Below are positions 1 through 64,000 of a stretch of 64,000 bases of DNA, piece by piece (position 1 is the first letter of the stretch; the number at the start of each line of letters is the position of its first letter). Source of the stretch: a virus; the IMG/VR virus record IMGVR_UViG_3300046808_001241, positions 124,001-188,000 of that record. One strand, written 5' to 3'. The position numbers and the translations under genes are program-made. The notes below the pieces were generated by a model. It had not been told where the DNA came from. It was given only the letters and a program-made list of their open reading frames with translations, and made no database searches.

Positions 1-44
1 TGATTCCTTACATTGGAGCCCTTGCTGATATAGTAGGAGAATAA
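1..44 (+). CDS. 3' end of an unidentified gene (partial)
   Basis: An open frame enters from the left edge and ends at TAA 42-44. The visible C-terminus reads IPYIGALADIVGE. The fragment is too short to assign. It lies 23 bases upstream of the next + strand gene in the same direction, so the two may be co-transcribed. It could also be chance open frame. Confidence 0.4.
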   Translation, partial: IPYIGALADIVGE

Positions 45-67
45 ACAAATTCTATAAGTATTGAAGT

Positions 68-898
68 ATGATTTTTACTTTAATCCTTGGTTTTTGTGCT
101 CTTTTTGTTGCAGGCTGTGCTGCGTACTTTTCTGTATTGGGCATTGCAATGCTTTTTTCAGGAAGCTTTTTACAAGTAGCAATAATGGCTAGCTCTTTGG
201 AATTAGGAAAGCTTGTTGCTACTTCATACCTTTACCGTTATTGGAACAATACCACGTGGTGGCTTAAAGCATATTTGTGTATTGCTGTATTGATTTTAAT
301 GGGAATAACATCAATTGGTGTATTTGGTTATCTTTCTTCAGCTTATCAAGTAAACTCTGGAAAGTTCGAACAAATTGATACAAAAATGCAATTAATCGAA
401 ACACAGAAAGCAGCTTTAGATACGGAGATAGAACAATTAAACAAACGCACTGAAACTCTTAATGAAATTAGAATAACACAAGAACAAAGAGTTCAACAAG
501 CCGGAAACTATAAAGCTCCAAGAGAACAAGCATATGCTGCAATTGAAAAAGCAAACGAAGAAGTCAAAACAATATCTGACAAACTACAAAATCTAAGAGA
601 ACAAAGATTTCAAAAAGATAATGAAGTAATTTTATTAAAACAAGAAGTGAGTAAAGCAAAAGATATCGGAACGTTCATGTTTGTAGCAAGTGCTCTTAAT
701 AAACCTGTAGACACGATTGTAATGGTGTTTATAGCAATATTAATTTGTGTATTCGATCCTTTAGCCGTTTCTTTGGTTTTAGCATTCAATGTAGCTACAA
801 AAGGTTCTATATTAAAAGAAGAGATACAAGAACCATCAGAAGAAACTGATCCAAAATCTATAAAGATTTCTACAAAAGGAAGATTGAAGGCTCGTTAG
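68..898 (+). CDS. Membrane protein with central coiled coil
   Basis: A 276-residue protein I do not recognise by name. Residues about 1-45 and 65-92 are strongly hydrophobic and could form two or three transmembrane helices. Residues about 95-210 are charged, Gln/Glu/Lys-rich and heptad-like, consistent with a long coiled coil. A further hydrophobic stretch at about 222-248 is a last membrane segment, followed by a short basic tail. The architecture suits an inner-membrane protein with a long soluble helical hairpin. A role in lysis timing, superinfection exclusion or host-envelope modification is possible, but nothing in the sequence decides. The ATG at 68 has no good ribosome site. Its stop overlaps the stop of the convergent adhesin gene at 895. 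Confidence 0.75.
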   Translation: MIFTLILGFCALFVAGCAAYFSVLGIAMLFSGSFLQVAIMASSLELGKLVATSYLYRYWNNTTWWLKAYLCIAVLILMGITSIGVFGYLSSAYQVNSGKFEQIDTKMQLIETQKAALDTEIEQLNKRTETLNEIRITQEQRVQQAGNYKAPREQAYAAIEKANEEVKTISDKLQNLREQRFQKDNEVILLKQEVSKAKDIGTFMFVASALNKPVDTIVMVFIAILICVFDPLAVSLVLAFNVATKGSILKEEIQEPSEETDPKSIKISTKGRLKAR

Positions 899-2025
899 AA
901 AAAATCAGCAACGATAGCATTATTGCCACCAGCTTGATTGTTTTTTACTCCAACAAATCTGTTATTAGCAACAGTCACGTCGCTGATTGCTACAGTAGTA
1001 GGTACGTTTGCGAAAGCGACCCAGCTTATTCCATCTTTTGACATTGCTTGATAGTTTACATCTATAGCGACAAAATATCCATTGTTATACGTAACTGAAT
1101 TCCAATTGCGCTTTAGATTAGGGGAAGTATAAGAAACGCCATACCAACCAATTCCGTCATTAGAGTAAGCAAATTGAAATGTTGATGTTGAACCTGAACC
1201 ACAAACAGCAACATATCTGCCACTTAACGGCAAGTTGACACTTCCGTCATAACCGTAAGCAACTTGTGTCCATGCATGACCAGTTTGCAAATTTTGACCA
1301 AGAGGAGAATTACCTACTGCATAATTGCCTCTATTCCACAAACTTCCTCCATCGTTTGAATATCCAAACTTATGATCTCCTGCCGATCCACAAGCAACTA
1401 ATCTATGATTAGGCATTTGAGAACCTTCAGCGAGATTGCCTGTATATCCTTGATTATTTGAGTTAGGAACACTGTTTACCAAAAACCCAGCAGATAGCCA
1501 ATTAACGCCGTCAGCGGAGTACATACCACACAACTGATTTGTATATCTTCCATTTTTTGAACCAATGGCTATATATCTTCCGTGATATGAACTGTATTGA
1601 CAATCGCTTGTTTCTAAGGAAGTAACAGCGGGACTAATAGTGCCTACTGTCCATCCTGTTAAAATATCAACAGAAGTATAATAATTTATAGTGCCAGATA
1701 TTGAAGCAAATTGAGTTTCAAGCATAACCCATATGTTGTTACCCCATGCTATAGCATTGTAAAATTCTGAACCTACTGCTGGATTTATCGGATTTATAGG
1801 AGTCGCCCAAGTATTTCCGTTGTCAGTTGAGTAACTGTATCTGTTAAATCCAGCTACTACAAGAGTATTCGTTGGTCCATAAACGACTTCGCTCCAAGGC
1901 CCGGTTGCTAAGTTTTTTTCAATCCAACCATACGAGGATAGCTTCCAAACAAGCGTTCCATTAAGCCAGGCTTCTTTTGCTGGCGTTCCTCCATAGCTTA
2001 TATATGTAGAATCGTTAAGTTGCAT
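895..2025 (-). CDS. BNR/sialidase-like beta-propeller adhesin
   Basis: A 376-residue protein with repeated segments of the type YSTDNGNTW, YSADGVNW, YSNDGGSLW, YSNDGIGWYG and MSKDGISWVAF, each followed by hydrophobic strands. This is the Asp-box (BNR) pattern of sialidase-like and exo-alpha-type propellers. The catalytic Arg triad of true sialidases is not evident, so carbohydrate binding is more likely than hydrolysis. The N-terminus includes the short element KEAWLNGTLVWK, common at the start of phage tail-tip proteins. It is the last gene of a minus-strand adhesin run, so a receptor-binding or tail-fibre role is inferred. The start is the ATG at 2025. No Shine-Dalgarno site is visible. Confidence 0.75.
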   Translation of the reverse strand: MQLNDSTYISYGGTPAKEAWLNGTLVWKLSSYGWIEKNLATGPWSEVVYGPTNTLVVAGFNRYSYSTDNGNTWATPINPINPAVGSEFYNAIAWGNNIWVMLETQFASISGTINYYTSVDILTGWTVGTISPAVTSLETSDCQYSSYHGRYIAIGSKNGRYTNQLCGMYSADGVNWLSAGFLVNSVPNSNNQGYTGNLAEGSQMPNHRLVACGSAGDHKFGYSNDGGSLWNRGNYAVGNSPLGQNLQTGHAWTQVAYGYDGSVNLPLSGRYVAVCGSGSTSTFQFAYSNDGIGWYGVSYTSPNLKRNWNSVTYNNGYFVAIDVNYQAMSKDGISWVAFANVPTTVAISDVTVANNRFVGVKNNQAGGNNAIVADFF

Positions 2026-2036
2026 AATACATATAC

Positions 2037-2822
2037 TTAAACGTAAGGAACTGATGTTTTAAAGCGATGACCGACTGACAAGTTTTCTACCAAGTTCCAT
2101 TTCCATGCAAGATAACCTTCTACCATTTCTTGATCTATCGGATTAGAGAAAGCTATGAGTTCGGCAATAAATCCATCAAGCGATTGATCTTCGTTATAGT
2201 TGCCGCCGATATTTAATGAAGTAAACGAATTGTTTGCTATGCTTCCTGAAACTAGTTGCGTCCCATTAACACGAATCGTTGATGCTGTTGAATTAAAGTA
2301 AAACGAAGTAAGATAATTGTTATTTTCTACCGCTGTTCCGTCTGGTGTTTGAATGCTTGTCGTGTTAGTTAAAATCTGAAAAGTGTCTGATGTTAGAGTT
2401 CTCCTAACAGCAATTCGCGGACTCACTGTCTCTGTTCCAGAAAAAAAGAAATCTTGATCTTCCAACGCATCATCATCAAACCGCACTATTCCAGCAATAC
2501 AGAATGGTTGAGCTTGCGTGAATGTATTGTTTTCGAGAATTTGATTTGAGGATAATGTTGTCTTTGTCCACTCCAGAACATTCAACCCATTGAGTGTCCT
2601 TGTCCCTGTATTCGGGCCAATCTTACCAACGGTTAGTGGAGCCACCGTCCATCCATTCCCTGACTTATCAAGCATCTGGGTAACTTGGTTGCCTATAGCT
2701 GTGATTGTGGAAAGGTCAGAAGCATCATACCAAAAAACCGTTGACATATTGCTTGGAGTCCATGGTATGAGATTTCCAATTGATCTGGCAGCTAAATCTA
2801 ATCCTAGACTCAGTTTAGGCAT
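2037..2822 (-). CDS. LamG/concanavalin-like virion protein
   Basis: A 261-residue protein. Residues about 20-60 contain FWYDASDLSTI and LDKSGNGW, the usual start of phage and bacterial LamG-like jelly-roll domains. The remainder is beta-rich and ends with GFIAELIAFSNPI and a helix, then WKWNL, the typical closing part of this fold. Such domains bind glycans or act as fibre-tip domains. Only 3 bases separate the preceding stop (2826) from this start, so it is translated in the same operon as its neighbours. Function as a capsid- or tail-attached adhesin is inferred from the fold and context. Confidence 0.75.
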   Translation of the reverse strand: MPKLSLGLDLAARSIGNLIPWTPSNMSTVFWYDASDLSTITAIGNQVTQMLDKSGNGWTVAPLTVGKIGPNTGTRTLNGLNVLEWTKTTLSSNQILENNTFTQAQPFCIAGIVRFDDDALEDQDFFFSGTETVSPRIAVRRTLTSDTFQILTNTTSIQTPDGTAVENNNYLTSFYFNSTASTIRVNGTQLVSGSIANNSFTSLNIGGNYNEDQSLDGFIAELIAFSNPIDQEMVEGYLAWKWNLVENLSVGHRFKTSVPYV

Positions 2823-2825
2823 GGC

Positions 2826-3443
2826 TTAAAGTTTGTAAACTATGACTGCTCCATAGGTCAGACTCAAAGAAGTAATGGGACCATTAAACGTAAAGTTCAA
2901 AGGCAATTCATAATTCGTTAGTCCTGTCGTTGTAGAGTTTGTAGCAGAAAGAGTTGCTAGCCTACACGATGAAACAACTTGTATTGTAGTAAATTGTCCA
3001 TTAACAACTCCGTCTGTTGGTTGTACAAAGACAAATCCTGACTGACCTAATTGACTGTTTAATTTAGCCGACAAATCGTGAAGCAAACTTTCTACTCCAT
3101 CTACACTAACTTCTAATTGATCAGTGTTTAAATCTACTTCGATCGCAGAACTGGTAATTGAATGAAGAAGAGTAATGATTTGGTTTTGTTTATCAACTTG
3201 TATAGAAGTAAGCTCATCCAATAATGTATTTGTTCCTGTTGCTAAATTTTCTAAAGCAGAAGTATCAACAGTAACACTTCCAGCTGACAAAGAAATATCG
3301 CTAGCATTTGCTAAATATGTTGCTCTAGCATAAAGAGGTCGGTTGGCTCCTTCTACAGGAACCCAAGAAAAAGTTTCAGCCATTCCAACGTTGTATGTTG
3401 GAGGAGCAGTCGGTGTAGCAGTTAAAACAGGAGTTAAGGCCAT
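2826..3443 (-). CDS. Virion-associated protein with shared GMAETFSWVPVE module
   Basis: A 205-residue protein. The N-terminal 60 residues (YNVGMAETFSWVPVE, then RPLYARATYLAN) are closely matched by the N-terminus of the 604-residue gene at 48281-50095, while the remainder differs. The middle (residues about 70-120) is heptad-like and could be a short trimeric coiled coil. The C-terminal 85 residues are beta-rich. This suits a small fibre or decoration protein with a common docking domain. A perfect TATAAATA octamer lies 6 bases upstream of its ATG. I cannot name a family. Confidence 0.7.
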   Translation of the reverse strand: MALTPVLTATPTAPPTYNVGMAETFSWVPVEGANRPLYARATYLANASDISLSAGSVTVDTSALENLATGTNTLLDELTSIQVDKQNQIITLLHSITSSAIEVDLNTDQLEVSVDGVESLLHDLSAKLNSQLGQSGFVFVQPTDGVVNGQFTTIQVVSSCRLATLSATNSTTTGLTNYELPLNFTFNGPITSLSLTYGAVIVYKL

Positions 3444-3449
3444 ATAGCT

Positions 3450-3457
3450 TATTTATA
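3450..3457 (-). promoter_or_regulatory. T4-type late promoter octamer for 2826-3443
   Basis: On the minus strand the octamer is TATAAATA, identical to the T4 late consensus, with six bases to the ATG. No ribosome site fits in so short a leader. Confidence 0.65.
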
Positions 3458-3466
3458 TAAAATTCC

Positions 3467-3494
3467 TTGATTTTCATCAAATGAAGTGTAATAT
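3467..3494 (+). promoter_or_regulatory. Sigma70-like promoter for the DUF2693-like gene
   Basis: TTGATT (3467-3472) and TAATAT (3489-3494) are separated by 16 bases, and the ATG at 3501 follows after six bases. This would drive the isolated + strand gene with almost no leader. The assignment is by resemblance to the consensus only. Confidence 0.5.
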
Positions 3495-3500
3495 TTACTC

Positions 3501-3767
3501 ATGCCTACAAACAAAGACACACTAAAAGACCTCCTTAAGCGCAAAGTTGTTCAAATTACCTTTAAAAAGAAAGACGGAACAGAACGAGTAATGAAATGCA
3601 CCCTTCAAGAAGACCTTGTTCCAATTTATGAGAAAAAGACAGAGCGTGTTAAAAAACAGAATGATGAAACGCTAGCCGTTTGGGATCTAGAGAAAGATTC
3701 GTTCCGATCTTTTAAGGTTGATTCCGTAATCGATTATCAATCAATAGAAGAAGGTTACGAACTTTAA
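3501..3767 (+). CDS. DUF2693-like small phage protein
   Basis: An 88-residue protein with the pattern VVQITFKKKDGTERVMKCTL near residues 16-35 and AVWDLEKDSFRSFKVDSV near 60-77. This matches my memory of the small phage family DUF2693, found in many T4-like genomes, function unknown. The predicted fold is a small beta barrel. It is the only + strand gene in the 895-7365 adhesin block and has its own sigma70-like promoter just upstream, so it is probably expressed early. Its stop overlaps the convergent stop of the gene at 3764. Confidence 0.75.
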   Translation: MPTNKDTLKDLLKRKVVQITFKKKDGTERVMKCTLQEDLVPIYEKKTERVKKQNDETLAVWDLEKDSFRSFKVDSVIDYQSIEEGYEL

Positions 3768-5659
3768 GACAGCTCTGTAAGCTGAGCTCCTACGGACGCT
3801 ACTGTCGAACAATTTTTAAGTCTCTTCCAAATAGAATTCGAACCAATTTCTGTAACATCGAAGTTAAGAAGACTATCAATACTTAAAATAGCTTGACCTG
3901 TAGTATTATCTACAGGGATGTTATAACTAACAGAACTTGCAGAAGGAACATAACAACTTCCAGTTAAATTTCCTCCAGCATATGAAATTCCATATCTTAC
4001 ATCTCCAGAAAGAGGGTATAGATTGGTCGCAGATGTGGCATCAATTAAAGTTCTAGTTGTGTTGTAGTCGTCTGGATCTTTCAATGTAATTTGAACGTTA
4101 TTAATATTTTTGTTTAAAAACAAAGGACCGGATATTGGAAAGTTTCCTTGCGATCCAACTTCGATCTCTTCGACAATAAATTTTGCAGTTATACCTGCAG
4201 CTAGTCCAGCAAAAGCATCTCGTTGTGCTCCAGCGACTGCCGTTATGCCATAATCATTGCCGATGACTTTTTTAATATAAACTGATCCAGCAGCGGCTCG
4301 AATTCCACAGCCTGTGATTCCACCATAAACGTTTCCTACAACTGTTGTAGTTGATGTCGTTCCTGTTTGGTTTACTGAGTAGTTAGTCTCAGCTGTAGGG
4401 GAAGCGAAGTTCTGATCTTTGCCATAGACGTTTCCTGTAATATTTAAAGTTCCGGCTGAATTTGTAATGTTTGTAATATTTGATGCATTATTTGCTGGAT
4501 GAGTGTCATATATGTTTCCTGTAAAATTAAGAACAGCAGAAGCGTTGTTCAGGGCTATGTCTCCGTTACTAGGAGCATCTATAATATCCGTGTCTCCAGT
4601 TACATTTACTGTTGAAGCTCCAGTTATATTTAAACCATACGAAGTGCCAGCGAGTGTCCAATTGTTAATGCTTGTATTCGGACCGCCCTCAACATTTCCT
4701 GTAATGTTAACTGAGTTAGAACCTGTGACGTTTACTGCATGTTTTCCGGTGAGGTTGTTTGTCAAATATTTTGATCTTCCTCCAACGCAATTTCCAACGA
4801 TGTTTACATTCGCAGCAGAACTCCCAGCTAATACTACTCCAATTTGATTTGAGACAGTTCCAGATCCACCGTCAACGTTTCCGTAAATGTTTACGTCTCC
4901 AGTTACATTGTTTAAATTCAATGCTGCACTAGCTCCTCCATCAGATGCTCCATAACAATTGCCGTTGATTGTTAAATTACCTTGTGTATTTGAAGGAAAA
5001 GATACTCCAATTCCATAAGAACCATACACATTACCATCGATCGTTATTGTTCCATAAGTAGATGAAGTATTGTTGTGTCTTATACTATAAGCAGTAGCAC
5101 TAGTTCCGCTACCACTGACATTTCCTGTAATAGTTAAATTGCCATCAGATACATTCACTATGCTAGCACAATAAGCTTGAATTCCTCCATTAACGTTTCC
5201 TGTTAAACTGATTGTTCCAGAGGAAGAATTTCTGATTGCTTCGGCGTGTTGTCCGTTTGTATTGTTTGTAGTGTTAAGTGTTACATTTCCGCCAGTAACG
5301 GTTCCTGATACAGATACGGTTCCATTACCAAGATTGTCCAATGCTCTGCCCAACGCTGCTGTCCCACCTATGACGTTTCCATTAATGGTAGGACTGGCAT
5401 CATTTGATACTTCCAAACAAACGGTAGTACCTGTTTGAACGTTTGCTTTTATTATTACATTGCTATCAACCACAAACTTTCCACCAGCAGAGGCTCCATT
5501 TTCTGCAATATTAGAAATTTTAGCTACGGTAATATTGGTATCGATAGTAACAGTATATGTGTTACTATAAACATTATCAACAGAAGTAGGAACAACTCCC
5601 CCAACCCAAGTTGTTGTATTCGAAAAAATTCCAGTTTGTGCTGCTCTTATATTAGCCAT
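3764..5659 (-). CDS. Parallel beta-helix adhesin
   Basis: A 631-residue protein. The N-terminus (AAQTGIFSNTTTWVGGVVPT, then VTIDTNITVAKIS) resembles the capping module seen in many bacterial and phage adhesins. Residues about 90-480 are a long series of short strands and turns of the form V-x-I-x-G-N-V-x-G-G, rich in Gly, Asn, Thr and Ser. Examples are INGNVIGG, ITGNVNGG and ITGNVEGG. This is the signature of a right-handed parallel beta-helix as in tailspikes. No obvious catalytic acid cluster was recognised. It is likely a fibre or spike protein that binds a surface glycan. Four bases separate its start from the upstream small gene's stop. Confidence 0.75.
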   Translation of the reverse strand: MANIRAAQTGIFSNTTTWVGGVVPTSVDNVYSNTYTVTIDTNITVAKISNIAENGASAGGKFVVDSNVIIKANVQTGTTVCLEVSNDASPTINGNVIGGTAALGRALDNLGNGTVSVSGTVTGGNVTLNTTNNTNGQHAEAIRNSSSGTISLTGNVNGGIQAYCASIVNVSDGNLTITGNVSGSGTSATAYSIRHNNTSSTYGTITIDGNVYGSYGIGVSFPSNTQGNLTINGNCYGASDGGASAALNLNNVTGDVNIYGNVDGGSGTVSNQIGVVLAGSSAANVNIVGNCVGGRSKYLTNNLTGKHAVNVTGSNSVNITGNVEGGPNTSINNWTLAGTSYGLNITGASTVNVTGDTDIIDAPSNGDIALNNASAVLNFTGNIYDTHPANNASNITNITNSAGTLNITGNVYGKDQNFASPTAETNYSVNQTGTTSTTTVVGNVYGGITGCGIRAAAGSVYIKKVIGNDYGITAVAGAQRDAFAGLAAGITAKFIVEEIEVGSQGNFPISGPLFLNKNINNVQITLKDPDDYNTTRTLIDATSATNLYPLSGDVRYGISYAGGNLTGSCYVPSASSVSYNIPVDNTTGQAILSIDSLLNFDVTEIGSNSIWKRLKNCSTVASVGAQLTELS

Positions 5660-5662
5660 GTA

Positions 5663-5947
5663 TTAGAGTCCCTTTACGTTGATGTAGTTTTGAATAGCAT
5701 TATAAATTTGTGAAACGGCTTGCTGTTCTTCTAAACTAGCTGTATTTAAACTTCCTAACAAAATGCTCTTGTAATCAGAATCCTTCTTAACTACATTTCC
5801 TTCTTCGTCGATCCTTGTGGGAATTAGCCTTAAAGCAGCATTGGCTTCAAAATTGCCTCCCTTTTTATAAAAAGAAGTAATAGATAAATTTGCGCAATAT
5901 TTTGGATATTCAACTCCGTCTATAATGGTTGGTGTAGATGCATTCAT
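5663..5947 (-). CDS. Conserved-looking small virion-module protein
   Basis: A 94-residue protein I cannot assign. The N-terminal half looks beta-rich (VEYPKYCANLSITSFY), and the C-terminal 40 residues look helical. It sits between two adhesin genes with spacings of 4 and 19 bases in the same direction. It could be a small tail or fibre-associated component. The start is the ATG at 5947. Confidence 0.6.
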   Translation of the reverse strand: MNASTPTIIDGVEYPKYCANLSITSFYKKGGNFEANAALRLIPTRIDEEGNVVKKDSDYKSILLGSLNTASLEEQQAVSQIYNAIQNYINVKGL

Positions 5948-5966
5948 ATTGATATTTAATTTTTTA

Positions 5967-6815
5967 TTAAGAATAAATGGCAGTTAACCTGCCTGTCCAG
6001 TTTGCGTTGTTTACAGTTTGTGTAGAAGAAACAGTTCCTACATCTGTATATGTTAGTTTAGAAATATTCCAAGCTGGTTCGTTTTCTAAAGATCCTACGG
6101 GGGCATTTCCGCAATAAGAAACACTATAAGAACTGTATTCGACGTAGTCGTGTTTTTTTAAAGTTTGTTGAGAACTTCCCCAATTTGAGGAGTTTGTTTG
6201 AACAATAGTATAAGTGTCTTGCCAAACAGACGTAAGAGCTCTGACTTCAGTGTCTTGGCCTGCAATTCCTTCAGCAATAATTCCAGTTAACCCTGAACCG
6301 TCTCCATAAATCTTTCCAGCAGCTGTTAAGTTATTAACATATGTGAACCCGGAAAGATGAGATGTAATATTAGAACCCAGAATAAACGACTCGGAATGGT
6401 TTAATGTGTTATTGACGCCTCCTAAAATTGCTCCAAAGTCCCCTCCGGTCAATATTGTGTTATTAGAACCATTTCCTATTAATGCATAGTCTGCTTCAAT
6501 ATCATTATCCGATCCATTGATGACTGTTGAACCGGCTCCAGAGACGTCGTTGTTTACTCCTCCCAGAACTCCTGCTAAAAGTCCTGTAACTGTATTCGAC
6601 CCATATTGATAATTTGAAGAGCTTAGGCTTACATCAAGAGTATAAGGTTGTTGCTCAGCGTTTAAAAACGTTTTAACCGTGTTATTAGTAGCTTTAGTAA
6701 ACAGTTTTCCGTCTGCTGTATTGACTGCAATTTCCCCAGCCGACAACGAAGCAGTAGCAGGAACCACCCCACTGTTGGAATTTCGTTTATGAAGAATCGT
6801 CGACGGAGCAGACAT
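5967..6815 (-). CDS. Tail-fibre protein with YadA-like head repeats
   Basis: A 282-residue protein. Residues 1-45 have the motif ILHKRNSNSG, then LSAGEIAVNTADGKLFTK, a module at the N-terminus of many phage fibre proteins. Residues about 75-150 contain repeated turns such as LAGVLGGVNNDVSGAG, NGSDNDIEADYALIG and AILGGVNNTLNHSES, which resemble left-handed YadA-like head repeats of trimeric adhesins. The segment VWQDTYTIVQTNSSNW is shared with the fibre gene at 32897-33715. The C-terminus is beta-rich. A late-type octamer lies six bases before the ATG. Confidence 0.75.
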   Translation of the reverse strand: MSAPSTILHKRNSNSGVVPATASLSAGEIAVNTADGKLFTKATNNTVKTFLNAEQQPYTLDVSLSSSNYQYGSNTVTGLLAGVLGGVNNDVSGAGSTVINGSDNDIEADYALIGNGSNNTILTGGDFGAILGGVNNTLNHSESFILGSNITSHLSGFTYVNNLTAAGKIYGDGSGLTGIIAEGIAGQDTEVRALTSVWQDTYTIVQTNSSNWGSSQQTLKKHDYVEYSSYSVSYCGNAPVGSLENEPAWNISKLTYTDVGTVSSTQTVNNANWTGRLTAIYS

Positions 6816-6820
6816 CTGAG

Positions 6821-6964
6821 TTATTTATTACTTTTTAATTCAGATTTACACAGAAGTTCTTGTTTGATCTGCTTAATCTTTGGCTTAACAGTGGTTACTT
6901 TTTGCAACTCCGCAGATTGAGTTGTAATAGATTTAATAAAAATGTTTTTAAAAATTTCAAACAT
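6821..6964 (-). CDS. Short 47-residue open frame upstream of the YadA-like fibre
   Basis: An ATG at 6964 opens 47 codons ending in TAA at 6821-6823. The product is basic with a predicted N-terminal helix (MFEIFKNIFIKSIT). The end of the gene overlaps the late-type promoter of the next gene. It is too short for confident calling; spacing and direction fit the operon. Confidence 0.4.
   Translation of the reverse strand: MFEIFKNIFIKSITTQSAELQKVTTVKPKIKQIKQELLCKSELKSNK
6822..6829 (-). promoter_or_regulatory. Late-type octamer for 5967-6815
   Basis: AATAAATA on the minus strand, six bases before the ATG at 6815. It differs from TATAAATA only at the first base. Confidence 0.5.
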
Positions 6965-6975
6965 AGGAATACTTA

Positions 6976-7161
6976 TTAAAAGGTACCCATGTCTGTTATG
7001 GTGTTTCCTGAAAGATTTTGAGATTCTGAAGAGCCAATATAAAGAGTTCCTCCTACCTCATTGACTGCCAACTCCCCAGGACGCAGCATTGGAGGAGGTC
7101 CTGGAGCTCCACTTACTCGTCTTTTGATTAAAATTGTGCAATACTTTCTTTGTTCTTCCAT
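6976..7161 (-). CDS. Miniature fibre N-terminal module
   Basis: A 61-residue protein that is almost entirely one module: ILIKRRVSGAPGPPP, then LRPGELAVNEVGGTLYIGSS. The same module forms the N-terminus of the 883-residue fibre at 12800-15451 (ILIKRRLTGAAGAPG, then GELAFNEVDSVLYYGS). The remaining residues end in DMGTF, similar to the DGGSF/DGGYF ends of neighbouring virion proteins. It is either a stand-alone docking/cap protein or the remnant of a fibre that lost its shaft. Its ATG directly abuts the preceding gene's stop. Confidence 0.65.
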   Translation of the reverse strand: MEEQRKYCTILIKRRVSGAPGPPPMLRPGELAVNEVGGTLYIGSSESQNLSGNTITDMGTF

Positions 7162-7365
7162 CTAACTACTTAAGTTTTGACTCTGGAGAGACATCATATG
7201 TTCATCTTGAAACATACTTTTGTACGGTTCATCACAATCTTCTGAGATAATCCAACCGAGTTCATTCAGAGCTTCTTCCAATGCAAGTTCGTAAGAAAGA
7301 GAGTTCAGCACAATAGTTTTAGGTGACTCGTCTTTCGAAGTTATTGTAAAAATTTTTCTTGGCAT
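7162..7365 (-). CDS. Small conserved-looking hypothetical protein
   Basis: A 67-residue acidic protein starting at MPRKIFTITSKDESPKTIVL and continuing ALEEALNELGWIISED. A longer frame upstream would need a TTG start at 7413, so the ATG at 7365 is preferred. The pattern of short strands then an Ala/Glu helix is common in small phage proteins of unknown function. It abuts the mini-fibre module gene downstream. Confidence 0.55.
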   Translation of the reverse strand: MPRKIFTITSKDESPKTIVLNSLSYELALEEALNELGWIISEDCDEPYKSMFQDEHMMSLQSQNLSS

Positions 7366-7413
7366 AATTGTTTTAGCTTTTTTTTGATAAGCTCTATTAA
7401 TTGTTCGTCCCAA

Positions 7414-7768
7414 AATTTAAAAATTTCTCATGAAATATTTAAGCTAATTAATGTGAGACAGAAAATGTAAATACTTTAATGACGGGATTGATTACGAAGT
7501 CAAATATAAAAAAGGCATTGAACTCGAAAAAAATTGAAAAGACGAACACGAAATCGCCAAAAACCTCAATCGAGTATCGAGATTGCTTTTGTACTTAAAT
7601 ACCAGACATGTTTGATGTTCTTGTATATTGTTTAGAAGAATACGAAAAACGCTTGGATTCTAGAGACTCAATGTGTGATCTCGTAGACGATAAAAATCAA
7701 AAAGATATTAATAATATATATATGCAATAAAACAGCTTTCTCAAAATATTATAAAACGTTTTGATGCT
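7414..7768. other. Low-coding intergenic stretch with possible gene remnants
   Basis: About 355 bases with no convincing gene. On the + strand the frame from about 7457 reads YFNDGIDYEVKYKKGIELEK and, after one TGA, KDEHEIAKNLNRVSRLLLYL up to 7609. This looks like real coding sequence broken by a stop. A short + strand frame at 7608-7730 follows. No hairpin terminator stands out. The stretch separates the adhesin genes from the glycan cassette. Confidence 0.4.
7608..7730 (+). CDS. Possible 40-residue protein
   Basis: ATG at 7608 to TAA at 7728-7730 gives an acidic peptide beginning MFDVLVYCLEEYEKRLDSRD. It has protein-like composition and a helical pattern but no recognisable ribosome site or relatives. 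It may be a small early gene or part of a decayed one. Confidence 0.3.
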   Translation: MFDVLVYCLEEYEKRLDSRDSMCDLVDDKNQKDINNIYMQ

Positions 7769-7957
7769 CTAGTGAAAATCCCTTAGGTAGCTTTTAGGTT
7801 CGTCTGCAGAACCTTCAGAATCTGCAACGTCGCTTGTGCTTTCATAATCATCCTCTGCATAATGTCCATAATGTTGTTTGTATAATTCAGGAAAAAGAGT
7901 ATAGATTTCAACTCTCATGCAATATTCAGCGTCATCTTCCCATTCAAACTGTTTCAT
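7769..7957 (-). CDS. Small acidic hypothetical protein
   Basis: A 62-residue, strongly acidic, Tyr-rich protein (start MKQFEWEDDAEYCMRVEIYT). It is the last gene of the glycan-modification cassette, 12 bases after the WcbI-like gene's stop. I do not recognise it. Confidence 0.5.
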   Translation of the reverse strand: MKQFEWEDDAEYCMRVEIYTLFPELYKQHYGHYAEDDYESTSDVADSEGSADEPKSYLRDFH

Positions 7958-7969
7958 AAATTCTATTAT

Positions 7970-8801
7970 TCACACTATATCTTCAACCTTCAAATCCCTT
8001 CCTTTAAAGTTTCTGTAGTCTAAATTAGGAAACGTTTTTGTGAAAAAATTAAACTGTCTTGGGTCTACGCTATCGAACCCTGGATACTCTAAATTCGCAA
8101 TAGGATAAACAGACCTGTCTATGTCCAATATTTTGTATAACCTGTTTATCGTCTCTGTAAAATAACATTCATTCATATGATTATGAGAAACACATAATAA
8201 TTTGTTTTGAAATTCTTTTTCTATATAATCACACATATTAATCCGATTATCATATAAATCAGATTCTTCTTTATATCTTTGCCTGTTTTCGTTTCTATAT
8301 TTTTGATAATTTAGATTAAATGGATATTCATTTTTCAATATTGCAGCAAGAGCAGGATCCTCGGATTTTTGGAGATAGTTTATTATTTCTTCGGCATTAT
8401 TTGCTTTAGTTTTAACGTATTCTATGTACGGAGAAAATCGCCTTGCATCTGTTAAATGAGCAAAAAACCGAGTATCCGGAATACAAATTTTTAAACCGGT
8501 TGCTATTGTATCATGTAAGTAGGTTGTTTTGAGTTCATCTATTACTGATGTTCCAGAGTGATCTTGAAATACAAAAATCTCAGCCTCTCTAATTTTAGAA
8601 TGAATACAGTCCTTATAGATTTCTTGAGCTTCTCTGTTTTCAGGAGACCACACAGCAAAGACACCATGTTCGTTCCAAAAAGGTTTCAAACCACAGTCCT
8701 TGCAAAGTTGAACGTCAAATTTATCCGACAATTTTAATCTAAAATGTTTGGCGACAACTCCAATTTGGCAGTTGCCATAAAATAATATCTTTTTTTTTCA
8801 T
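7970..8801 (-). pseudogene. WcbI-like polysaccharide-modification protein, frameshifted at A9
   Basis: The intact frame from 8797 to 7970 encodes about 275 residues beginning KKKILFYGNCQIGVV. The GNCQ motif after a hydrophobic strand, the later IFVFQDHSGTS segment, KICIPDTRFF and VSHNHMNECYF together resemble the WcbI family, SGNH-like proteins of capsular polysaccharide biosynthesis. No ATG lies in this frame: a TTG at 8731 would delete GNCQ. An ATG at 8799-8801, three bases after the upstream gene's stop, is one base out of frame because of a nine-adenine run (8790-8798). Eight adenines would give MKKKILFYGNCQ. So the gene is either broken, switched by slippage, or carries a homopolymer sequencing error. 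It belongs to the sulfotransferase/glycosyltransferase cassette. Confidence 0.65.
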
Positions 8802-8804
8802 TGG

Positions 8805-8990
8805 TTAATTATAATTTGCCAGCTTGCTGATTTGACTTTCCAAAAAAATTATATGCTGGATAAAATCATATTTTTCGCATATAATTGCTTCGAGTTCTTG
8901 TCTTAATTTTATATTTTGATTTTCAATAGACAAACTGTCTATTTCCTCAAATAGTAATTTATCGATTACTGGTGAATCTCCAAAGGTCAT
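8805..8990 (-). CDS. Small coiled-coil-like hypothetical protein
   Basis: A 61-residue protein, mostly helical by composition (IDSLSIENQNIKLRQELEAI), with heptad-like spacing. Its ATG overlaps the stop of the upstream glycosyltransferase-like gene by four bases, and its stop lies three bases before the WcbI-like ATG. This tight packing supports it being a real member of the cassette. Function is unknown. Confidence 0.55.
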   Translation of the reverse strand: MTFGDSPVIDKLLFEEIDSLSIENQNIKLRQELEAIICEKYDFIQHIIFLESQISKLANYN

Positions 8991-9688
8991 TTCGTATATT
9001 GTTTGATGATGTCACATCTTGCTACATCATCAAATTTTATATCGGTTTTGTTGCAAAATTCCTTGCAAGCGTAGTGGGAATAGTGAACAAGCGGTTTGTT
9101 CCAAAAATCATGTCTAGGAGGATCGGAAATAAAATTTCTATCTCTTGTCATTTTAATATCTTCGTCTTTGTCTATTATTTTGTCGTGATAATACAAACAG
9201 AAGAACTCTTGATCATGAAAATGTCTGAATTTTCGTTCTTTATACATTTCAATATATTTTTTTATGTTTTGTTCCGTAACACTAATAAATTTTTTGCACA
9301 AGGTTAAAAACTGCGATGGGGTTCCGCTAGCGAAACACGGACAACAATTATCCATTAGATGCAATGTGTTTTCTGGTTCGATTGGATTAAAATTGTGATT
9401 TATCACATCATAATCGCTTACATAAAATTTTTCCTCAATCTGAGTAGAATAAGCTAACCATCGAAGCCAGCAACTTAAACCATATTTTTTTAAAGGCATT
9501 CCTGCAATTTCTTGATGAAGTCTGGTTGTTTCTGCAACAAATTCTTTATAAAAATCTGCTTTCTCAGCATCCTTCCTTGTTAGTACAATTGGCTCAAACC
9601 CGTGATCTTTCCAAGAATTCTCCCAAAGAGCAACCAACTCATCTTGATTTTGGAAATTAATGTTTTCGTAATATGTATAGATTTTCAT
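8987..9688 (-). CDS. Glycosyltransferase-like protein (GT-A, DXD)
   Basis: A 233-residue protein starting MKIYTYYENI. Residues about 20-50 (LWENSWKDHGFEPIVLTRKD) and 71-95 (CWLRWLAY, then FYVSDYDVI) match nucleotide-sugar transferase-like proteins in which the D-x-D at 92-94 binds metal and sugar nucleotide. The ATG at 9688 is chosen because the longer frame needs a TTG inside the upstream sulfotransferase gene. It ends four bases into the next small gene. It likely attaches a sugar to a phage or host glycan; donor and acceptor are unknown. Confidence 0.65.
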   Translation of the reverse strand: MKIYTYYENINFQNQDELVALWENSWKDHGFEPIVLTRKDAEKADFYKEFVAETTRLHQEIAGMPLKKYGLSCWLRWLAYSTQIEEKFYVSDYDVINHNFNPIEPENTLHLMDNCCPCFASGTPSQFLTLCKKFISVTEQNIKKYIEMYKERKFRHFHDQEFFCLYYHDKIIDKDEDIKMTRDRNFISDPPRHDFWNKPLVHYSHYACKEFCNKTDIKFDDVARCDIIKQYTK

Positions 9689-9689
9689 T

Positions 9690-10325
9690 TCAGTATGTGT
9701 ATTTAAACGTTTTAATGTCCCATTCAAAAAGATTATAAATTAAATTTTTTGTTTCTTCGTCGTAAAAATCCTTGTAGTCTTTTCTAACTATATATTTCTC
9801 CGAATTGTTTAAGTGTGGAACATCTATCTCTGAAGTAAATTGTAGCTTGTCTTTAATCAAAGAAAATTCTTCTTTTAAGTTTTCTAACTTGATGACACAA
9901 TCCAAAGAAAACGTGTCTTCTAATACCATGTAGGGGTTGGTCGTTAGCTCAGAATTAAAATTTTTCTTAAAATATTTAAAAGCAAATTCTTTAAACGTCA
10001 TTTGTTTAGAATCTTTGACGTATTTGGGCATTTTAAATTGATCTGCTCTTTTAAGAAAATATTCATATTCTTTGTGCCTAGTATGATTGTAAAAAGAGAC
10101 GGCTCGATCCCAAGGATTACGTATTACAGAAAACTTAAAAAACTCGCCTGGATCAAGTCCAAACGTTTTGATCTTGTCTACATGCATTTTTAAAGATCCA
10201 TGTTTAAACTTATGAACTTGTGGATATTTTTCCCTCAATTTTAAAAACCCTAACATCTCTTCAATGGATGTACCTCCGCATTTAGGAGGGTGAGTAAAAA
10301 TAATCTTTTTGTTTAAGTCGTACAT
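9690..10325 (-). CDS. Sulfotransferase-family protein
   Basis: A 211-residue protein. Residues 8-20 (IIFTHPPKCGGTS) form the 5'-phosphosulfate-binding loop, and residues 64-80 (KFSVIRNPWDRAVSFYN) the 3'-phosphate-binding motif of PAPS-dependent sulfotransferases. The C-terminal section with HLNNSEK and DFYDEETKNLIYNLF is typical of the carbohydrate sulfotransferase branch (Sulfotransfer_2-like). Expected activity is transfer of sulfate from PAPS to a sugar hydroxyl. Both key motifs look intact. It is packed in an operon with a second sulfotransferase-like gene immediately upstream and glycosyltransferase-like genes on either side. Acceptor is unknown. Confidence 0.85.
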   Translation of the reverse strand: MYDLNKKIIFTHPPKCGGTSIEEMLGFLKLREKYPQVHKFKHGSLKMHVDKIKTFGLDPGEFFKFSVIRNPWDRAVSFYNHTRHKEYEYFLKRADQFKMPKYVKDSKQMTFKEFAFKYFKKNFNSELTTNPYMVLEDTFSLDCVIKLENLKEEFSLIKDKLQFTSEIDVPHLNNSEKYIVRKDYKDFYDEETKNLIYNLFEWDIKTFKYTY

Positions 10326-11195
10326 TTATCTTATAAATGTTTTAAACAAAAGCTCGTCCCAATACGTTCTGTTTTTAAATGTTGTCTGTGCTTCTAATGA
10401 GAGTTGTTCGAAATTTATTTTCTTGTTTGATGTTTCGTTTTTTGTTAAAGTATCCCAAGCGCGTCTTTCAATTTGAGCAATATCAAAGCCGTAGCATACT
10501 AAAAACGTTTCTTGAAGTGCTTTGTCCGTTTCCTTAATATGAAACACGTGAAATTGTTTTAACATTTCCACTGTTTGTTGATATAAATCTTCGTTTATAG
10601 GAGTTGAATTGTTAGTGTTATTTAGATTACGAATCAACCAACTGTCTTCCAGTTCTTCTGATAACACATAATCCTCAAACGTGAGCGATTTAATCTTTCC
10701 GTGAGTTCGTTCATGAGCCGACAGATCAGACGTAATGTAGTTGTAAAATGACTGTGCTCTTAAAAACGGTTCTCTTAAAATTATAAACTGATGTAAATCA
10801 TAATTTTTTGCTAGCTTTGTTATTTCATCTCTACAACTAAAACCACGAGCTTCGATAATAATTCCAAACAAAAAAACATTTGCTAGCAGATTTTCGTTTA
10901 AATTATTAATATCAATATCCCATTCTGTATTAGAATGTTTTTTGTCAAAAACATTAAGAGTTTCACAAAAATAATTTGGATCCCCAATTAAAAATTTTGC
11001 AACTATAAATTCGTTGCTTTTAATCTGTAAACACTTGATAGAATCTTGATTAAGAGAGAAATTTTTTAGCCAATCTGTATAAATTCTTCTATAATACCTA
11101 AAGGACATTAACATCCAATCAGAAACATATGTTCCTGCATTTTTTGGTATATGATAAAAGACTGGTATTTTACGCTTTTGGATTGCAAGTTTCAT
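10326..11195 (-). CDS. Second sulfotransferase-like protein
   Basis: A 289-residue protein. VFYHIPKNAGTYVSDWM (residues 12-28) corresponds to the 5'-phosphosulfate loop of sulfotransferases, where K-x-x-G-T is usual, and FIILREPFLRAQSFYNYI (137-154) to the 3'-phosphate motif with conserved R and S. It is longer and more divergent than its downstream neighbour at 9690, with an inserted helical region between the two motifs. Substrate is probably a glycan. Its start overlaps the upstream glycosyltransferase-like gene by 26 bases, and its stop abuts the next start, so translation is likely coupled. Confidence 0.75.
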   Translation of the reverse strand: MKLAIQKRKIPVFYHIPKNAGTYVSDWMLMSFRYYRRIYTDWLKNFSLNQDSIKCLQIKSNEFIVAKFLIGDPNYFCETLNVFDKKHSNTEWDIDINNLNENLLANVFLFGIIIEARGFSCRDEITKLAKNYDLHQFIILREPFLRAQSFYNYITSDLSAHERTHGKIKSLTFEDYVLSEELEDSWLIRNLNNTNNSTPINEDLYQQTVEMLKQFHVFHIKETDKALQETFLVCYGFDIAQIERRAWDTLTKNETSNKKINFEQLSLEAQTTFKNRTYWDELLFKTFIR

Positions 11196-11982
11196 TTAAC
11201 CAGTAGTTGTATTCTGGGCACGTGACAATATCTGCTAAAGAAGTATCTTTACAACCGTGATGAACTACTGCCTCTGGATAGATCGGTTCATCATATGTTA
11301 CTACTCCATTCAAATCTCCATTATCCTCGCCTTTAATCATATAAGGATTTGTGTGAATTTTATAATTTAATGTTCTGAATCCTTGCTGAATAAGTTTTGT
11401 ATCAGCAGTATGCGGCATTATTTCCCATTGTGTAACGACATCAAAAGCAGTTGGGAGCTGATCAACATATTGCCAGATAGTGCAAATTTCATCGACTCTT
11501 GGAGGATATACGGCAGTTCCTTGCAAGTGTTCTGCAATATTAATTATATATTCATCTTTTGTTACAGTAGTTGTATTTTGAATAGTACCAAAACATGGTT
11601 TGCCACATTTGTGATATGCTTCTTCTAAAACATCTGCCCATTTTGGTTTTAATGCTATACAATCAAGCTCCATCCAAAACCATGGCTGCTTGTTATCGAT
11701 TTCTTTTAAATATTCGATTGTATATTTCCAATAACAATTTGGACCTTGTGGCCAGCCACTTGTCCCATCTCCTTGTTTAAACAAATGCAGATTTGCTTTA
11801 TTAGGAAATTGATCTTTGATTAGATCAAAAACAGAACGAGCAAAGTGCTTGTCAGAAGGACGAGACACGACAAGCAATTCGTGATTCGTATATAAACCGA
11901 AGTGTCTTAGGCTCTTTATGAAACCTAAGACACTTAAAGGTTTTTGAAATTCGTAAGATGAAACAGGAACAATTATAAGCAT
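11170..11982 (-). CDS. Glycosyltransferase-like protein, first gene of the glycan cassette
   Basis: A 270-residue protein. The N-terminal strand LIIVPVSSYEF, the segment HELLVVSRPSD and the acidic ELD at residues 106-108 (WFWMELDCIALKP) fit a GT-A-like nucleotide-sugar transferase fold with an E-x-D/D-x-D metal site. The C-terminal VVHHGCKDTSLAD supplies His residues as in related enzymes. Similar genes occur in T4-like phages without known substrate. It is the first gene of the 11982-7769 cassette and has an AATAAATA late-type octamer five bases before its ATG, so the cassette is probably expressed late with virion genes. Confidence 0.65.
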   Translation of the reverse strand: MLIIVPVSSYEFQKPLSVLGFIKSLRHFGLYTNHELLVVSRPSDKHFARSVFDLIKDQFPNKANLHLFKQGDGTSGWPQGPNCYWKYTIEYLKEIDNKQPWFWMELDCIALKPKWADVLEEAYHKCGKPCFGTIQNTTTVTKDEYIINIAEHLQGTAVYPPRVDEICTIWQYVDQLPTAFDVVTQWEIMPHTADTKLIQQGFRTLNYKIHTNPYMIKGEDNGDLNGVVTYDEPIYPEAVVHHGCKDTSLADIVTCPEYNYWLNETCNPKA

Positions 11983-11987
11983 GGGCT

Positions 11988-11995
11988 TATTTATT
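11988..11995 (-). promoter_or_regulatory. Late-type octamer driving the glycan cassette
   Basis: AATAAATA on the minus strand with spacer AGCCC before the ATG. With T4 late promoter geometry, +1 would fall on the A of the start codon. Confidence 0.55.
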
Positions 11996-12009
11996 TTCCT
12001 TGTTTTAAA

Positions 12010-12711
12010 TTACAATTCGATTCCTGCTCCAGAATTATAAAGAGAAGAAACTTCTCCTAATGTAAGAGCCCTATTCCAGATACCAACTGCGTCAACCAAT
12101 CCTTTTCCATTTTGGCCGTCTCCTGCTCCTAAAACGAAGCTCGAGTCTTGAAATGCGTCCCCTGTGTTTTCCGTATGAAAGAGCTGTCCGTCTACATATA
12201 TTTTAACTTCCCCGATTGTGGAATCATGAGAAAGAACAGCATGCACCCAAACGTTCGAAGCTAAACTTCTCGAAGGTTCATTTCCTGTGGAAGGAAGATA
12301 AAAAGCCAAACGTCCGCCAGTATAACTATCAGCATAAACAGACGTTCCGAATGCTTTTACTACACACAAAGGAAACTCTTCAATTCCGTTTCTATTAATC
12401 CAGCAAGAATATGAGCCAGATGAGCCTGTTACAATAGAGGCAATTTGAGCTTCTAGTGTTTGATTTCCTTGTAGATTTGCTGCATTTCCGATCTTTCCAG
12501 AAGAGAAAGTTACTCCACCATTATTGGTAAGAGTATTTCCGTTTCCAGAAGAATCTGAAGTGTCGCTGAGTCTATAAAAAGCCTGAAGACCGCTCGATAA
12601 GCCGCCTCCTCCACCGCCTCCACCATAGCCATAGCTAGAGGAAACTACTCGCATTTTGCCAGTAGATGTAAATTTAACTTTTGCTGCAGATCGTATATTT
12701 AAAAGTGCCAT
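12010..12711 (-). CDS. LamG-domain adhesin with polyglycine linker
   Basis: A 233-residue protein. Residues 1-28 are a short docking region, followed by a glycine linker (YGYGGGGGGGG) and then a LamG/jelly-roll domain: LQAFYRLSDTSDSSGNGNTL, WVHAVLSHDS, VKIYVDGQLF and DAVGIWNRALTLGEVSSLYN. These are the classical landmarks of Laminin_G_3-like domains. It is likely a glycan-binding tail or capsid decoration protein. It lies at the head of the run that leads into the glycan cassette, and has a late-type octamer upstream. Confidence 0.8.
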   Translation of the reverse strand: MALLNIRSAAKVKFTSTGKMRVVSSSYGYGGGGGGGGLSSGLQAFYRLSDTSDSSGNGNTLTNNGGVTFSSGKIGNAANLQGNQTLEAQIASIVTGSSGSYSCWINRNGIEEFPLCVVKAFGTSVYADSYTGGRLAFYLPSTGNEPSRSLASNVWVHAVLSHDSTIGEVKIYVDGQLFHTENTGDAFQDSSFVLGAGDGQNGKGLVDAVGIWNRALTLGEVSSLYNSGAGIEL

Positions 12712-12717
12712 AATGTT

Positions 12718-12725
12718 TATTTAAT
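12718..12725 (-). promoter_or_regulatory. Late-type octamer for 12010-12711
   Basis: ATTAAATA on the minus strand, six bases before the ATG at 12711. It differs from TATAAATA at the first and third positions, so it is a weaker match than its siblings. Confidence 0.35.
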
Positions 12726-12745
12726 GTTTAAGTTTTGTTTTAAAA

Positions 12746-12774
12746 CCCCATACTGGGTTTGGACCAGTATGGGG
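12746..12774 (-). terminator. Intrinsic terminator after the 883-residue fibre gene
   Basis: A perfect 11-bp inverted repeat (CCCCATACTGG and CCAGTATGGGG) with a 7-base loop. On the minus strand it is followed by TTTT. On the + strand an A/T-rich tract with a T run also follows further on. It lies downstream of the gene at 12800-15451. Confidence 0.75.
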
Positions 12775-12799
12775 AATTAGTTTAATTTTTTTCTACAGG

Positions 12800-15451
12800 T
12801 TAGAAGCTTCCGCCATCGAGGACGAATCCAAAAATGGTTGAAGATGTTCCGTTACCAGAAAGATCTGAGGTAAATGTAACACCGTTAGAAACATTCAATG
12901 TTCCTGTGAATGTGCCATTACGAGCAAAGATGTCTTCTGTTGCAGAGATTGAACCAACAACTGTTAACTCTTCGTTAGGAGTTTCAGTGCCGATACCAAC
13001 CAATCCGCCATCAACAAACAACGTAGCATCACCGGTACCGCCGCCAATTTCTAAACCACCAGCAGCAGTAATTGTGCCGGAAGCAGAAATGTTGCTAGCT
13101 ACGGTAAGTTCGCCAGTAAGATCCCCACCCGAAAGAGGAAGGAAATTAGCGTGAACGTAGTTGGTTGCACTTGCTGCGTTTGAATCGATTGCAGCTGAAA
13201 GAGCAGCAACGTCAGAAACGCGAGCAGACTCTTCGGCGTCAATAGCAGCATCAAGGGTTGCAGATACTGAAGCAACTGTTGAGTTTAAGGTAGCAACTTC
13301 TGAAGCAATTGAGCTTTCAAGAGCAGCAACTTCTGAGTCAACAGATGCTGACAATGAATCGATTTTCGAATCAAGGGTAGCTGAAACAGATGCTAATTCT
13401 GTAGTGGCAGCATTCGCAAGGTTGGTGATGGCGTTGTTTAAATCGCCGTCAGCAGCTTGGAAGGCACTTACAATTTCAGTTAAGGAATCAAGGGCAGCAG
13501 GGTCAACATTGCTAAGAATGCTGTTGATTTGACCTTGGAGATCACCAGAAACTGCAACTACTGTTGAGTTAAGGGTGCTTACTTCTGAATCAATCTTTGA
13601 GTCAAGAGCAGCAGAAACAGATTGAACTGTTGAGTTCAATGTAGCAACTTCTGAAGCAATTGAGCTTTCAAGAGCAGTAACTTCTGAGTCAACAGAAGCT
13701 GAAAGGCTTGAAACTCGACCATCAACGTAGCTCTTGGTTGTAGCAGCATTAGCAGCAACAGGCTCAGCAACAAAGACTTGGCCAGTAGCAGAGATGTCAC
13801 CGACAACTGTTAACTCTTCATTAGGAGTTTCAGTGCCAATACCAACCATACCACCACCAACATACAATGTAGCGTCACCAGCACCACCAGCACCAATTTC
13901 CAACCCACCAGCAGCAGTAATTGTGCCGGAAGCTGAGACGTTGCCTGTTACAGTAACTCCGCCAGTAAGATCTCCACCCGAAAGAGGGAGGAAATTAGCA
14001 TGGCTGTAGTCTTTACCAGCTTGGTCACCAGCAGCGAGATCGCTTGCGAGTGTAGCTGAAACAGAGGCCAATGTGGTTTCAATAGCAGAGTCTGCAGCAA
14101 TACGTGCAGCTTCTTCAGTTGAAATATCACCTTTGAGCTCAGCTGAGAGAGCTTCGATTGCAGCAGTTGAGTTAGTGTCAATAGCGTCAATCTGGGATTG
14201 GAGATCGCTAGAAACGGAAACAACTGTTGATTCGAGAGCAGAGTCAGCAGCAATTCTTGCAGCCTCTTCAGCGGCAATAGCAGCTTCGAGAGTTGAAGAA
14301 ACAGAAACAACTGTTGAATTTAGAGTTGAAACTTCTGAATCAATTTTTGAATCAAGACTAGCTGAAACAGATGCTAAGTTTGTTGAAGCACTGTTAGCTA
14401 ATGAAGTGATAGCACCATTAAGGTCGCTGTCAGCAGCTTGGAAAGCTGAGACGATTTCAGTCAATGAATCAAGAGCAGCAGGATCAACGTTCGAAAGAAC
14501 ATTGTCAATTTGGCCTTGAAGATTGCTTGAAACTGAAGCAACTGTTGTGTTTAATATAGCAACTTCTGAAGCAATTGTGCCTTCAAGAGTTGTAACTTCT
14601 GAGTCAATCTTGGAATCAAGAGTTGCTGAAACAGAAGCCATTGTGGACTCGATAGCAGAATCAGCAGCAATACGAGCAGCCTCTTCAGCAGCAATTGCTG
14701 CTTCGAGAGTCGATGAAACTGAAACGACTGTTGAGTTTAATGTCGAAACTTCTGAATCAATTTTTGAATCAAGACTAGCTGAAACCGAAGCCATGGTGGT
14801 TTCGATTGCAGAGTCAGCAGCAATACGAGCAGCTTCTTCAGAGTCGATGGCTGAATCAAGAGTAGCTGAAACTGAAGCCAGAGTTGTTTCAATGGCTGAG
14901 TCGGCAGCAATACGAGCAGCTTCTTCTGCGTCGATAGCAGCAGAGAGAGCAGCAACGTCAGCGTTGGCTCCTGATTCTAAGTTGTCGATCTGAGTTTGAA
15001 GATCGCTTGAAACTGAAACAACTGTGCTATTAATGCTAGCTAAGGTGTTTGTGAGGTTCGAAGCAAAGTTTTCATCATCACCAAGGGCAGAAGCCAACTC
15101 GTTAAGAGTATTAAGGGCTTCTGGAGCCATGTCGATAACTGCAGCAATTTCGCTAGTAATTCTAGCATCCAAAGTGGAAGAAACTGACTGAATAGTTGTA
15201 TTCAGAGTTTCAACTTCAGATGTAACTCTTGAATCAAGAGTAGAAATTTGTGATTGGAGATCACCAGTAAGCGAAGCAACCGATGAGATTGTCGCAAAAT
15301 GGCCTTCACCACCGATAGGTATTACACCGGCTTGTGAGCCGTAGTATAATACTGAATCAACTTCGTTGAATGCAAGTTCACCGCCTGATAGGGCACCGGG
15401 AGCACCAGCAGCACCAGTCAAACGACGTTTAATAAGGATTGTGTTGTACAT
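12800..15451 (-). CDS. Repetitive coiled-coil tail-fibre protein
   Basis: An 883-residue protein. Residues 1-45 carry the docking module ILIKRRLTGAAGAPG, then GELAFNEVDSVLYYGS. Most of the rest is built from near-identical heptad-like units such as STLNSTVVSVSSTLEAAI, AEEAARIAADSAIE and ASLDSKIDSEVS, giving a long trimeric coiled-coil shaft. Two copies of a block starting HANFLPLSGGDLTG and including GIGTETPNEELTVVG lie near residues 485 and 775. They resemble the beta-structured insert of many phage fibres. The protein ends VLDGGSF. A long side or tail fibre is the likely role. The DNA repeats make it prone to recombination. Confidence 0.85.
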   Translation of the reverse strand: MYNTILIKRRLTGAAGAPGALSGGELAFNEVDSVLYYGSQAGVIPIGGEGHFATISSVASLTGDLQSQISTLDSRVTSEVETLNTTIQSVSSTLDARITSEIAAVIDMAPEALNTLNELASALGDDENFASNLTNTLASINSTVVSVSSDLQTQIDNLESGANADVAALSAAIDAEEAARIAADSAIETTLASVSATLDSAIDSEEAARIAADSAIETTMASVSASLDSKIDSEVSTLNSTVVSVSSTLEAAIAAEEAARIAADSAIESTMASVSATLDSKIDSEVTTLEGTIASEVAILNTTVASVSSNLQGQIDNVLSNVDPAALDSLTEIVSAFQAADSDLNGAITSLANSASTNLASVSASLDSKIDSEVSTLNSTVVSVSSTLEAAIAAEEAARIAADSALESTVVSVSSDLQSQIDAIDTNSTAAIEALSAELKGDISTEEAARIAADSAIETTLASVSATLASDLAAGDQAGKDYSHANFLPLSGGDLTGGVTVTGNVSASGTITAAGGLEIGAGGAGDATLYVGGGMVGIGTETPNEELTVVGDISATGQVFVAEPVAANAATTKSYVDGRVSSLSASVDSEVTALESSIASEVATLNSTVQSVSAALDSKIDSEVSTLNSTVVAVSGDLQGQINSILSNVDPAALDSLTEIVSAFQAADGDLNNAITNLANAATTELASVSATLDSKIDSLSASVDSEVAALESSIASEVATLNSTVASVSATLDAAIDAEESARVSDVAALSAAIDSNAASATNYVHANFLPLSGGDLTGELTVASNISASGTITAAGGLEIGGGTGDATLFVDGGLVGIGTETPNEELTVVGSISATEDIFARNGTFTGTLNVSNGVTFTSDLSGNGTSSTIFGFVLDGGSF

Positions 15452-15577
15452 ATGTTTATTTTATTTTGTCTAAGATGTTGACTTCCAAAGCCAACTAAAT
15501 TACTTATCTAGTTTGTGTTATTTTTTTAAGCCCAGATCCCGTGAAACCCCGCTTTTTATCAGGCTTGAGAAAGATTT

Positions 15578-15859
15578 TTAAAAATAACCGCCATCTCGAA
15601 CATTCAAATTAACAAGATTTTTTGGAGACAAATATCCAATAACATCTGCTGGCTGAGCTGATGTAGCCATAATAAACGTGTCTTTATCGTCGTGTTTAAA
15701 GTATTCTGGTTCGCTCAAGTCTTTAGGAGCGTTATCTATATTGAGTCTTATTAAAATTTGAGGTGCATTAGCGTTCAATGCAGACAAGTTTTGCAAAGTT
15801 GTCAAGGCTTCGTGTCGCTGTTGCGTATACTGTCTACGATTAAAAATGTCTTGACTCAT
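15578..15859 (-). CDS. Small neck-associated paralogue ending in DGGYF
   Basis: A 93-residue protein. The final 65 residues resemble the C-terminal part of the genes at 15859-16206 and 16206-17252, including VNLNVRDGGYF at the end. The ATG overlaps the previous stop as TAATG, so translation is coupled. Together these three genes look like variants of one small domain attached to the neck region. No biochemical function can be given. Confidence 0.6.
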   Translation of the reverse strand: MSQDIFNRRQYTQQRHEALTTLQNLSALNANAPQILIRLNIDNAPKDLSEPEYFKHDDKDTFIMATSAQPADVIGYLSPKNLVNLNVRDGGYF

Positions 15860-16206
15860 TAGAAGTATCCTCCATCCATCATATTTACCTCTAGCAAGTT
15901 AACAGAGGAAACTGGTGTAGTATAGATAATCAAATCGTTTGGGTGATCGTCAGTATTAATTTCGTATACTTCTAGACCATCAACAATACCAACAAACGTT
16001 CTTCGCATAATAGATCCTTTGTTTTGCTCAAAGAATTCCCTTGTTTCTTTTGCGGAAGTTAATAATACTGTAGCTACAGAAGCTTGGTTTTCGTAAAATG
16101 GAATAGAAGCTGGTTGAGGAGTAAATGGAACACTTGGTGGAGGAACATAGTGATTTGCGTTCGTAACTCCTCCATAATAGCCATAAATTGCTGATTTATT
16201 TTTCAT
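15859..16206 (-). CDS. Small neck-associated paralogue
   Basis: A 115-residue protein. NANHYVPPPSVPF near residue 18 matches NPNHFVPPEPPTC in the C-terminal extension of the gp14-like gene. EINTDDHPNDLIIYTTPV with VNLLEVNMMDGGYF at the end matches its last 45 residues. It overlaps both neighbours as TAATG. It appears to be a free-standing copy of the extension domain of the neck protein, perhaps assembling with it. This is inference from sequence similarity inside the window. Confidence 0.6.
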   Translation of the reverse strand: MKNKSAIYGYYGGVTNANHYVPPPSVPFTPQPASIPFYENQASVATVLLTSAKETREFFEQNKGSIMRRTFVGIVDGLEVYEINTDDHPNDLIIYTTPVSSVNLLEVNMMDGGYF

Positions 16207-17252
16207 TAGACGAATCCTCCTTCGTATACATCAGTCAAGTTAATAAATGGTTGGTTTGTAGTATAGATGATATCATCTTCTTCCTTACCACTGGTTTGAA
16301 TCATGAATGTTTTTGTGCCGCTTACATCAGATATTAAAGTACGCAACATAACATTATTCTTTTGATCAAGCATGTAAATTTGCTCAAGCTGTGTTGCATT
16401 CAAGTCCGGAATTCCTGCAGTCAGCGAAGCAAATTGTGTTAATATATCAAGTTCGTTCTGAGTAAATAAAGCTTGTTTTGCATACGGTCCTGGAACAGCA
16501 CTCAAACTAGTCACAGTCAAGCCTTCTGGGCATGTTGGAGGCTCTGGTGGAACAAAATGGTTTGGATTGGCGTTTAAACCTGCAGGATCCTCTGAATAAT
16601 AATCGTATATACACTTTGCAGAGTTTTGTACAGAGTCTGGATATGGTTGGAAGAGCTCTTCTGGGTTTTCACCTCCTGCAAAACGTCCATAATCCCCTCC
16701 GTCAGAAATTTGCTTGTTGTTCGGACCAGTTTCAACACCGGGCTCAAACGAATACTCATAACGTTTGCACTTCATGTACCATACATAGTGGCCCATCAAA
16801 GCATTAGTCATCGGAAGGTATTCATCATCCCTTTCAGTTATTTCATAAATCGGTGCTGATCTTCCTCCGGGCCTGTCAGCAGCATATTCCGTTAATTGAA
16901 TGAGATCTCCAGCTTTTGGTTCAAAACCACAGCCAATCTTTTCATAAAATGAAGAAATATGAACAACTGCTGTCATATCACAATCAGCCATAATGCCGAA
17001 CTTAGAAAGCATTAATGAATCGTTTGTAATATCGGTCATTATGATCAAATTTTCTACTTTTCCGAATCTGGAAGTAGGATCTTCCCCATAAAGAAAATTG
17101 TGAGAACTTATTGTATAACCGTTTGTATAGTAGGTAACAGACGTTCCATACTGCTCAATTTGTTCCTTCCACCATTTTGAGTAGTTTTCCCGCTCATTAG
17201 CGTTGTTCCGTTTGTTTAAGAAACGGATCTTGTCTGTTGAAGTTGTTAGCAT
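16206..17252 (-). CDS. 14: gp14-like neck (head-completion) protein with C-terminal extension
   Basis: A 348-residue protein. Residues about 24-190 follow the pattern of T4-like gp14: WWKEQIEQYGTSVTYYTN, then NFLYGEDPTSRFGKVENLII, LSKFGIMADCDMTAVVHISS, PKAGDLIQLTEYA, then YEITERDDEYLPMTN and KRYEYSFE. gp14 joins gp13 at the head-tail interface. Residues about 220-348 are an added domain ending INLTDVYEGGFV that is shared with the two small genes downstream. The start ATG at 17252 overlaps the upstream gene by seven bases. Confidence 0.7.
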   Translation of the reverse strand: MLTTSTDKIRFLNKRNNANERENYSKWWKEQIEQYGTSVTYYTNGYTISSHNFLYGEDPTSRFGKVENLIIMTDITNDSLMLSKFGIMADCDMTAVVHISSFYEKIGCGFEPKAGDLIQLTEYAADRPGGRSAPIYEITERDDEYLPMTNALMGHYVWYMKCKRYEYSFEPGVETGPNNKQISDGGDYGRFAGGENPEELFQPYPDSVQNSAKCIYDYYSEDPAGLNANPNHFVPPEPPTCPEGLTVTSLSAVPGPYAKQALFTQNELDILTQFASLTAGIPDLNATQLEQIYMLDQKNNVMLRTLISDVSGTKTFMIQTSGKEEDDIIYTTNQPFINLTDVYEGGFV

Positions 17253-17734
17253 CTTAATCCGTTAGGTGTCTTTAGCCATTGAAATCTAGGAATTTCATAA
17301 ATTCCTTCGTACCTGTCTTTGTCAATCGGACGAACAGTTGGCATATAAACAATCTTTCTTACTGTTCCTACAGCAAGTCTATTACTCAAAGCCTTTGCAA
17401 GCTTCATAATTTCTTCTGCAAGGAGTCCATCAACATCAACGTCCATTAAGTTCTTGTTTAATTCAATGAGAACGATTAGTTCTGACTTTTTACTTTTAGA
17501 ACCAGGATTACAAGCATTTCCTACCAAATAATAATTTTTTACTCTTTGGGGTTGGCCGCTAGTAAATTGTTCCAAGTCCGAAGTAATTTGTGCATGGATT
17601 GCTGGTAAAAGCATTGGCGGTTCCCCAGTTTCTGAAAAATAAAAGACGGTAGGATCTAATTGATTCGGTCCAATGGGAATTTTGTATACTGTTAGATAGT
17701 CAGCATATTTTTTTTCAAACAAAGGAAATGACAT
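17246..17734 (-). CDS. Conserved-looking protein upstream of the neck gene
   Basis: A 162-residue protein I cannot name. The second half (SELIVLIELNKNLMDVDVDG, then IMKLAKALSNRLAVGTVRKI and YMPTVRPIDKDRYEGIYEIP) looks like an alpha/beta fold, with a loose resemblance to nucleotidyltransferase-type proteins, but no catalytic motif is clear. It is translated just upstream of, and overlaps, the gp14-like gene, so a head-tail joining or virion-maturation role is plausible. A structure prediction would separate these options. Confidence 0.55.
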   Translation of the reverse strand: MSFPLFEKKYADYLTVYKIPIGPNQLDPTVFYFSETGEPPMLLPAIHAQITSDLEQFTSGQPQRVKNYYLVGNACNPGSKSKKSELIVLIELNKNLMDVDVDGLLAEEIMKLAKALSNRLAVGTVRKIVYMPTVRPIDKDRYEGIYEIPRFQWLKTPNGLRC

Positions 17735-17762
17735 AAAACTACTTATTAAAATTTTGCAAGAA

Positions 17763-17786
17763 AAAAGGCTCCCGAAGGAGCCTTTT
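17763..17786 (-). terminator. Intrinsic terminator with UUCG tetraloop
   Basis: Minus-strand RNA would form AAAAGGCTCC-TTCG-GGAGCCTTTT followed by further T residues: a 10-bp stem, very stable tetraloop and U tract. It lies just downstream of the acidic protein gene at 17809-18708. Confidence 0.85.
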
Positions 17787-17808
17787 CTTTAGTTATGAAA
17801 TCTTAGAC

Positions 17809-18708
17809 TTATTTGATAAAGTCGCCTTTTTTGACAGTTGATTTGACTTCAGGCTTGCCTTTTTGGAGGTGGGCTTTCTTGTCACCGAGAGCTTTTGGTT
17901 CAGGGGACGATGAAACTTTGCCGGTGTGGGCCTTGCCACCTTTAGGATGGAGACGACCGATTTTGTTAGCCTTTGCCATTAGCTTCTTTTTCTTGTCGCC
18001 AAGAGCTTTGGGCTTATCTATTGATTCTTTCATCGGAGACTCTTCTTCGCCTTCTTCCTCAGAAAATTCTTCGTCGAAGTCTTCTTCTGAGTACTCTTCG
18101 TCACCTTCTTCCATGTTTTCTTCACCAGCGTCTTCGAGCTTGGAGAGAATTGATGAGAGTTTGTCTTGAAGTTCTTTGAGATCGGAGAGGAGATCGCCTT
18201 CCTCTTCTTCGGTTTCTTCCATTTCGTCTTCCATTTCGTCACCGAGCTCGAGTTCTTCGTCACCAGCTTCCATTTCTGGAGTAGCGGCCATTTCTTCTTC
18301 GAGTTCTTCGTTAAGGGTTTTTTTGAATAATGTTTCGAATGCGCTCATAGTAAAACTTTCTTTTTTAACTTTTTCTTCTTTTTCCTCTTCTTCATCCTTA
18401 GTTGGATCTACTTCAGTATCTTTCATTTCTTTGCCTTCTTCTGCTTTTGTTTCTTTAGCAGGAGCTGAATGTGGCATTGAGGATTTTGTAGCAGTTGGTT
18501 TTGAAGCAGAACCTGTGGTTTCTTCGTAAGCAGGACCTTGCTTCATTTTTGCTTTTTCAGGACCTTCTACTACCTTTGGCTTAGTACCAAAGAGATCTTG
18601 CTTGGCTTTGAGAGTGCCAACTTCATCATGAGAAGGATTTTGTAAAGCGTGTTTTTCAGCTTCGTTGAGAAGGATTTGATCGTAGATATCAGAAAGAGGA
18701 TTTTTCAT
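17809..18708 (-). CDS. Acidic core/scaffold-like protein
   Basis: A 299-residue protein of extreme composition. Residues about 85-230 are Glu/Asp-rich with a heptad-like section (DLLSDLKELQDKLSSILSKL). The last 70 residues are Lys-rich and contain a repeated unit, KPKALGDKKKKLMAK and EPKALGDKKAHLQKG. Acidic, helical, proteolysis-prone proteins of this kind serve as prohead core components in T4-like phages (gp67/gp68-type), but this match is by composition only. It has its own late-type octamer and a strong terminator, so it is a single-gene unit. Confidence 0.55.
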   Translation of the reverse strand: MKNPLSDIYDQILLNEAEKHALQNPSHDEVGTLKAKQDLFGTKPKVVEGPEKAKMKQGPAYEETTGSASKPTATKSSMPHSAPAKETKAEEGKEMKDTEVDPTKDEEEEKEEKVKKESFTMSAFETLFKKTLNEELEEEMAATPEMEAGDEELELGDEMEDEMEETEEEEGDLLSDLKELQDKLSSILSKLEDAGEENMEEGDEEYSEEDFDEEFSEEEGEEESPMKESIDKPKALGDKKKKLMAKANKIGRLHPKGGKAHTGKVSSSPEPKALGDKKAHLQKGKPEVKSTVKKGDFIK

Positions 18709-18717
18709 GTCTTATTT

Positions 18718-18725
18718 TATTTATC
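18718..18725 (-). promoter_or_regulatory. Late-type octamer for 17809-18708
   Basis: GATAAATA on the minus strand, nine bases before the ATG at 18708. It matches TATAAATA at seven of eight positions. Confidence 0.5.
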
Positions 18726-18751
18726 TAATTTGAATTATTTTTTAAGAGTTA

Positions 18752-19138
18752 TTATGGTTTATTTGGCCAGACTACTTCTCCAGGAGTTTTAAATTTATTA
18801 GGAATGTCTCGAAGAGCTTGACGATAGGTTAGCCAGGCTTCTTTAGATGGCTTTGGTGAGGCGTCTTCAAACATAACCCAATCAGATTGAGAAATTAATG
18901 CATTTCTTTTCATTCTAATTTGATCCCAAGTAATTTTAGGAGCTTCTTGTTTAGGGACATCTTTGATTTCCCATTGAGATCCATTCCAAAAAGCAACTTG
19001 TTCAGAAGATACTTTTGGTGGCTCAACTTCTGTTGCAAATGCTGGAACCAAAAAAGAACCTTGAACAAGAGGATCTGGATCAGCTTTTCCTTCTGCTACA
19101 AAAAATTTGGTTGAAGAATCATAATGATAAATTTTCAT
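18752..19138 (-). CDS. Tail-fibre assembly-like protein
   Basis: A 128-residue protein. The C-terminal half, ITWDQIRMKRNALISQSDW, then PKPSKEAWLTYRQALRDIP and EVVWPNKP, is the signature of phage tail-fibre assembly/chaperone-like proteins. The gene at 46987-47340 has the same half with different N-terminus. Each copy is immediately downstream of a CIGDSL-type adhesin gene, here separated by four bases. This suggests it helps that adhesin trimerise or forms its tip. Confidence 0.8.
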   Translation of the reverse strand: MKIYHYDSSTKFFVAEGKADPDPLVQGSFLVPAFATEVEPPKVSSEQVAFWNGSQWEIKDVPKQEAPKITWDQIRMKRNALISQSDWVMFEDASPKPSKEAWLTYRQALRDIPNKFKTPGEVVWPNKP

Positions 19139-19142
19139 ATTT

Positions 19143-19889
19143 TTAGAATTTTATGCAGTAAAGAAGAGGAATGTTTCTAGGGCGACTAGTTCCTGATGTC
19201 CCTTCCGAATTGCCTTTTAAAGCAACCCCAGCAGTTCTAGGAACAGCGGACATTGATGCTCCGCTGTAATCAGATATGGAATAATCATCTACTCCCAATG
19301 TATTTCTGCTAGCAACTTCTGAAGTGCCTGTAACCGATGTTGACCACACCGCAAAATTATTGTTGTCTACGGCCATTAACGATCCTTTTTGCCAAACACC
19401 TATTCCTCTTCCGCTATCAATTCCTCTGGAATCATCCCATGCTCTTACAAACTCTCCTCTAAAATCAGGAAGTCTAAAAGTAGTAGAACCATCTCCTTGG
19501 CTAAAAGATCCTGTAGCACTAGTCGAATACCATGCTGTATCTGTGACTAAATTTCCACTTGCTTGTGCAAAAGTCCACAAATTTGAATAGGTAGATCTGG
19601 ATAAAGATGCTCCGTTTAGTTTAATCCAACCACTGGGAGCAGTTGTTGAAGGAAAAGCCATCACAGAACCAACAGGTACAACAGAGGTAGTAGCAGAAAG
19701 AGTCCTCGTAGAGGCATTCCAATCTAAATCAATAGTTGGACTATCAAAAACGTTTACGGAAGCATCAGGAACACTTGCACTTAATTCACAAACAGCTGCA
19801 GAAAGAGCTGCAAAGTTTCCATTAATCTTTGGAAGAGAAGCTCCAATACATTCATCGCCGTCTATATACTGTACATTGACACAAGACAT
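19143..19889 (-). CDS. Tail-collar-domain adhesin with CIGDSL-type N-terminus
   Basis: A 248-residue protein starting MSCVNVQYIDGDECIGASLP. The ATG at 19889 is chosen because the longer frame (to 19925) would overlap the upstream gene and sibling proteins begin at the same place. Residues about 10-35 (ECIGASLPKINGNFAAL) and 55-75 (DSPTIDLDWNASTRTLSA) form the docking module shared with several adhesins at 47352-57616. Residues about 80-248 (GSVMAFPSTTAPSGWIKLNG, then TFRLPDFRGEFVRAWDD and RPRNIPLLYCIKF) form a phage tail-collar domain. It is likely a receptor-binding fibre tip. Confidence 0.85.
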   Translation of the reverse strand: MSCVNVQYIDGDECIGASLPKINGNFAALSAAVCELSASVPDASVNVFDSPTIDLDWNASTRTLSATTSVVPVGSVMAFPSTTAPSGWIKLNGASLSRSTYSNLWTFAQASGNLVTDTAWYSTSATGSFSQGDGSTTFRLPDFRGEFVRAWDDSRGIDSGRGIGVWQKGSLMAVDNNNFAVWSTSVTGTSEVASRNTLGVDDYSISDYSGASMSAVPRTAGVALKGNSEGTSGTSRPRNIPLLYCIKF

Positions 19890-19906
19890 ACTTTTAATTA
19901 TTACAA

Positions 19907-22900
19907 CTAACCATTTTCTGAACAAGTTGGATCAAAATAATCAAATAATAATTCTAAATTTGTCCAAAGTTGGTTCGACAACCGATTTATAACAGCATTG
20001 GTTACGATTTCGTTTTGACCAAGTATTAGGTCGTCTTTCGAATATACAGGAGCTCTATATGACTTGCAACCAGTTTCAGAATAAAATAATGAAGTTCTAA
20101 ACAGTTCGATGTTATCCCACAACCGATGGAATGATTTCAAATAAACCCAAGGTTGAATATATTCTTCTTTATGAACAAGAATTTCATGTAAGTCCCAATA
20201 AAGTTTTTCTGAAATTACTGCTTTTACGTCAGTAATTTTCATTAGATCTGGAATTTTTAAAATCTTATCCCCAATTGTTACATAAATGTTTCTGAACTTA
20301 TCTTGCATGATAGAATTGTACCCTTGCAAGATAGCTCCTGAACCACACTTATATTCATTTAATAAGAGCTCAAATAAGGTTCCAGTTCTAAAAAACTTTG
20401 TAATTCCAAAGTCATGAGTAATGTAAATTACTTCCCTATTAAAACTTGTATTAATCTTTTTAGGATTTATTACTTCAGCTGGCCAACTATACTCAAACAA
20501 ATACACTCCTTCTGAATCGAAAACATATATAGCTTTAGGAGTCAAGCAATGAGTATTTTGCTGAGAGTCAACACAAACTGATATTGGTGCGTTGTCTAAA
20601 AATTTATCGCTTGTTATTACTTTTTGGCTTTTACCATTGAATGTAAATTTTTTGACACACTCATTTCCTGTATCAGCAATCCAAACATCATGATCTTGAT
20701 CTATATGAATATCGCTTGGGTTATTCAATCCTTGAGGAGTTGTTGCTAAGCCAAAAGTACCCCATGATGTAAACAACTTAAAGGAATCTTCCTTAATAGA
20801 AAATACACTCACTTTAGATAAGACATTATCTAATACAAACACTTTATTTTCATCGGATGCAACGCCTACGATATTTTGGAACGAGAACAGCTCATCAGCA
20901 GCTCCTCTTCTTGCAAGATAGGTTGCAACATAATCAGTTTTAATTAAATGAATTTCTGTTGGATATGCAACTACTAAACGATCTAAAGTACTAATATGTT
21001 CTGCGTCAACTAAGCTACATCTTTGAGTAAACGAACAAGACGGAATCTGAAAATATTGACTATCAATTGTAGAAATCTTCCAGTTGTCCCTGTCACAGTT
21101 CAGAGACTCAGAGTCAGATTCACATTTTTCAAACTTCCATTTTTTAGCAAGATCGGAAGCACATTTTGTATCTTTCCACTTAACGTTTAATTCAGAAACA
21201 TTACAGCGTCTTGATTTCCACTTCCATTCGATACAATATTTTCCTAAGCACGTCGGATCGGTTTGAGAACCTTCACATTCGTGATATTCCCATGTTAATG
21301 GAAAGTTTGTTCCTTCACATTCCAAAGCTGCCCAATTTGCTTCTAATTCAACGTTCGTGGGACATTCAAGATCCTGCCAAACGTAAACCGGAGTAGTGGT
21401 TTCAATTGTTGTAGAAGCAGCTCCTCTGGGTCCAAGCCATCCGTAAAATTTATTTTTTGATTTGTAAAGCCTTGTATATTTGTTGAGATCTTCTAAAGCA
21501 TTATAAATTTTTTCCAAAACACTGTTAACATTGTCTGCAACTGCCCATTCATTAGGAGTCATTCTTGGAGTTTGATTGTAAGGCAACTCAACAGGAGTAA
21601 ACTCTGTTTGAAAATAATCTTCATTTACTTCATCATATTGCTGAACAATTTCAACCATTCCCGGAAACACCACAGTTGTTGGTTGAGAAATATTCGTATT
21701 GGTATTCTTAAGCAAGGCAGTAGCAGATAGATCAGCTACTCCAATCTGATCGAATATCATCGTTCCTGATAAACTAGATCCAGATAAAGTCAAAGTAGTA
21801 GGAGATAGTTCTGATTGCAAAACTATATTTTCAAGTTGATAAGGAGCACTCGGAGTTCCAACAGAGAAAATTTCTACAGGATTGTTTTTGATATTAAAAT
21901 AGTTTTTAACAAACAATTTTGCAAAAGGAACTGGAGATACCGTAGCGCTTACATCAAATGTTTGAGTAGTTTGTTTTGGAATCCAATCAAAGGGAGTTGC
22001 AGAAATTACAATAGTCTTTGTTGCTGAAGTATATACGGCAACTGTAGTATTAAACGTCGAGGCGCATTTAAAATAATCTAAGTTGAGATCTTTATCATAG
22101 CTTAAACCGAATTGATAAGCATAAATGCTAGGCAGAAAGCTTGTTCCTGAGAACGAATCGTATTCCCCACCCCACTCCCCAATATCAGATGTGGCTTCAA
22201 CTCCCCACTTTGATCCATTATATGTTTCTGTTAAAACTCCGGAAGCAGAAGGAACGGTTATAATTCCCAAAAATTTTTGAGAAGAATAATCAAATGGCAA
22301 CGAGAACGAAGGTTGAGAAAACGGAGAATCGAACGAAACTGGAGTAGAGCTTGGATACGACCTTATTTCGATGTCTTCTTTTAAATAGCTATTTGAAGAA
22401 CTTGTTCCTCCCGTAAGGTTCTGAGTCGAGGTGAAGTACGGATAAAACTCTAAATTGCCTGTATTATCTTTATACGTTAAAAGAGGAGCTGTGGAAGGAA
22501 TTGCATTAGTTGTTACAAAAAGACTAACAGGATAAGATTGTTCTAAATCCGGTTCTGATGTAATTGTAGTTGTTGCTGTAGCAGTATTGACCAAAACAAC
22601 ATCTAATAAAGAGGTTGCATCTGAAGTATTCAATATTTCTGTTACACTATTGCCAACAAACCAATTTGCAGTTGCTCCATTGGTTGTCGTTGAAGAAAGT
22701 CTAACAACTTCTGTGTGGCCTTCCCCATAGAAAAATGCTCCTTCTGATTGCGTATAGTTTGAGGAATTTAAATTGATCTGTTGAACTGTTCCTCCTACAT
22801 TTTTAATAACAGAGCTGGGATAGACGATAAACTCTGCTGTCGGAATTGTTGCAACAAACACAGAAGAGAGTTGAAACTCTGCTACAGGTTCAAAATCAGG

Positions 22901-23182
22901 ACTTGCAGTAGAAACAGATACAGTAATAGAACAGACGCAAGGAGTGGTGCAACTAAAGTTGCGAGATGTTTGAAAGGTAAAATCGACATTATTCGAAACA
23001 AATTGAGCAGGAGTTCCGTTATTAAGAGCTGAAGTTACATAGTATTGTGTTCCAAGTTCTTCATCAGGTAAAAGCAAATCGCTTAATTTGATCGAAACTG
23101 TATATGGACTTGCAGAAGTAAGTCTATAAAACAACGAGCTATTAGAAGTTCGTTCAAAATTTGCAAACAAATCAAGAGCCAT
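19907..23182 (-). CDS. Large virion protein with Cys/Trp repeats and NHL-like propeller
   Basis: A 1091-residue protein. Residues 1-600 are beta-rich, with Ig- or fibronectin-like strands. Residues about 598-705 hold a Trp/Cys-rich repeat: VWQDLEC, LTWEYHECEG, CIEWKWKSRRC, VKWKDTKC and KKWKFEKC, roughly every 20 residues. Residues about 725-970 contain NHL-like propeller elements (GLNNPSDIHIDQDHDVWIAD). The C-terminal 100 residues look helical. It is placed at the end of the gp25/gp6 late run, with a late-type octamer upstream, so a baseplate-peripheral or tail-tip protein is likely. No established family name can be given. Confidence 0.7.
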   Translation of the reverse strand: MALDLFANFERTSNSSLFYRLTSASPYTVSIKLSDLLLPDEELGTQYYVTSALNNGTPAQFVSNNVDFTFQTSRNFSCTTPCVCSITVSVSTASPDFEPVAEFQLSSVFVATIPTAEFIVYPSSVIKNVGGTVQQINLNSSNYTQSEGAFFYGEGHTEVVRLSSTTTNGATANWFVGNSVTEILNTSDATSLLDVVLVNTATATTTITSEPDLEQSYPVSLFVTTNAIPSTAPLLTYKDNTGNLEFYPYFTSTQNLTGGTSSSNSYLKEDIEIRSYPSSTPVSFDSPFSQPSFSLPFDYSSQKFLGIITVPSASGVLTETYNGSKWGVEATSDIGEWGGEYDSFSGTSFLPSIYAYQFGLSYDKDLNLDYFKCASTFNTTVAVYTSATKTIVISATPFDWIPKQTTQTFDVSATVSPVPFAKLFVKNYFNIKNNPVEIFSVGTPSAPYQLENIVLQSELSPTTLTLSGSSLSGTMIFDQIGVADLSATALLKNTNTNISQPTTVVFPGMVEIVQQYDEVNEDYFQTEFTPVELPYNQTPRMTPNEWAVADNVNSVLEKIYNALEDLNKYTRLYKSKNKFYGWLGPRGAASTTIETTTPVYVWQDLECPTNVELEANWAALECEGTNFPLTWEYHECEGSQTDPTCLGKYCIEWKWKSRRCNVSELNVKWKDTKCASDLAKKWKFEKCESDSESLNCDRDNWKISTIDSQYFQIPSCSFTQRCSLVDAEHISTLDRLVVAYPTEIHLIKTDYVATYLARRGAADELFSFQNIVGVASDENKVFVLDNVLSKVSVFSIKEDSFKLFTSWGTFGLATTPQGLNNPSDIHIDQDHDVWIADTGNECVKKFTFNGKSQKVITSDKFLDNAPISVCVDSQQNTHCLTPKAIYVFDSEGVYLFEYSWPAEVINPKKINTSFNREVIYITHDFGITKFFRTGTLFELLLNEYKCGSGAILQGYNSIMQDKFRNIYVTIGDKILKIPDLMKITDVKAVISEKLYWDLHEILVHKEEYIQPWVYLKSFHRLWDNIELFRTSLFYSETGCKSYRAPVYSKDDLILGQNEIVTNAVINRLSNQLWTNLELLFDYFDPTCSENG

Positions 23183-23191
23183 TATGCTTAT

Positions 23192-23199
23192 TATTTATT
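23192..23199 (-). promoter_or_regulatory. Late-type octamer for 19907-23182
   Basis: AATAAATA on the minus strand, nine bases before the ATG at 23182. Confidence 0.45.
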
Positions 23200-23203
23200 G
23201 CTG

Positions 23204-25687
23204 TCAGTCGACCCAAAGCACCTCAATTAGATCAACATACATTGGCTGAAGTTGAGTAACCATTTGTTTAATTTGATCTTCAATGATTTGTCTTGTTTTT
23301 GTGTCTTGTATTGCTGTTCCTTTAAGTTTAATTTTATAAAAAGGAGCTTTTGAGCCTGGAAGTTTGTTTTTAAACATCCTTTCAACCGTTTCGATATATT
23401 GAATATTTGGAACAGGAAGCGTCCAATAGATATCATCAGCAGGAATGGATGATCTTAAGAAAAACTGAAACTTGTTATTTTCTAAACAATAGTTATAAAT
23501 CTTGATGTCTTCGAATTCTCCGTTGAAAATGGAAGATACGTATCCAATTTCATCATTGAATCCTGTTTGAGAACCTGCAGAAGATCCAATAAAAAACAAA
23601 GGCTGGTTGTCGTACGACAATTCATATTGGGCGGAATATGGCAGTTCCATTAACAATTGCTCGCCAACATACACAGAAAACTTTTTGTTTCTAAGAGTAA
23701 CGATTATATGCTGCCAGCTATCATTGTCCCAGTTGCTAATAGAAGCTTGTGAACTAAATTGCGTAAAAGTCAATTCTTCTTGAGTTTTGTCTTTTAGCGA
23801 AGCTCTTAAAACAAGCTGAGTTTGATTGTTGTAAGGAGATAAATTTTTAAAAATTCTTCTATGCTCGTATCCAGTAAAGTCTCCTTTAGCTAAAAACTTA
23901 AATTGATTTGCATCTTGATTTAAAACAGAAAGAGTTGTTGAATTGAATAGAGCTAGAATGCTAATTGTATTAATCAACTGACCAGACATGTCGTGTATAT
24001 ACAAATACGGCTCATCAGAATAATAAATTACACAATTCCATTGTCTTGTTTGAGACTCCCTATCATACACGCAGAAAAAGCTAATGTTCTTTTGTTCGTG
24101 ATTAATATCTAGACCAACATCTGTTGTTAGTACAGGATCAGAAAGAGGTTCTGATTTTGAATCTATTACTGTTAAACTATTCCTACCATGCAATACCCAA
24201 AGCCTATCGTACGGATCAATTGCTACATTGGTAGCTTTGTCTGAAAATACGTGATACAGAGTCTCATTACCGTTTTGTTTTTTGTATAAGTTTTGATCAG
24301 AGCGAGGAATAAACCATTGCGTAGTTTCTATAAATTTAGAATCAAAAACATCATTCGAAATATCAAGCTCAAAAAAATCTGCTTCGCTGTTATATCTATA
24401 CGAAGATACTGCAGACAAAGATGTTTGTTGAATAAGAGTGTTAACTAATTCCAATTTAAAATTAAAAGTATATAGAGCGATGTTAGTACGAATTATTACC
24501 GAATTATTTTTTCCGATCAGCATTTCAACTGGAAGTTCGTCAACACCACTGAACGTAAATGGAGTTTTAAGCTTTTTAGTTGAAGCTATTATCTTGCCTG
24601 TGTTGTCTATTTTATAAATTGTTCCAGAATTATCAGAATTACAAACAACTACGTTTTGATCAAAATCGATTGCAATTAGCTTTGGGGAAGCAAATATTTG
24701 TTGAGTGATTTGCACTGACTTATCCAAGTATCCAATAAGTCCTTCGTTAACGTAAAGTACGTGTCCGTAGTTTGTTTCTGGAATTACAAAGAACGGATAA
24801 CTACTCAGCGTTTGAACAAAAACTCCATAACCTCCTCCACTAGAAAAATTGCCAACTAGCTGAGTGGTTTGCGCATCATTCCAATTTGGACTTTGAGCCC
24901 AAAAAGCTAAAGTAAATTCATTTGTCGGACAGTAAGAGGAATTATATGTTAAAATAACCTCTGTATTTTTGTTATTATCGAATCTTATTACAGGATTGGT
25001 AACTCTTCCTGGATCTTCGTCTATTGTATATAGTTCAGATGTAGTTGCGGTCGTTGCAATTGCTGGTTCAATTCCAGAAACGCTATTAACTTGATTCGTA
25101 TTCCAATTTTTGAGATCTAGCTTAATATATTCCCCACTGAGACCTCCCAGTGTGCTGACAATATTGTTTGCAGTAGATTCCCCAACATGAAAGTATTTGT
25201 ACATTACTCCAGGCTCAAACATCATCTTTGACGGAACATCCCTAAAAATTGGATCATTGGGCGTATAAACTGGTCCTTCTGATAGCTGAGCAATTGCGAT
25301 AGAAAATTTAAACGAACCTGGATTATACATCCTATCCATCCATCTTAAAACTCCTTGAGGATCTTTGTATAGCCAACTGCAAAACCAAACGCCATCAGCA
25401 ACATCAGAAATTGGATCACCGTTCGGAGTAACATTTCCAAAGTTTTTTCTATTCTTAAAAATACGATCAGAAGCAGCAGGAAAAGGTCCTCCAGTTGCTC
25501 CATCAACGATCAACGAACTGTCTTTTAGTGAAATCGGCTTAGTATAAAACGGAATGTGAAAATATGTTTCTTTGTCAGCTTTTAGAATGAGTTCTTTTCC
25601 ATCATGCTGATAACCTAGTAAAATCTTTTCAGATCCTTCATCCCTATTTCTGTTTACGTAGAGTTTGTTATAAATTCGATCGCTCAT
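23204..25687 (-). CDS. Large virion protein: LamG-like domain split by a propeller
   Basis: An 827-residue protein. Residues about 230-290 (NPVIRFDNNKNTEVILTY, FTLAFWAQSPNW) start a concanavalin/LamG-like domain. Residues about 300-580 carry NHL/SMP30-like repeats (LIAIDFDQNVVVCNSDNSG, VAIDPYDRLWVLHG). Residues about 640-740 (WQHIIVTLRNKKFSVYVG, then NGEFEDIKIYNYCLE) supply the other LamG half. The last 75 residues differ and may dock to the baseplate. The gene overlaps the one at 25684 by ATGA. A tail-tip adhesin is inferred. Confidence 0.65.
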   Translation of the reverse strand: MSDRIYNKLYVNRNRDEGSEKILLGYQHDGKELILKADKETYFHIPFYTKPISLKDSSLIVDGATGGPFPAASDRIFKNRKNFGNVTPNGDPISDVADGVWFCSWLYKDPQGVLRWMDRMYNPGSFKFSIAIAQLSEGPVYTPNDPIFRDVPSKMMFEPGVMYKYFHVGESTANNIVSTLGGLSGEYIKLDLKNWNTNQVNSVSGIEPAIATTATTSELYTIDEDPGRVTNPVIRFDNNKNTEVILTYNSSYCPTNEFTLAFWAQSPNWNDAQTTQLVGNFSSGGGYGVFVQTLSSYPFFVIPETNYGHVLYVNEGLIGYLDKSVQITQQIFASPKLIAIDFDQNVVVCNSDNSGTIYKIDNTGKIIASTKKLKTPFTFSGVDELPVEMLIGKNNSVIIRTNIALYTFNFKLELVNTLIQQTSLSAVSSYRYNSEADFFELDISNDVFDSKFIETTQWFIPRSDQNLYKKQNGNETLYHVFSDKATNVAIDPYDRLWVLHGRNSLTVIDSKSEPLSDPVLTTDVGLDINHEQKNISFFCVYDRESQTRQWNCVIYYSDEPYLYIHDMSGQLINTISILALFNSTTLSVLNQDANQFKFLAKGDFTGYEHRRIFKNLSPYNNQTQLVLRASLKDKTQEELTFTQFSSQASISNWDNDSWQHIIVTLRNKKFSVYVGEQLLMELPYSAQYELSYDNQPLFFIGSSAGSQTGFNDEIGYVSSIFNGEFEDIKIYNYCLENNKFQFFLRSSIPADDIYWTLPVPNIQYIETVERMFKNKLPGSKAPFYKIKLKGTAIQDTKTRQIIEDQIKQMVTQLQPMYVDLIEVLWVD

Positions 25688-26571
25688 AATTTAGGAGAAT
25701 ATGTACCAGATGAAGAGAAATTCGTTTTCATCAAAGCAACGTTGAGATTTACCGTTTCTGATTCAGTCAGATCTGTTGTTGGACATGAAACCAACAAGTT
25801 TGTATTTTTTTCTGTGTTTGTTTTGATATCGACGGTTTGTCGAGTATTGTAACCAAGAAGTTCGTTAAAGTATTTAATTTCAGAAGTAGTTGGATCGAAG
25901 TTATATTCCAGAGAAGTATCTGTAACAGGAACTACAGAAAACCGATACGGATTTACCAAAGTATCATTTAATTCAACACCAACTGCTCTAAGCACTTTGT
26001 CGACTCCATAAGACAAAAATCTATAGCCTTCCGGAGTTTTTACTTTAAAAGATATTTGACCGTCTTTAAAGTCTACTTCAAAACGTCTAACAAAGATTTG
26101 TGACTCGTCTAATATTGTTTCTGATAGTCTTACTGTGTAAGGATATTGCTCATCGATTTGAAGATAGTTTGATTTGTCAGCTTTTAATTCAACTACATTT
26201 GATGTTATAGGAATTATGTTTACAAACAAATTTTGACCATTACCTCCGACATAAACTTGCTTTCCTGTTACTGTTAAAAATTCGTTATTCTTAGCTTTTA
26301 AAAAAGTAGTACCAGCAATTGTTCCTAAAGATAGAGTAGATTTTTGCGTTTCAAAAACCGATTGCAGGTCTTTCACGTCAGTTAAAACCAAACAATTCTT
26401 TTTGCTCAGAGCAGCATCTTTAAAATTTCTAAACAGAGTATAATCATAATACCCAAAGCTTCCTCTGTAGGCATTATATACGTTGTGGAGCTTTTCTTCT
26501 GAATTATAGTTATATGTAAACTTTACAGAAGAAATAGCTGATAATGGTCTAGTGTTAACAACAAATGCCAT
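25684..26571 (-). CDS. Virion protein of the baseplate-peripheral module
   Basis: A 295-residue, beta-rich protein with no motif I recognise. Segments such as SSVKFTYNYNSEEKLHNVYN and VRRFEVDFKDGQISFKV suggest several strand-rich domains. It is cotranslated with its downstream neighbour (ATGA overlap) and lies four bases after the upstream stop, inside the long operon following gp25 and gp6. A structural role in the tail tip is likely from context alone. Confidence 0.6.
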   Translation of the reverse strand: MAFVVNTRPLSAISSVKFTYNYNSEEKLHNVYNAYRGSFGYYDYTLFRNFKDAALSKKNCLVLTDVKDLQSVFETQKSTLSLGTIAGTTFLKAKNNEFLTVTGKQVYVGGNGQNLFVNIIPITSNVVELKADKSNYLQIDEQYPYTVRLSETILDESQIFVRRFEVDFKDGQISFKVKTPEGYRFLSYGVDKVLRAVGVELNDTLVNPYRFSVVPVTDTSLEYNFDPTTSEIKYFNELLGYNTRQTVDIKTNTEKNTNLLVSCPTTDLTESETVNLNVALMKTNFSSSGTYSPKL

Positions 26572-26575
26572 GTTG

Positions 26576-28006
26576 TTAATTATCTATTCTCCAAACGGCA
26601 ACTCCGTCGTTTATTTCCCCAACAATTACTTTTCCGTTGTCTGTTAATTCATTCTGAAGGAGAGTTATAGAACTTCCATCGAAAGTTTGAAGCTTTAGTG
26701 GACCGACGATGGTAGAAGCGCAATCAGCAGTTCCTGTTGAGCTTGAATATGCAGTAATGGACGGATAATAAGAAAAGCCAGAATTTGGTAGTTTTCTGTA
26801 CGTATAAATTATATCAAAATTTCTTGGATCTTGCCAGTCCAAATTAAAGATGTCAGAAAACACAAATGGTGAATTTGAATCAGGAGACCATCTCCTTTGA
26901 GTCAGAAGTGGGCTACCATCTCCAAGATCCCAAACAATTTTTTCTACAGGAAAGCTTCCGCACTTAACAAATCTGGGAGTCAATCTTACAGTTAACGGAG
27001 AAATTTTTCCTGGAGTCAAATCGATTGCTGAAAGATAAGCAACTGGAGGAATTTCAAGAACACGCAAGAATGCTTCTTTAACGATCGTGACCTCTTTTGC
27101 AGAAAGCGTTAGTGGTTTCTGAGAGCAGTTTGCTCCTCCCATTCCATCCCATGTTTTGTTTAACGAAGAGTCACATTTTGTTTCATCCCAAGTTAAAACT
27201 TTTGCTAAAGGATTTGCTGACAAGTCACAAGAAACATTATTCCATAGCCAACTAACGCTTTCTGTAGCATATTCGAGACACGGACCAGATATTCCTGACC
27301 ATATCAATTGATTAGAATCTTGGAATCCAGATTGATTCCACGTTATTGGATTGTTTCTGGGATTGGTTGGAGAAGAGCACAGAAAATTGTACCACTGCCA
27401 GTTGAACGGCAATTGTTGTAATTCTTGCTCTGGTTGCACATACAAACCTCCGGAATTTGCCCAAGCAGCGTCGCAACGTTCTTCTGGGCGGTCATTCCAG
27501 CGCTTTTCATATTGTTGACTGGATAGAGTATTGTTCCATGTTATTGTAGGTTCTAGAGTGTCCGTACAATCCCGTTTATTCCAAGTCCATTCTAAGCAGT
27601 ATCTTTCAATACACGAAAATGCTTGATATTCTACAGTTCCAACGTTAACGTATTCTGTTTTTGTAAACTTTATTGTATATAAACCAGGCATTATATAGTT
27701 GTGACAATAAACTTCATTAGACAAAGTAGGGGATGAAGTAATATTAGAGTCAGTATTATAATAATCCCCAAAGTCTGCAACTCTTTGTATAGCTATAGAT
27801 GATAAACTAGGAGTTCCTGCAAAAGAAGATAAGGAAACAGAAGTATAAGGAGCGTATCCGATGTATGTAGAATCTGTTCCAGTTAACAAAGACGAGTCAG
27901 TAATCAAACGACTATTAGGAAACTCAACACGAGGAGTTCCATCGTCCCAACTATAATCAGGAGGAACTGAATTAATACTAAAAAAATCAAAAGTTACGTT
28001 GCTCAT
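26576..28006 (-). CDS. Virion protein with Cys/Trp repeats and PKD-like domain
   Basis: A 476-residue protein. Residues about 125-295 are a Trp/Cys-rich region with repeating units such as CLEWTWNKRDC, FNWQWYNFLC, VSWLWNNVSC and LTWDETKC, matched in style by the 1091-residue protein at 19907. Residues about 355-425 (EKIVWDLGDGSP, then IIYTYRKLPNSGFSYYPSIT) look like a PKD-type Ig fold. The gene overlaps the giant gene at 28003 by ATGA. It is likely part of the same tail-tip assembly. The repeat is not a family I know. Confidence 0.65.
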   Translation of the reverse strand: MSNVTFDFFSINSVPPDYSWDDGTPRVEFPNSRLITDSSLLTGTDSTYIGYAPYTSVSLSSFAGTPSLSSIAIQRVADFGDYYNTDSNITSSPTLSNEVYCHNYIMPGLYTIKFTKTEYVNVGTVEYQAFSCIERYCLEWTWNKRDCTDTLEPTITWNNTLSSQQYEKRWNDRPEERCDAAWANSGGLYVQPEQELQQLPFNWQWYNFLCSSPTNPRNNPITWNQSGFQDSNQLIWSGISGPCLEYATESVSWLWNNVSCDLSANPLAKVLTWDETKCDSSLNKTWDGMGGANCSQKPLTLSAKEVTIVKEAFLRVLEIPPVAYLSAIDLTPGKISPLTVRLTPRFVKCGSFPVEKIVWDLGDGSPLLTQRRWSPDSNSPFVFSDIFNLDWQDPRNFDIIYTYRKLPNSGFSYYPSITAYSSSTGTADCASTIVGPLKLQTFDGSSITLLQNELTDNGKVIVGEINDGVAVWRIDN

Positions 28007-31000
28007 GTTGCACTAATTGTTAAACAGAATGTGTTAAATCCTATCTGGTTACTTACATTATAATTTATATGATATAAACCAGGAGATGGTAACAAACCTG
28101 TAAATACTCCACTATTTGTTGCTGAGATACTAGAAACTCCGCTTGTTATAGAATAACCGGTTGGGTTGTTTGTTGCAGAGACTTGAATTGTTGGAGTCAA
28201 ATTTGTGTTGTATACATTTAAGTATTGATTCAAAACTACAGGAGGCTCTAACACCGTATCAGAGGATATGTTATCAATATACCGATTAATCGTCTTGAGA
28301 GTCATTACTTCAGTTTGATCAATTACATAATCTACAACAAATAACTTTCCGTCTGTTTTTACTCCTTTATAAGTTAGCAAGTATGATTGTTTCGTGTTGT
28401 TAAAATGAAGAGCTGCCTTCGAAAGACTTTGTAAAGGAATGTCACTAACACTATTCCAAACATCATAACTATTACTAACATTATTTGGAAACTTAGTTGT
28501 ATACAATTTTGTACTTAAATCAAACTCAGTCAGCTCTGGATAAAATCCGGATCCAGAAATTACCGTATAAAGAGTGATGAGTTTTTTACTATCGGTTAAG
28601 AACCATGTTTGTTCAAACTTTCTGTTTTCGTTGAGAGGCTCTTTAATGATGTTATCAAATACTGCTGAAATTTTAGCTTCATCATAATCATAATCGATCT
28701 GAATATAAATTGCTGATAATGAAGTTTCTATTAATAAAGTATCAAAAAAGCAATCAACTGATCTAATTCCCTTACCTGTCAGTTGAGAGTAAAATGTTTC
28801 ATCAGATTGAAACAAATCAAATATTGCAGATAATGATTTATAAGCTGGGTTGACCAATTGTTCATTTGTTCTTGTCCACAACTCGCCAAGAACAGCTGGT
28901 CTTTGAGACACCTTTACTCCGCTCAGATCTTTGAACAATCCGTATTGATTGCCAAAAATGTCAGAAGACCAGTAATCAATAACTTGCTCGTTTTGTTTAA
29001 GAATTTGAGTGTCTGCCCAAGCCGATACGTTTCTGACTCCTGTAAAGCTTTTTGGTTCGTTTTTTGTATCCGTCCATTGGTCTGCTTCTGGTCCTCCCCA
29101 TGGAGACACTCTGCTTGAAGGAGTAACTAACCCAAGAAACGTTTGATCGGAATTTGTTTGATAAGGAACAAACGTTTGAAGGGATTTAGTTAAGCTTTTT
29201 TTAACTGCTCCAGCTAGTTGGCCAGCAACAGGAGGCTCCTTTAACCATTGGTTTTTTTCTTGCCAGTCATAAAGAGAATCTTGATCCTGTTTTGATAATC
29301 CTCTTCCTCCGATATGTACTTTTTCGTTTTCTGTTAAAAACTCCCCAGATAAATTCAAAGTCTTAAGAGATGTAGTAAATTCTTTGTTGATGAATTGAGA
29401 AGCTCCAAGATTTTGTGGCAAGAAGTATCCGCCTACATCATCCCTTGTATAGATGTCTTCTAAAACAGGAACCGTTGCAACAGTGGGATAAAATCTATTA
29501 GGTAAATTTGCCCAAGGCTTTGGAGAACTAAAAAATAATTCAGGAGTAGGAGTTTCAAGATCTTGAGTAACATCTGTAGATACAGTCCAAACGAAGCTGC
29601 TCAAAGCATAATATAAAATTTCTACAGGCAATCCGTTTTTAGTATTTGTTAGAGTAATCGGAGTAGCAGAGGTATTATAATATACCGACAAGTCTTCCTG
29701 ACGTTTAGATCTAAAGATTGAAGAAAGATTTGAAAATTGTGAAGTAGTTGCGGACAGATAACACCATTGTGTATCATCAACGAACGTTTTATAGTTAATT
29801 GGCTGTTTCCACTCTAGAGTATAACTTTTTCTATTATAGTCTATAACGCTTCCATAAGATATTTCGAATGGAGAAATTATTGGACTGTGGTTGGGCAAAT
29901 AGCTATCAATGTAGTTATTTGGATATCCCCAAGAATAAATTCCCTTGAATCTTGTTGATGAAGATTTGTCTAAATAAAGCTCAGCCCAGTATGGTCTTGC
30001 TCCTGGAGCATTTTGTTGAGCTTTGTTTGTGTTATAGTTCCAACCAAATAAATCATGTTCGATTAAGAAACCGTTCGTAGATGTTGTAAAATCCAATAAA
30101 ACTTCTTCATCAGAAAATTCAGGAACAACTGATATTAAAGGAATATTTGTCGACTCAAAAACTCTTGCTCCTCCAACTTTTGTTGCAGTGACAGCAATTG
30201 AATACGTTCCAGTAATAGGAGGAGTAAATGTTGGGGCGAAGGTGTTTAAAATCCATTGTTGCTCGCCGTCTTCTAATCTTTCGATTCTCCACGCATTAAT
30301 TGCAGTAATTTCAGTAAATTGAGTAGAAGGATATTGAGGATCTGTAGATCCAAAAGGCTTTTGTTGGAATGGCCAATTAATTGCTGTGTAGTTAACATCC
30401 GAATTTATTGCAATCTTGTCAAAAGATGACCAAACCGTATTAATGTTTTCTGAAGTATTTTCGACCTCGACAGTTGAAAGCAAGTACGAAGTTGTAGTAG
30501 GCCGTCTTTCATATCTAATAAAGTCTCCGGCATTTAGCTTCATCTGAGAAGACTTTTCAGTAGGAGCCCATGTTCCGTCTGCTTGCAATTTAGCTTCAGC
30601 CCAAACTGTTGCAGGAGTTAAAAATTTATAATTTACGGAATATGGAGGAAATTGTTCTTCTTGGGTTTTTGATGTAGCTCTGTAATAAAAATATACTTTT
30701 CCTGGTTTAAGAGTAAGAGGAGTAGTTGAAAGTAGGTTATTCGAAGTCCAAGCTCCATCACCCCAACTGTGTTTTGTTTTAGTTTTATACCAAGCAATTT
30801 CAGTAGAAGATTCAAACGTACCGCTTAAAGAATCCCTCCATGAACCAAAATCAAATTCATCTAGTTTGTTTGTTGTGTCTTCGATAACACAATCAGCAAA
30901 CATATTATTGTCTTGCAATTGTCTTCCGGTATGTCCAAAAGGACTATAATAGACTTGTTTGCAAGTGCACTTTTGCCATTCAAAGCTAGAGACAGAAGGA

Positions 31001-32880
31001 GTGTTTGTAGTAAAAGGACAATCAGCACTATGTGGAATAGTAGCAAAAACGTCATTTACACTTGTTTCGGGGCCCTGCCATAAAAATCTTGTAAAAACTC
31101 CAGGAGCAAATAAAGCACTGAATCCGTCTTGTTTGTGAGTTTTATAACCACTTAACTGAACCATTGCTGCAGAAAGCCAAGCACATTCAAGAGCGGCATC
31201 TGACTCATCTTTATAGTTATTAACTTTGTAAATTTTGTCTGCTAGCTCAAAAGAAGAAGCAGCAATAGATAAAGATGTTGATATGTCTTGAATAGAAACA
31301 GCATTGCAAGCTCCTGCAAATGAAATCTTTTCTAAATACGAATTGAATTCAGATTCCTCATTTACCGTTCCATATGGCCACAAAAGAACGTTTGTGGAGT
31401 TAGGAGAAACAGGCAATGAAGTTCTTTCAAAGCGATATAACCAAGCTCCACTTAATTCCCCGTAAGGGATTGTTGTGTCTTCGGTACGATCTGTTCTAAT
31501 ATAGACTTGATCAGCAAAATTTGGGTTTTTATTAGGAATTGCACCAGAGCTAATCAAAGTTGTGTTATTCAGTAATATAACATCATGAGTGTCAGCTGGT
31601 AAGGTTTGAGACCAATAAGCTTGATTAACTTGAGCTTTTAAATCTTTTGATAGAAAATCAAACCCTTGTGTAAATTCTAAGCTCGAACCAGTCCATGGAA
31701 TATTGATTCCAGATAAACCATATCCCGGAAACGGAAATATAAAAGATGTGGTGGAATTTTGCTTGAGAGAAGACTTAACTGTTTTCGGTTCTTGTTCAAA
31801 GTCTTTATAATAAAGCCAAGCACTTTCAACTCGTTCTCCATTTTTGACAAAGACGACATCTGAATCTTCAATTGTTGCTCCAGCAGTAGCTCCTTCAATT
31901 TTTAGTGAACTCAGAGCTACGGGAGTCAGCTTTCCTTTTATAGCTACACTGTTGTCCAGAGTGCCATACGGATAATAAAAATAATTGTTTCCTGCTTGAA
32001 GAGGAACGTCTGTTGTTTCTGTTACCGAAGAAGCAGCAGTAAATGTTACTGTATACTTGTCTTCTGAAAGATAATTTTGTAAAAAACTTCCGTATAAGTC
32101 TGCATCAGATGTTTCAAGAATATTAGAAGTAAGTTCAGAAACAAATGATTCAACATCCGAACTTAATGGAAGACTCAATGAACTAAACAACCATTCAGAA
32201 GAGGAAAGCACGATTCCTTTTGTGAGGAAGAATTGTTCTGTTGCATCATGAAACAAATTATAGTATCCTGATACAGGAAGGCTGGTAGATTGATCAAAAT
32301 AAACGTGATCATCATAAACTTCTTCTACTTGAATTACTAACGAATCTTGAAGAGCAGAAAATTGAGGAACGACAGTTTGTAAGGATGGGTCTAGTTCGTT
32401 GTTTAATGAAGAAAAAGTTTCGAACAAATAGCGGTAAATTTCTTGCTCGATTGATGTAGGAGTTCCAACTGTATTATACTTTACTTTGGTGTTTTTAAGT
32501 TTATTGCGAAGCTTTAGATAATACAGAGAAATATCTTTAAGCTTTTTAGCAAAGTAAGGAATAGCTAAAAGAAGTTCTTTTTCGTCAGCTAAATTTACCT
32601 TGTTGTACCAAAGGTTTTTTTCTTCTTCAGAAAAGAACAATTGGAGTTGGTCTAGAAGATAAAGATACTTTTGCCTTAAAACAAATTTTTGAGAAAGCTG
32701 CTTTTCTTTATTGTTAGCAAACCACTCTAAAACATATCTTTGATAGTGGTACGGAGCATCCTTTTCAGCAAGACTAGGTCTGCGCTGCTTCCATTCAAGA
32801 TACGAGAACGGAGCATTTAAGTCAGTCTTTGTACCCTGGGGCTCGTTACTAACAATCTGTTTAAGATATTTCGGTTCCAC
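28003..32880 (-). CDS. Giant virion protein downstream of gp6
   Basis: A 1625-residue protein with a GTG start at 32880. Residues 1-160 are charged and helical (LEWFANNKEKQLSQKFVLRQ, YFAKKLKDISLYYLKLRNKL), and the rest is mostly beta-rich with many aromatic residues. A C-terminal segment (residues about 1540-1625) resembles an Ig/PKD-like fold. By position after gp25 and gp6 it may replace the large T4 wedge proteins (gp7/gp10-like), but I see no direct sequence match. It is in one transcription unit with the adjacent virion genes. Confidence 0.6.
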   Translation of the reverse strand: MEPKYLKQIVSNEPQGTKTDLNAPFSYLEWKQRRPSLAEKDAPYHYQRYVLEWFANNKEKQLSQKFVLRQKYLYLLDQLQLFFSEEEKNLWYNKVNLADEKELLLAIPYFAKKLKDISLYYLKLRNKLKNTKVKYNTVGTPTSIEQEIYRYLFETFSSLNNELDPSLQTVVPQFSALQDSLVIQVEEVYDDHVYFDQSTSLPVSGYYNLFHDATEQFFLTKGIVLSSSEWLFSSLSLPLSSDVESFVSELTSNILETSDADLYGSFLQNYLSEDKYTVTFTAASSVTETTDVPLQAGNNYFYYPYGTLDNSVAIKGKLTPVALSSLKIEGATAGATIEDSDVVFVKNGERVESAWLYYKDFEQEPKTVKSSLKQNSTTSFIFPFPGYGLSGINIPWTGSSLEFTQGFDFLSKDLKAQVNQAYWSQTLPADTHDVILLNNTTLISSGAIPNKNPNFADQVYIRTDRTEDTTIPYGELSGAWLYRFERTSLPVSPNSTNVLLWPYGTVNEESEFNSYLEKISFAGACNAVSIQDISTSLSIAASSFELADKIYKVNNYKDESDAALECAWLSAAMVQLSGYKTHKQDGFSALFAPGVFTRFLWQGPETSVNDVFATIPHSADCPFTTNTPSVSSFEWQKCTCKQVYYSPFGHTGRQLQDNNMFADCVIEDTTNKLDEFDFGSWRDSLSGTFESSTEIAWYKTKTKHSWGDGAWTSNNLLSTTPLTLKPGKVYFYYRATSKTQEEQFPPYSVNYKFLTPATVWAEAKLQADGTWAPTEKSSQMKLNAGDFIRYERRPTTTSYLLSTVEVENTSENINTVWSSFDKIAINSDVNYTAINWPFQQKPFGSTDPQYPSTQFTEITAINAWRIERLEDGEQQWILNTFAPTFTPPITGTYSIAVTATKVGGARVFESTNIPLISVVPEFSDEEVLLDFTTSTNGFLIEHDLFGWNYNTNKAQQNAPGARPYWAELYLDKSSSTRFKGIYSWGYPNNYIDSYLPNHSPIISPFEISYGSVIDYNRKSYTLEWKQPINYKTFVDDTQWCYLSATTSQFSNLSSIFRSKRQEDLSVYYNTSATPITLTNTKNGLPVEILYYALSSFVWTVSTDVTQDLETPTPELFFSSPKPWANLPNRFYPTVATVPVLEDIYTRDDVGGYFLPQNLGASQFINKEFTTSLKTLNLSGEFLTENEKVHIGGRGLSKQDQDSLYDWQEKNQWLKEPPVAGQLAGAVKKSLTKSLQTFVPYQTNSDQTFLGLVTPSSRVSPWGGPEADQWTDTKNEPKSFTGVRNVSAWADTQILKQNEQVIDYWSSDIFGNQYGLFKDLSGVKVSQRPAVLGELWTRTNEQLVNPAYKSLSAIFDLFQSDETFYSQLTGKGIRSVDCFFDTLLIETSLSAIYIQIDYDYDEAKISAVFDNIIKEPLNENRKFEQTWFLTDSKKLITLYTVISGSGFYPELTEFDLSTKLYTTKFPNNVSNSYDVWNSVSDIPLQSLSKAALHFNNTKQSYLLTYKGVKTDGKLFVVDYVIDQTEVMTLKTINRYIDNISSDTVLEPPVVLNQYLNVYNTNLTPTIQVSATNNPTGYSITSGVSSISATNSGVFTGLLPSPGLYHINYNVSNQIGFNTFCLTISAT

Positions 32881-32896
32881 TAATAGTAATTATTCG

Positions 32897-33715
32897 TCAA
32901 ATTGCTAAAAGAGGCACCTTAAATTGCTGTCCGTTAATAGTAATAACCAAGCTAGAAATACATTCTGTAATTGTTTGGCCGGGTTCTATAGAAACATTGC
33001 TCAAAGAGACCGCACCCGTCAAATCCCCTCCGGAAAGAGGCAAAAAGTTTGAGTGAGAATATTGTAAAGAAATTGAGTTGTCCCAATTTGTTGCAGAATT
33101 TGTTTGAACTGTTGAGAATGCGCTATCCCAATTTGCAGAGAGATCCCTTAATTCTGCATCAAATGTATTGTCAATTTCCCATGTTGCGGAATTGGTTTGG
33201 ACGACGGTATAAACCTCATTCCAAGCTCCTGAATTTGACTCTACGAGGGTATATGCAGTTTGCCAGTTTGCTGACAAATCCCGTAATTCCGTATCAATGG
33301 AGTTGTCAGTTTCCCAAGTAGCAGAATTAGCTTGAATCAGAGTATAGCTTTCAATCCACGATGCAGAATTTGATTCAACCGTTGAAAACGTACTATCCCA
33401 ATTTGCAGACAAATCCCTTAATTCCGTATCAATGGAGTTGTTAGTTTCCCAAGTAGCAGAATTTGTTTGAATTAACGTATAAGCTTCTTCCCAAAATGCA
33501 GAGTTTGAACTAACAAGAGTATAAACAGATTCCCAATTGCCTGACAAATCTTTTAAATCAGTTCCTTGATATTTAAACAAATCAGGAAGACTATCTTGAA
33601 CTGTTTGAAAAGTTGTTCTTAGTTCCCCTGTAGCACTTGCTTTATATCCTACAAGATAATCCCCACTTTCGAGTGATGTAGAAAGATCAAAATCTGTTAG
33701 CTTCTTGTTTGCCAT
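32897..33715 (-). CDS. Short fibre with tandem SANW/NSATW repeats
   Basis: A 272-residue protein. Residues 1-50 (KKLTDFDLSTSLESGDYLVG) look like a docking domain. Residues about 55-210 are tandem units of the form YTLVQTNSATWETDNS and TELRDLSANWDSTFSTVESN, consistent with a repetitive fibre shaft. Residues about 220-245 carry SHSNFLPLSGGDLTGAVSL, the insert also found twice in the 883-residue fibre at 12800. It ends with a short beta-rich tip. Probably a short fibre attached to the baseplate. Confidence 0.7.
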   Translation of the reverse strand: MANKKLTDFDLSTSLESGDYLVGYKASATGELRTTFQTVQDSLPDLFKYQGTDLKDLSGNWESVYTLVSSNSAFWEEAYTLIQTNSATWETNNSIDTELRDLSANWDSTFSTVESNSASWIESYTLIQANSATWETDNSIDTELRDLSANWQTAYTLVESNSGAWNEVYTVVQTNSATWEIDNTFDAELRDLSANWDSAFSTVQTNSATNWDNSISLQYSHSNFLPLSGGDLTGAVSLSNVSIEPGQTITECISSLVITINGQQFKVPLLAI

Positions 33716-33719
33716 AATG

Positions 33720-36700
33720 TTAATTATCGCTTATTAAGCGTTTTGTTAAAATGTTGTTGAACATAGTTTCTACCAAACCATTGTCACCATACCACTCTTC
33801 ATAGGAGGAAAGTGTATAATCAACGGTTGTGAAATCAGAGTCCCAATTGATTATATTGCCTTTATAACCAATCTGCTCTTCGTTGTACTCAAAGAAGTAA
33901 TAATTGTCAAAAATCGGTTCCCTTAATCCTTCAACTTGTATAGCAGAAAGTTGATATTTTAGATTCGGAGAAGGAAGCTCGATCGACATATTGTTGATGG
34001 TTAAAATGTCTCGTTCGTTTTGAATATCGATTAAGATATTTCCAGCACTTAAAGGAGCAACGTAAACCAGTTGATATTTGTCGCTGTAAATACGATCTTT
34101 TGCAAAAATATACTGACCTGCAGAAACAAATGATGCTTCAGACAACACAGGACCTATGTTTTTGTTTAAATCTGTTTCATAAACAACCTGGCCTCTTAAT
34201 CTGTGTTTTGGTACTGAAAATAGATTTATTAATCTGCTTACTTCTACAGGAAAGTCTGTTCCGTAAATGTTAGCTGGTACAGATAATTGTTCTGCAAACG
34301 ATAATAACTGTGTTATTTCAGCCGTTTCGAAGTCTCCATGAGTCTGTACGAAGTTTGCAATTCTTTCATAGGCCACTCTTCCGATATCTTCTTTTGTAAG
34401 AATTCCGTCTCCAGCAACAGCTGACAAAAATTCATCAAATAAGATAGGATTTTCTTTTAGAATTTCCGGAAGAGCAAGAGATTTAAAATACCCAGCACAA
34501 TCAAACTCTTCATTAACTTTTGCTATATTGAATGAATTGTTTAGATCATACACATTAAACGGGGTAGAAGATCCTCTTACAGGTAATGAACTATAAGAAC
34601 CACTATATTTTTGATACCATCTGTTTCCACTCCAATCTCCACCTGCTTGAGCCGACCTTACCTTTTCTTCAGGCAGAGCGCTTATATAATTTGTTCCACC
34701 TATTACTACATAATTTGTGTTTGCAGTAGGAATTAATTCAAATGTGTTCAAACTGCCAAATGGATCAGAAGTTTTAAATACAAACAACACGTTTTCTTCC
34801 GAATCCACAACCCAAACGCGATCAAAAACATCTACTGTCAACCCTCCCCAAATTTCGTTTTCATAATAGGCTTTATGAATATCTTCCGGAGTATATCCAG
34901 AAACTTCTTCAAACGATTTTGTTGCTCCGTAAAATTTGTAGTGAGTAAATGTTTCGGTTGTATTATTATATTTGCTTAAGAAATTGTAGCCGTGGGTAAC
35001 CCATAGATTGTTGCTACGATCCAACATTATATAGCTTGGTCTGATAGCTCCCTCTATTGTCTTCAGGAGCGTTCCGTCAGTTCCTGAATGAAGTTGAATT
35101 TTATTTGAGTCCCGACAAGCAACCCAAACATTGTTTTCCGGATTTATTGTTAATGAAATAGGAACACTTGTTAAAGGAAGAGAAGTAGCTCTAAACAACT
35201 CTGCTCCAGTGTCTCCATCAAACTTGATCAAAGCAGAGCTGATTGTATGGGAATAACAAGCCCATGCATCGTTGTTGGAGTCAGTTTCAACTATTGGAGG
35301 AGAAACTAGCATCGAACCTTCTGCAGATAAACCAAGTGTTGTGTTTGGGGTGGCTGATAAAACTAAGTTCAATGAAGAATCTAGCTTTAACAAAACTTCC
35401 CTGCTATATAAAGAAATCCAGATATTACTAAAACGGTCAATTGAAATATGAGAAGGGACGTTGTAATCATCTCCAGTATAGCTAGAAATTGGAATCGTTT
35501 GATTAATTCCTAGTCCTCCATTCAAAACATAAAGAACGTCTTGATCCGCGTCTGTTGCATATAGCTTGTTTTGAATTGGATCAAAAGCCATTCCATAAAC
35601 GTTCGAAGTACCAGACAATTGATAGTTTGCCAAATTTGCTGCAGTTAAAACAGGAACGCTAACATAAGAAGCAGAGCCCTCTACAAGAATTCCCAAATCT
35701 TTATAGTATTGAATGTTTCCGCAAATTGTTGAAGAATATGTAACGATATCAATTCTGTTTATTGTGCTAACATTTGGATGGGAAACATAAACATTCGCAT
35801 AAATTGGATATCCATCCGGAAAAGAAAAAGCTAAAGTAGAGCTTCCGGTTTCTTGGTTTGCAGCAATTGTGCTTACTGCAACTACCACAGAAGAACTAAG
35901 AGGAGATAAAGGTGTAATTGTAGTAAAAAGATAACCGCTGGTAGTATTATCTTGTTCGTCAAATGCTTTGAAATACAAAGGGGCTTCAGAAGAGTTATAA
36001 GAAGTACCGTCGACTTCTACTGTATAATAATCTTCAGGAATTAGAGAACCTCCTTCTGCAGACAATACGAGTTTGACTTTGTTTACACCTCCAAGTTCGT
36101 TTGTTCTTGGATACGAAAGAACTTTTGACGGTTGAGTTGATGCATTACCGAACTCGTCAAGCAACGTAGGGTCAAATTCGCATGTAATCATCACAGGAAT
36201 TGGTACGTTTGACCATTTGATTGGATGAATGTCGCTGAGATAGTTTTCTGTGACTTTTAGTCTTGTTGGAATAGCATCATTGATCTGCCAAGAAATTACA
36301 GCACGAGCAACTTCTGAATTGCTATAACTATAATACGGATATCTTAAAGACTCCGGAGGATATGTAAATCTTTCCGTGCTTAGCGTTGCAGCTAATAAAA
36401 GAGGACAGCCGCCTCCGGAGGCTAAGTCATCAACATAATAAAATGAAGCACTACCAGAAACAGCAACGACTTTATTATTTCTATAAATTGGATTGGTTTT
36501 TAATACAATAGGACCATCTAAGTCTTGATCAGTTTCGGCATCGACAAACCTCCAACGAGGAACCAAAAATTCCCATTTTTCTGGAACAGCATAGCTGGGT
36601 ACTGAGTTTGTGTTAAATGCTTGCAAGACGATTGATAAAGGCTGATCAATTTTTGATGACGTCAATTCAATAGTAAAGGGAGAATCAGATTTAACGCTTG

Positions 36701-37004
36701 GAGTTCCATAAGCACTCGGAAGCTGAGTAAAAATCAAAACATCTCGAAAGATGTAATCAACATCAACATCCGTTTGATCGGTTAATAAAAACCCTTCGTC
36801 CGTCCAAGCTGATAAACCAACTCTATAAACTCCAGGAAATCCATATGTAGCTGTGACAGAAGGAGTGTTATATTCAAATAATCCATTTCCTAGATCCCAT
36901 GAAAATTGAGTATATTCGGCTGGAAATTCTGCTGTGTATATGAAATCTGTTGCATATACATTGCCTTTTTGAGATTCCGGAGTAACTGTGAAATAGTTAG
37001 GCAT
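33720..37004 (-). CDS. Large virion protein: PKD-like domain, propeller, C-terminal domain
   Basis: A 1094-residue protein. Residues about 25-80 (TQFSWDLGNGLFEYNTPSVT) form a PKD-like Ig fold. Residues about 465-760 carry an NHL/Vgb-like propeller with units such as GMAFDPIQNKLYATDADQD, ISIDRFSNIWISLYS, LTINPENNVWVACRD and IMLDRSNNLWVTHG. Residues 830-1094 form a mixed C-terminal domain. The ATG overlaps the gp6 stop as TAATG, so it is translated with the baseplate wedge. This is the position of gp7 in T4, but no direct homology is visible. Confidence 0.65.
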   Translation of the reverse strand: MPNYFTVTPESQKGNVYATDFIYTAEFPAEYTQFSWDLGNGLFEYNTPSVTATYGFPGVYRVGLSAWTDEGFLLTDQTDVDVDYIFRDVLIFTQLPSAYGTPSVKSDSPFTIELTSSKIDQPLSIVLQAFNTNSVPSYAVPEKWEFLVPRWRFVDAETDQDLDGPIVLKTNPIYRNNKVVAVSGSASFYYVDDLASGGGCPLLLAATLSTERFTYPPESLRYPYYSYSNSEVARAVISWQINDAIPTRLKVTENYLSDIHPIKWSNVPIPVMITCEFDPTLLDEFGNASTQPSKVLSYPRTNELGGVNKVKLVLSAEGGSLIPEDYYTVEVDGTSYNSSEAPLYFKAFDEQDNTTSGYLFTTITPLSPLSSSVVVAVSTIAANQETGSSTLAFSFPDGYPIYANVYVSHPNVSTINRIDIVTYSSTICGNIQYYKDLGILVEGSASYVSVPVLTAANLANYQLSGTSNVYGMAFDPIQNKLYATDADQDVLYVLNGGLGINQTIPISSYTGDDYNVPSHISIDRFSNIWISLYSREVLLKLDSSLNLVLSATPNTTLGLSAEGSMLVSPPIVETDSNNDAWACYSHTISSALIKFDGDTGAELFRATSLPLTSVPISLTINPENNVWVACRDSNKIQLHSGTDGTLLKTIEGAIRPSYIMLDRSNNLWVTHGYNFLSKYNNTTETFTHYKFYGATKSFEEVSGYTPEDIHKAYYENEIWGGLTVDVFDRVWVVDSEENVLFVFKTSDPFGSLNTFELIPTANTNYVVIGGTNYISALPEEKVRSAQAGGDWSGNRWYQKYSGSYSSLPVRGSSTPFNVYDLNNSFNIAKVNEEFDCAGYFKSLALPEILKENPILFDEFLSAVAGDGILTKEDIGRVAYERIANFVQTHGDFETAEITQLLSFAEQLSVPANIYGTDFPVEVSRLINLFSVPKHRLRGQVVYETDLNKNIGPVLSEASFVSAGQYIFAKDRIYSDKYQLVYVAPLSAGNILIDIQNERDILTINNMSIELPSPNLKYQLSAIQVEGLREPIFDNYYFFEYNEEQIGYKGNIINWDSDFTTVDYTLSSYEEWYGDNGLVETMFNNILTKRLISDN

Positions 37005-38815
37005 TAAATGACTTTATCTGTTTCTTGTTCCAAGACTTCGATTTGCGAAAAAACACTCTGTAAGTTATCGTAATACACAAATTCAAAATCTTTCATTTCT
37101 ATATCATTGACAATCGATTGTTTGTCTAAATCCGGATACGAAGGATTCCACATAAACAAAGAAAGTCCATTGAACGTTTCGTCTGTATCCAACCTTCTTG
37201 TAATAATTTTCGAAACTCCATCAACTGCTAGAATACTTTTAGCTAAAGAGCTGTATTCAAAAAGACCTCCAAGAGTCGCATTTGTAGGATTGAAGAAGTC
37301 TTTAAAGATCGTTTCTACTTCTGATGCAATAGATCTAGTGGATCTTTTATTGTTCGTTGAACGGATAATTTCCAATCTACAAAAATCTTTATCAGAAACA
37401 ACTACTTCGTCATTAGTTTTAACACCAATGGATACTGCTTTAAACACTGGATCTAAAAACGTAATTTCAGAAGTAAGAGTCTTGAGCGAATCAATGTTTG
37501 ATTTAATGATTTCTTTTTGAGCAGGCAAAAGGTACTTTAATGTTGATTGCTGACTAACTTTTGGAACACAGCAAATATAAACGTTATTGAAATTACAGCT
37601 ATCTGCATAAGCAATTTGATTCAACAAAATCTGCCTAAATGAAGTTGGAGAAACTTGTATGTCATTAAAATATTTTAAATAATCGCTGGTATAATCCCAG
37701 TTTGAAAACACTCTTACGTCGTTAATAAAGTTGGAGAAGTTTGTTCTAATGAAGGTTTCGTAGTCTTCTTTTGTTACTAAGCGATATTGGCTCTTGAAGT
37801 TTGCAGGAGCATTTTTTCTAATATCATCTGCTGTTTCAATATCTTTTGGAACGGTTGAGCCCACAACATTATTGAAAAACAAATTGTTTAATTGGTTTGT
37901 GTTTAAGTATGTGAACTGTTCGTTGTTTACTTCAGTCAGTAACGGTCCAAATGTTGAAGTATTAAAGATTGACTTCGTTCCAGTAGAAATTTCCCCAGGT
38001 CCGATAATTCCTTGCTGGCCAGAGCTTTGCAAATAATAAATTGCTACTTGATCGTTTTCTTCAAGCTTTCTTCCATTAATACCATCCCCGAAAGTAACTT
38101 CATAAAGAAGATCAGAATTTAATCGTTTTTCGAACGATCTGGAAAAAGCTTGTTCCGTATAAAGTGTTGGAACGTTTGCATATTGCACCCAACGATTTTG
38201 ACGAGACTCATACACATATACATCGATGTTAAAGTGATCCACAAAAATGTTTGAAACGTTAATTGTAACAACTTCATTAGGATCTCCGCTAGCTCTATAT
38301 AATGGATTTTCACGATAAATTCCTTGGTATAAAAGTTTTTTGTTTGTTAAGTCTGTAAGTTCTACTGCTTGCGGGTCTGTTGATATTGCAAACGAGACGT
38401 CTTCGTTAAACGAAAATGGAACTCCAGCAACAGTCAAATAGGTATAACGAGGTATTGTATAAAATCCTGCATTAAGATTTTGTGCCGAACATTGAAAAGC
38501 AAGAGTCGAAGTCTGATAGCCAATTGGTTTGTAGTCAAGAAGCTTTACAATTCTGCTAATGTTTTCATATAACTGAGCTTCAGTAAAGATCGACTCCGTA
38601 CTAGTTCTGTTAAGATAGAACATCAAAGTGTTAAAAGAATATGAAATAATATCAATAATAGCAGCTAGATTTGAACCAATATAGTTTTGATCGGTATAGA
38701 TGCCCTGATCATTCATTCTTTGAATAATCAAATTACGAAGCGATATAGCATCAAATGCTGCGTAGCTATCTTTAGGTAGCGGATATTCGTTTGTTGGTAC
38801 TATTTCGTTGGCCAT
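37004..38815 (-). CDS. 6: gp6-like baseplate wedge protein
   Basis: A 603-residue protein. The N-terminus (LRNLIIQRMNDQGIYTDQNY, then AAIIDIISYSFNTLMFYLNR) and the central section with VTFGDGINGRKLEENDQVAIYY match gp6 and the wider baseplate J-like family that forms the wedge ring. The length is close to T4 gp6 (660). It is directly downstream of gp25 (2 bases) as in many T4-like genomes. The segment GDGINGR is the most diagnostic. It forms the inner baseplate ring that changes shape on infection. Confidence 0.85.
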   Translation of the reverse strand: MANEIVPTNEYPLPKDSYAAFDAISLRNLIIQRMNDQGIYTDQNYIGSNLAAIIDIISYSFNTLMFYLNRTSTESIFTEAQLYENISRIVKLLDYKPIGYQTSTLAFQCSAQNLNAGFYTIPRYTYLTVAGVPFSFNEDVSFAISTDPQAVELTDLTNKKLLYQGIYRENPLYRASGDPNEVVTINVSNIFVDHFNIDVYVYESRQNRWVQYANVPTLYTEQAFSRSFEKRLNSDLLYEVTFGDGINGRKLEENDQVAIYYLQSSGQQGIIGPGEISTGTKSIFNTSTFGPLLTEVNNEQFTYLNTNQLNNLFFNNVVGSTVPKDIETADDIRKNAPANFKSQYRLVTKEDYETFIRTNFSNFINDVRVFSNWDYTSDYLKYFNDIQVSPTSFRQILLNQIAYADSCNFNNVYICCVPKVSQQSTLKYLLPAQKEIIKSNIDSLKTLTSEITFLDPVFKAVSIGVKTNDEVVVSDKDFCRLEIIRSTNNKRSTRSIASEVETIFKDFFNPTNATLGGLFEYSSLAKSILAVDGVSKIITRRLDTDETFNGLSLFMWNPSYPDLDKQSIVNDIEMKDFEFVYYDNLQSVFSQIEVLEQETDKVI

Positions 38816-38816
38816 A

Positions 38817-39317
38817 TTATCTGTTTCTGGATGTTTCTACAAAAATAAATGATTGTTGTTTGACGTCCAAAATAGTATTTATAGACGTTGTTGTATTTAA
38901 AATAGGGATTGAAACAATAATTGTTATTTCATATTCATTGTCGTCTGGCTTTGCTACTACATTACAACGTTCCAGCTTGACTCTCGGTTCATACTTGTCA
39001 ATAGCTGTTACAATCCTTTCCCCAATCATCTGACCGTTTATTTCAGTTATTGGTTCAAAAAGCCATTGATAGATGTCTAAGCCATACAAAGGAAATAAAA
39101 ACCTTTGGCCAGGCAGAGTGTTAAAAAGATTTCTTAAAGAATTTCTGATTGCTCTTTCATCAAAATCTACTTGGGTATCGTTTCCTTCAATTTTTCTTTG
39201 TTGAGACGTGCTAAATTCACTAGACTTAGCAAAATCCAAATGCAGATCTTTAAACACATATTGCTTCTGCTTGAATTGCTCTGCTATTTGTTCCAGATTA
39301 GCGATCTTGATTGCCAT
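38817..39317 (-). CDS. 25: gp25-like baseplate wedge protein
   Basis: A 166-residue protein of the GPW/gp25 family. The diagnostic part is RNSLRNLFNTLPGQRFLFPL, then LFEPI and the conserved YEPRV before the final strands. In T4, gp25 sits in the baseplate wedge with gp6 and gp53 and can trigger sheath assembly. The first 40 residues are an N-terminal extension. This is the first gene of the longest minus-strand run here, divergent from the + strand gene at 39382. Confidence 0.9.
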   Translation of the reverse strand: MAIKIANLEQIAEQFKQKQYVFKDLHLDFAKSSEFSTSQQRKIEGNDTQVDFDERAIRNSLRNLFNTLPGQRFLFPLYGLDIYQWLFEPITEINGQMIGERIVTAIDKYEPRVKLERCNVVAKPDDNEYEITIIVSIPILNTTTSINTILDVKQQSFIFVETSRNR

Positions 39318-39367
39318 TAAAATTACTTATTCAAAGAAAATTTGAATGAGATTTTTGAAATAAAATT

Positions 39368-39375
39368 GATAAATA
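39368..39375 (+). promoter_or_regulatory. Late-type octamer for 39382-39912
   Basis: GATAAATA on the + strand, six bases before the ATG at 39382. This is the same geometry as on the minus strand, so the arrangement is not a strand artefact. Confidence 0.55.
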
Positions 39376-39381
39376 AGATTC

Positions 39382-39912
39382 ATGAGCAAATTTGATACGT
39401 TACTTGAAGCTGAAGCAGAGAAGTTTCAGTCTGGAGGATATATGGTAGGACAGAGAATCCGCTTTAAGAAAGACGCTTTACAAAGCGAATATGTTAAAAC
39501 ACGTGCTCAATCCTTTCAAGATATTATTAAAGCTTGTATGGATCCTGGTTTTGATTTGAACCTTCGCATTGGAGCAACTAAATCAATTTATCCAACAACA
39601 ACACAAAATTACGGTAACGGAACTCAACAATCAGCCGGTGTATTTTTTGACATATATATTGAATATGCCCCTGGTTTGTTTAGAAATCCAATGACAGTAC
39701 CACTGGAAATTGTTGAAGAAATCCCAGGAGATGAAGGAAGAGGCCCAATTCCCGACAGTCTCCGTCGTAAAAATAAGATTCATGGTCCAGAAGAACAAAA
39801 AGCTGAATCAGATATTAAGGCAAACGTGAATTTAACAACTCAGAATGTTAAATTGCCTGGCTCCAATAAATGGGATGACACCAAACCAGGTGGGGGAAAT
39901 TTCAAACCGTAA
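39382..39912 (+). CDS. Conserved T4-like phage protein, possibly structural
   Basis: A 176-residue protein. Residues 15-110 (FQSGGYMVGQRIRFKKDALQ, then PGFDLNLRIGATKSIYPTT and GVFFDIYIEYAPGLF) form a compact beta-rich domain. The C-terminal 60 residues are low-complexity and hydrophilic. I recall similar proteins in T4-like marine phages without assigned function. The late-type promoter and position next to gp25 suggest a virion or assembly role, although it is on the same strand as the nucleotide-metabolism genes that follow. Confidence 0.6.
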   Translation: MSKFDTLLEAEAEKFQSGGYMVGQRIRFKKDALQSEYVKTRAQSFQDIIKACMDPGFDLNLRIGATKSIYPTTTQNYGNGTQQSAGVFFDIYIEYAPGLFRNPMTVPLEIVEEIPGDEGRGPIPDSLRRKNKIHGPEEQKAESDIKANVNLTTQNVKLPGSNKWDDTKPGGGNFKP

Positions 39913-39955
39913 GTAGAAATTTCAAAAAAACCAATTAACCTAATACGCACGACCT

Positions 39956-40153
39956 ATGTTCAAAAATATTTACTACAAAACCTTAGTTTGGACTTCTTAT
40001 CAAATTGGAGATATTTTGAGTAATTTTGAATATGAATGGAGTTATAACCTCTATCAAAAATGCATGAGCTTTTCTTTAGATTGCGATGAGCATATTGATT
40101 TTTGGTTTTGGAAAGAACCTCCTTTGAACGACGATGAGGATGACAATTTATGA
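39956..40153 (+). CDS. Small Trp/Tyr-rich protein upstream of nrdB
   Basis: A 65-residue protein (start MFKNIYYKTLVWTSYQIGDI) with an aromatic N-terminal half and an acidic tail. Small proteins of this look occur in T4-like phages, function unknown. It overlaps the nrdB start by four bases, so it is translationally coupled to nrdB. Confidence 0.65.
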   Translation: MFKNIYYKTLVWTSYQIGDILSNFEYEWSYNLYQKCMSFSLDCDEHIDFWFWKEPPLNDDEDDNL

Positions 40154-41142
40154 AAACACAAAACAGACCTAAAATATTTGAAGAACAGATAGCAAGAAAG
40201 CCAAATCATTTTTCTTGGACGGACTCGTTCGTCGAGAGTATTCAAAACGGATTTTGGACGCATCGGGAATTTAACTTCAAATCAGACATTCAGCAATTTA
40301 AAGTTAATTTGACCGATCAAGAAAGAGATATTATTATCCGCACGCTTTCTGCTATTGGACAAATTGAAATTGCTGTAAAAACATTCTGGGGAAAGCTCGG
40401 AGAGAATTTGAGATTTCCAAATTTTTCTGACCTAGGTTATACTATGGCCCACACAGAAGTCATTCACAATAATGCTTATGAGCGTCTTATTGACGTATTA
40501 GGCTTAAGTGAAGTGTTTGAAGAAAACTTAAAACTTGATTGGATTCAAGGACGGGTTAACTATCTTCGTAAATACACTCACAAGTTTTATAAAGATTCAA
40601 AGAAACAATATCTTTATGCTATTATCTTGTTCACGTTGTTTGTTGAGAACGTTTCGTTGTTTAGTCAGTTCTATATCATTAACTGGTTTGCAAGGTTCAA
40701 AAACGTTCTTAAAGATACAGACCAACAAGTCAAATACACACGCAATGAAGAAAACCTCCATGCTTTGATTGGCATTAAAATTATCAACACTATTAGAGAA
40801 GATTATCCAGAAATGTTCGATGAAGAGCTGGAACAAAAGATTCTTCACGAGGCAGAAGAGGCTTATAAGTCAGAAGCAAAGATTGTGGATTGGATGATTA
40901 ACGGCATTCAAGAAGAAGGATTGACTGCTCCAATCCTCAAAGAATTCATTAAGAACAGAATTAATGAATCGTTAACTCAAATTGGTTTTAAAACAGCATT
41001 TGAAGTTGATAAAGATCTTTTAAAGACTACAATGTGGTTTAATGAAGAATTGCTTGGAGAGAACGCGACAGATTTTTTTCATAGTCGGCCCACTTCATAT
41101 GCAAAGAACAATCAATCATTTTCTGAAGATGACTTGTTTTAA
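40150..41142 (+). CDS. nrdB: Aerobic ribonucleotide reductase small subunit
   Basis: A 330-residue class I R2 protein that holds the di-iron/tyrosyl radical for ribonucleotide reduction with NrdA. Metal ligands and radical residue are recognisable: E73, then E103-x-x-H106 and Y110 in HTEVIHNNAY, E166 in LFVENVSLF and E201-x-x-H204 in NEENLHALIG. The C-terminal tail (QSFSEDDLF), which in R2 proteins binds NrdA, is present and is duplicated at the end of the next gene. A possible ribosome site, GAGGA, lies about nine bases upstream. The partner nrdA is at 43937, separated by an endonuclease and two other genes. Supplies dNTPs during infection. Confidence 0.95.
   Translation: MKTQNRPKIFEEQIARKPNHFSWTDSFVESIQNGFWTHREFNFKSDIQQFKVNLTDQERDIIIRTLSAIGQIEIAVKTFWGKLGENLRFPNFSDLGYTMAHTEVIHNNAYERLIDVLGLSEVFEENLKLDWIQGRVNYLRKYTHKFYKDSKKQYLYAIILFTLFVENVSLFSQFYIINWFARFKNVLKDTDQQVKYTRNEENLHALIGIKIINTIREDYPEMFDEELEQKILHEAEEAYKSEAKIVDWMINGIQEEGLTAPILKEFIKNRINESLTQIGFKTAFEVDKDLLKTTMWFNEELLGENATDFFHSRPTSYAKNNQSFSEDDLF
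41107..41142 (+). repeat. NrdB tail repeat, copy 1
   Basis: The last 12 codons of nrdB, including the stop. They match 42865-42900 at 34 of 36 bases. Both differences are synonymous (AAC/AAT and TCT/TCC), and similarity stops at the stop codon and just upstream of the repeat. Confidence 0.95.
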
Positions 41143-41196
41143 GTTATAAGCTGACTTTACTCGAAAAAGTACACGACTTAGATTAAGTAATCTTGT

Positions 41197-42900
41197 ATGT
41201 TTACACGCGTATTTGATACAAAGTCTTTTATCGATAAATCCAAACAGAAATTTAGTTCCAAATTTAGTTACGAGGATACGGTATATACAAAATCAACAAA
41301 TAGACTTAACGTAATTTGCAGCATTCACGGCAAAGTCGAAATTCTTCCAGGAGTGCACTTGTCTGGAGCGGGATGCCCGAGCTGTTCGAGGGCGTTAAAT
41401 GGCTTGAGTCATAGAATGGACACTGAAACGTTTATTAAAAGAGCTCAAGCTAAACATAATAATTTTTACAATTACGACAAAGCAACATTTCAAGGTAGTT
41501 TAAAAAACCTAATAGTCACTTGTCCTGTGCACGGAGATTTCGCAATTCAAGCAAGTCGACATATAAATAACGGAGCTGGTTGCTCAAAGTGTGGTTTTAT
41601 TCGTCGTGTAAAAAAATGCACTACCCCACTCGATGTGTTTTTAGAAAAGACATCCAAAAAACCAAATTTCGAAAATTATGATTTCAGTTTAGTTAACTTT
41701 AAAAATAAAAAAGAATGGGTTACCGTTATTTGTAAAAAGCACGGAGAGTATAAAACTAAACCTAGATATATTGATAATAGTGCGTTTTTCGGTTGTAGTC
41801 AGTGCAAATGCGAAAGCAGAACTTTCACTACTGATACTTTTATCGAAAAAGCTAAACAAATACATGCCGAAAGATATCTTTATGATAGAGTCGAATATAA
41901 AGATTCACACACAGAGGTGACACTAATCTGTAAAACTCACGGAGATTATATTTGCAAACCTTATGTACACTTGGCGGGAGGAGGCTTTTGTCCAAGCTGC
42001 ACTAACAATGGTGTAAGTTCTTATGAGAGAGAAATAAAATTATTTTTGCAACAAAACGGCATCAGCATAGAATCTTCTTTTAGAGGATTTGACGGATTGA
42101 AGGAAATAGATTTAATTTGTCACAACAAAAAAATAGGAATTGAAGTTAATGGGTTATATTGGCACTGTGACTTATACAAAGAAAAAAACTTTCATAAACA
42201 CAAAACGGAAACTTTGTTAAAGCAGGGATATCGACTAATTCATATATTTGAAGACAGCTGGCTTCTCAAAAAAGACGTTTGTTTGTCAATTTTATTGAAT
42301 GCGTTTAATAAAACTCCCAATAAAATTTACGCAAGAAAGTGTGAACTAAAACTAATTTCAGATAAAGAGTCAAAACATTTTTTAAATGCAAACCACGTAC
42401 AAGGTTCTTGCGTTTCTAAAATAAGATATGGTTTATTCTATAATAACGAGCTTGTATCGGTTATGACCTTCGGCTCTAACAGAAAAAATTTGGGCAATAA
42501 ATCAAAACCAAATGAATACGAACTACTAAGGTTTTGTAACAAAACCTACACCAATGTCGTTGGAGGAGCTTCTAAACTGTTTGCTTCTTTCATCAAACAA
42601 CACAACCCTCGGAAAATAACAAGCTATTGCAATAGAAGTATCGGAACGGGAAATCTATACAAGCAGCTTGGATTTCAGTTTTTATACAATACGCCTCCAA
42701 ACTATTTTTATGTCAGAGGAAGTACAAGATTGCCGAGATTTAAATTTCGAAAAGATGTGTTAATTAAACAAGGACATGATAAAAACAAAACAGAAGCTTG
42801 CATTATGAAGGAATTAGGGTATAATAGAATTTATGACTGTGGAAGCATGAAATTTGAATGGACAAATAATCAATCATTTTCCGAAGATGACTTGTTTTAA
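41197..42900 (+). CDS. EDxHD-type homing endonuclease carrying the NrdB C-terminal tail
   Basis: A 567-residue protein. Residues about 5-268 are four repeats with the pattern C-x-x-H-G-x(~13)-H-x-x-G-x-G-C-x-x-C, probably zinc-binding DNA-recognition units. Residues about 272-365 (SSYEREIKLFLQQNG, IGIEVNGLYWHCD, HIFEDSW) match the Vsr-like EDxHD endonuclease fold of I-Bth0305I-type homing enzymes. Residues about 370-555 form a further domain often seen in phage Hef-like proteins. The last 11 residues (NNQSFSEDDLF) copy the NrdB tail. It likely makes nrdB its homing site. A 54-base gap precedes its start; only three bases follow before the next gene. Confidence 0.85.
   Translation: MFTRVFDTKSFIDKSKQKFSSKFSYEDTVYTKSTNRLNVICSIHGKVEILPGVHLSGAGCPSCSRALNGLSHRMDTETFIKRAQAKHNNFYNYDKATFQGSLKNLIVTCPVHGDFAIQASRHINNGAGCSKCGFIRRVKKCTTPLDVFLEKTSKKPNFENYDFSLVNFKNKKEWVTVICKKHGEYKTKPRYIDNSAFFGCSQCKCESRTFTTDTFIEKAKQIHAERYLYDRVEYKDSHTEVTLICKTHGDYICKPYVHLAGGGFCPSCTNNGVSSYEREIKLFLQQNGISIESSFRGFDGLKEIDLICHNKKIGIEVNGLYWHCDLYKEKNFHKHKTETLLKQGYRLIHIFEDSWLLKKDVCLSILLNAFNKTPNKIYARKCELKLISDKESKHFLNANHVQGSCVSKIRYGLFYNNELVSVMTFGSNRKNLGNKSKPNEYELLRFCNKTYTNVVGGASKLFASFIKQHNPRKITSYCNRSIGTGNLYKQLGFQFLYNTPPNYFYVRGSTRLPRFKFRKDVLIKQGHDKNKTEACIMKELGYNRIYDCGSMKFEWTNNQSFSEDDLF
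42865..42900 (+). repeat. NrdB tail repeat, copy 2, fused to the endonuclease
   Basis: The last 12 codons of the endonuclease gene, matching the nrdB end at 34 of 36 bases. It gives the endonuclease an R2-type C-terminal peptide. Confidence 0.95.
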
Positions 42901-42903
42901 AGT

Positions 42904-43671
42904 ATGAGTAAAAGTCATTCTTGGCTTTCAGACCAACTTAAAGGTTTTCCTAACTTTGCAAAAATGTTTCGAGATGTTCTTGCAGAGGAATTGCAGCAAA
43001 CCTATTTGGAAGAAGGTTTGATTGCGTCTTGGGATATTGAAAAATTAATCAAAAGAATATCAAACATTATTGGAGACAAAATTTTAGAAGTACAAAAAAC
43101 TACTCTTCCAGACTTTTTAAAAAATACCAACTACGGAGAAGTCTTTACTGTTAATATATTTTTAAAAGAAAAACTAACAAAAGAAGAAACAAATCAAGTA
43201 GACCAACTTTTGGATTTGTTTGGGTATACTAATGCTTTGTGGATTGAACCAGACGGACTTCAGTTGCAGCTAGAACCAAGGTATCCAGTCAAACTTAACG
43301 AACTTATAAAACAAACTTCTGACAACTATCTTTTCCATATAACTCAAAAGAAATCGCTAGACAAGATTAAAGAAATAGGATTAGCTCCAAGACCTTCAGA
43401 AACTAAATTTGAACATCCGGGAAATAGAATTTATTTGTTGTGGCTGCCAGCAGTACAAAATAAAGGGTTGATTGTGAACGCTCTTGTTAAACAGTTAGCA
43501 AACAACAAAAAGCTGGAAGAAAAAGATTTTGCTGTTATGATGCTAAAATATAACCCTAAATACGACTACTACCTAGATGATACTACAACATTGCTCGATC
43601 AAAAAATTATAGCAATGTTCACCACAAATAATATCAACCCAAAAGAAATTGTTAAAATTATAAATTTATGA
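42904..43671 (+). CDS. ADP-ribosyltransferase-fold-like protein, paralogue A
   Basis: A 255-residue protein related to the genes at 60240 and 60974. Residues 1-135 form an N-terminal alpha/beta domain that includes YLEEGLIASWD. Residues 142-255 contain LFHITQKKSLDKIKEIGLAP (FHIT at 144-147), EHPGNRIYLLW (R175, Y177) and a final strand. The order H-x-T, then a helix and GL, then R-x-Y resembles the beginning of DarT, Tpt1/KptA and other ADP-ribosyltransferase-superfamily proteins. Fold assignment is inference. The start lies three bases after the endonuclease stop, and the gene ends with ATGA overlap into the next. Confidence 0.6.
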   Translation: MSKSHSWLSDQLKGFPNFAKMFRDVLAEELQQTYLEEGLIASWDIEKLIKRISNIIGDKILEVQKTTLPDFLKNTNYGEVFTVNIFLKEKLTKEETNQVDQLLDLFGYTNALWIEPDGLQLQLEPRYPVKLNELIKQTSDNYLFHITQKKSLDKIKEIGLAPRPSETKFEHPGNRIYLLWLPAVQNKGLIVNALVKQLANNKKLEEKDFAVMMLKYNPKYDYYLDDTTTLLDQKIIAMFTTNNINPKEIVKIINL

Positions 43672-43913
43672 AACGAATATACAAACATTATCCGAATATA
43701 TTCAATTTCAAAATTGGTAAAAAACTAAATATCGGACTTTGGAAGTATCAATCTAGTATAGTTTTTAGATGGATAAATCTCCATCCAAAAATTTGGAAGT
43801 TTTGGAGATTAAATTACTTAAAGGGTAAGTTTGTATACTTTGAGTGCACAATATATAAAAAAATAGAAATTTGGTGGGACGGATTTTTATTTCAAATAGT
43901 GCTAGATAAATGA
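43668..43913 (+). CDS. Small basic aromatic protein
   Basis: An 81-residue protein rich in Lys, Trp, Phe and Ile (start MKRIYKHYPNIFNFKIGKKL). It overlaps the upstream gene by ATGA and lies 23 bases before nrdA, so it belongs to the nrd operon. Composition could suit membrane or nucleic-acid contact. No family is recognised. Confidence 0.6.
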   Translation: MKRIYKHYPNIFNFKIGKKLNIGLWKYQSSIVFRWINLHPKIWKFWRLNYLKGKFVYFECTIYKKIEIWWDGFLFQIVLDK

Positions 43914-43936
43914 GAAATTTTTTATAAGATTAACAT

Positions 43937-45586
43937 ATGACTGAAAAATACTATTGGCTTAACAATGACTCGCGAAAATTTCTTGAGCGTGGATATCTTC
44001 TTGAAGAAGAAACTCCGGAACAACGAATTCGAGACATTGCAGAAGCTGCTGAAAAATATCTTGGTATAAAAGGGTTTGCTGATAAATTCGAAGAATACGT
44101 TGCAAAAGGTTTCTACAGCTTAAGCTCGCCTGTATGGTCCAACTTTGGAAGAAAACGTGGTCTTCCTATAAGTTGTTTTGGATCTTACATATCCGATACA
44201 ATGGAATCGATTTTGCATAAAGTTTCAGAAGTAGGTATTATGACAAAACACGGAGGAGGAACTTCTGCATACTTTGGAGCAATTCGAGGAAGAGGAACTA
44301 CAATCTCTTGTGGAGGAGAATCTACAGGATCTGTACATTTTATGGAGCTTTACAACAAGCTAATGAATGTCGTTTCGCAAGGTAATGTTCGTAGAGGCTC
44401 ATTTGCTGCATATCTTCCCATCGATCACAAAGATATTGAAGAGTTTCTTGAGATTCGTTCAGAAGGACATGACATCCAAGAAATGTCGTTTGGTGTATGT
44501 GTTTCTGATCAATGGATGAAAGACATGGTTGATGGAGACAAAGACAAACGCAAGATTTGGTCCAAAGTCATTAAAAAGCGGTTCGAATCTGGTTATCCTT
44601 ATATCTTTTTTTCTGATACAGCCAATAATAACGCTCCACAAGTTTATAAAGACAAAGGACTAAAGATTCACAATTCCAATCTTTGCACGGAGATTTTTTT
44701 ATCCAACTCAGAAGAGGAATCTTTTGTTTGTGATCTATCGTCACTTAATCTCGAAAAGTGGGATGAAATCAAAAATACAGATGCTGTTCAAACATTAGTG
44801 TACTTCCTCGACGCTGTGATGTCAGAGTTTATTGACAAAACAGAAGGCATGCAATTCATGGAAGCTCCAAGAAAGTTTGCGATTAACCAAAGAGCTCTTG
44901 GTGTAGGTGTTCTTGGATGGCATTCGCTGCTCCAAACTAAGATGATTGCTTTTGAGTCATTTGATGCGAAGATACTTAATGTGGATGTTTGGAAGACAAT
45001 ACGGGAACGAGCTGACAAAGCCACAGAAGAACTTGCTGGTCTTTTTGGAGAACCAGAATTGCTTAAGGGCTATGGAAGAAGGAATACAACAACTCTTGCC
45101 ATTGCACCCACAACCAGCTCAGCGTTTATCTTGGGCCAAGTATCCCAGTCAATTGAGCCCTATAATTCAAACTATTATGTTCGCGACTTGGCTAAAGGTA
45201 AGTTTTCATACAAAAATCCATACCTTAAATCACTGCTAAAACAAAAGGACAAAGATAATGATGAAACATGGTCTTCGATTCTTGCTCATGGTGGTTCTGT
45301 TCAGCATCTTGATTTCTTATCAGATAATGAAAAAGACGTATTCAAAACTTTTGGAGAGCTTTCCCAAAAAGAAATCGTCATCCAAGCGGCGCAAAGGCAA
45401 AAATACATTGATCAAGGTCAATCCTTAAACGTAATGATTCCTCATGATGCTAAACCAAAAGACGTTAATGAGCTTTTGATATTTGGTTGGGAACAGGGAA
45501 TCAAGAGTTTCTACTACCAAAAATCTACCTCGCCCTCACAAAAGCTAGCTAGATCGATTCTTACCTGCAAATCTTGTGAAGGGTAA
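43937..45586 (+). CDS. nrdA: Aerobic ribonucleotide reductase large subunit
   Basis: A 549-residue class I R1 catalytic subunit. The N-terminal ATP-cone is absent, so allosteric activity control by dATP at that site is not expected. Key residues are visible: C80 in LPISCFGSY; N248, C250 and E252 in SNLCTEI; C265 in FVCDLSS; radical-transfer Y526-Y527 in SFYYQKS; and the C-terminal redox pair C544/C547 in TCKSCEG. It pairs with NrdB at 40150. It is shorter than cellular NrdA (over 700 residues) but all catalytic positions are present. Its stop overlaps the next ATG as TAATG. Confidence 0.95.
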   Translation: MTEKYYWLNNDSRKFLERGYLLEEETPEQRIRDIAEAAEKYLGIKGFADKFEEYVAKGFYSLSSPVWSNFGRKRGLPISCFGSYISDTMESILHKVSEVGIMTKHGGGTSAYFGAIRGRGTTISCGGESTGSVHFMELYNKLMNVVSQGNVRRGSFAAYLPIDHKDIEEFLEIRSEGHDIQEMSFGVCVSDQWMKDMVDGDKDKRKIWSKVIKKRFESGYPYIFFSDTANNNAPQVYKDKGLKIHNSNLCTEIFLSNSEEESFVCDLSSLNLEKWDEIKNTDAVQTLVYFLDAVMSEFIDKTEGMQFMEAPRKFAINQRALGVGVLGWHSLLQTKMIAFESFDAKILNVDVWKTIRERADKATEELAGLFGEPELLKGYGRRNTTTLAIAPTTSSAFILGQVSQSIEPYNSNYYVRDLAKGKFSYKNPYLKSLLKQKDKDNDETWSSILAHGGSVQHLDFLSDNEKDVFKTFGELSQKEIVIQAAQRQKYIDQGQSLNVMIPHDAKPKDVNELLIFGWEQGIKSFYYQKSTSPSQKLARSILTCKSCEG

Positions 45587-46038
45587 TGCAAGGGATTAGT
45601 CATAGAGTTTTCAATAGCGTTTTAGCAAGCGACTTGTTGATTTTATTTTATAAACAACAGCCCTTGCTGACATCTATTGTTGCTGGAGGCATGATTCTGT
45701 TTAGCAGTTTTCCTGATAAAGTAGAAGAATTTAATCTTAAACACAGAGGCATAAGCCATTCAATAATATTATATCTTTTACTTGGAGTATTATATTATTG
45801 GTTTTCAATTCATCTTCATAACTATTTTGATTGGATTGTGTATATTGGATATGGTTTAGTAGCAGGATCAATAGGACACATCCTTGCAGATATGTTTAGT
45901 AAAAGAGGAGTAAGAATTCTTGGAGCTAAGTTTAATTACGGTCTATATACTACAGGAAAAGTTTCTGAGCAGATCTTTTTATTTGGATTTGCTTTAGTGA
46001 ATTACCTGTTGATATACTGGTTCGTGTTTTGTAAATAG
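45586..46038 (+). CDS. YdjM-like integral membrane hydrolase family protein
   Basis: A 150-residue protein with about four transmembrane helices. HRVFNSVLASDLLI, then FSSFPDKVE, HRGISHSIILY and GSIGHILADMFSKRGVRILG match the YdjM/DUF457 family of membrane-bound, probably metal-dependent hydrolases, with the His and Asp residues that define it (HRG-x-SH and GHILAD). Such genes recur in phages; the substrate is unknown. TAATG overlap with nrdA makes it the next member of the nrd operon. Confidence 0.8.
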   Translation: MQGISHRVFNSVLASDLLILFYKQQPLLTSIVAGGMILFSSFPDKVEEFNLKHRGISHSIILYLLLGVLYYWFSIHLHNYFDWIVYIGYGLVAGSIGHILADMFSKRGVRILGAKFNYGLYTTGKVSEQIFLFGFALVNYLLIYWFVFCK

Positions 46039-46078
46039 TCTTTGGCAACACACTGCTTTAGAAAGGACACATATACAC

Positions 46079-46291
46079 ATGACAAAAAACGCTTACGAAA
46101 TCCGTTTGGATGTTCTTCAAATGGCTCATGCAGATGCTCAAATGCGTTATCTTGAAAAACTTAACACAGTTAGAGATAACACAGGAAAAGTTACTGACGG
46201 AAAACACATTGACGAACTCTTTCCAAAGACCTCAGACATCATTGACAGAGCAGAAGAACTCTATGCTTTTGTTGAAGACAAAGGTCTTTAA
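46079..46291 (+). CDS. Small conserved phage protein
   Basis: A 70-residue, mostly helical protein starting MTKNAYEIRLDVLQMAHADA. Proteins with nearly this N-terminus are frequent in T4-like cyanophages, function unknown. A purine-rich AAAGGA lies about 11 bases before the ATG. A hairpin terminator follows. Confidence 0.75.
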   Translation: MTKNAYEIRLDVLQMAHADAQMRYLEKLNTVRDNTGKVTDGKHIDELFPKTSDIIDRAEELYAFVEDKGL

Positions 46292-46307
46292 TTAGGAGTC
46301 GAACCCA

Positions 46308-46349
46308 AGCCCTTCTGAGCTACCAACTTGGAAGGGCTCTTTTTTTTTG
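46308..46349 (+). terminator. Intrinsic terminator after the nrd operon
   Basis: AGCCCTTC (46308-46315) pairs with GAAGGGCT (46331-46338) and is followed by C and a run of nine T. It would end the transcript of nrdA and following genes before hsp20. The same bases, read on the minus strand, resemble pieces of a tRNA. Confidence 0.75.
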
Positions 46350-46387
46350 TTGAGAAATAATTCTTTTGAAGGATAAATAAATTTGCT

Positions 46388-46404
46388 CAGTGCTCCAAAG
46401 GGCT
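46388..46404. repeat. Left inverted repeat flanking hsp20
   Basis: CAGTGCTCCAAAGGGCT is the reverse complement of 46951-46968 except for one extra T in the latter. The pair brackets the hsp20 gene. Confidence 0.6.
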
Positions 46405-46445
46405 GAACAACAAACATAACTCGCTTAATAAAGGAGATATTAAAA

Positions 46446-46940
46446 ATGACAAATAAACTAACTACATACGTACCTGGACACTATGCGTCCACAGAGCGTC
46501 ACTTCAGCCAGCTGCCCGCTCTGTTTTCATCCCGCTGGTTCAACTCAATCTTTGACGATACTTTCCCAGAGAAAGTTCTTGAAGATCAAAATGCCTTCTA
46601 CCCTTATAACATTTCCGTTGTAAAAGAAGGAGAAGATACCCAAAAATACATCCTCGAAGTAGCTCTTGCTGGTGTTGGTAAAAACAACATCTCGATTGAC
46701 GTCAAAGATGATGTGTTGACAATTGGAGTATTGAAAGAAGATAAGGAACCCGAACAAGGTCAATCTTATCTGAAGCGTGGAATTAGTCGTCGAAAGTCGA
46801 CTTTTTCATACAAGCTTGATACAAACCAAGTAGATGTGAAGAAAATTCAATCTGCTTACATCGATGGTCTTCTAACAGTAACAATTCCTGTTAAGAAGAA
46901 AGAAACCCATAAAGTTGATATTAAGGTTAATATTGACTAA
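46446..46940 (+). CDS. hsp20: Small heat-shock protein (Hsp20 family)
   Basis: A 164-residue protein with an alpha-crystallin domain at about 55-155: YPYNISVVKEG, KYILEVALAGVGKNNISIDV, LTIGVLKED, then YLKRGISRRKSTFSYKL and the closing IDGLLTVTIPVKKKE with the I-x-I/V-like C-terminal anchor. Similar sHSPs are a hallmark of T4-like cyanophages, where they are thought to protect proteins or aid virion assembly. A strong ribosome site (AAGGAG, ten bases before the ATG) is present, in contrast to most genes in the window. It has its own terminator. Confidence 0.95.
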   Translation: MTNKLTTYVPGHYASTERHFSQLPALFSSRWFNSIFDDTFPEKVLEDQNAFYPYNISVVKEGEDTQKYILEVALAGVGKNNISIDVKDDVLTIGVLKEDKEPEQGQSYLKRGISRRKSTFSYKLDTNQVDVKKIQSAYIDGLLTVTIPVKKKETHKVDIKVNID

Positions 46941-46943
46941 TAA

Positions 46944-46979
46944 CTAAAAAAGCCCTTTTGGAGCACTGGAGCTTTTTTT
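46944..46979 (+). terminator. Intrinsic terminator after hsp20
   Basis: AAAAAAGCCC can pair, with one bulge, with GGAGCTTTTTT across a short loop, ending in a T run. The left arm is also half of the inverted repeat flanking the gene, so two alternative foldings are possible. Confidence 0.55.
46951..46968. repeat. Right inverted repeat flanking hsp20
   Basis: AGCCCTTTTGGAGCACTG, inverted relative to 46388-46404. Confidence 0.6.
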
Positions 46980-46986
46980 AAAAAAC

Positions 46987-47340
46987 CTATTTAGGCTTAG
47001 TTGGCCAGACTACTTCTTCAGGGGTTTTAAATGTAGTTGGAACGTCTCTTAGAGTCTGACGATAAGCTAGCCATGCTTCTTTGGAAGGCTTTGGATTAGC
47101 ATCTGGAAAGACAGACCAATCAGAGTCTTTTAAAAGAGCATCGCGTTGGGATCTAATTTGTTCCCAAGTAAGAGGATCAACAGGTTCTGGTGTGTTACCT
47201 TTTTCGAGCCAAGCAAGATATGCTTGGTAATCGCTATTAGTAGGATCAAATGCGAAACTAACTTGCGGTGTCACCCCAACGCTCATAGCGTGATTTGGAA
47301 CAATTTGACTTGGTGAGGTTTTATAAAGTTTGTACATCAT
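46987..47340 (-). CDS. Tail-fibre assembly-like protein, second copy
   Basis: A 117-residue protein when started at ATG 47340; the longer frame would overlap the upstream adhesin. The C-terminal half (LTWEQIRSQRDALLKDSDW, then PSKEAWLAYRQTLRDVP and EVVWPTKPK) is a near copy of that at 18752-19138, while the N-terminal half differs, including YQAYLAWLEKG. As at the other locus it follows a CIGDSL-type adhesin, so it probably assists that fibre. Confidence 0.75.
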   Translation of the reverse strand: MMYKLYKTSPSQIVPNHAMSVGVTPQVSFAFDPTNSDYQAYLAWLEKGNTPEPVDPLTWEQIRSQRDALLKDSDWSVFPDANPKPSKEAWLAYRQTLRDVPTTFKTPEEVVWPTKPK

Positions 47341-47351
47341 AAGGTTTAATA

Positions 47352-48254
47352 TTATAATTCGCATCCAGTCCACAAGATTCTACTGCCAGCAGTTTGACAT
47401 TGCAAATCATATACAGCAGAACTTATAACTCCGCTTCCGCCACCAAGTTGTGCATGGCCAACAGTTAGACTAGCCCATAAAAATTGAAATGTTGCTGTCG
47501 AAAATGGTACCCCGCTAACAAGAAAAGTGCCTGACACACTTACTCCTGTTGGAGGAATTCGTGGAGTGGTGATAAATTGAAACAAAACACTTACATAGCT
47601 GGGTGTAGAGTGTCCACGACCCAAACAAATTGTTTCATACCCTGATGTGTAATTATATGCTGGTAAATACCTCTGACACAAAGCGAGTTCAGTTCCAATA
47701 GGTCTGTGCTCAAAAACAGTAGGAACGTTTCCTTTTTCAAGCTGAGGTAATGAAAAAGTTCCTCCAACGAAACTTACTGTAACATTTGATCCTCCTGTTA
47801 AAGTAAACGTTTCGCCTTTTGTTCTTGCTGTTCCATTTACTGTAGCAGTGGCTGTTCCGGTCCAATTTAAAACATAAGTTCCAGATTCAACGTTCAGTCC
47901 TTCTACTACCTGCTCTACTCCTCCTGCAGGAGCCGTAAAAGTAGCTATGTTCTGGGATGTCAAAAAGGATAAATTCTGACCAGAAGTAACAACTCTCCAT
48001 CTATCTACCGTGTATTGATTTGCTTGAGTCGTTGTTGCTCCAGAGATGTAGCCTCTTTGATTAATAAGACCTTGAGCGTTGATGAGTTTGTTTCTAAAGC
48101 AAAAGTTCAAGCTTGGGATTGAGCTTCTATTTTCAAGCTCACAAACAGCAACATCCAAATTCTTAAAATTATTATTAATTTTTACGAGAGAATTGCCAAT
48201 ACATTCTGTTCTTTCAATGTTTTGAACATATTGATCACCAGTGCAAGTAGCCAT
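47352..48254 (-). CDS. CIGDSL-type adhesin with beta-rich receptor domain
   Basis: A 300-residue protein. Residues 1-40 (YVQNIERTECIGNSLVKINN) are the docking module. Residues about 55-300 include FRNKLINAQGLINQRGYISG, VDRWRVVTSGQNLSF, GTYVLNWTGTATATVNG and FEHRPIGTELALCQRYLP. The combination is common in phage tail proteins of unknown receptor specificity, and the RPIGTELALCQRY segment is seen in many of them. It is likely a fibre-tip adhesin cooperating with the chaperone-like gene downstream. Confidence 0.75.
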   Translation of the reverse strand: MATCTGDQYVQNIERTECIGNSLVKINNNFKNLDVAVCELENRSSIPSLNFCFRNKLINAQGLINQRGYISGATTTQANQYTVDRWRVVTSGQNLSFLTSQNIATFTAPAGGVEQVVEGLNVESGTYVLNWTGTATATVNGTARTKGETFTLTGGSNVTVSFVGGTFSLPQLEKGNVPTVFEHRPIGTELALCQRYLPAYNYTSGYETICLGRGHSTPSYVSVLFQFITTPRIPPTGVSVSGTFLVSGVPFSTATFQFLWASLTVGHAQLGGGSGVISSAVYDLQCQTAGSRILWTGCEL

Positions 48255-48280
48255 ATCTTTAATTATTCAAAAGAACTCAA

Positions 48281-50095
48281 TTAACGACTAACTTCTTCCC
48301 AATCCATAGAAGCAAGCATTCCCGAACCATTAACAGTATCCGTAGAAGCAACTAAAGTAATTTCATATGGAGTCTTTGTTAAATTGTTTCGTTCTAATTG
48401 GAATTTGAATAAAGCCTCTTTAAGAATATCTAAGTTTGGAGAGCCTTGGTTAGAAGCATTCAAGAAGCCACTTGCAAGGATTCTTCCTCCTGCATAGCTT
48501 GTTCCGGTTATATTATACTCAACAGCGCTGTCATCCCCAGCATCAACCCAACTTCCTCCGCTTGTAGCACCGCTAGCTTTTATTTGCCAATTATAGTTAA
48601 TGCCATTTCCTGTTCCAAGAATTGACAGAGCGGTAAGAATAACAATGGCATCTAACCTATCAGGAGTTGTTTTTAACTTAATTGAAATAATTGGATAATA
48701 CGTATTTGTTGCTGCAAATGTTCTTGGTGTAGTAATTGGAATGCTGACTGCTTGTTGCAGACCTCTTAGTTCGTAACCGCCTTCAGAAATTACTGTGGAG
48801 CAGACTTGTTTTAGAGTGCGAGAACCAGACGTTGCACCTTTATTAGTAATTTCATATCTTAAAGGTAAGGAAGCAGTTGTAATGTATGTAGAAGCAATTA
48901 AATTTGCGTGATGGAATGAATGACAGACAACGAATTGACCATTAATAACAAGGCCACATCTTACCGTTCCGACCCCAAGCCATTCAATATCCATCCAAAA
49001 GATTTGAGCTTTTGTAATGTCAAGCGTGAGACCAGAAGGGCCGTTTCCGTCAAGTTTGTCCCCATTCCATGCAGAAAGAGGAACAATTGTTTCAGAGGAA
49101 GGAGAGCCATTAACAAGACTTCTTTCAACAAAGCTAATTGTTCCATCATCCAGCTGAATATAAATTCCATTATCTTGGCCAAAGTAACCAACTCTTTGTC
49201 GAAGATTGGTTGCAGAAGGAGCCATGATAAACGTGTTCATGACTTGTAAAGATTTCCCAGCTTGATAGCTAAAGACTTTTGTTGTTTCCCGGATGACAGA
49301 AGAACCAGACAAGTTACTGACTGTCATGTCAATCAATCCTTGATTTTGGTTGAATGAGGTAGAACCCCCGACTGCAGTTAAAGAAGACCAAAGATTGTTG
49401 TCTCGATACCTGTGAGAAGAATCAAACAAGGTTAGAGGACTGGATGTTCTTAGACGACCAAATGCATCAAAGGTTGGAGAGTGCGCAAAAGTAACAGGAA
49501 ACCCAACAGAAGGATCAACGGTTGCAGTAATTGGATTTGTTACATTAACATTTAAAGATGACGTTGCAGAAACAACAGTTACATTATTATTGTTGAGATC
49601 TTTTAAAGCAATTGAGTTAAGAACATTAACTCCAGTCGTTGGATTAGTAACGGTAATAGAACCAGAGACTCCAACAGTATTAGAAATATTAACAGCAGTT
49701 ACTGGAGCAACTTCAAAGACTCTTAGAGCACTCAGAGTTTTATTGACTGCTGCAAAGTTCCCAGCTTTGTCCCCAATTGTTATGTCATCAACAGAAGATT
49801 CTAAGTCCTGAGTAAGAACCTTGAGAGCATTTCCTTCTGAACCTCCTAATTGAACGATGGTAGCTCGAATTGTATGATTGACTCCATCTGTTAGTTCTAC
49901 TGCTCCAATGTTAATATCCGAAGCACTTAAAGAGATTGAAAGATCGCTTAAGTTTGTAATATAACCAGCACGAGCAAATAAAGGTCTATTGGCATCGTTT
50001 TCAACAGGAACCCAAGAAAATGTTTCGGCCATTCCAACATTATATGAAGGAGGTTGACCAGGAGTGCCAGTAAGTTTTGGAGTAAGAGTAGCCAT
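48281..50095 (-). CDS. Large adhesin with shared GMAETFSWVPVE module
   Basis: A 604-residue protein. Residues 1-60 (YNVGMAETFSWVPVE, then RPLFARAGYITN) match the start of the 205-residue gene at 2826-3443. Residues 60-220 are repetitive beta-rich strands. The remaining 380 residues form a strand-rich domain, including FDAFGRLRTSSPLTLFDSSHR and WMDIEWLGVGTVRCGLVING. These are often found in phage tail or head fibre proteins. Receptor binding is inferred; no enzyme motif is visible. Confidence 0.7.
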   Translation of the reverse strand: MATLTPKLTGTPGQPPSYNVGMAETFSWVPVENDANRPLFARAGYITNLSDLSISLSASDINIGAVELTDGVNHTIRATIVQLGGSEGNALKVLTQDLESSVDDITIGDKAGNFAAVNKTLSALRVFEVAPVTAVNISNTVGVSGSITVTNPTTGVNVLNSIALKDLNNNNVTVVSATSSLNVNVTNPITATVDPSVGFPVTFAHSPTFDAFGRLRTSSPLTLFDSSHRYRDNNLWSSLTAVGGSTSFNQNQGLIDMTVSNLSGSSVIRETTKVFSYQAGKSLQVMNTFIMAPSATNLRQRVGYFGQDNGIYIQLDDGTISFVERSLVNGSPSSETIVPLSAWNGDKLDGNGPSGLTLDITKAQIFWMDIEWLGVGTVRCGLVINGQFVVCHSFHHANLIASTYITTASLPLRYEITNKGATSGSRTLKQVCSTVISEGGYELRGLQQAVSIPITTPRTFAATNTYYPIISIKLKTTPDRLDAIVILTALSILGTGNGINYNWQIKASGATSGGSWVDAGDDSAVEYNITGTSYAGGRILASGFLNASNQGSPNLDILKEALFKFQLERNNLTKTPYEITLVASTDTVNGSGMLASMDWEEVSR

Positions 50096-50112
50096 TTAGG
50101 CTTACTTATCGC

Positions 50113-50319
50113 TTAAACTTCTTTTGCCCAACTGCGCGGAGTCATTTCAAATCCAAGATCTTTAATGGTTTTGTTGGTATTTCCGCTCAATTCAATTTGA
50201 TATGTTTCAACTGGAGCTTGGCAAGTGTTTGCAGCAGTTTCGTCAGTATAGACATTGCAAATAGCAAAGTCAAAACCTTTTTCAGGATCAATATTAATTA
50301 TGTCGATTCGATGTAGCAT
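50113..50319 (-). CDS. Small hypothetical protein in the adhesin array
   Basis: A 68-residue protein (start MLHRIDIINIDPEKGFDFAI) lying 17 bases upstream of the 604-residue adhesin. Its late-type octamer is only five bases before the ATG. The product is probably a small beta-rich virion component. I do not recognise a family. Confidence 0.6.
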   Translation of the reverse strand: MLHRIDIINIDPEKGFDFAICNVYTDETAANTCQAPVETYQIELSGNTNKTIKDLGFEMTPRSWAKEV

Positions 50320-50324
50320 AATGT

Positions 50325-50332
50325 TATTTAGT
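50325..50332 (-). promoter_or_regulatory. Late-type octamer for 50113-50319
   Basis: ACTAAATA on the minus strand, spacer ACATT, five bases before the ATG. Six of eight positions match TATAAATA. Confidence 0.4.
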
Positions 50333-50334
50333 AT

Positions 50335-51711
50335 TTAAAATTTATTATTAAACGGAGAAGTAACAAAATTCATATCAAGAGAAACCGTGTCATATGTATT
50401 TGTTGGATCGTAGATGCGGGCGGTTGTGCTGTCATGTGGAACGCAAAATACTTTTCCGTTTTGCATGAGTACTGCACCAAATCCTGACCCTCCTCCAGTA
50501 AAAACTGCACTTGAAGTGATTAAAGTATCCGATACAGGATCGTATATCTTGGCATTTGTTGTAGATGCGTAGGATAAAGGTGGAATGAACACTTTTCCAT
50601 TAGGAAGAATAACTCCACCAGCAGCAAACAAACCTCCTGGATATGTTCCGCTTGGTACAGTAGTTGTATCCGTTATAGGATCATAAATCCTAGCAGTAGT
50701 GTTAGAAGCAGGAACGCAAAAAACTTTTCCGTTAGGTAATAGAACTGCTCCTAGAGAAGAACTGCTTGATGCAAATGTTCCGCTTGGAGTAGTTAAGGTG
50801 TCTGTAACAGGATCATAAATTCTTGCAGTAGGACCATCTTCAGGATTGCAAAATACTCTACCGTCTGAAAGAAGTACTGCTCCCGAAAAAGAATATGCTG
50901 GAAACGTTCCACCCGCAATAGTTGATGAATTTGTTGACGGATTATAAATTACAGATGGTCCAGAAGTACCCATGTGTCTTAGACAATAAACTCTACCGTC
51001 TGGAAGTAATACTCCTCCATAATAATTATCAGGAAAACTTCCACCAGCAATACTTACGGTATCTGTAGTGGGATTGTATATTCTAGGACTATTACCTTGA
51101 TTTGGGATACAAAATACTCTTCCATCTGGAAGCAAAACTCCCCCATTCGAAAAATAACCTCCTGGATACGTTCCGTTCGGAACGGTTGTAGTATTGGTTA
51201 TTGGATCATATATTCTAGCTGTAGTGCTAAAGCAAGGAACACAAAACACTCTTCCGTCTCGCATTAGAACTCCTCCAATAAAAGCGGACCCACCCGGAAA
51301 GGTCCCATTTGGAGTAGTCAATCGATCCCCAACAATCACATCGTTATTCCTAATAGTATCTAACAAGGCAGCTCTATAATTGACCCATCCAGACCCAATT
51401 TGATTATTTGTAGCGCTTGTTTGAGGAGTTGAGTTCCAAGTTGGAAATGGTCTTGCTCCTCCCCATTGCGTCCCATTGAATGTCATCATCTGACCAGAAG
51501 AAGCTCCAGAAACGCTAACAACTGCTGATAAGACTTTTGAAGTGCTTTGATAAGTCAAATCAATATTAGCAGAATCAACAATATTTAAACTTCCTCCAGT
51601 AGCAGATAAGCTTAAAAGGTTTGCAGAAAGTGTTTGGAAAGCTCCATTGAGATATTCAAGAGAGTCCCCAATACATTGATCTTCAGAAATTGGAATGCCA
51701 GCGAGTGTCAT
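50335..51711 (-). CDS. Seven-repeat Kelch-like propeller adhesin, copy 1
   Basis: A 458-residue protein. N-terminal docking module: CIGDSLEYLNGAFQTL and DSANIDLTYQSTSKVLSA. From about residue 165 there are seven repeats of roughly 43 residues, each containing GGVLLPDGRVFCIP-like strand, then TTARIYDPITNTTTVP. Seven such units fit a seven-bladed beta-propeller. Function is likely glycan or protein binding at the host surface. It is one of three tandem paralogues, and its late-type octamer sits five bases upstream of the ATG. Confidence 0.8.
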   Translation of the reverse strand: MTLAGIPISEDQCIGDSLEYLNGAFQTLSANLLSLSATGGSLNIVDSANIDLTYQSTSKVLSAVVSVSGASSGQMMTFNGTQWGGARPFPTWNSTPQTSATNNQIGSGWVNYRAALLDTIRNNDVIVGDRLTTPNGTFPGGSAFIGGVLMRDGRVFCVPCFSTTARIYDPITNTTTVPNGTYPGGYFSNGGVLLPDGRVFCIPNQGNSPRIYNPTTDTVSIAGGSFPDNYYGGVLLPDGRVYCLRHMGTSGPSVIYNPSTNSSTIAGGTFPAYSFSGAVLLSDGRVFCNPEDGPTARIYDPVTDTLTTPSGTFASSSSSLGAVLLPNGKVFCVPASNTTARIYDPITDTTTVPSGTYPGGLFAAGGVILPNGKVFIPPLSYASTTNAKIYDPVSDTLITSSAVFTGGGSGFGAVLMQNGKVFCVPHDSTTARIYDPTNTYDTVSLDMNFVTSPFNNKF

Positions 51712-51716
51712 GTTAG

Positions 51717-51724
51717 TATTTATG
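51717..51724 (-). promoter_or_regulatory. Late-type octamer for 50335-51711
   Basis: CATAAATA on the minus strand with spacer CTAAC, five bases before the ATG. Seven of eight positions match TATAAATA. Confidence 0.55.
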
Positions 51725-53099
51725 AGCCAAAGTTTACATATGGACTAGTAACAAAATTCATATCAAGAGAAACTGATTGATACGTCGAAGTTGGATCGTA
51801 AATTCTTGCTGTAGTACCGTTGTGCACAAACACTTTTCCGTTTTGCATTAAAGTTAATCCACCATATGATACAGAGCTCATTCCTATATCTACTGAGCGA
51901 CTCGTATCTGTCAATGGATCGTAAATGTGAGCGCCACCACCAAATCCAACTATTAATACTTTTCCGTTTGGAAGAACACAGGCATCTCCAGAACCAAAAT
52001 TAGAGCCCCCACTTGGTGTAGATACTGTATTGGTTATTGGATCATATATTCTTGCTGGAGCTGGGCTTGTATCACTCGCTGTAGTATAACTAGTGCAAAA
52101 AACTTTTCCGTTTGGAAGTAAAACCACCTTTGACGTAAATTGAGGCAGCCCTCCAACGGTTGTAGTCGTTAATGTAGTGACAGGGTCATATATTCTTGCT
52201 GTACCGTCACCTGCAAAAATAGGCACAAATATTTTTCCGTCAGGAAGAAGTGTAGCTGATTGAGCATATGCTCCTCCGGAAACGTAGGCATAAATTGGCG
52301 TAGCAGGCACGAAAACAGTTCCTGTAACAGGATCCCAAATATGTGCATAGCCACTATAACCCGGAATAGTAAATATTTTTCCACTAGGTAAAACTATAGC
52401 AACTACTCCTTGACTCGTTAACCCAGACCAAGATCCAGAATTTGTAACTGTTTCGGTTACATAATCCCAAATAGCTGCTTGAGGAGCTGTATGTGGATTT
52501 ACAAATACTCTTCCGTCTGGAAGCAAACAAGCTCCAATATATTCCGGACCTCCAAACGTTCCACCTGGAACTGTAATGGCATTTGTAGAAGGATTATAAA
52601 TACGAGCTGTAGTTGTATTTACTGGAGGTAAAAATACTCTTCCGTCTTTAAGTAGAATTCCTCTAGACCATAATCCATTTATTGTTCCGCTTGGAGTAGT
52701 CAATCTATCCCCAACAATGTCCCTATTATTCCTAATAACATCAGTCAGAGCTCTTTGATAATTTAAAAATCCGCTATTGCCAATTTGGTTATTAACAGCG
52801 CTTGTTTGAGGAGTTGAGTTCCATGTCGGAAATGATCTTGCTCCAACAAATGCTGACAAAGTGCTGCTATAAGTCATTCTTTGACCGTCTTGAGCAGTCA
52901 GTGCTAAAGTTGCTGTCAAGGTCTTTGTTGAAGAATTATAATCCAAATCAATAGTTGAAGAATCTTTGGCAGACAACGCATTAAAGCTTGCAGAAACGCT
53001 ATAAACGTTTGTAGAAAGAGTTTGAAAAGCGCTATTAATATATTGAAGAGAATCGCTTATGCACTGATCTTCTGAAATTGGAATGCCATTAAGAACCAT
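51720..53099 (-). CDS. Seven-repeat Kelch-like propeller adhesin, copy 2
   Basis: A 459-residue paralogue of 50335-51711. Docking module: QCISDSLQYINSAFQTL (Gly to Ser inside CIGDSL) and DSSTIDLDYNSSTKTLTA. The propeller has seven repeats, but they have diverged most of the three copies: two blades read AAIWDYVTETV and AHIWDPVTGTV instead of ARIYDP. The C-terminal strand DMNFVTSPYVN closes the ring and is shared by all copies. Divergence concentrated in the repeats suggests selection for new binding surfaces. Confidence 0.8.
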   Translation of the reverse strand: MVLNGIPISEDQCISDSLQYINSAFQTLSTNVYSVSASFNALSAKDSSTIDLDYNSSTKTLTATLALTAQDGQRMTYSSTLSAFVGARSFPTWNSTPQTSAVNNQIGNSGFLNYQRALTDVIRNNRDIVGDRLTTPSGTINGLWSRGILLKDGRVFLPPVNTTTARIYNPSTNAITVPGGTFGGPEYIGACLLPDGRVFVNPHTAPQAAIWDYVTETVTNSGSWSGLTSQGVVAIVLPSGKIFTIPGYSGYAHIWDPVTGTVFVPATPIYAYVSGGAYAQSATLLPDGKIFVPIFAGDGTARIYDPVTTLTTTTVGGLPQFTSKVVLLPNGKVFCTSYTTASDTSPAPARIYDPITNTVSTPSGGSNFGSGDACVLPNGKVLIVGFGGGAHIYDPLTDTSRSVDIGMSSVSYGGLTLMQNGKVFVHNGTTARIYDPTSTYQSVSLDMNFVTSPYVNFGS

Positions 53100-53103
53100 A
53101 ATG

Positions 53104-54492
53104 TTAGTATTTATTTACGAATGGGCTTGTTACAAAATTCGTATCAAGAGTAATTGGTTGATAAGAATCTGTTGGATCATAGATGCGGGCGGTTGTGCTG
53201 TCGCAAGGCACTAAAAACACTTTTCCGTTAGGAAGGAGAACACCTCCAAAAAAAGGAAAACCAAGAGGATAATTCCCACTCGGCGTAGTCAATGTATCGG
53301 TAACAGGATCATATATTTTCGCTGTTGTGTTATTATTATTCGGAATACAAAATACTTTTCCGTTTGGAAGAAGAACTCCTCCAAAAAAAGATCCAGAATA
53401 CGTTCCAGCAGGTATTGTCAATGTGTCTGTTACTGGATCATAAATACGAGCGGTTGTAGAGGTATTTGGAACACAAAATACTTTTCCGTTTGGAAGAAGA
53501 ACGCCTCCTGCAAAAGCTCCTGCTGTAGGATACGTTCCTGTAGGGGTCGTTAATGTGTCTGTTGCTGGATTGTAAATACGAGCAGTTGCAGAGTTGTGTG
53601 GAACAGAAAAAACTCTACCGTCACCAAGAAGAACGCCTCCTATAAAAGCAAAAGTTCCTGTAGGATATGTTACTGTAGGGATCGTTAATGTGTCTGTTGC
53701 TGGATTGTAAATACGGGCAGTTGTGGATTGATTAGCTGGAAGACAAAATACTCTACCGTCACCAAGAAGAACACCACCCCTAAAGGCTCCACCTCCAGGA
53801 TATGATCCTGTTGGAGTTGATACAGTATTTGTTATTGGATCATAAATACGAGCGGTAGTGCTATAATATGGTACACAAAAAACTTTTCCGTTTGGAAGAA
53901 GAACGCCTCCTGCAAAGGCATAATTTCCAGGATATGATCCTAATGGAGTTGATACAGTATCTGTTATTGGATCATAAATGCGAGCGGTTGTAGAGTTGCT
54001 CGGTACACAAAATACTTTTCCGTCTGGAAGAATAACTCCTCCTTCAAACGCCTCGCTTCCCGTGTAAGTCCCATTTGGAGTAGTCAACCTATCTCCACTA
54101 ATGTCCCTATTATTCCTAATAACATCAGTAAGTGCTCTTTGCCAGTTTGCAAAGCCATTAATAGATGTTCCACTTAATTGCAAATTTTGAGCACTTGTTG
54201 CGGGAGTCGAGTTCCATGTTGGAAAAGGTCTTTGATCAACCCACTTTTGCTGGACTGCATCATAAGTCAAAGTTTCACCAGCAGAAGCAGGTACAGAAAT
54301 TGTTGCAGAAAGAACTTTCGATGAGCTGTTATAAAATAGAGCAACTTGGTCATTGCTTAGCACATTTAAATTTGCAGCTCCTAATGAAATTCCTTTAACA
54401 TTTGCCGAGAGGGACAAAAAAGCATTGTTGATTGTGTCTAATGAATCTCCAATACAATCATTTTCGGAGATAGGAATGCCGGACAAAACCAT
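53104..54492 (-). CDS. Seven-repeat Kelch-like propeller adhesin, copy 3
   Basis: A 462-residue paralogue and the most regular of the three. Docking module: DCIGDSLDTINNAFLSL. Seven repeats follow the pattern FAGGVLLPNGKVFCVP and TTARIYDPITDTVSTP with very little variation, then TNFVTSPFVNKY. Near-identical DNA repeats could drive unequal recombination. Late-type octamer five bases upstream of the ATG. The protein is presumably a trimeric or monomeric propeller at the tip of a tail fibre or on the capsid. Confidence 0.8.
   Translation of the reverse strand: MVLSGIPISENDCIGDSLDTINNAFLSLSANVKGISLGAANLNVLSNDQVALFYNSSSKVLSATISVPASAGETLTYDAVQQKWVDQRPFPTWNSTPATSAQNLQLSGTSINGFANWQRALTDVIRNNRDISGDRLTTPNGTYTGSEAFEGGVILPDGKVFCVPSNSTTARIYDPITDTVSTPLGSYPGNYAFAGGVLLPNGKVFCVPYYSTTARIYDPITNTVSTPTGSYPGGGAFRGGVLLGDGRVFCLPANQSTTARIYNPATDTLTIPTVTYPTGTFAFIGGVLLGDGRVFSVPHNSATARIYNPATDTLTTPTGTYPTAGAFAGGVLLPNGKVFCVPNTSTTARIYDPVTDTLTIPAGTYSGSFFGGVLLPNGKVFCIPNNNNTTAKIYDPVTDTLTTPSGNYPLGFPFFGGVLLPNGKVFLVPCDSTTARIYDPTDSYQPITLDTNFVTSPFVNKY
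53108..53115 (-). promoter_or_regulatory. Late-type octamer for 51720-53099
   Basis: AATAAATA on the minus strand, eight bases before the ATG at 53099. Confidence 0.45.
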
Positions 54493-54497
54493 GTGTA

Positions 54498-54505
54498 TAT
54501 TTATT
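54498..54505 (-). promoter_or_regulatory. Late-type octamer for 53104-54492
   Basis: AATAAATA on the minus strand, spacer TACAC, five bases before the ATG at 54492. Confidence 0.5.
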
Positions 54506-56489
54506 GGTTAAAATCCGTTTTCCAACCAAGTACATGAATTGGAATTAACATTTCGTCATTTGTTGCAGCTAGTGAACCTTCTGCTAAACTATTTCCTGGA
54601 CGCTTAACAAAGAATCTTACTATTTGACCTTCTTTGTTTCCTTTAAAATCTGTAGAAAGAGATGCAAAAGTTGTATAATTTATAATTCCATACTGAGCTG
54701 GATAAGCCGAAACTCTAACAACTTCGGTATTTGCAAAATCAAAATTATAATCAGTTCCTTGAGAAACTAATTTACCACCAAAATCCCATGAAACACTAGA
54801 AAGAGGAACTGTAGAAATACCACCTTCAACATCGCTGATCATTGCAAGATTGTATCTAAAATTGTTATTAACTTTTGAGAAATTACCTCCAACAAGAACT
54901 GAATTTTGATACTTCGTCAATGAACTATTGATTAAAGAAGGACCGTTCTGAATAGTTGGCTTCCAGTAAACATATTCCCCAGTTGATGTATCAGAAGTAA
55001 AGCTAGTCTTTTTAACAGAGCAGAGATAACTTTGGTGCTCGTCATTAATTCTTGTGAATCTTCCGTAGCAATAGATTTCAGAATTCGTGTCTTGATCTTG
55101 AGTTACGAAAGAAGTTACAGGACCATTAAACTTTGGTTTCCAAACTGGTTGAATTAACAATGAATTAGTTTGAATCTTATAAGAGACTGCATTGTAGTAA
55201 ACTGTCTGTGCTCCATTATCCCTTGGATTTGAGTTAAATTCAGAATCTGTAAAGCATCTGGAAAATTCACCACCAACATAAAGATAGATTGAACCACCAT
55301 CAGACGTTGTATCATCCACAGTTAGAGTGTAAACTGGACCATTAATAATTGGCTTCCAAGCAGCAAGTCTAACACCATTTTCGTCAATACAGCAAAGATT
55401 TTGACATGTTAGTGTTGTATTGGTGTTAATTTTAAACTGACCTCCGACAAAAATCTTTGTTCCAGAGTATGCAATAGAATTGATCGTACAAGGACCAGAG
55501 AAAATTGAAGAAATGTCAGATAACGAAGCTATTGGGTTTGATACAACAGTTGTTAAATCAATTCTGAATAACCCATTGGAAGTTAATCTAAGTCCAGAAA
55601 CAACAGAAGCACTTTGTGTTCCATAGTTAACATAGTCAAAAGCTCCTCCAACAAACAAGTAATTTCCAATAATTTGTACAGAGTTTACAGAGCCGTTAAC
55701 ATAAAATGGATAAGAGACTCCTGTGCTCTTATTATAGAGACAAAGACCTCTTCCTTTAAAGCCTCCTTGGAATGAACCGCCAACGATTAAGAAAGTAGAA
55801 TTAGAAGCAATTGTATCAACAGAACCCAGAGGACCTAAGTCACCTCCAGTTGAGAATGGATTAGAAATATACGAACCAGTAGCTGATAAAAGAGGCTCCA
55901 CTGCTCCAGCACTCAAGCTGATGACGCCAAATTTTCTTGAAACCGTTCCTCCAATTTCTAAAAATTCCCCACCAACATAAAGATCTGTTCCATCAACAAG
56001 TAAACTATTAACTGTATTATCAAACCAGATTGGACCTCTGGAAGAAACGGAAGAAGCACTATTCAAAGCATAGACTGTCATTCCATCAACTCCGGAAGCA
56101 GTCCACAGAAGGGTTACTTGAGGAATTCGATCGGTCAAGCAAATTGTAGAAAATGTTGCAAGAGGCTTTGGATCGGATGTTGAACTAACATATGGGAACG
56201 TCGTAACTTTTACAGAAGTTCCGTCAAGAAGAGAAATTGTAGAAGGAGAAGCAATAGAGGTTGATTCAAAATCCGTTTGCCAAGTAAAAGAATTCTTAGT
56301 AGAGATTTGAACTTCGTGTCTTTGTTGTTCCGTAATAGACTCTTCGATCATCGTTCCCAATCCAGCAATAACAGAAGGAACTTCACACAAGCCTTGATCA
56401 AGAGCAGAAAAATTAGTATTAAATGTTACTAAAGAATCTCCAATGCATTGATTGGCTCCAACTTGTTGTGTAAAATTACAAACTGACAT
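54501..56489 (-). CDS. Delta-60-repeat-like propeller adhesin with CIGDSL module
   Basis: A 662-residue protein. The docking module NQCIGDSLVTFNTNFSAL is at residues 13-30. Residues about 160-560 hold repeated strands of the form VNSLLVDGTDLYVGGEF, VNSVQIIGNYLFVGGAF, INSIAYSGTKIFVGGQF and VYTLTVDDTTSDG, the pattern of delta-60/DUF5122-type beta-propellers. A C-terminal Ig-like domain (residues about 570-662) ends the protein. It is likely an adhesin of the same family as its neighbours, using a different propeller type. Late-type octamer five bases upstream. Confidence 0.8.
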   Translation of the reverse strand: MSVCNFTQQVGANQCIGDSLVTFNTNFSALDQGLCEVPSVIAGLGTMIEESITEQQRHEVQISTKNSFTWQTDFESTSIASPSTISLLDGTSVKVTTFPYVSSTSDPKPLATFSTICLTDRIPQVTLLWTASGVDGMTVYALNSASSVSSRGPIWFDNTVNSLLVDGTDLYVGGEFLEIGGTVSRKFGVISLSAGAVEPLLSATGSYISNPFSTGGDLGPLGSVDTIASNSTFLIVGGSFQGGFKGRGLCLYNKSTGVSYPFYVNGSVNSVQIIGNYLFVGGAFDYVNYGTQSASVVSGLRLTSNGLFRIDLTTVVSNPIASLSDISSIFSGPCTINSIAYSGTKIFVGGQFKINTNTTLTCQNLCCIDENGVRLAAWKPIINGPVYTLTVDDTTSDGGSIYLYVGGEFSRCFTDSEFNSNPRDNGAQTVYYNAVSYKIQTNSLLIQPVWKPKFNGPVTSFVTQDQDTNSEIYCYGRFTRINDEHQSYLCSVKKTSFTSDTSTGEYVYWKPTIQNGPSLINSSLTKYQNSVLVGGNFSKVNNNFRYNLAMISDVEGGISTVPLSSVSWDFGGKLVSQGTDYNFDFANTEVVRVSAYPAQYGIINYTTFASLSTDFKGNKEGQIVRFFVKRPGNSLAEGSLAATNDEMLIPIHVLGWKTDFNQ

Positions 56490-56494
56490 GATGT

Positions 56495-56502
56495 TATTTA
56501 TT
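56495..56502 (-). promoter_or_regulatory. Late-type octamer for 54501-56489
   Basis: AATAAATA on the minus strand, spacer ACATC, five bases before the ATG at 56489. It overlaps the stop of the upstream gene. Confidence 0.5.
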
Positions 56503-56704
56503 CAACCACTTCTACAACAGAAGCAGGAATCCCTACAAACAACCCACCATATACTGGAAAGTTTGCATTATAGTAAGTGTCTCCGTCTTGTAAAAAAGTG
56601 GCTTTAACTTCTCCAGCTTCTCCGTTTAATGCATCACTAATGTCATCCCATTTTGCGCCAAATTCTGAGACCAGTCCCGTTTTTTTTATTTTAATTTTAG
56701 ACAT
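56498..56704 (-). CDS. Small virion-module protein
   Basis: A 68-residue protein (start MSKIKIKKTGLVSEFGAKWD) overlapping the upstream gene's end by eight bases. The last residues are hydrophobic and beta-rich. Its packing between two adhesin genes supports translation. Function unknown. Confidence 0.55.
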   Translation of the reverse strand: MSKIKIKKTGLVSEFGAKWDDISDALNGEAGEVKATFLQDGDTYYNANFPVYGGLFVGIPASVVEVVE

Positions 56705-57371
56705 AAAATATATTCATTACCATGCTATTTGCTGCTTGAGCGTTAGTATTGTTGTTGTCAGCAATTCCCGCTACTATTCTAAATGAAATTCCATTCTGGA
56801 ATTTAAAACCAGATGTTGGCCACCTAAGTCCTCCTCCACCTGCAAAGGTTTGGTACCAAAGCGACCAAGCAATTACAAAAATAGGAATGTCTGCAGAAGT
56901 TGGAGTAGTGGCTTTATCATAAAGTTTCAAATACATCATGGTTCCGTCATTTGAGGGCCATGAATTATAAGTTCCAGCTGAAAATGACATTTCCCCTATA
57001 ATTCCAGGCGAAGCTTTAACTACTGTAGCGTTTGTGGTAGCAGCATTAGTGTATCTAAAAATACTTGAATAACCTTCGACAGCAGGAGAAGAATCTATAA
57101 CTAATTGCGGAGTATCATAGATTACTTGTAGTTGATCTCCAGAAGAATGAGTGGATGTATCAACTTTAAGAGTTAAGACTTTTGTTCCGCTGTTCCAACT
57201 AAAGTAACCTGTACTAGATTGACCGGTTGCATAAAGAAGCGTTCCTCTTGTTTGATTAAGAACAGCAAGAAGACCAGCTATGTTAAATCCATTAACAGCG
57301 GAAAAGTCAAGAGTTCCAGCGTTTGCTGCACCTGGCGTAAAAGTGGGATTGGTTGATAGTATAGATTTCAT
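56697..57371 (-). CDS. Beta-rich virion protein
   Basis: A 224-residue protein, Ser/Thr/Gly-rich with alternating strands (FSWNSGTKVLTLKVDTS, LRWPTSGFKFQNGISFRIVA). It has no docking module of the two types seen in its neighbours. It may be a head or tail decoration protein. Nine bases separate its start from the stop of the CIGDSL protein upstream. I do not recognise a family. Confidence 0.6.
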   Translation of the reverse strand: MKSILSTNPTFTPGAANAGTLDFSAVNGFNIAGLLAVLNQTRGTLLYATGQSSTGYFSWNSGTKVLTLKVDTSTHSSGDQLQVIYDTPQLVIDSSPAVEGYSSIFRYTNAATTNATVVKASPGIIGEMSFSAGTYNSWPSNDGTMMYLKLYDKATTPTSADIPIFVIAWSLWYQTFAGGGGLRWPTSGFKFQNGISFRIVAGIADNNNTNAQAANSMVMNIFYV

Positions 57372-57379
57372 ATATTAAT

Positions 57380-57616
57380 TTATCCAAAAATTAAAGCATA
57401 AGGAATGAGAGGAGCTTCTGCAGAAAGAGTCCTTGTGTAAGAATCAAAAGTTAGATCAACTGTTGGACTGTCGACAACATTAAAAGAATCTACAGCAGTT
57501 AATAGCTGACAAACATTATTCCCAAGCACGGAAAAATTCGAGTTGATCTTGGGAAGAGAGTCACCAATACACTCAGTACCTAAAATTGTTTGAATGGGAT
57601 TCTGTACACAAGACAT
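57380..57616 (-). CDS. Stand-alone CIGDSL docking module
   Basis: A 78-residue protein made only of the module that starts the larger adhesins: LGTECIGDSLPKINSNFSVL and DSPTVDLTFDSYTRTLSA, ending after about 15 more residues. It closely matches the N-terminus of the tail-collar adhesin at 19143-19889. It may cap unoccupied docking sites, act as an adaptor, or be an adhesin that has lost its tip. Preceded by GATAAATA. Confidence 0.7.
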   Translation of the reverse strand: MSCVQNPIQTILGTECIGDSLPKINSNFSVLGNNVCQLLTAVDSFNVVDSPTVDLTFDSYTRTLSAEAPLIPYALIFG

Positions 57617-57624
57617 AATAACAA

Positions 57625-58095
57625 TTATTTATCGTCGATTTTCAGAATTTCTTCATTTTCCGGCATTATTAGCTTCTTCATAATTTCTTCGCGAGAAGCT
57701 ACGAGAATGTTGTTGTTAGTGACTTGCTTTGGAGCTTGATTAAGTTGAGCAATTTCTTTTCTTCCTTCAATCCTTACTCGTTCTAGTTGTTCGTCCCTAT
57801 CTGCTTTTTTGTCAATTAAATTTGTTTTATTCAAAGCATCTAACATTTGAGCAGTAGAAGCAATGAGTTTGGCTAATGCTTCAACGTCTTTTGCATCCCC
57901 GGAACTTGTTGTAGCTTGAGTCAAATCTTGCACAGCTCCAACACTTGCTTCAATAACAGCTTTGGTCTTGTTTAAAAAATATTGTTCCGTATCTTCTTTA
58001 TTAAGCACTGGATCTGTTTCGAATGCCTTTTTTGTATTTGGTGCAGGCATTTCGAATGAACTTAATTCATCGAGAAGTGTTTGGATATCGTCCAC
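57625..58095 (-). CDS. 16: Probable small terminase subunit (gp16-like)
   Basis: A 156-residue protein with a GTG start at 58095; an in-frame ATG follows 15 codons later (MPAPNTKKAFETD). It is almost entirely helical, with a coiled-coil-like centre (ALAKLIASTAQMLDALNKTN), and ends VTNNNILVASREEIMKKL, which resembles the C-terminal signature NNVFVGSTAEL of gp16-type small terminases. gp16 recognises packaging sites and stimulates gp17. The large terminase is not in this window, so the call rests on this resemblance alone. It is the first gene of the 58095-46987 run. Confidence 0.5.
   Translation of the reverse strand: MDDIQTLLDELSSFEMPAPNTKKAFETDPVLNKEDTEQYFLNKTKAVIEASVGAVQDLTQATTSSGDAKDVEALAKLIASTAQMLDALNKTNLIDKKADRDEQLERVRIEGRKEIAQLNQAPKQVTNNNILVASREEIMKKLIMPENEEILKIDDK
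57626..57633 (-). promoter_or_regulatory. Late-type octamer for 57380-57616
   Basis: GATAAATA on the minus strand, nine bases before the ATG. It lies within the last codons of the probable small terminase gene. Confidence 0.45.
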
Positions 58096-58113
58096 GAATA
58101 TTATTTAGCACAG

Positions 58114-58141
58114 TTGACTTGTTTTGAAAAGGTTTTATATT
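58114..58141 (+). promoter_or_regulatory. Sigma70-like early promoter
   Basis: TTGACT (58114-58119) and TATATT (58136-58141), 16 bases apart, with the ATG at 58149 seven bases after the -10. It sits in the divergent gap between the probable small terminase and the + strand metabolic genes. Very short leader is implied. Confidence 0.55.
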
Positions 58142-58148
58142 AATTCTG

Positions 58149-58340
58149 ATGCAAATTACTATTCAAACTCGTGCAGGACTATTCATTGTCCCAGAACACA
58201 AAGAAGCAGAGCTTATTATGTGGCTTCAAACCAACGCCATCAAAGCGGGTCAACAAACGGTATATGAGCAAGGCCAAACAATTAGCCAAGGATATACTGG
58301 CCGTCAGTTGATTTCGGAGGATCTTGGAAGGGAGTTTTGA
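58149..58340 (+). CDS. Small hypothetical protein before the dUTPase-like gene
   Basis: A 63-residue protein (start MQITIQTRAGLFIVPEHKEA) with a strand-helix-strand look. It is the first gene after the sigma70-like promoter and precedes the dUTPase-like gene by two bases. I recognise no family. No ribosome site is visible at its own start, but GGAAGGGAG near its end serves the next gene. Confidence 0.65.
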   Translation: MQITIQTRAGLFIVPEHKEAELIMWLQTNAIKAGQQTVYEQGQTISQGYTGRQLISEDLGREF

Positions 58341-58342
58341 TT

Positions 58343-58852
58343 ATGAAACACATTCTAGGACCCAATTCAAGAAGCACTCTTACAAACGTTCAAGAAGGAG
58401 ACAGCCAACCAAATGCTGTTGATCTTCGTTTGGATAAAGTTTTTAAGATTCTTCCAACTGTATTTGAGATTTCTGACACTCATAAGAAGTTGAGAGAAAC
58501 TCAAGAAGTGCTTCCTGATGAAGAAGGATATTTTAATCTTGAAGTAGGAGATTATGAGATAGTTATGAGTAATATTATTAGCGTAGGAAGTGGAGAATCT
58601 GGTTGGATTATTATAAGAAGTTCGTTAAATAGGTCTAACATCTTCACCACGTCGGGCTTGTTTGATAGCAAATACACTGGTTGCGCTGCGGCCTGTTTGC
58701 ATGTTGGTACAGGGCCTGCTCGAATCAAAAAAGGAACTCGCGTTGCTCAATATCTAAGTTTTGATGCTGAAATGCTCCATGGTTATAATGGAAGTTATGG
58801 ATTTGGAGCAGATGGAAAACCAAAAGCAGATGAAGCAAAATATCACGCGTAG
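58343..58852 (+). CDS. dUTPase/dCTP deaminase-superfamily protein
   Basis: A 169-residue protein. The ATG at 58343 is chosen over the TTG at 58337 because a strong GGAAGGGAG ribosome site lies nine bases before it. IIRSSLNRSNIFTTSGLFDS (residues about 92-111), then KYTGCAAACLHV and ARIKKGTRVAQYLSF, follow the trimeric dUTPase/dCTP-deaminase fold, with the R-S-S-x-x-R segment near the active site. Which of the two activities it has cannot be decided. Either would lower dUTP or supply dTMP precursors and suits the nearby NrdAB. A GIY-YIG gene sits against its 3' end. Confidence 0.75.
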   Translation: MKHILGPNSRSTLTNVQEGDSQPNAVDLRLDKVFKILPTVFEISDTHKKLRETQEVLPDEEGYFNLEVGDYEIVMSNIISVGSGESGWIIIRSSLNRSNIFTTSGLFDSKYTGCAAACLHVGTGPARIKKGTRVAQYLSFDAEMLHGYNGSYGFGADGKPKADEAKYHA

Positions 58853-58858
58853 CGACTA

Positions 58859-59953
58859 TTAATAAAGCCGTTCGCATTGCTTTAAATGACTAGGCTTTCG
58901 TCTACCTCCAAAACACCATGCTAAGTCTAAATCTTTTTCTGCATAAGACCAAAGATACCCATGAGCTGATCTTGTTCCATTGCTTTTTCTGCAGCACTCT
59001 ATAATCGCAGACGTATGGTTCTTGCCAACTGCCTTGGCTGCGTCAAGAAAACTACGAAACGTTTGTATGTATTCCCCTGAAAAGTTATATTGAGTTACCG
59101 CTCTAACTGCTCTTCCTGTACTCTTTTTCATTTTGGGTCGAGGGTCAATGGGTAGGCCACATTTAAAGGCTGCGACCCTTTGAGAGCGATTAGTTGGTAT
59201 ATATGGTCCTGGGGACTTGAAAGTAAATGTCCATCTAAATCCCAAAGATATAGAACCTATTCTAGCGCTTTTGTATATATTTCCTGAACCTTCTTGTCTA
59301 TAACCTAGTATGCAATCCTTTGCAGTTTGGGCATTGGGATATCGGTTTATGTAGTTCCCGTGCAAATCCCATTGATATACAGGTCTTTTCTTCTCAAAAC
59401 ACCACTCCAAATCAAGCTGCTCGTTTTCATAAGACCAAAAATATCCTCCGGTAGATTTTTGACCGTCGCTTCTCATGCAACACGCACTTACTGCAGAAGA
59501 AGTGTTTTGTCCGCAATGTTGCGCAGCAGCCAAACAACTGGGAAACGAGCGAATATATTCTCCGAACAAGTTATATTGCTTGACTGGGGAACATAATTTA
59601 TGACTCGGTTCTTCTCCCAGCTTTATGTTGGTAAGAATACCGCCCTCATCGAGATTGGATCGTCCCCATTTTTGTATCAATCTTTTTTCTTCATCTAATG
59701 CAGTTTGCTCGTCAAAACTTTCAAATACTATTTCATATTTTGGTCCATAACCTAACTTTTTTAATTTTTCTATTTTATTAAATTTGTATGGATTGCTCAT
59801 TTTATCAGAAGACCAGTTGTGATAATGCGCTTCGACTCGCTTTCCTTTTCCCTTTCCAACATAAAAAGGTTGATCATTTCTTGGGTCTATGAGAACATAG
59901 ACGTAGTACATAGAATCTGCAGGTAGTTTTTGATTTTCGTTTGTCATAAGCAT
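58859..59953 (-). CDS. GIY-YIG homing endonuclease with NUMOD-like repeats
   Basis: A 364-residue protein, possibly starting six bases later at MTNENQ. Residues 15-110 hold the GIY-YIG catalytic domain: YYVYVLIDPRND, PFYVGKGKGKRVEAH, then Glu-containing LDEEKRLIQKWG. After that come three NUMOD-like repeats of the style YNLFGEYIRSFPSCLAAAQH and SGEYIQTFRSFLDAAKAVGK with GYLWSYAEKD-like endings. It lies on the minus strand only six bases from the dUTPase-like stop, so it appears to be a free-standing homing gene in an early operon. Its likely target is this neighbourhood. Confidence 0.85.
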   Translation of the reverse strand: MLMTNENQKLPADSMYYVYVLIDPRNDQPFYVGKGKGKRVEAHYHNWSSDKMSNPYKFNKIEKLKKLGYGPKYEIVFESFDEQTALDEEKRLIQKWGRSNLDEGGILTNIKLGEEPSHKLCSPVKQYNLFGEYIRSFPSCLAAAQHCGQNTSSAVSACCMRSDGQKSTGGYFWSYENEQLDLEWCFEKKRPVYQWDLHGNYINRYPNAQTAKDCILGYRQEGSGNIYKSARIGSISLGFRWTFTFKSPGPYIPTNRSQRVAAFKCGLPIDPRPKMKKSTGRAVRAVTQYNFSGEYIQTFRSFLDAAKAVGKNHTSAIIECCRKSNGTRSAHGYLWSYAEKDLDLAWCFGGRRKPSHLKQCERLY

Positions 59954-60002
59954 AATTACTTATGCTCAAGCGCTTTATTTTTTGGTTCGTTTGACATAAG
60001 CA
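59936..60002. repeat. Direct repeat at the GIY-YIG gene start
   Basis: TTCGTTTG[T/A]CATAAGCA occurs at 59936-59952 and 59986-60002 with one mismatch. The first contains the minus-strand start codons of the GIY-YIG gene (MTNE). The second encodes MSNEPKK and a stop, so it looks like a duplicated or decayed gene start. Confidence 0.6.
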
Positions 60003-60029
60003 CTCTTCCTACCATTAAAGCGCTTGAGC
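59964..60029 (+). terminator. Long-loop inverted repeat with T tract
   Basis: GCTCAAGCGCTTTA (59964-59977) and TAAAGCGCTTGAGC (60016-60029) form a perfect 14-bp stem with a 38-base loop, followed on the + strand by TTTTTT. It may terminate + strand transcription passing the endonuclease gene, or act as an mRNA processing site before the 60058 operon. Confidence 0.6.
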
Positions 60030-60057
60030 TTTTTTAATTTCATAGTAAAGTGTCTTC

Positions 60058-60243
60058 ATGCATAAATTTAAAGTAGGGGACAGAATCTGTAAGCCAAAAG
60101 GCTATACATTTGATGGAGAAGTTCGTTCCGTCTTTGAGACAATTAATGGAGACGTGAGAGTTGTTGCTGAGTTGACTACTTCTAATGGTCTTGGAATGCT
60201 TCATATTTTTAGCGAATCTCAGTTAGAATTGAGAGCAGAATGA
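60058..60243 (+). CDS. Small SH3-like phage protein
   Basis: A 61-residue protein (start MHKFKVGDRICKPKGYTFDG). The pattern F-x-V-G-D-R-x-x-K-P-K-G-Y-x-F-x-G, followed by HIFSESQLEL, is common in phage and bacterial small SH3-like proteins of unknown function. It overlaps the next gene by ATGA, so it leads a four-gene translationally coupled operon ending in the clamp loader. Confidence 0.75.
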   Translation: MHKFKVGDRICKPKGYTFDGEVRSVFETINGDVRVVAELTTSNGLGMLHIFSESQLELRAE

Positions 60244-60977
60244 ATCACCAGTCGTTTATAGATTACTTCAATAGAGAAGAACAACTCATCCTTCAAGAAG
60301 GTCTAATAACGACATATCCAGCATCTGCTTTTGAGCATGCTTTAAAAACAAACTTTAAAGAGCATATTAAAGAATTGTTTGTAGATAAAAACTTTCTTGG
60401 TTTCAAAACAAAGTTTGAGCTACATTTAAAAGATGTTTCTAAATTAAAAGAAATTGAAAAATTTGCAAATACTTACGGTTATCATTTTGGAGCTTTTAAA
60501 GACAATCCTCCAATGGTACAAATCGAACCAAAATATCCTTACAAAGTATTCAAAGATGATCTACCAGAAAAAGCATATCATATTACAAGAAACGAACATC
60601 TTCAAACAATTCTTAATAAAGGATTGACTCCAAAAGAATCAAAAACGTTTTTTAAACATCCAGGAAATAGAATTTATTTGTTTGTTACGAAGAATTTGCA
60701 AGACGTTTTAAAGCTAAAAGAGCTTCTCAAAAAAACTTTTTCTGCTAGAGAACAAAACGTTGGGTTATCGGTTCTAGAAATAGATTCGTGGTCAGAAGTT
60801 TATTACCTAGATCCTAACCTTGAACCAAAAGATATTTCCAATCATAGCTTAAGAATCTTTACTTTGAGAAACATACCTCCTCAAATGATAAAATTTTTGC
60901 CAGAACTTTCAGATAATAATGGAAAAATCACAAAATCAGTAGAAGATTTCAAGTATCGACAAAATTTAAAGAAATGA
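60240..60977 (+). CDS. ADP-ribosyltransferase-fold-like protein, paralogue B
   Basis: A 245-residue protein. An N-terminal domain (residues 5-105; FNREEQLILQEGLITTYPAS, then EIEKFANTYGYHFGAF and IEPKYPYKVF) is followed by KAYHITRNEHLQTILNKGLT (YHIT at 113-116), KHPGNRIYLFV (R144, Y146) and YYLDPNLEP with FTLRNIPPQMIKFLPE. This H-x-T, helix-GL, R-x-Y order and the IPP ending recall Tpt1/KptA and DarT. Enzyme activity is not shown. It overlaps both neighbours by ATGA. Confidence 0.6.
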   Translation: MNHQSFIDYFNREEQLILQEGLITTYPASAFEHALKTNFKEHIKELFVDKNFLGFKTKFELHLKDVSKLKEIEKFANTYGYHFGAFKDNPPMVQIEPKYPYKVFKDDLPEKAYHITRNEHLQTILNKGLTPKESKTFFKHPGNRIYLFVTKNLQDVLKLKELLKKTFSAREQNVGLSVLEIDSWSEVYYLDPNLEPKDISNHSLRIFTLRNIPPQMIKFLPELSDNNGKITKSVEDFKYRQNLKK

Positions 60978-61756
60978 GTGACGATAAAATAGAAAAAATT
61001 ACTCATATGACTTTTTATGAGTTTTATAAGCAAGAAGAGCGATTAGTGCTTGCTGAAGGTCTTATAAAGTCCTACCCAATTTTAAATTTTAAATTGGCTG
61101 TTTTACATACTTTTAGAGAGCATCTTTTACATATTGGAATCGGCCAATCTTTTGGAATGGATATAAATCTTGTTATCGTTTTAGATGAAAGAGACGAAGT
61201 TGCTCTTAAAGAGATTGAAGAATTTGCTGACACGTATGGTTATCATCTAGGATTTACAAAAAAACTTTTATATAAAGGTAAAGCTTGTAAAAGCCACCAG
61301 TTTGATCCAAAATATCCAATTGTCATCTCCAAAGAATATATTCCAAAAGTAGGCTTTCATATTGCCAGAAACGAACATTTGAAAAGCATTTTTGAAATTG
61401 GGCTAACTCCTAAAACGAGTAAGAGTGATTTTAAACACCCGGGCAACAGAGTATACCTTCTGGTTGCAAACTCTGTTAATTCAATTCTAAAGACTAAAGA
61501 AGTTTTAAGAGGACATGCTAAACGAAAAAAGCCGAACGAGATTGTTGAGTTGTCTGTGCTAAAAGTCAATATTAATGAAGACTTGGTTTATTATTTTGAC
61601 CCCAATCTTGAGCCAGGAGCTATTGATCCGGAATGCTTTGGAATGTTTGTTCTCAGAAACATTCATCCAGCATATGTTGAACTTCTTCCGGAATTGTCGG
61701 ATAATAAAGGAGTTTCGTCGAAATATAAAGAGTACCACAAAAATTTAAAGAAATGA
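60974..61756 (+). CDS. ADP-ribosyltransferase-fold-like protein, paralogue C
   Basis: A 260-residue protein, closest to the gene just upstream: EERLVLAEGLIKSYPI, EIEEFADTYGYHLGF, VGFHIARNEHLKSIFEIGLT (FHIA at 128-131), FKHPGNRVYLLVA (R159, Y161), YYFDPNLEPG and RNIHPAYVELLPELSDN. The Thr after HI is replaced by Ala, so if the family is catalytic this copy may have altered substrate binding. Both paralogues end KNLKK and share an identical AATTTAAAGAAATGA junction into the next gene, so they arose by tandem duplication. Confidence 0.6.
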   Translation: MSDDKIEKITHMTFYEFYKQEERLVLAEGLIKSYPILNFKLAVLHTFREHLLHIGIGQSFGMDINLVIVLDERDEVALKEIEEFADTYGYHLGFTKKLLYKGKACKSHQFDPKYPIVISKEYIPKVGFHIARNEHLKSIFEIGLTPKTSKSDFKHPGNRVYLLVANSVNSILKTKEVLRGHAKRKKPNEIVELSVLKVNINEDLVYYFDPNLEPGAIDPECFGMFVLRNIHPAYVELLPELSDNKGVSSKYKEYHKNLKK

Positions 61757-62685
61757 CCAATCCACTTTCGTCGCTTTGGGTAGAAGCTTATAGACCAAAA
61801 ACTCTTGAAGATATAGTCTTATCAAAAGATGATAGAGAGTTTTTTGAATCGCTACTAACAAAAAAAGAGATTCCTCATCTACTATTTGCTGGCTCACAAG
61901 GTCTGGGAAAAACTTCTTTGAGTCTTATAATTGCAAAACAACTTGCTCCAGCCTCTTACATGATTCTTAATGCTTCCGACACAAACGGAATTGACACAGC
62001 AAGAGGAACTATTTCGAATTTTGCCAAAACAAAATCAATTGATGGTAATATGAAAATCATTATATGCGATGAGTTTTGCAATTTTTCGGTAGAAGGACAG
62101 AAATGTCTGCGCAATTTAATGGAGTCTTTTGCAGAAAATACTAGATTTATAATTACAGCAAATTACCTTCACAAAGTAATTGCTCCAATTCAAAGTCGTT
62201 GCCAAATTATAAATTTAAACCCGACTCTTGAATCAACTGTTGCACGAATTGTAGAAATCCTCAAGAAAGAAAACATAACAATTCCTCAAGATCAAAAGCC
62301 ATTGCTGCTTAACCATATTCGCAAGTATCTTCCTGATATCAGAAGAATTGTGAATGATATGCAGAAGTTTAGTGTTACAGGAACACTCAACATTAAAACT
62401 GATGTTGCTTTGGAATTTGTTGAAAAGATCTTTAAGAAGCTTTGCAATAAACCCAATCTTGTCAACATCCGAAAAGAGATTATCGAAAACGAGAGAGCAT
62501 TTTCTAATGACTATCACTCGTTGCTCAAGCAATTATTTGAAGTAGTTTTTGAGTCTGATCTTCCTTCCGAGAAAAAGACTGAAGCAATGCTAATCATTTC
62601 CAAATCAATGGAACAACAAAGCTTCGTCATTGATAAAGAGATTGGAGCTTTTTCAGCTCTTATAAGCCTTTCCAAAGTCTTTTAG
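61753..62685 (+). CDS. 44: Sliding-clamp loader large subunit (gp44-like)
   Basis: A 310-residue AAA+ protein. Walker A is GSQGLGKTS (47-55), Walker B is IIICDEFCN (102-110) and the SRC arginine-finger motif is at 148-150 (QSRCQII). The order and size agree with T4 gp44 (319 residues), which with gp62 loads the gp45 clamp on primed DNA. The lid and collar helices follow. gp62 and gp45 are not in the window. It is the last gene of the ATGA-coupled operon and overlaps the convergent gene at 62682 by four bases. Confidence 0.9.
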   Translation: MTNPLSSLWVEAYRPKTLEDIVLSKDDREFFESLLTKKEIPHLLFAGSQGLGKTSLSLIIAKQLAPASYMILNASDTNGIDTARGTISNFAKTKSIDGNMKIIICDEFCNFSVEGQKCLRNLMESFAENTRFIITANYLHKVIAPIQSRCQIINLNPTLESTVARIVEILKKENITIPQDQKPLLLNHIRKYLPDIRRIVNDMQKFSVTGTLNIKTDVALEFVEKIFKKLCNKPNLVNIRKEIIENERAFSNDYHSLLKQLFEVVFESDLPSEKKTEAMLIISKSMEQQSFVIDKEIGAFSALISLSKVF

Positions 62686-62975
62686 CTTCTTCCACAGCAT
62701 CTTCTTGGAGCTTGGGATTGAGGAGCGGTTGCAGCAGTGTTTGAGATAGGACCTGCAGAAGGAGTTGAAGCTTTAAAGACAGAAGTGGGACGATTTGTGT
62801 GCTGAACGGTTGGCAGAGAAGGAGATTGGACTCTGCCAATAAGAATAGACAAATTTCTTGAAGCTATAACAGAATCTTTACAGGGAGCTGTTTTGGCTTT
62901 TACTTCATCGTTTTCCAAAGCATATCCAACATACATTCCGTCTTCTTGAACTATTTTAAGTTTGTATTTGTTCAT
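62682..62975 (-). CDS. Small hypothetical protein downstream of the hub-like gene
   Basis: A 97-residue protein. The first 30 residues (MNKYKLKIVQEDGMYVGYAL) are strand-rich, and the C-terminal half is a low-complexity Pro/Ser/Ala tail ending CCGRS. It overlaps the hub-like gene by ATGA and is probably part of the same virion operon. No family is recognised. Confidence 0.6.
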   Translation of the reverse strand: MNKYKLKIVQEDGMYVGYALENDEVKAKTAPCKDSVIASRNLSILIGRVQSPSLPTVQHTNRPTSVFKASTPSAGPISNTAATAPQSQAPRRCCGRS

Positions 62976-64000
62976 AAAACTTTATCAAATTGAGATTCCT
63001 TTTCTTTGAATCTGTGAAGTTTAACAGCATATATCACGTTCATGTAAGAACCAGCTTCAAATAAATGATCTACTTTTACAACAAACCACTGGCCGTATAA
63101 TTTATTATTATAATCATTATCTGCACAACCTGCAACTTTATCAATTCCAATGAATGTTCCAGATTCCCTCAATGTAAGGCCGTATGTTTTAAAACAAATA
63201 CAAGCATTTTGGAATAAACCTGTATAAAGCAAATTATGAAATCCGTTTTTTTGCCTGACTATTTCGTTGTCTCCATTCAAAGTAAACGTTGGAAATACAT
63301 TGCGGTCTTTTTTTGTTTGATGTAAAGTAGGAAGAAATAGTTGTTCTTCGTCAGTTCCTTTTTTGTATAGCTTTGAAATGTAAGATTTGCTGATTGCTTT
63401 TCTTGCAGATAACACATCGTTTCCTTGAAATTGTATATTGAATTGTCTTTTTCCTATGTCAACAGAATATACTGGCGTTGTATTAAACATTGTAGAATTT
63501 GTTTCCGGGGACATATCTACAAAACTGTAAGAAATTATTTGTCCATATTTAAAAGTTTTTAAATCAACATCTTTTCCGTTTCCTCCCATTGGAGCTCTAT
63601 GAATGACAGCAGCAGGAGTTTCTTCTTGATCAGTATGGGAGGTGACAAAAAAATGTTCCTTTTGCAGTTCGCCTGGACCACTATCAGTATTTCCTGCTTT
63701 TTCGAAAAAATCTGTTAGAGGAGTTAAAACTAAAGGTTCGATCAAACCATAAGACGTAGCTCGTTCTGTGTGCAATAAACATAAATCATTTAATTGAGCT
63801 CCTTCAACTCCCTCAATTGATTTAGAACTAACATGATGAGCATAAACGTATTCTAGATCATCAAACGCTGTATATTGTGCAGGAGATGTATAAAATATAC
63901 TACTCGATCCAGTGTCCCAACTAATTCCAGGAGATACCGAAAATTCATAACTTCCTCCATACTCTGGTTTTGATAAAGCTTCGTTTAATATTTCAAGCAT
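62972..64000 (-). CDS. Baseplate hub-like protein (partial or edge gene)
   Basis: At least 342 residues, reading from the right window edge; an ATG at 64000 could be internal, so the 5' end is uncertain. The closing section LYGQWFVVKVDHLFEAGSY, then NVIYAVKLHRF, is the typical end of T4-like and Mu-like hub (gp27/gp44-type) proteins, where a domain ends with V-x-H-x-F. The preceding part is strand-rich with few acidic motifs. A central baseplate hub subunit is the best guess from this pattern. It is followed by the small gene at 62682. Confidence 0.5.
   Translation of the reverse strand: MLEILNEALSKPEYGGSYEFSVSPGISWDTGSSSIFYTSPAQYTAFDDLEYVYAHHVSSKSIEGVEGAQLNDLCLLHTERATSYGLIEPLVLTPLTDFFEKAGNTDSGPGELQKEHFFVTSHTDQEETPAAVIHRAPMGGNGKDVDLKTFKYGQIISYSFVDMSPETNSTMFNTTPVYSVDIGKRQFNIQFQGNDVLSARKAISKSYISKLYKKGTDEEQLFLPTLHQTKKDRNVFPTFTLNGDNEIVRQKNGFHNLLYTGLFQNACICFKTYGLTLRESGTFIGIDKVAGCADNDYNNKLYGQWFVVKVDHLFEAGSYMNVIYAVKLHRFKEKESQFDKVL

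What the first reader, a model, noticed from the sequence alone, without database searches (positions are those of the whole stretch)
8785..8810. Nine-adenine frameshift separates start codon from the WcbI-like gene
The ATG at 8801 follows the upstream stop by three bases and is followed by nine A. In that frame the protein ends soon. One A fewer gives MKKKILFYGNCQ and a full WcbI-like protein; the intact frame contains no ATG before the GNCQ motif. A9 tracts are known sites of polymerase slippage and phase variation. This could be an on/off switch for glycan modification in the virus, transcriptional slippage making a fraction of functional protein, or simply a sequencing error.
Basis: partly seen in the sequence, partly recalled or inferred. 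Interest (0 to 1): 0.72.

Follow-up and report, generated by a model that had tools for sequence, protein, structure and literature searches.

The report
Frameshifted start of a phage WcbI-like gene
In this large phage genome a sugar-modifying (WcbI-like) enzyme gene is put out of frame with its start codon by a run of nine A's; this is most likely a sporadic copying slip, since relatives are intact and keep no such tract, but reads or RNA would be needed to rule out a sequencing error or a switch.

Summary
On the minus strand, ATG 8801-8799 is followed by A9 (8798-8790). That frame ends after 20 codons. A 275-codon frame (8797-7970) with the GNCQ motif has no ATG before the motif. The gene is real. 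Thirteen homologous copies in 12 other viral records have an in-frame ATG or GTG 6-8 codons before YGNC. The family profile matches WcbI (4bqn, E 3e-8), the AlphaFold model's best three PDB matches are WcbI, and both CoA-pocket residues (Cys14, His201) are conserved. Codon usage of the broken frame is typical of the record. This A9 is the only A/T run of 9 or more inside a gene in 217 kb, and no other frame break was found. Relatives keep no A9: their runs are 4-8 A, often broken by AAG, and all are in frame. That argues against a conserved phase-variation or slippage device. In control scans about 1 of 137 ATG-A9 starts in viral contigs was out of frame. Best reading: a recent, sporadic one-base slip that turns off, or leaves leaky, an accessory glycan-modification gene in a sulfotransferase cassette. 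A consensus error cannot be excluded without reads. Nothing here positively supports an on/off switch.

The parts
8790..8798 (-). A9 tract directly after the ATG; only A/T run of 9 or more within a gene of the 217-kb record
8799..8801 (-). ATG start codon, out of frame with the long ORF
   Evidence: homologues use the corresponding ATG in frame
8739..8801 (-). short frame as written: MKKKDIILWQLPNWSCRQTF then stop
7970..8797 (-). open 275-codon frame of the WcbI-like gene, without its start codon; residues C10 and H207 of this frame correspond to WcbI Cys14 and His201
8805..8990 (-). upstream 61-codon ORF (predicted small protein), overlapping the stop of the previous gene by ATGA
8987..9688 (-). 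putative glycosyltransferase-like gene (judged by eye; no library match); homologues lie just upstream of WcbI-like genes in L016 and L019
9690..10325 (-). sulfotransferase (Sulfotransfer_2, E 6.6e-14)
10326..11195 (-). sulfotransferase-like gene (by weak match of a homologue in L020 to Sulfotransfer_2); homologues in the same cassettes
11170..11982 (-). gene of the same cassette, with a homologous region in a larger L016 protein; function unassigned

Best explanation
A genuine, recently intact WcbI-like gene (putative CoA-dependent acyl-transfer or glycan-modification enzyme) sits at the end of an accessory glycan-modification cassette in the tail-fibre region of a jumbo tailed phage. In the sequenced phage or population its Lys-coding poly-A stretch, right after the ATG, has changed length by one base through ordinary replication slippage. 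The ATG is therefore out of frame and most ribosomes make a 20-residue peptide. The enzyme is off, or made at a low level if RNA polymerase slips on A9. Shown: the gene identity, the intact state of homologues, the frame break and the absence of other detected breaks. Inferred: that the change is in the DNA and not only in the assembly, that it is recent, and that expression is low.
For: The frame break is present. All 13 homologous copies in 12 other records are in frame with a start 6-8 codons before YGNC. WcbI identity: 7 of 8 aligned sequences match PF18588; 6 of 7 rescanned homologues score 34-42 bits against a cut-off of 29.2; profile match to 4bqn E 3.1e-8; model pTM 0.81 whose three best PDB matches are 4bqn/4bqo at probability 1.0; Cys14 and His201 conserved (roles from PMC4104973). 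Decay is recent or nil: the 275 codons are open, codon score -3.84 against a mean of -3.86 for 117 genes, and 3 stop codons would be expected at 0.064 substitutions per site. The record is otherwise clean: no frameshift in 73.9 kb checked against relatives. Sporadic type: out-of-frame ATG-A9 starts occur in other viral contigs at about 1 in 137. The gene is accessory: absent from 50 structurally related records, many of them fragments, and the island is absent from six compared relatives.
Against: No reads, RNA or second isolate could be examined, so a consensus error remains possible. No close relative of the gene (over 41% identity) was found, so recent relaxed selection could not be measured. 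Near-identical records may have been left out of the collections by the tool.
Confidence: 0.57

Rival explanations
1. Assembly or sequencing error: the phage's DNA keeps the frame and the consensus miscounts a long homopolymer.
For: The break sits in the longest A run in any gene of the record, exactly where indel errors fall. The frame has no other damage and normal codon usage.
Against: No other frameshift in 73.9 kb of compared coding sequence, and the 8-base runs in ORFs do not break them, so the consensus is not generally indel-prone. In control scans out-of-frame A9 starts are only about 1 in 137, so such errors are uncommon in this collection.
Confidence: 0.22
2. Transcriptional slippage, incidental or selected: RNA polymerase slips on A9 so that a fraction of mRNAs encode the full enzyme, as in insect endosymbionts or Citrobacter tssM1.
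For: A9 is long enough for bacterial RNA polymerase to slip (review PMC5009743; PMC6260861). Frameshifted endosymbiont genes are rescued at 12-50% of transcripts, tssM1 on A11 at about 20%. The otherwise intact frame fits.
Against: A one-base loss, or a two-base gain, would be needed in the mRNA, and insertions outnumber deletions (PMC6260861). No homologue keeps a tract of 9, and many break the run with AAG. Minus-one ribosomal slippage would lead to the third frame, which also ends soon (from the sequence).
Confidence: 0.12
3. Phase variation: the tract is a contingency locus that switches the glycan-modification enzyme on and off in the phage population.
For: Surface-glycan genes are the classic targets of homopolymer phase variation in bacteria (own knowledge; abstracts seen). 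The tract lies at the 5' end of the gene and the frame is otherwise intact.
Against: The tract is not conserved: runs of 4-8 A in 13 copies, all in frame, mostly short or interrupted. No other coding tract of 9 or more exists in the record. My limited paper searches turned up no phage-borne homopolymer switch.
Confidence: 0.07
4. The gene really starts elsewhere, at TTG 8731 or a non-ATG codon, and the ATG-A9 is incidental.
For: A TTG-started ORF of 253 codons exists, 7 bases past the stop of the short frame.
Against: It would remove strand 1 and the CoA-binding Cys, both conserved in all homologues, and homologues start at the matching ATG.
Confidence: 0.02

Closest known systems
WcbI of Burkholderia pseudomallei (PDB 4bqn/4bqo, Pfam PF18588)
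   Same: Same fold (Foldseek probability 1.0), YG[NS]CQ motif with the CoA-binding Cys at the end of strand 1, and the His of the second domain; lies among glycan genes.
   Different: About 14% identity; phage-encoded; no single-sequence Pfam match for the window's protein; start codon out of frame in this record.
Frameshifted poly-A genes of Blochmannia and Buchnera (PMC3017870)
   Same: Otherwise intact gene with a short indel inside a poly-A tract.
   Different: One phage gene; the tract is not shared by relatives; no RNA evidence of rescue.
Citrobacter rodentium tssM1, A11 transcriptional slippage (PMC4256274)
   Same: Poly-A tract separating two frames of one protein.
   Different: There A11 lies far inside the gene, both products are used and slippage was shown; here A9 sits at the start codon and a 20-residue peptide is the default product.
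Homopolymer phase-variable surface-glycan genes of bacteria (e.g. Campylobacter)
   Same: Tract near the 5' end of a glycan-modifying gene.
   Different: Known tracts recur and vary between isolates (own knowledge); here relatives keep short or interrupted tracts, all in frame.

Membership tests
WcbI family (PF18588) | Profile match above the curated cut-off | tested here: inconclusive
   The window protein itself has no match; 6 of 7 rescanned homologues exceed 29.2 bits, and the window protein is 25-41% identical to its homologues.
WcbI family (PF18588) | WcbI fold | tested here: met
   AF2 model pTM 0.81; the only PDB matches below E 0.001 are 4bqn and 4bqo, probability 1.0, TM 0.51-0.52.
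WcbI family (PF18588) | CoA-binding Cys14 after strand 1 and His201 | tested here: met
   YGNC aligns with YGSC14 of 4bqn via homologue L009; invariant H207 aligns with His201 (residue counted by hand); roles from PMC4104973.
WcbI family (PF18588) | CoA binding and acyl transfer | not testable with these tools
   Transfer activity is unproven even for WcbI itself (PMC4104973).
Phase-variable (contingency) locus | Tract length varies between isolates, with on and off states | tested here: inconclusive
   No same-species isolate or read set was available; 13 homologous copies in other viruses are all in frame.
Phase-variable (contingency) locus | Tract retained across relatives | tested here: not met
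   Runs of 4-8 A; many homologues interrupt the run (AAAAAGAAAA).
Transcriptional-slippage gene | Homopolymer of at least 9 A/T at the frame junction of an otherwise intact gene | tested here: met
Transcriptional-slippage gene | Heterogeneous mRNA lengths restoring the frame | not testable with these tools
   No RNA data.
Transcriptional-slippage gene | Conservation of the slippery tract across relatives (for a selected device) | tested here: not met

The most novel reading that the evidence does not exclude
A jumbo phage carries a homopolymer switch, or a slippage-tuned start, on a WcbI-like glycan-modifying enzyme, giving heterogeneous surface or receptor modification within one phage population.
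Probability: 0.08. Interest if true: 0.6.

Novelty: new member of a known kind. Interest (0 to 1): 0.22.

Why it matters
If only a slip or an error, it is a caution: gene callers will miss this start and annotate a truncated protein without its active Cys. The useful by-product is a group of viral WcbI-like proteins, not matched in the annotated phage collection, that travels with sulfotransferases and a putative glycosyltransferase. If reads showed mixed tract lengths, it would be a rare example of homopolymer phase variation carried by a phage.

Tried and rejected
Direct family and phage-database searches with the window protein alone found nothing; a motif-based DNA pattern was needed to find relatives. 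A genome-contig scan with the profile found no relative. Near-identical contigs that would show tract-length variants were not returned by any scan, and same-genome records may be left out. I looked for other poly-A frame breaks in the record as a sign of a multi-locus switch or an error-prone assembly: none. The A8/A9/T10 tracts near the record's right end first looked like further cases but are intergenic. Control locus L224 looked broken but resembles a programmed minus-one tail-chaperone shift; L222, L223, L328, L383, L388 and L397 have an ATG of their own just downstream. Minus-one ribosomal frameshifting was rejected because it leads to another short frame.

Full report
What was checked. 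The window is positions 124001-188000 of a 217,182-base virus record. It is a tailed phage with a T4-type baseplate wedge protein, a homing/HNH endonuclease and ribonucleotide reductase. Its nearest named matches are to Synechococcus and Puniceispirillum phages for a virion protein, and to alphaproteobacterial phages among others for ribonucleotide reductase. The host was not determined. On the minus strand, ORF 8990-8805 stops at TAA 8807-8805; then come CCA, ATG 8801-8799, nine A (8798-8790) and G. The ATG frame ends after 20 codons. The frame that is open from 8797 to 7970 has 275 codons and begins KKKILFYGNCQ, with no ATG before codon 187.

The gene is real. A DNA pattern for KIxxYGNCQ in IMG/VR brought in true relatives, and a profile added more. 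Identity to the window protein is 25-41%. Six of seven rescanned homologues match Pfam WcbI at 34-42 bits (cut-off 29.2). The profile matches the solved WcbI (4bqn) at E 3e-8. An AlphaFold model of the window frame (mean pLDDT 81, pTM 0.81) has WcbI as its three best PDB matches. WcbI holds CoA between Cys14 and His201 (PMC4104973). YGSC14 aligns with the phage YGNC, and His201 with the invariant His207 of the window frame (residue number counted by hand from the alignment). The Cys lies ten codons into the open frame, so any start downstream of it, such as TTG 8731, would lose strand 1 and the Cys.

The homologues settle what the start should look like. Thirteen copies in 12 other records begin with ATG (GTG in two identical ones) 6-8 codons before YGNC, in frame, and most read MKKKI[LM]FYGNC or close to it. 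Their longest A run there is 4-8, and several have an AAG-interrupted form (AAAAAGAAAA). The A-rich start is thus plainly a set of lysine codons in A+T-rich genomes. No relative has A9 and none is out of frame. A conserved contingency tract or slippage site would be expected to leave a different pattern.

State of the broken frame. Codon usage in the open frame is typical of the record's genes (score -3.84; 117 genes mean -3.86, sd 0.08; shifted frames -4.57 and -4.75). With 5.7% of substitutions giving stops, three stops would be expected at 0.064 substitutions per site, so if the gene is dead it died recently.

Is the consensus generally faulty? All 17 A/T runs of 8 or more in the record were examined. 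Of the five runs of 9-10, all but this one are intergenic; the 8-base runs that lie in ORFs do not break them. No other long frame lacks its start in the way this one does, apart from frames judged by eye to be antisense, cut by piece ends or GTG-started. ORFs from six related records cover 73.9 kb of this record at 35% identity or more and show no frameshift; this test cannot see breaks very near a gene's end. The record is thus clean, which lowers but does not remove the chance of an error here.

How unusual is it? In 136 the ATG frame is the open one; in 23 more the tract is internal to a gene in another frame. One (L384) shows the same kind of lost start as the window. Other apparent cases have their own ATG nearby, run to a contig end, or look like a programmed frameshift (L224); L421 (start probably 9 codons downstream) was not resolved. 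So about 1 in 137 ATG-A9 starts is out of frame. That is rare but ordinary, and a scan of many windows will meet it.

Setting. The gene follows a putative glycosyltransferase and sulfotransferases. The same neighbours recur beside WcbI-like genes in L016, L019 and L020, with a sugar epimerase/dehydratase in L016. Fifty records of structurally related phages, many of them fragments, lack a WcbI-like gene (the same profile did find all 13 positive records). The island 5967-12711 has no counterpart in six compared relatives, while flanking genes do. It is an accessory glycan-modification cassette in the fibre region. Loss of such a gene is likely to be tolerated (inference).

Mechanism and rivals. 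The most likely history is a replication-slippage change of one base in a lysine-coding A run. If real, the phage makes little or no enzyme. Some may come from RNA polymerase slippage on A9: endosymbiont genes of this kind are rescued at 12-50% of transcripts (PMC5009743; PMC3017870) and tssM1 on A11 at about 20% (PMC4256274). But insertions outnumber deletions in the systems measured (PMC6260861), and a single insertion does not help here. Minus-one ribosomal slippage leads to the third frame, which also ends soon. Consensus error is the main rival. Phase variation has no positive evidence. Reads across the tract would decide.

Verdict. Observation confirmed; interpretation as a switch or slippage device not supported beyond possibility; an ordinary sporadic homopolymer frame break in an interesting accessory gene.

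Noticed in passing
L028:4603-5036 (record about 24603-25036): ARAGORN calls a tmRNA with an unusual 33-residue tag beside a cluster of tRNAs; a phage-borne tmRNA would be notable but the call may be false.
   Followed up: no
L027:19632-19706: tRNA-like gene with a predicted four-base anticodon (gacg).
   Followed up: no
L384 (ATG-A9-GATA site): A second natural case of an ATG-A9 start out of frame with a 90-codon ORF in another viral contig.
   Followed up: partly
L224, around the A9G site: 131-codon ORF followed at the A9G tract by a 137-codon ORF in the minus-one frame, resembling a tail-chaperone programmed frameshift.
   Followed up: partly
L034 near 14572, L035 near 1417 and 6952: Three paralogous genes with a shared N-terminus (MIKL.GKT.IQGKTIF.TG); A8, A9 and T10 tracts lie just outside them.
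   Followed up: partly
Record behind L020 (G062): 15529-16329 and 20678-21454: Two WcbI-like copies in one 23-kb viral contig.
   Followed up: partly
window 5967-12711: Accessory island (protein with a weak Mtd_N match, LamG protein, sulfotransferases, putative glycosyltransferase, WcbI-like gene) with no counterpart in six compared relatives.
   Followed up: partly

Follow-up and report, generated by a model that had tools for sequence, protein, structure and literature searches.

The nrdB locus and its duplicated end

The window, i.e. the whole 64,000-nt (64 kb) stretch of DNA analysed here, derives from an IMG/VR contig, a phage record of 217 kb, and carries the genes for both ribonucleotide reductase (RNR) subunits with a homing endonuclease gene between them. 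The features of relevance, in window coordinates, are as follows.

40150-41142, + strand: nrdB, class I ribonucleotide reductase small subunit, full length, 330 aa (Pfam PF00268, E=3.5e-44; PHROG 86, E=1.1e-61)
41107-41142, + strand: functional nrdB tail, the first of the two copies, reading NNQSFSEDDLF plus stop and probably element-borne (34/36 to 42865-42900)
41143-41196, + strand: 54-nt leader from the nrdB stop to the endonuclease start (from the sequence)
41197-42900, + strand: homing endonuclease of the Hef-like type, 567 aa, whose C-terminus is the displaced nrdB tail, joined in frame (PHROG 559, E=3.5e-111; PHROG 3339 'homing endonuclease', E=3e-96)
41455-41595, + strand: DUF723 zinc-ribbon, residues 87-133, the best-scoring stretch of N-terminal CxxC repeats and presumed to bind DNA (PF05265, E=2.8e-10)
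42025-42300, + strand: nuclease domain of Vsr/MTES_1575-like type, spanning residues 277-368 (PF18741, E=6e-5, not reaching the curated cut-off)
42343-42717, + strand: C-terminal domain resembling Mom, spanning residues 383-507 (PF25680, E=1.7e-4, again short of the cut-off; PHROG 1384, E=2.9e-7)
42865-42900, + strand: displaced, resident nrdB tail, forming the last 11 endonuclease residues (matches the intact nrdB end of L004/L005 at 34/36, with synonymous differences only)
42901-42903, no strand: 3-nt spacer to the next gene, equal in length to the spacer after nrdB in L003, L004 and L005
42904-43671, + strand: unnamed conserved ORF, 255 aa (87% identical to L005:5185-5949)
43937-45586, + strand: nrdA, ribonucleotide reductase large subunit (PF02867, E=7.3e-97)

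Both the nrdB and the endonuclease ORF close, in frame, with NNQSFSEDDLF and a stop codon. The initial annotation had described a 34 of 36 nt match with synonymous differences, a sharp loss of similarity on both sides of it and a gap of three bases to the next gene, and all of this is borne out by recomputing the match and translating the ORFs: the two mismatches are AAC/AAT and TCT/TCC, identity outside the repeat falls to 3/12 in the upstream block and 6/12 in the downstream block, and the following ORF starts at 42904, three bases past the second stop. The extent of the repeat is about 36-44 nt, with the longest exact runs shared by the two window copies being at most 18 nt. Elsewhere in the 64 kb no match to the tail 36-mer exceeds 23/36 on the + strand or 24/36 on the opposite one, and in the full record just two places match, both at nrdB/endonuclease. 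The 'ART-like' label formerly attached to the ORF at 42904-43671 finds no backing in Pfam or PHROGs, neither of which yields a match, and when relatives were sought with that ORF alone only L005 was found.

The endonuclease and its added residues

From Pfam and PHROGs, the endonuclease has DUF723 zinc ribbons at its N-terminus, followed by a core of MTES_1575/Vsr-like type and then by a C-terminal part resembling Mom. Zinc-ribbon repeats, Vsr-like core and Mom-like part are the features by which Hef-like (PHROG 559/3339) enzymes are recognized, and on its domain plan the 41197-42900 product is a Hef-like homing endonuclease; the catalytic motif is shared with these enzymes as well, E303, D305, E316 and H323 being invariant among aligned homologues. 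Homologous endonucleases stop at a ...KFEW/...IW strand or a few residues later, and the last 11 residues of the window enzyme are therefore an addition. Residues 562-567 are predicted, by a modest model from six sequences, to be disordered (pLDDT <50). Hef-like relatives inspected at other sites differ in having no copy of the end of a neighboring gene, with the exception of L181 (below), and none of the eight Hef-like genes of named phages checked for displaced ends has one. L171 aligned to the query apparently through to the final residue, but its ORF ends ...YDCGAKLYKLNL and has no nrdB tail. The phage of the window has a second Hef-like endonuclease (L002:1492-2925, about 104.6-105.5 kb in the parent record), which immediately follows a gp23-like major capsid gene and shows no displaced end. 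A fragment of the capsid gene beside that copy was a candidate for a displaced end, but the repeat apparent in translation is absent from the DNA and was discounted.

An uninterrupted relative and the origin of the two tails

The expectation from the initial annotation was that a relative lacking the endonuclease would have an uninterrupted nrdB, three bases, and then the same downstream gene, and this is the arrangement in L005 (IMGVR_UViG_3300042310_001120). There, nrdB (86% identical) with its TAA is followed by 3 nt, the 255-aa ORF (87%) and nrdA, which is the order that the window has beyond the endonuclease. What the endonuclease carries at its C-terminus is therefore the displaced end of the resident nrdB. 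It has two silent differences from the L005 nrdB end, and the upstream copy has four. The upstream tail, now the functional one, would then be either a newcomer or a local copy. Within the window itself import is likely, but it turns on few bases. The nrdB of L003 is 97% identical to the window gene with no sharp break in identity at the DNA level, although eight of the nine protein differences between the two fall in the last 55 residues, which is suggestive of a chimeric gene.

Displaced gene ends at other loci

The displacement of a gene end is not peculiar to this locus. A frame-blind scan identified two genes for GIY-YIG endonucleases, a family unrelated to the Hef-like enzyme, that each close with an in-frame nrdB tail. 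The L210 endonuclease ends ...KRRKSQSFDESDLF and the neighboring nrdB ends KKSQCFDESELF, each followed by a stop; in L220 the corresponding ends are ...KKNQSFSEDDLF and SNQSFGEEDLF. Compared with the intact ends of element-free relatives the displaced tails match at 35/36 (L210) and 32/36 (L220) positions, all changes being synonymous, whereas the functional and displaced tails within each locus differ at 7/36 and 9/36 respectively, including amino acid changes. In L181 the gene concerned is a different one: a Hef-like enzyme beyond the tail-sheath gene ends ...KPTGASFENI, and the sheath gene itself ends ...TPTGASFEDI, with 21 identical nt in a run (sheath end at about 1230 and endonuclease end at about 3061, reverse strand, in reverse-complement coordinates). 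Such ends are uncommon: a wider scan of 71 endonuclease places found them at four, and most GIY-YIG loci have kept no displaced tail. Three high scorers in the end-duplication scan (L144, L148 and L149) proved to be tandem endonucleases, and the repeats there are not ends of host genes.

A mirror case, at a gene start, is found in L003. The start of nrdA there is occupied, at 7673-8804, by an endonuclease that has HTH repeats and a GIY-YIG-like motif and is flanked upstream by a displaced nrdA head (MTEKYYWLNKDSRKF) and downstream by a new, diverged one (MKTTEKYYWLNKDSVAF). The displaced head has a 34-nt run in common with the intact nrdA of L005, and 23 of the 41 protein differences between the L003 and window NrdA are in the first 69 residues. 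The arrangement thus recurs independently with an unrelated nuclease family, at another gene and at a gene start.

Imported nrdB ends beside related elements

The complementary feature, a foreign end on the functional gene, is clear in L114 and L188. In L114 an orthologous endonuclease (46% identical) directly follows nrdB, its TTG start overlapping the nrdB stop and its end being at the nrdA start, and it has no nrdB tail. The GC3 of the L114 nrdB is 0.81 to codon 270 and 0.33 from codon 271 of 324 (LR for the break 46.6, versus a maximum of 17.8 in 500 permutations). Its body is nearest to L214 (74% for the body, 62% for the tail), whereas its tail is nearest to the AT-rich lineages L011/L029 (75%/74% for the tail, 62%/65% for the body). 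From the break together with these affinities, the last 53 codons of nrdB therefore arrived with an AT-richer element.

The GIY-YIG family directly follows nrdB in about 30 distinct loci, with no match in named phages and none in the cellular genomes searched. L188, which has the element, and L032, which does not, are about 99% identical over some 630 nt of nrdB; beyond this L188 has a different last ~66 nt of nrdB, a leader and the endonuclease, and rejoins L032 exactly at the nrdA ATG. In this family the tails linked to the element carry amino acid changes, QCF for QSF, rather than silent ones alone. On a tree of nrdB bodies the element changes state 21 times and the QCF tail 16 times, the two doing so together (6.6 independent pairs agree and none oppose, median p 0.016). 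The QCF tail is present in none of 38 uninterrupted loci and in 21 of 30 with the GIY-YIG element, counts which are not independent, the second set having been picked by its endonuclease. Import of flanking sequence is also the outcome of ordinary T4-type co-conversion (PMC2988022); the distinguishing feature is the displaced, fused gene end.

The variant associated with GIY-YIG, QCFDE..LF for QSFSEDDLF, was noted in L036, L040, L041, L043, L048, L053, L054, L059, L062, L066 and most of L188-L221, with L041, L043 and L059 having the variant tail without the element, possibly as the scar of one that was lost. A conserved short leader (TATTCTAYAGGTCG-like) extends from the nrdB stop to the GIY-YIG start in L009, L031, L040, L053, L054, L062 and L066, and is possibly part of the mobile unit.

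Probable replacement of a gene end by a homing cassette

The window locus is very probably a mobile homing endonuclease cassette that replaces the 3' end of nrdB, and the best reading of its mode of action is that it resembles that of the yeast WHO elements and the mobile ORFs (mORFs) of fungal mitochondria. The endonuclease would cut the end of nrdB, or the point where nrdB meets the following gene, in phages that lack the element. Repair from the carrier would copy the nrdB 3' end, leader and endonuclease into the break, proceeding on the left through nrdB homology and on the right through homology with an already displaced end. In the founding event the right side may instead have relied on short A-rich microhomology between the end of the endonuclease gene and the start of the nrdB tail; A-rich stretches available for such a junction are GGAAAAATA / GGAAAAATAC at the end of the L114 endonuclease and CAAAAAATA / CAAAAAATAATC at the start of the L005 nrdB tail. 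Repair that is one-sided and leaves microhomology junctions is known from the T4 td intron (PMC2988022). In consequence nrdB would remain full length with a new end, while the recipient's old end would be pushed downstream and, in the present case, fused in frame onto the 3' end of the endonuclease ORF. Since the host gene would at no stage be lost, insertion into an essential gene would be tolerable. The imported end presumably resists cleavage. Protection by the two silent changes, as suggested in the initial annotation, is a hypothesis: the insertion itself parts the sequence at the junction of nrdB and the next gene, and in the GIY-YIG family the tails that go with the element have amino acid changes too. 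Weighing against the cassette reading are the near identity of the two window tails, the smooth nrdB identity with L003 and the rarity of displaced ends.

Another origin for the repeat, though an unlikely one, would be local: the insertion copied ~36 nt from the end of the resident nrdB, as when a staggered break is filled on both sides, and no foreign end was involved. The difference of just two bases between the window copies, and the extent of some 36-44 nt, speak for this. However, the parallel copies in L210 and L220 differ at 7/36 and 9/36, with amino acid changes, and in each it is the displaced copy that resembles the element-free relatives; L114 and L188, moreover, have frankly imported nrdB ends.

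In class I RNR, docking of the R2 C-terminus on R1 is established, and a quite different reason for the tail would be that the endonuclease keeps the NrdB C-terminus to bind NrdA, whether as a tether for the enzyme or to modulate ribonucleotide reductase. DNA cutting at nrdB could in this way be tied to the dNTP-synthesis machinery, a proposal that is distinctly improbable. In its favor, all 11 residues are conserved and the tail in the window is predicted to be disordered. The four displaced gene ends (window, L210, L220 and L181) are all in frame, for which the expectation with random frames is ~1/81, but out-of-frame remnants would decay and escape detection. Set against its nearest intact counterpart, each of the three displaced nrdB tails has silent differences only, although comparison with conserved intact genes cannot place these differences on a branch. 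Against the proposal, the L114 ortholog has no tail, L181 has a tail-sheath end for which there is no NrdA partner, and position alone, given the empty site in L005, accounts for the tail; because of these three points mimicry of NrdB toward NrdA is not needed. Of the two readings initially put forward, insertion with a replacement tail thus stands, on the evidence of L005, L114, L188, L210 and L220, and the captured docking peptide is set aside as the reason for the tail in view of L114 and L181.

The window being an IMG/VR contig, misjoining of two nrdB-containing fragments during metagenome assembly also comes to mind, but it is very hard to credit: the copies differ at two bases, exact runs of 18 nt or less are short for assembler k-mers, and the same architecture is present in unrelated contigs. 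A spliced intron or an intein, with the downstream copy as second nrdB exon and the endonuclease intron-encoded, can be dismissed even though homing endonucleases in RNR genes are often intronic (PMC3653736; PMC2988022), with nrdB already complete upstream, the endonuclease lacking an intein domain, and Rfam (E<=1) giving no group I/II intron or other match in 40000-44500 or in L210, L220, L114, L003 and L188.

Relation to known mobile elements

The closest parallels to a cassette that replaces a gene end are eukaryotic. WHO elements occur at FBA1 in Torulaspora and Lachancea yeasts (Coughlan et al. 2020, PMC7282813). Like the window endonuclease gene, which begins 54 nt past the stop of an intact nrdB and outside any intron or intein, the WHO endonuclease gene follows closely on an essential host gene. 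A 3' end of that gene is part of the WHO element, and after homing the old 3' end of the recipient persists as a fragment on the far side of the endonuclease, as the displaced nrdB tail does at 42865-42900. The host gene at WHO loci is also discordant in history between its two ends (PMC7282813), a feature that is clear in L114 and L188 and suggestive in the window. WHO proteins are, however, intein-like LAGLIDADG-zinc finger proteins of yeast nuclei, whereas the enzymes here are Vsr-like or GIY-YIG, and the FBA1 fragments are ~400 bp and unfused, in contrast to displaced ends of ~30-40 nt fused in frame to the endonuclease. The intein-like LAGLIDADG domain with C-terminal zinc finger that marks WHO descent has no counterpart in the window enzyme, with its DUF723, MTES_1575/Vsr-like and Mom-like domains.

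Fungal mitochondrial mORFs with inserted C-termini are known from Allomyces atp6 and from Glomus atp6, atp9, cox2 and nad3 (Beaudet et al. 2013, PMC3630166). There too a foreign C-terminus has been inserted together with an endonuclease ORF, the native C-terminus is found downstream and is closest to uninvaded relatives, and both LAGLIDADG and GIY-YIG enzymes occur (PMC3630166). These are mitochondrial and mostly LAGLIDADG, whereas the present cases involve phage RNR and tail-sheath genes and include a 5' (gene-start) version. By mode of action the locus fits the WHO/mORF kind; by descent it belongs to neither.

Among phages, the intronless homing of T4 (SegF, SegG, MobE) likewise involves free-standing endonucleases beside essential genes, including nrdA/nrdB, and cutting of the neighbor gene leads to replacement of flanking sequence (PMC2988022). 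The cases reviewed there differ in being insertions between genes, and no mention was found in that review's treatment of T4 of duplicated gene ends or of endonucleases fused to the tail of a resident gene. Aeh1 mobE is a free-standing endonuclease inserted, without splicing, in an RNR gene, nrdA, which is there split into two proteins (Friedrich et al. 2007); at nrdB the replacement end instead keeps the host gene whole. The open-licence literature searched yielded no example from a phage of a gene end duplicated beside a homing endonuclease. The novelty lies in the phage host and the families of nuclease involved, in displaced ends that are very short and joined in frame to the endonuclease, in the version at a gene start, and in the repeated occurrence at the RNR operon.

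Significance

Homing elements are usually divided into those borne by introns or inteins and those free-standing between genes, and the WHO work in yeast proposed a third structural class in which the end of the host gene is replaced (PMC7282813). The loci considered here indicate that gene-end replacement exists in phages too, where it seems to have arisen several times, with two or more families of nuclease (three or more should the L003 enzyme prove distinct), with either end of a gene being affected, and with at least two kinds of gene, for ribonucleotide reductase and tail sheath. Pieces of essential proteins can in this way be appended to selfish endonucleases. The process explains why otherwise near-identical phages differ in the NrdB C-terminus, the part that docks on NrdA, and the ends of such genes mislead phylogenies. 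Pairs of occupied and empty sites are at hand in L188/L032 and window/L005.

Other features of the ribonucleotide reductase region

The 42904-43671 ORF has a paralogue, ~30% identical, upstream of nrdB in relatives (L003:5340-5777, L004:5337-5993 and L005:3528-4184). The 3-nt junction that follows nrdB leads into one or the other of two gene modules, one in L005 and the window and the other in L003/L004. A further type of interruption affects nrdA in L007 (7642-9300), and also in L213, L214 and L219, where at about residue 250-280 there is an intein-like segment with an HNH-type insert (CVTGDTLIT...VHNC).
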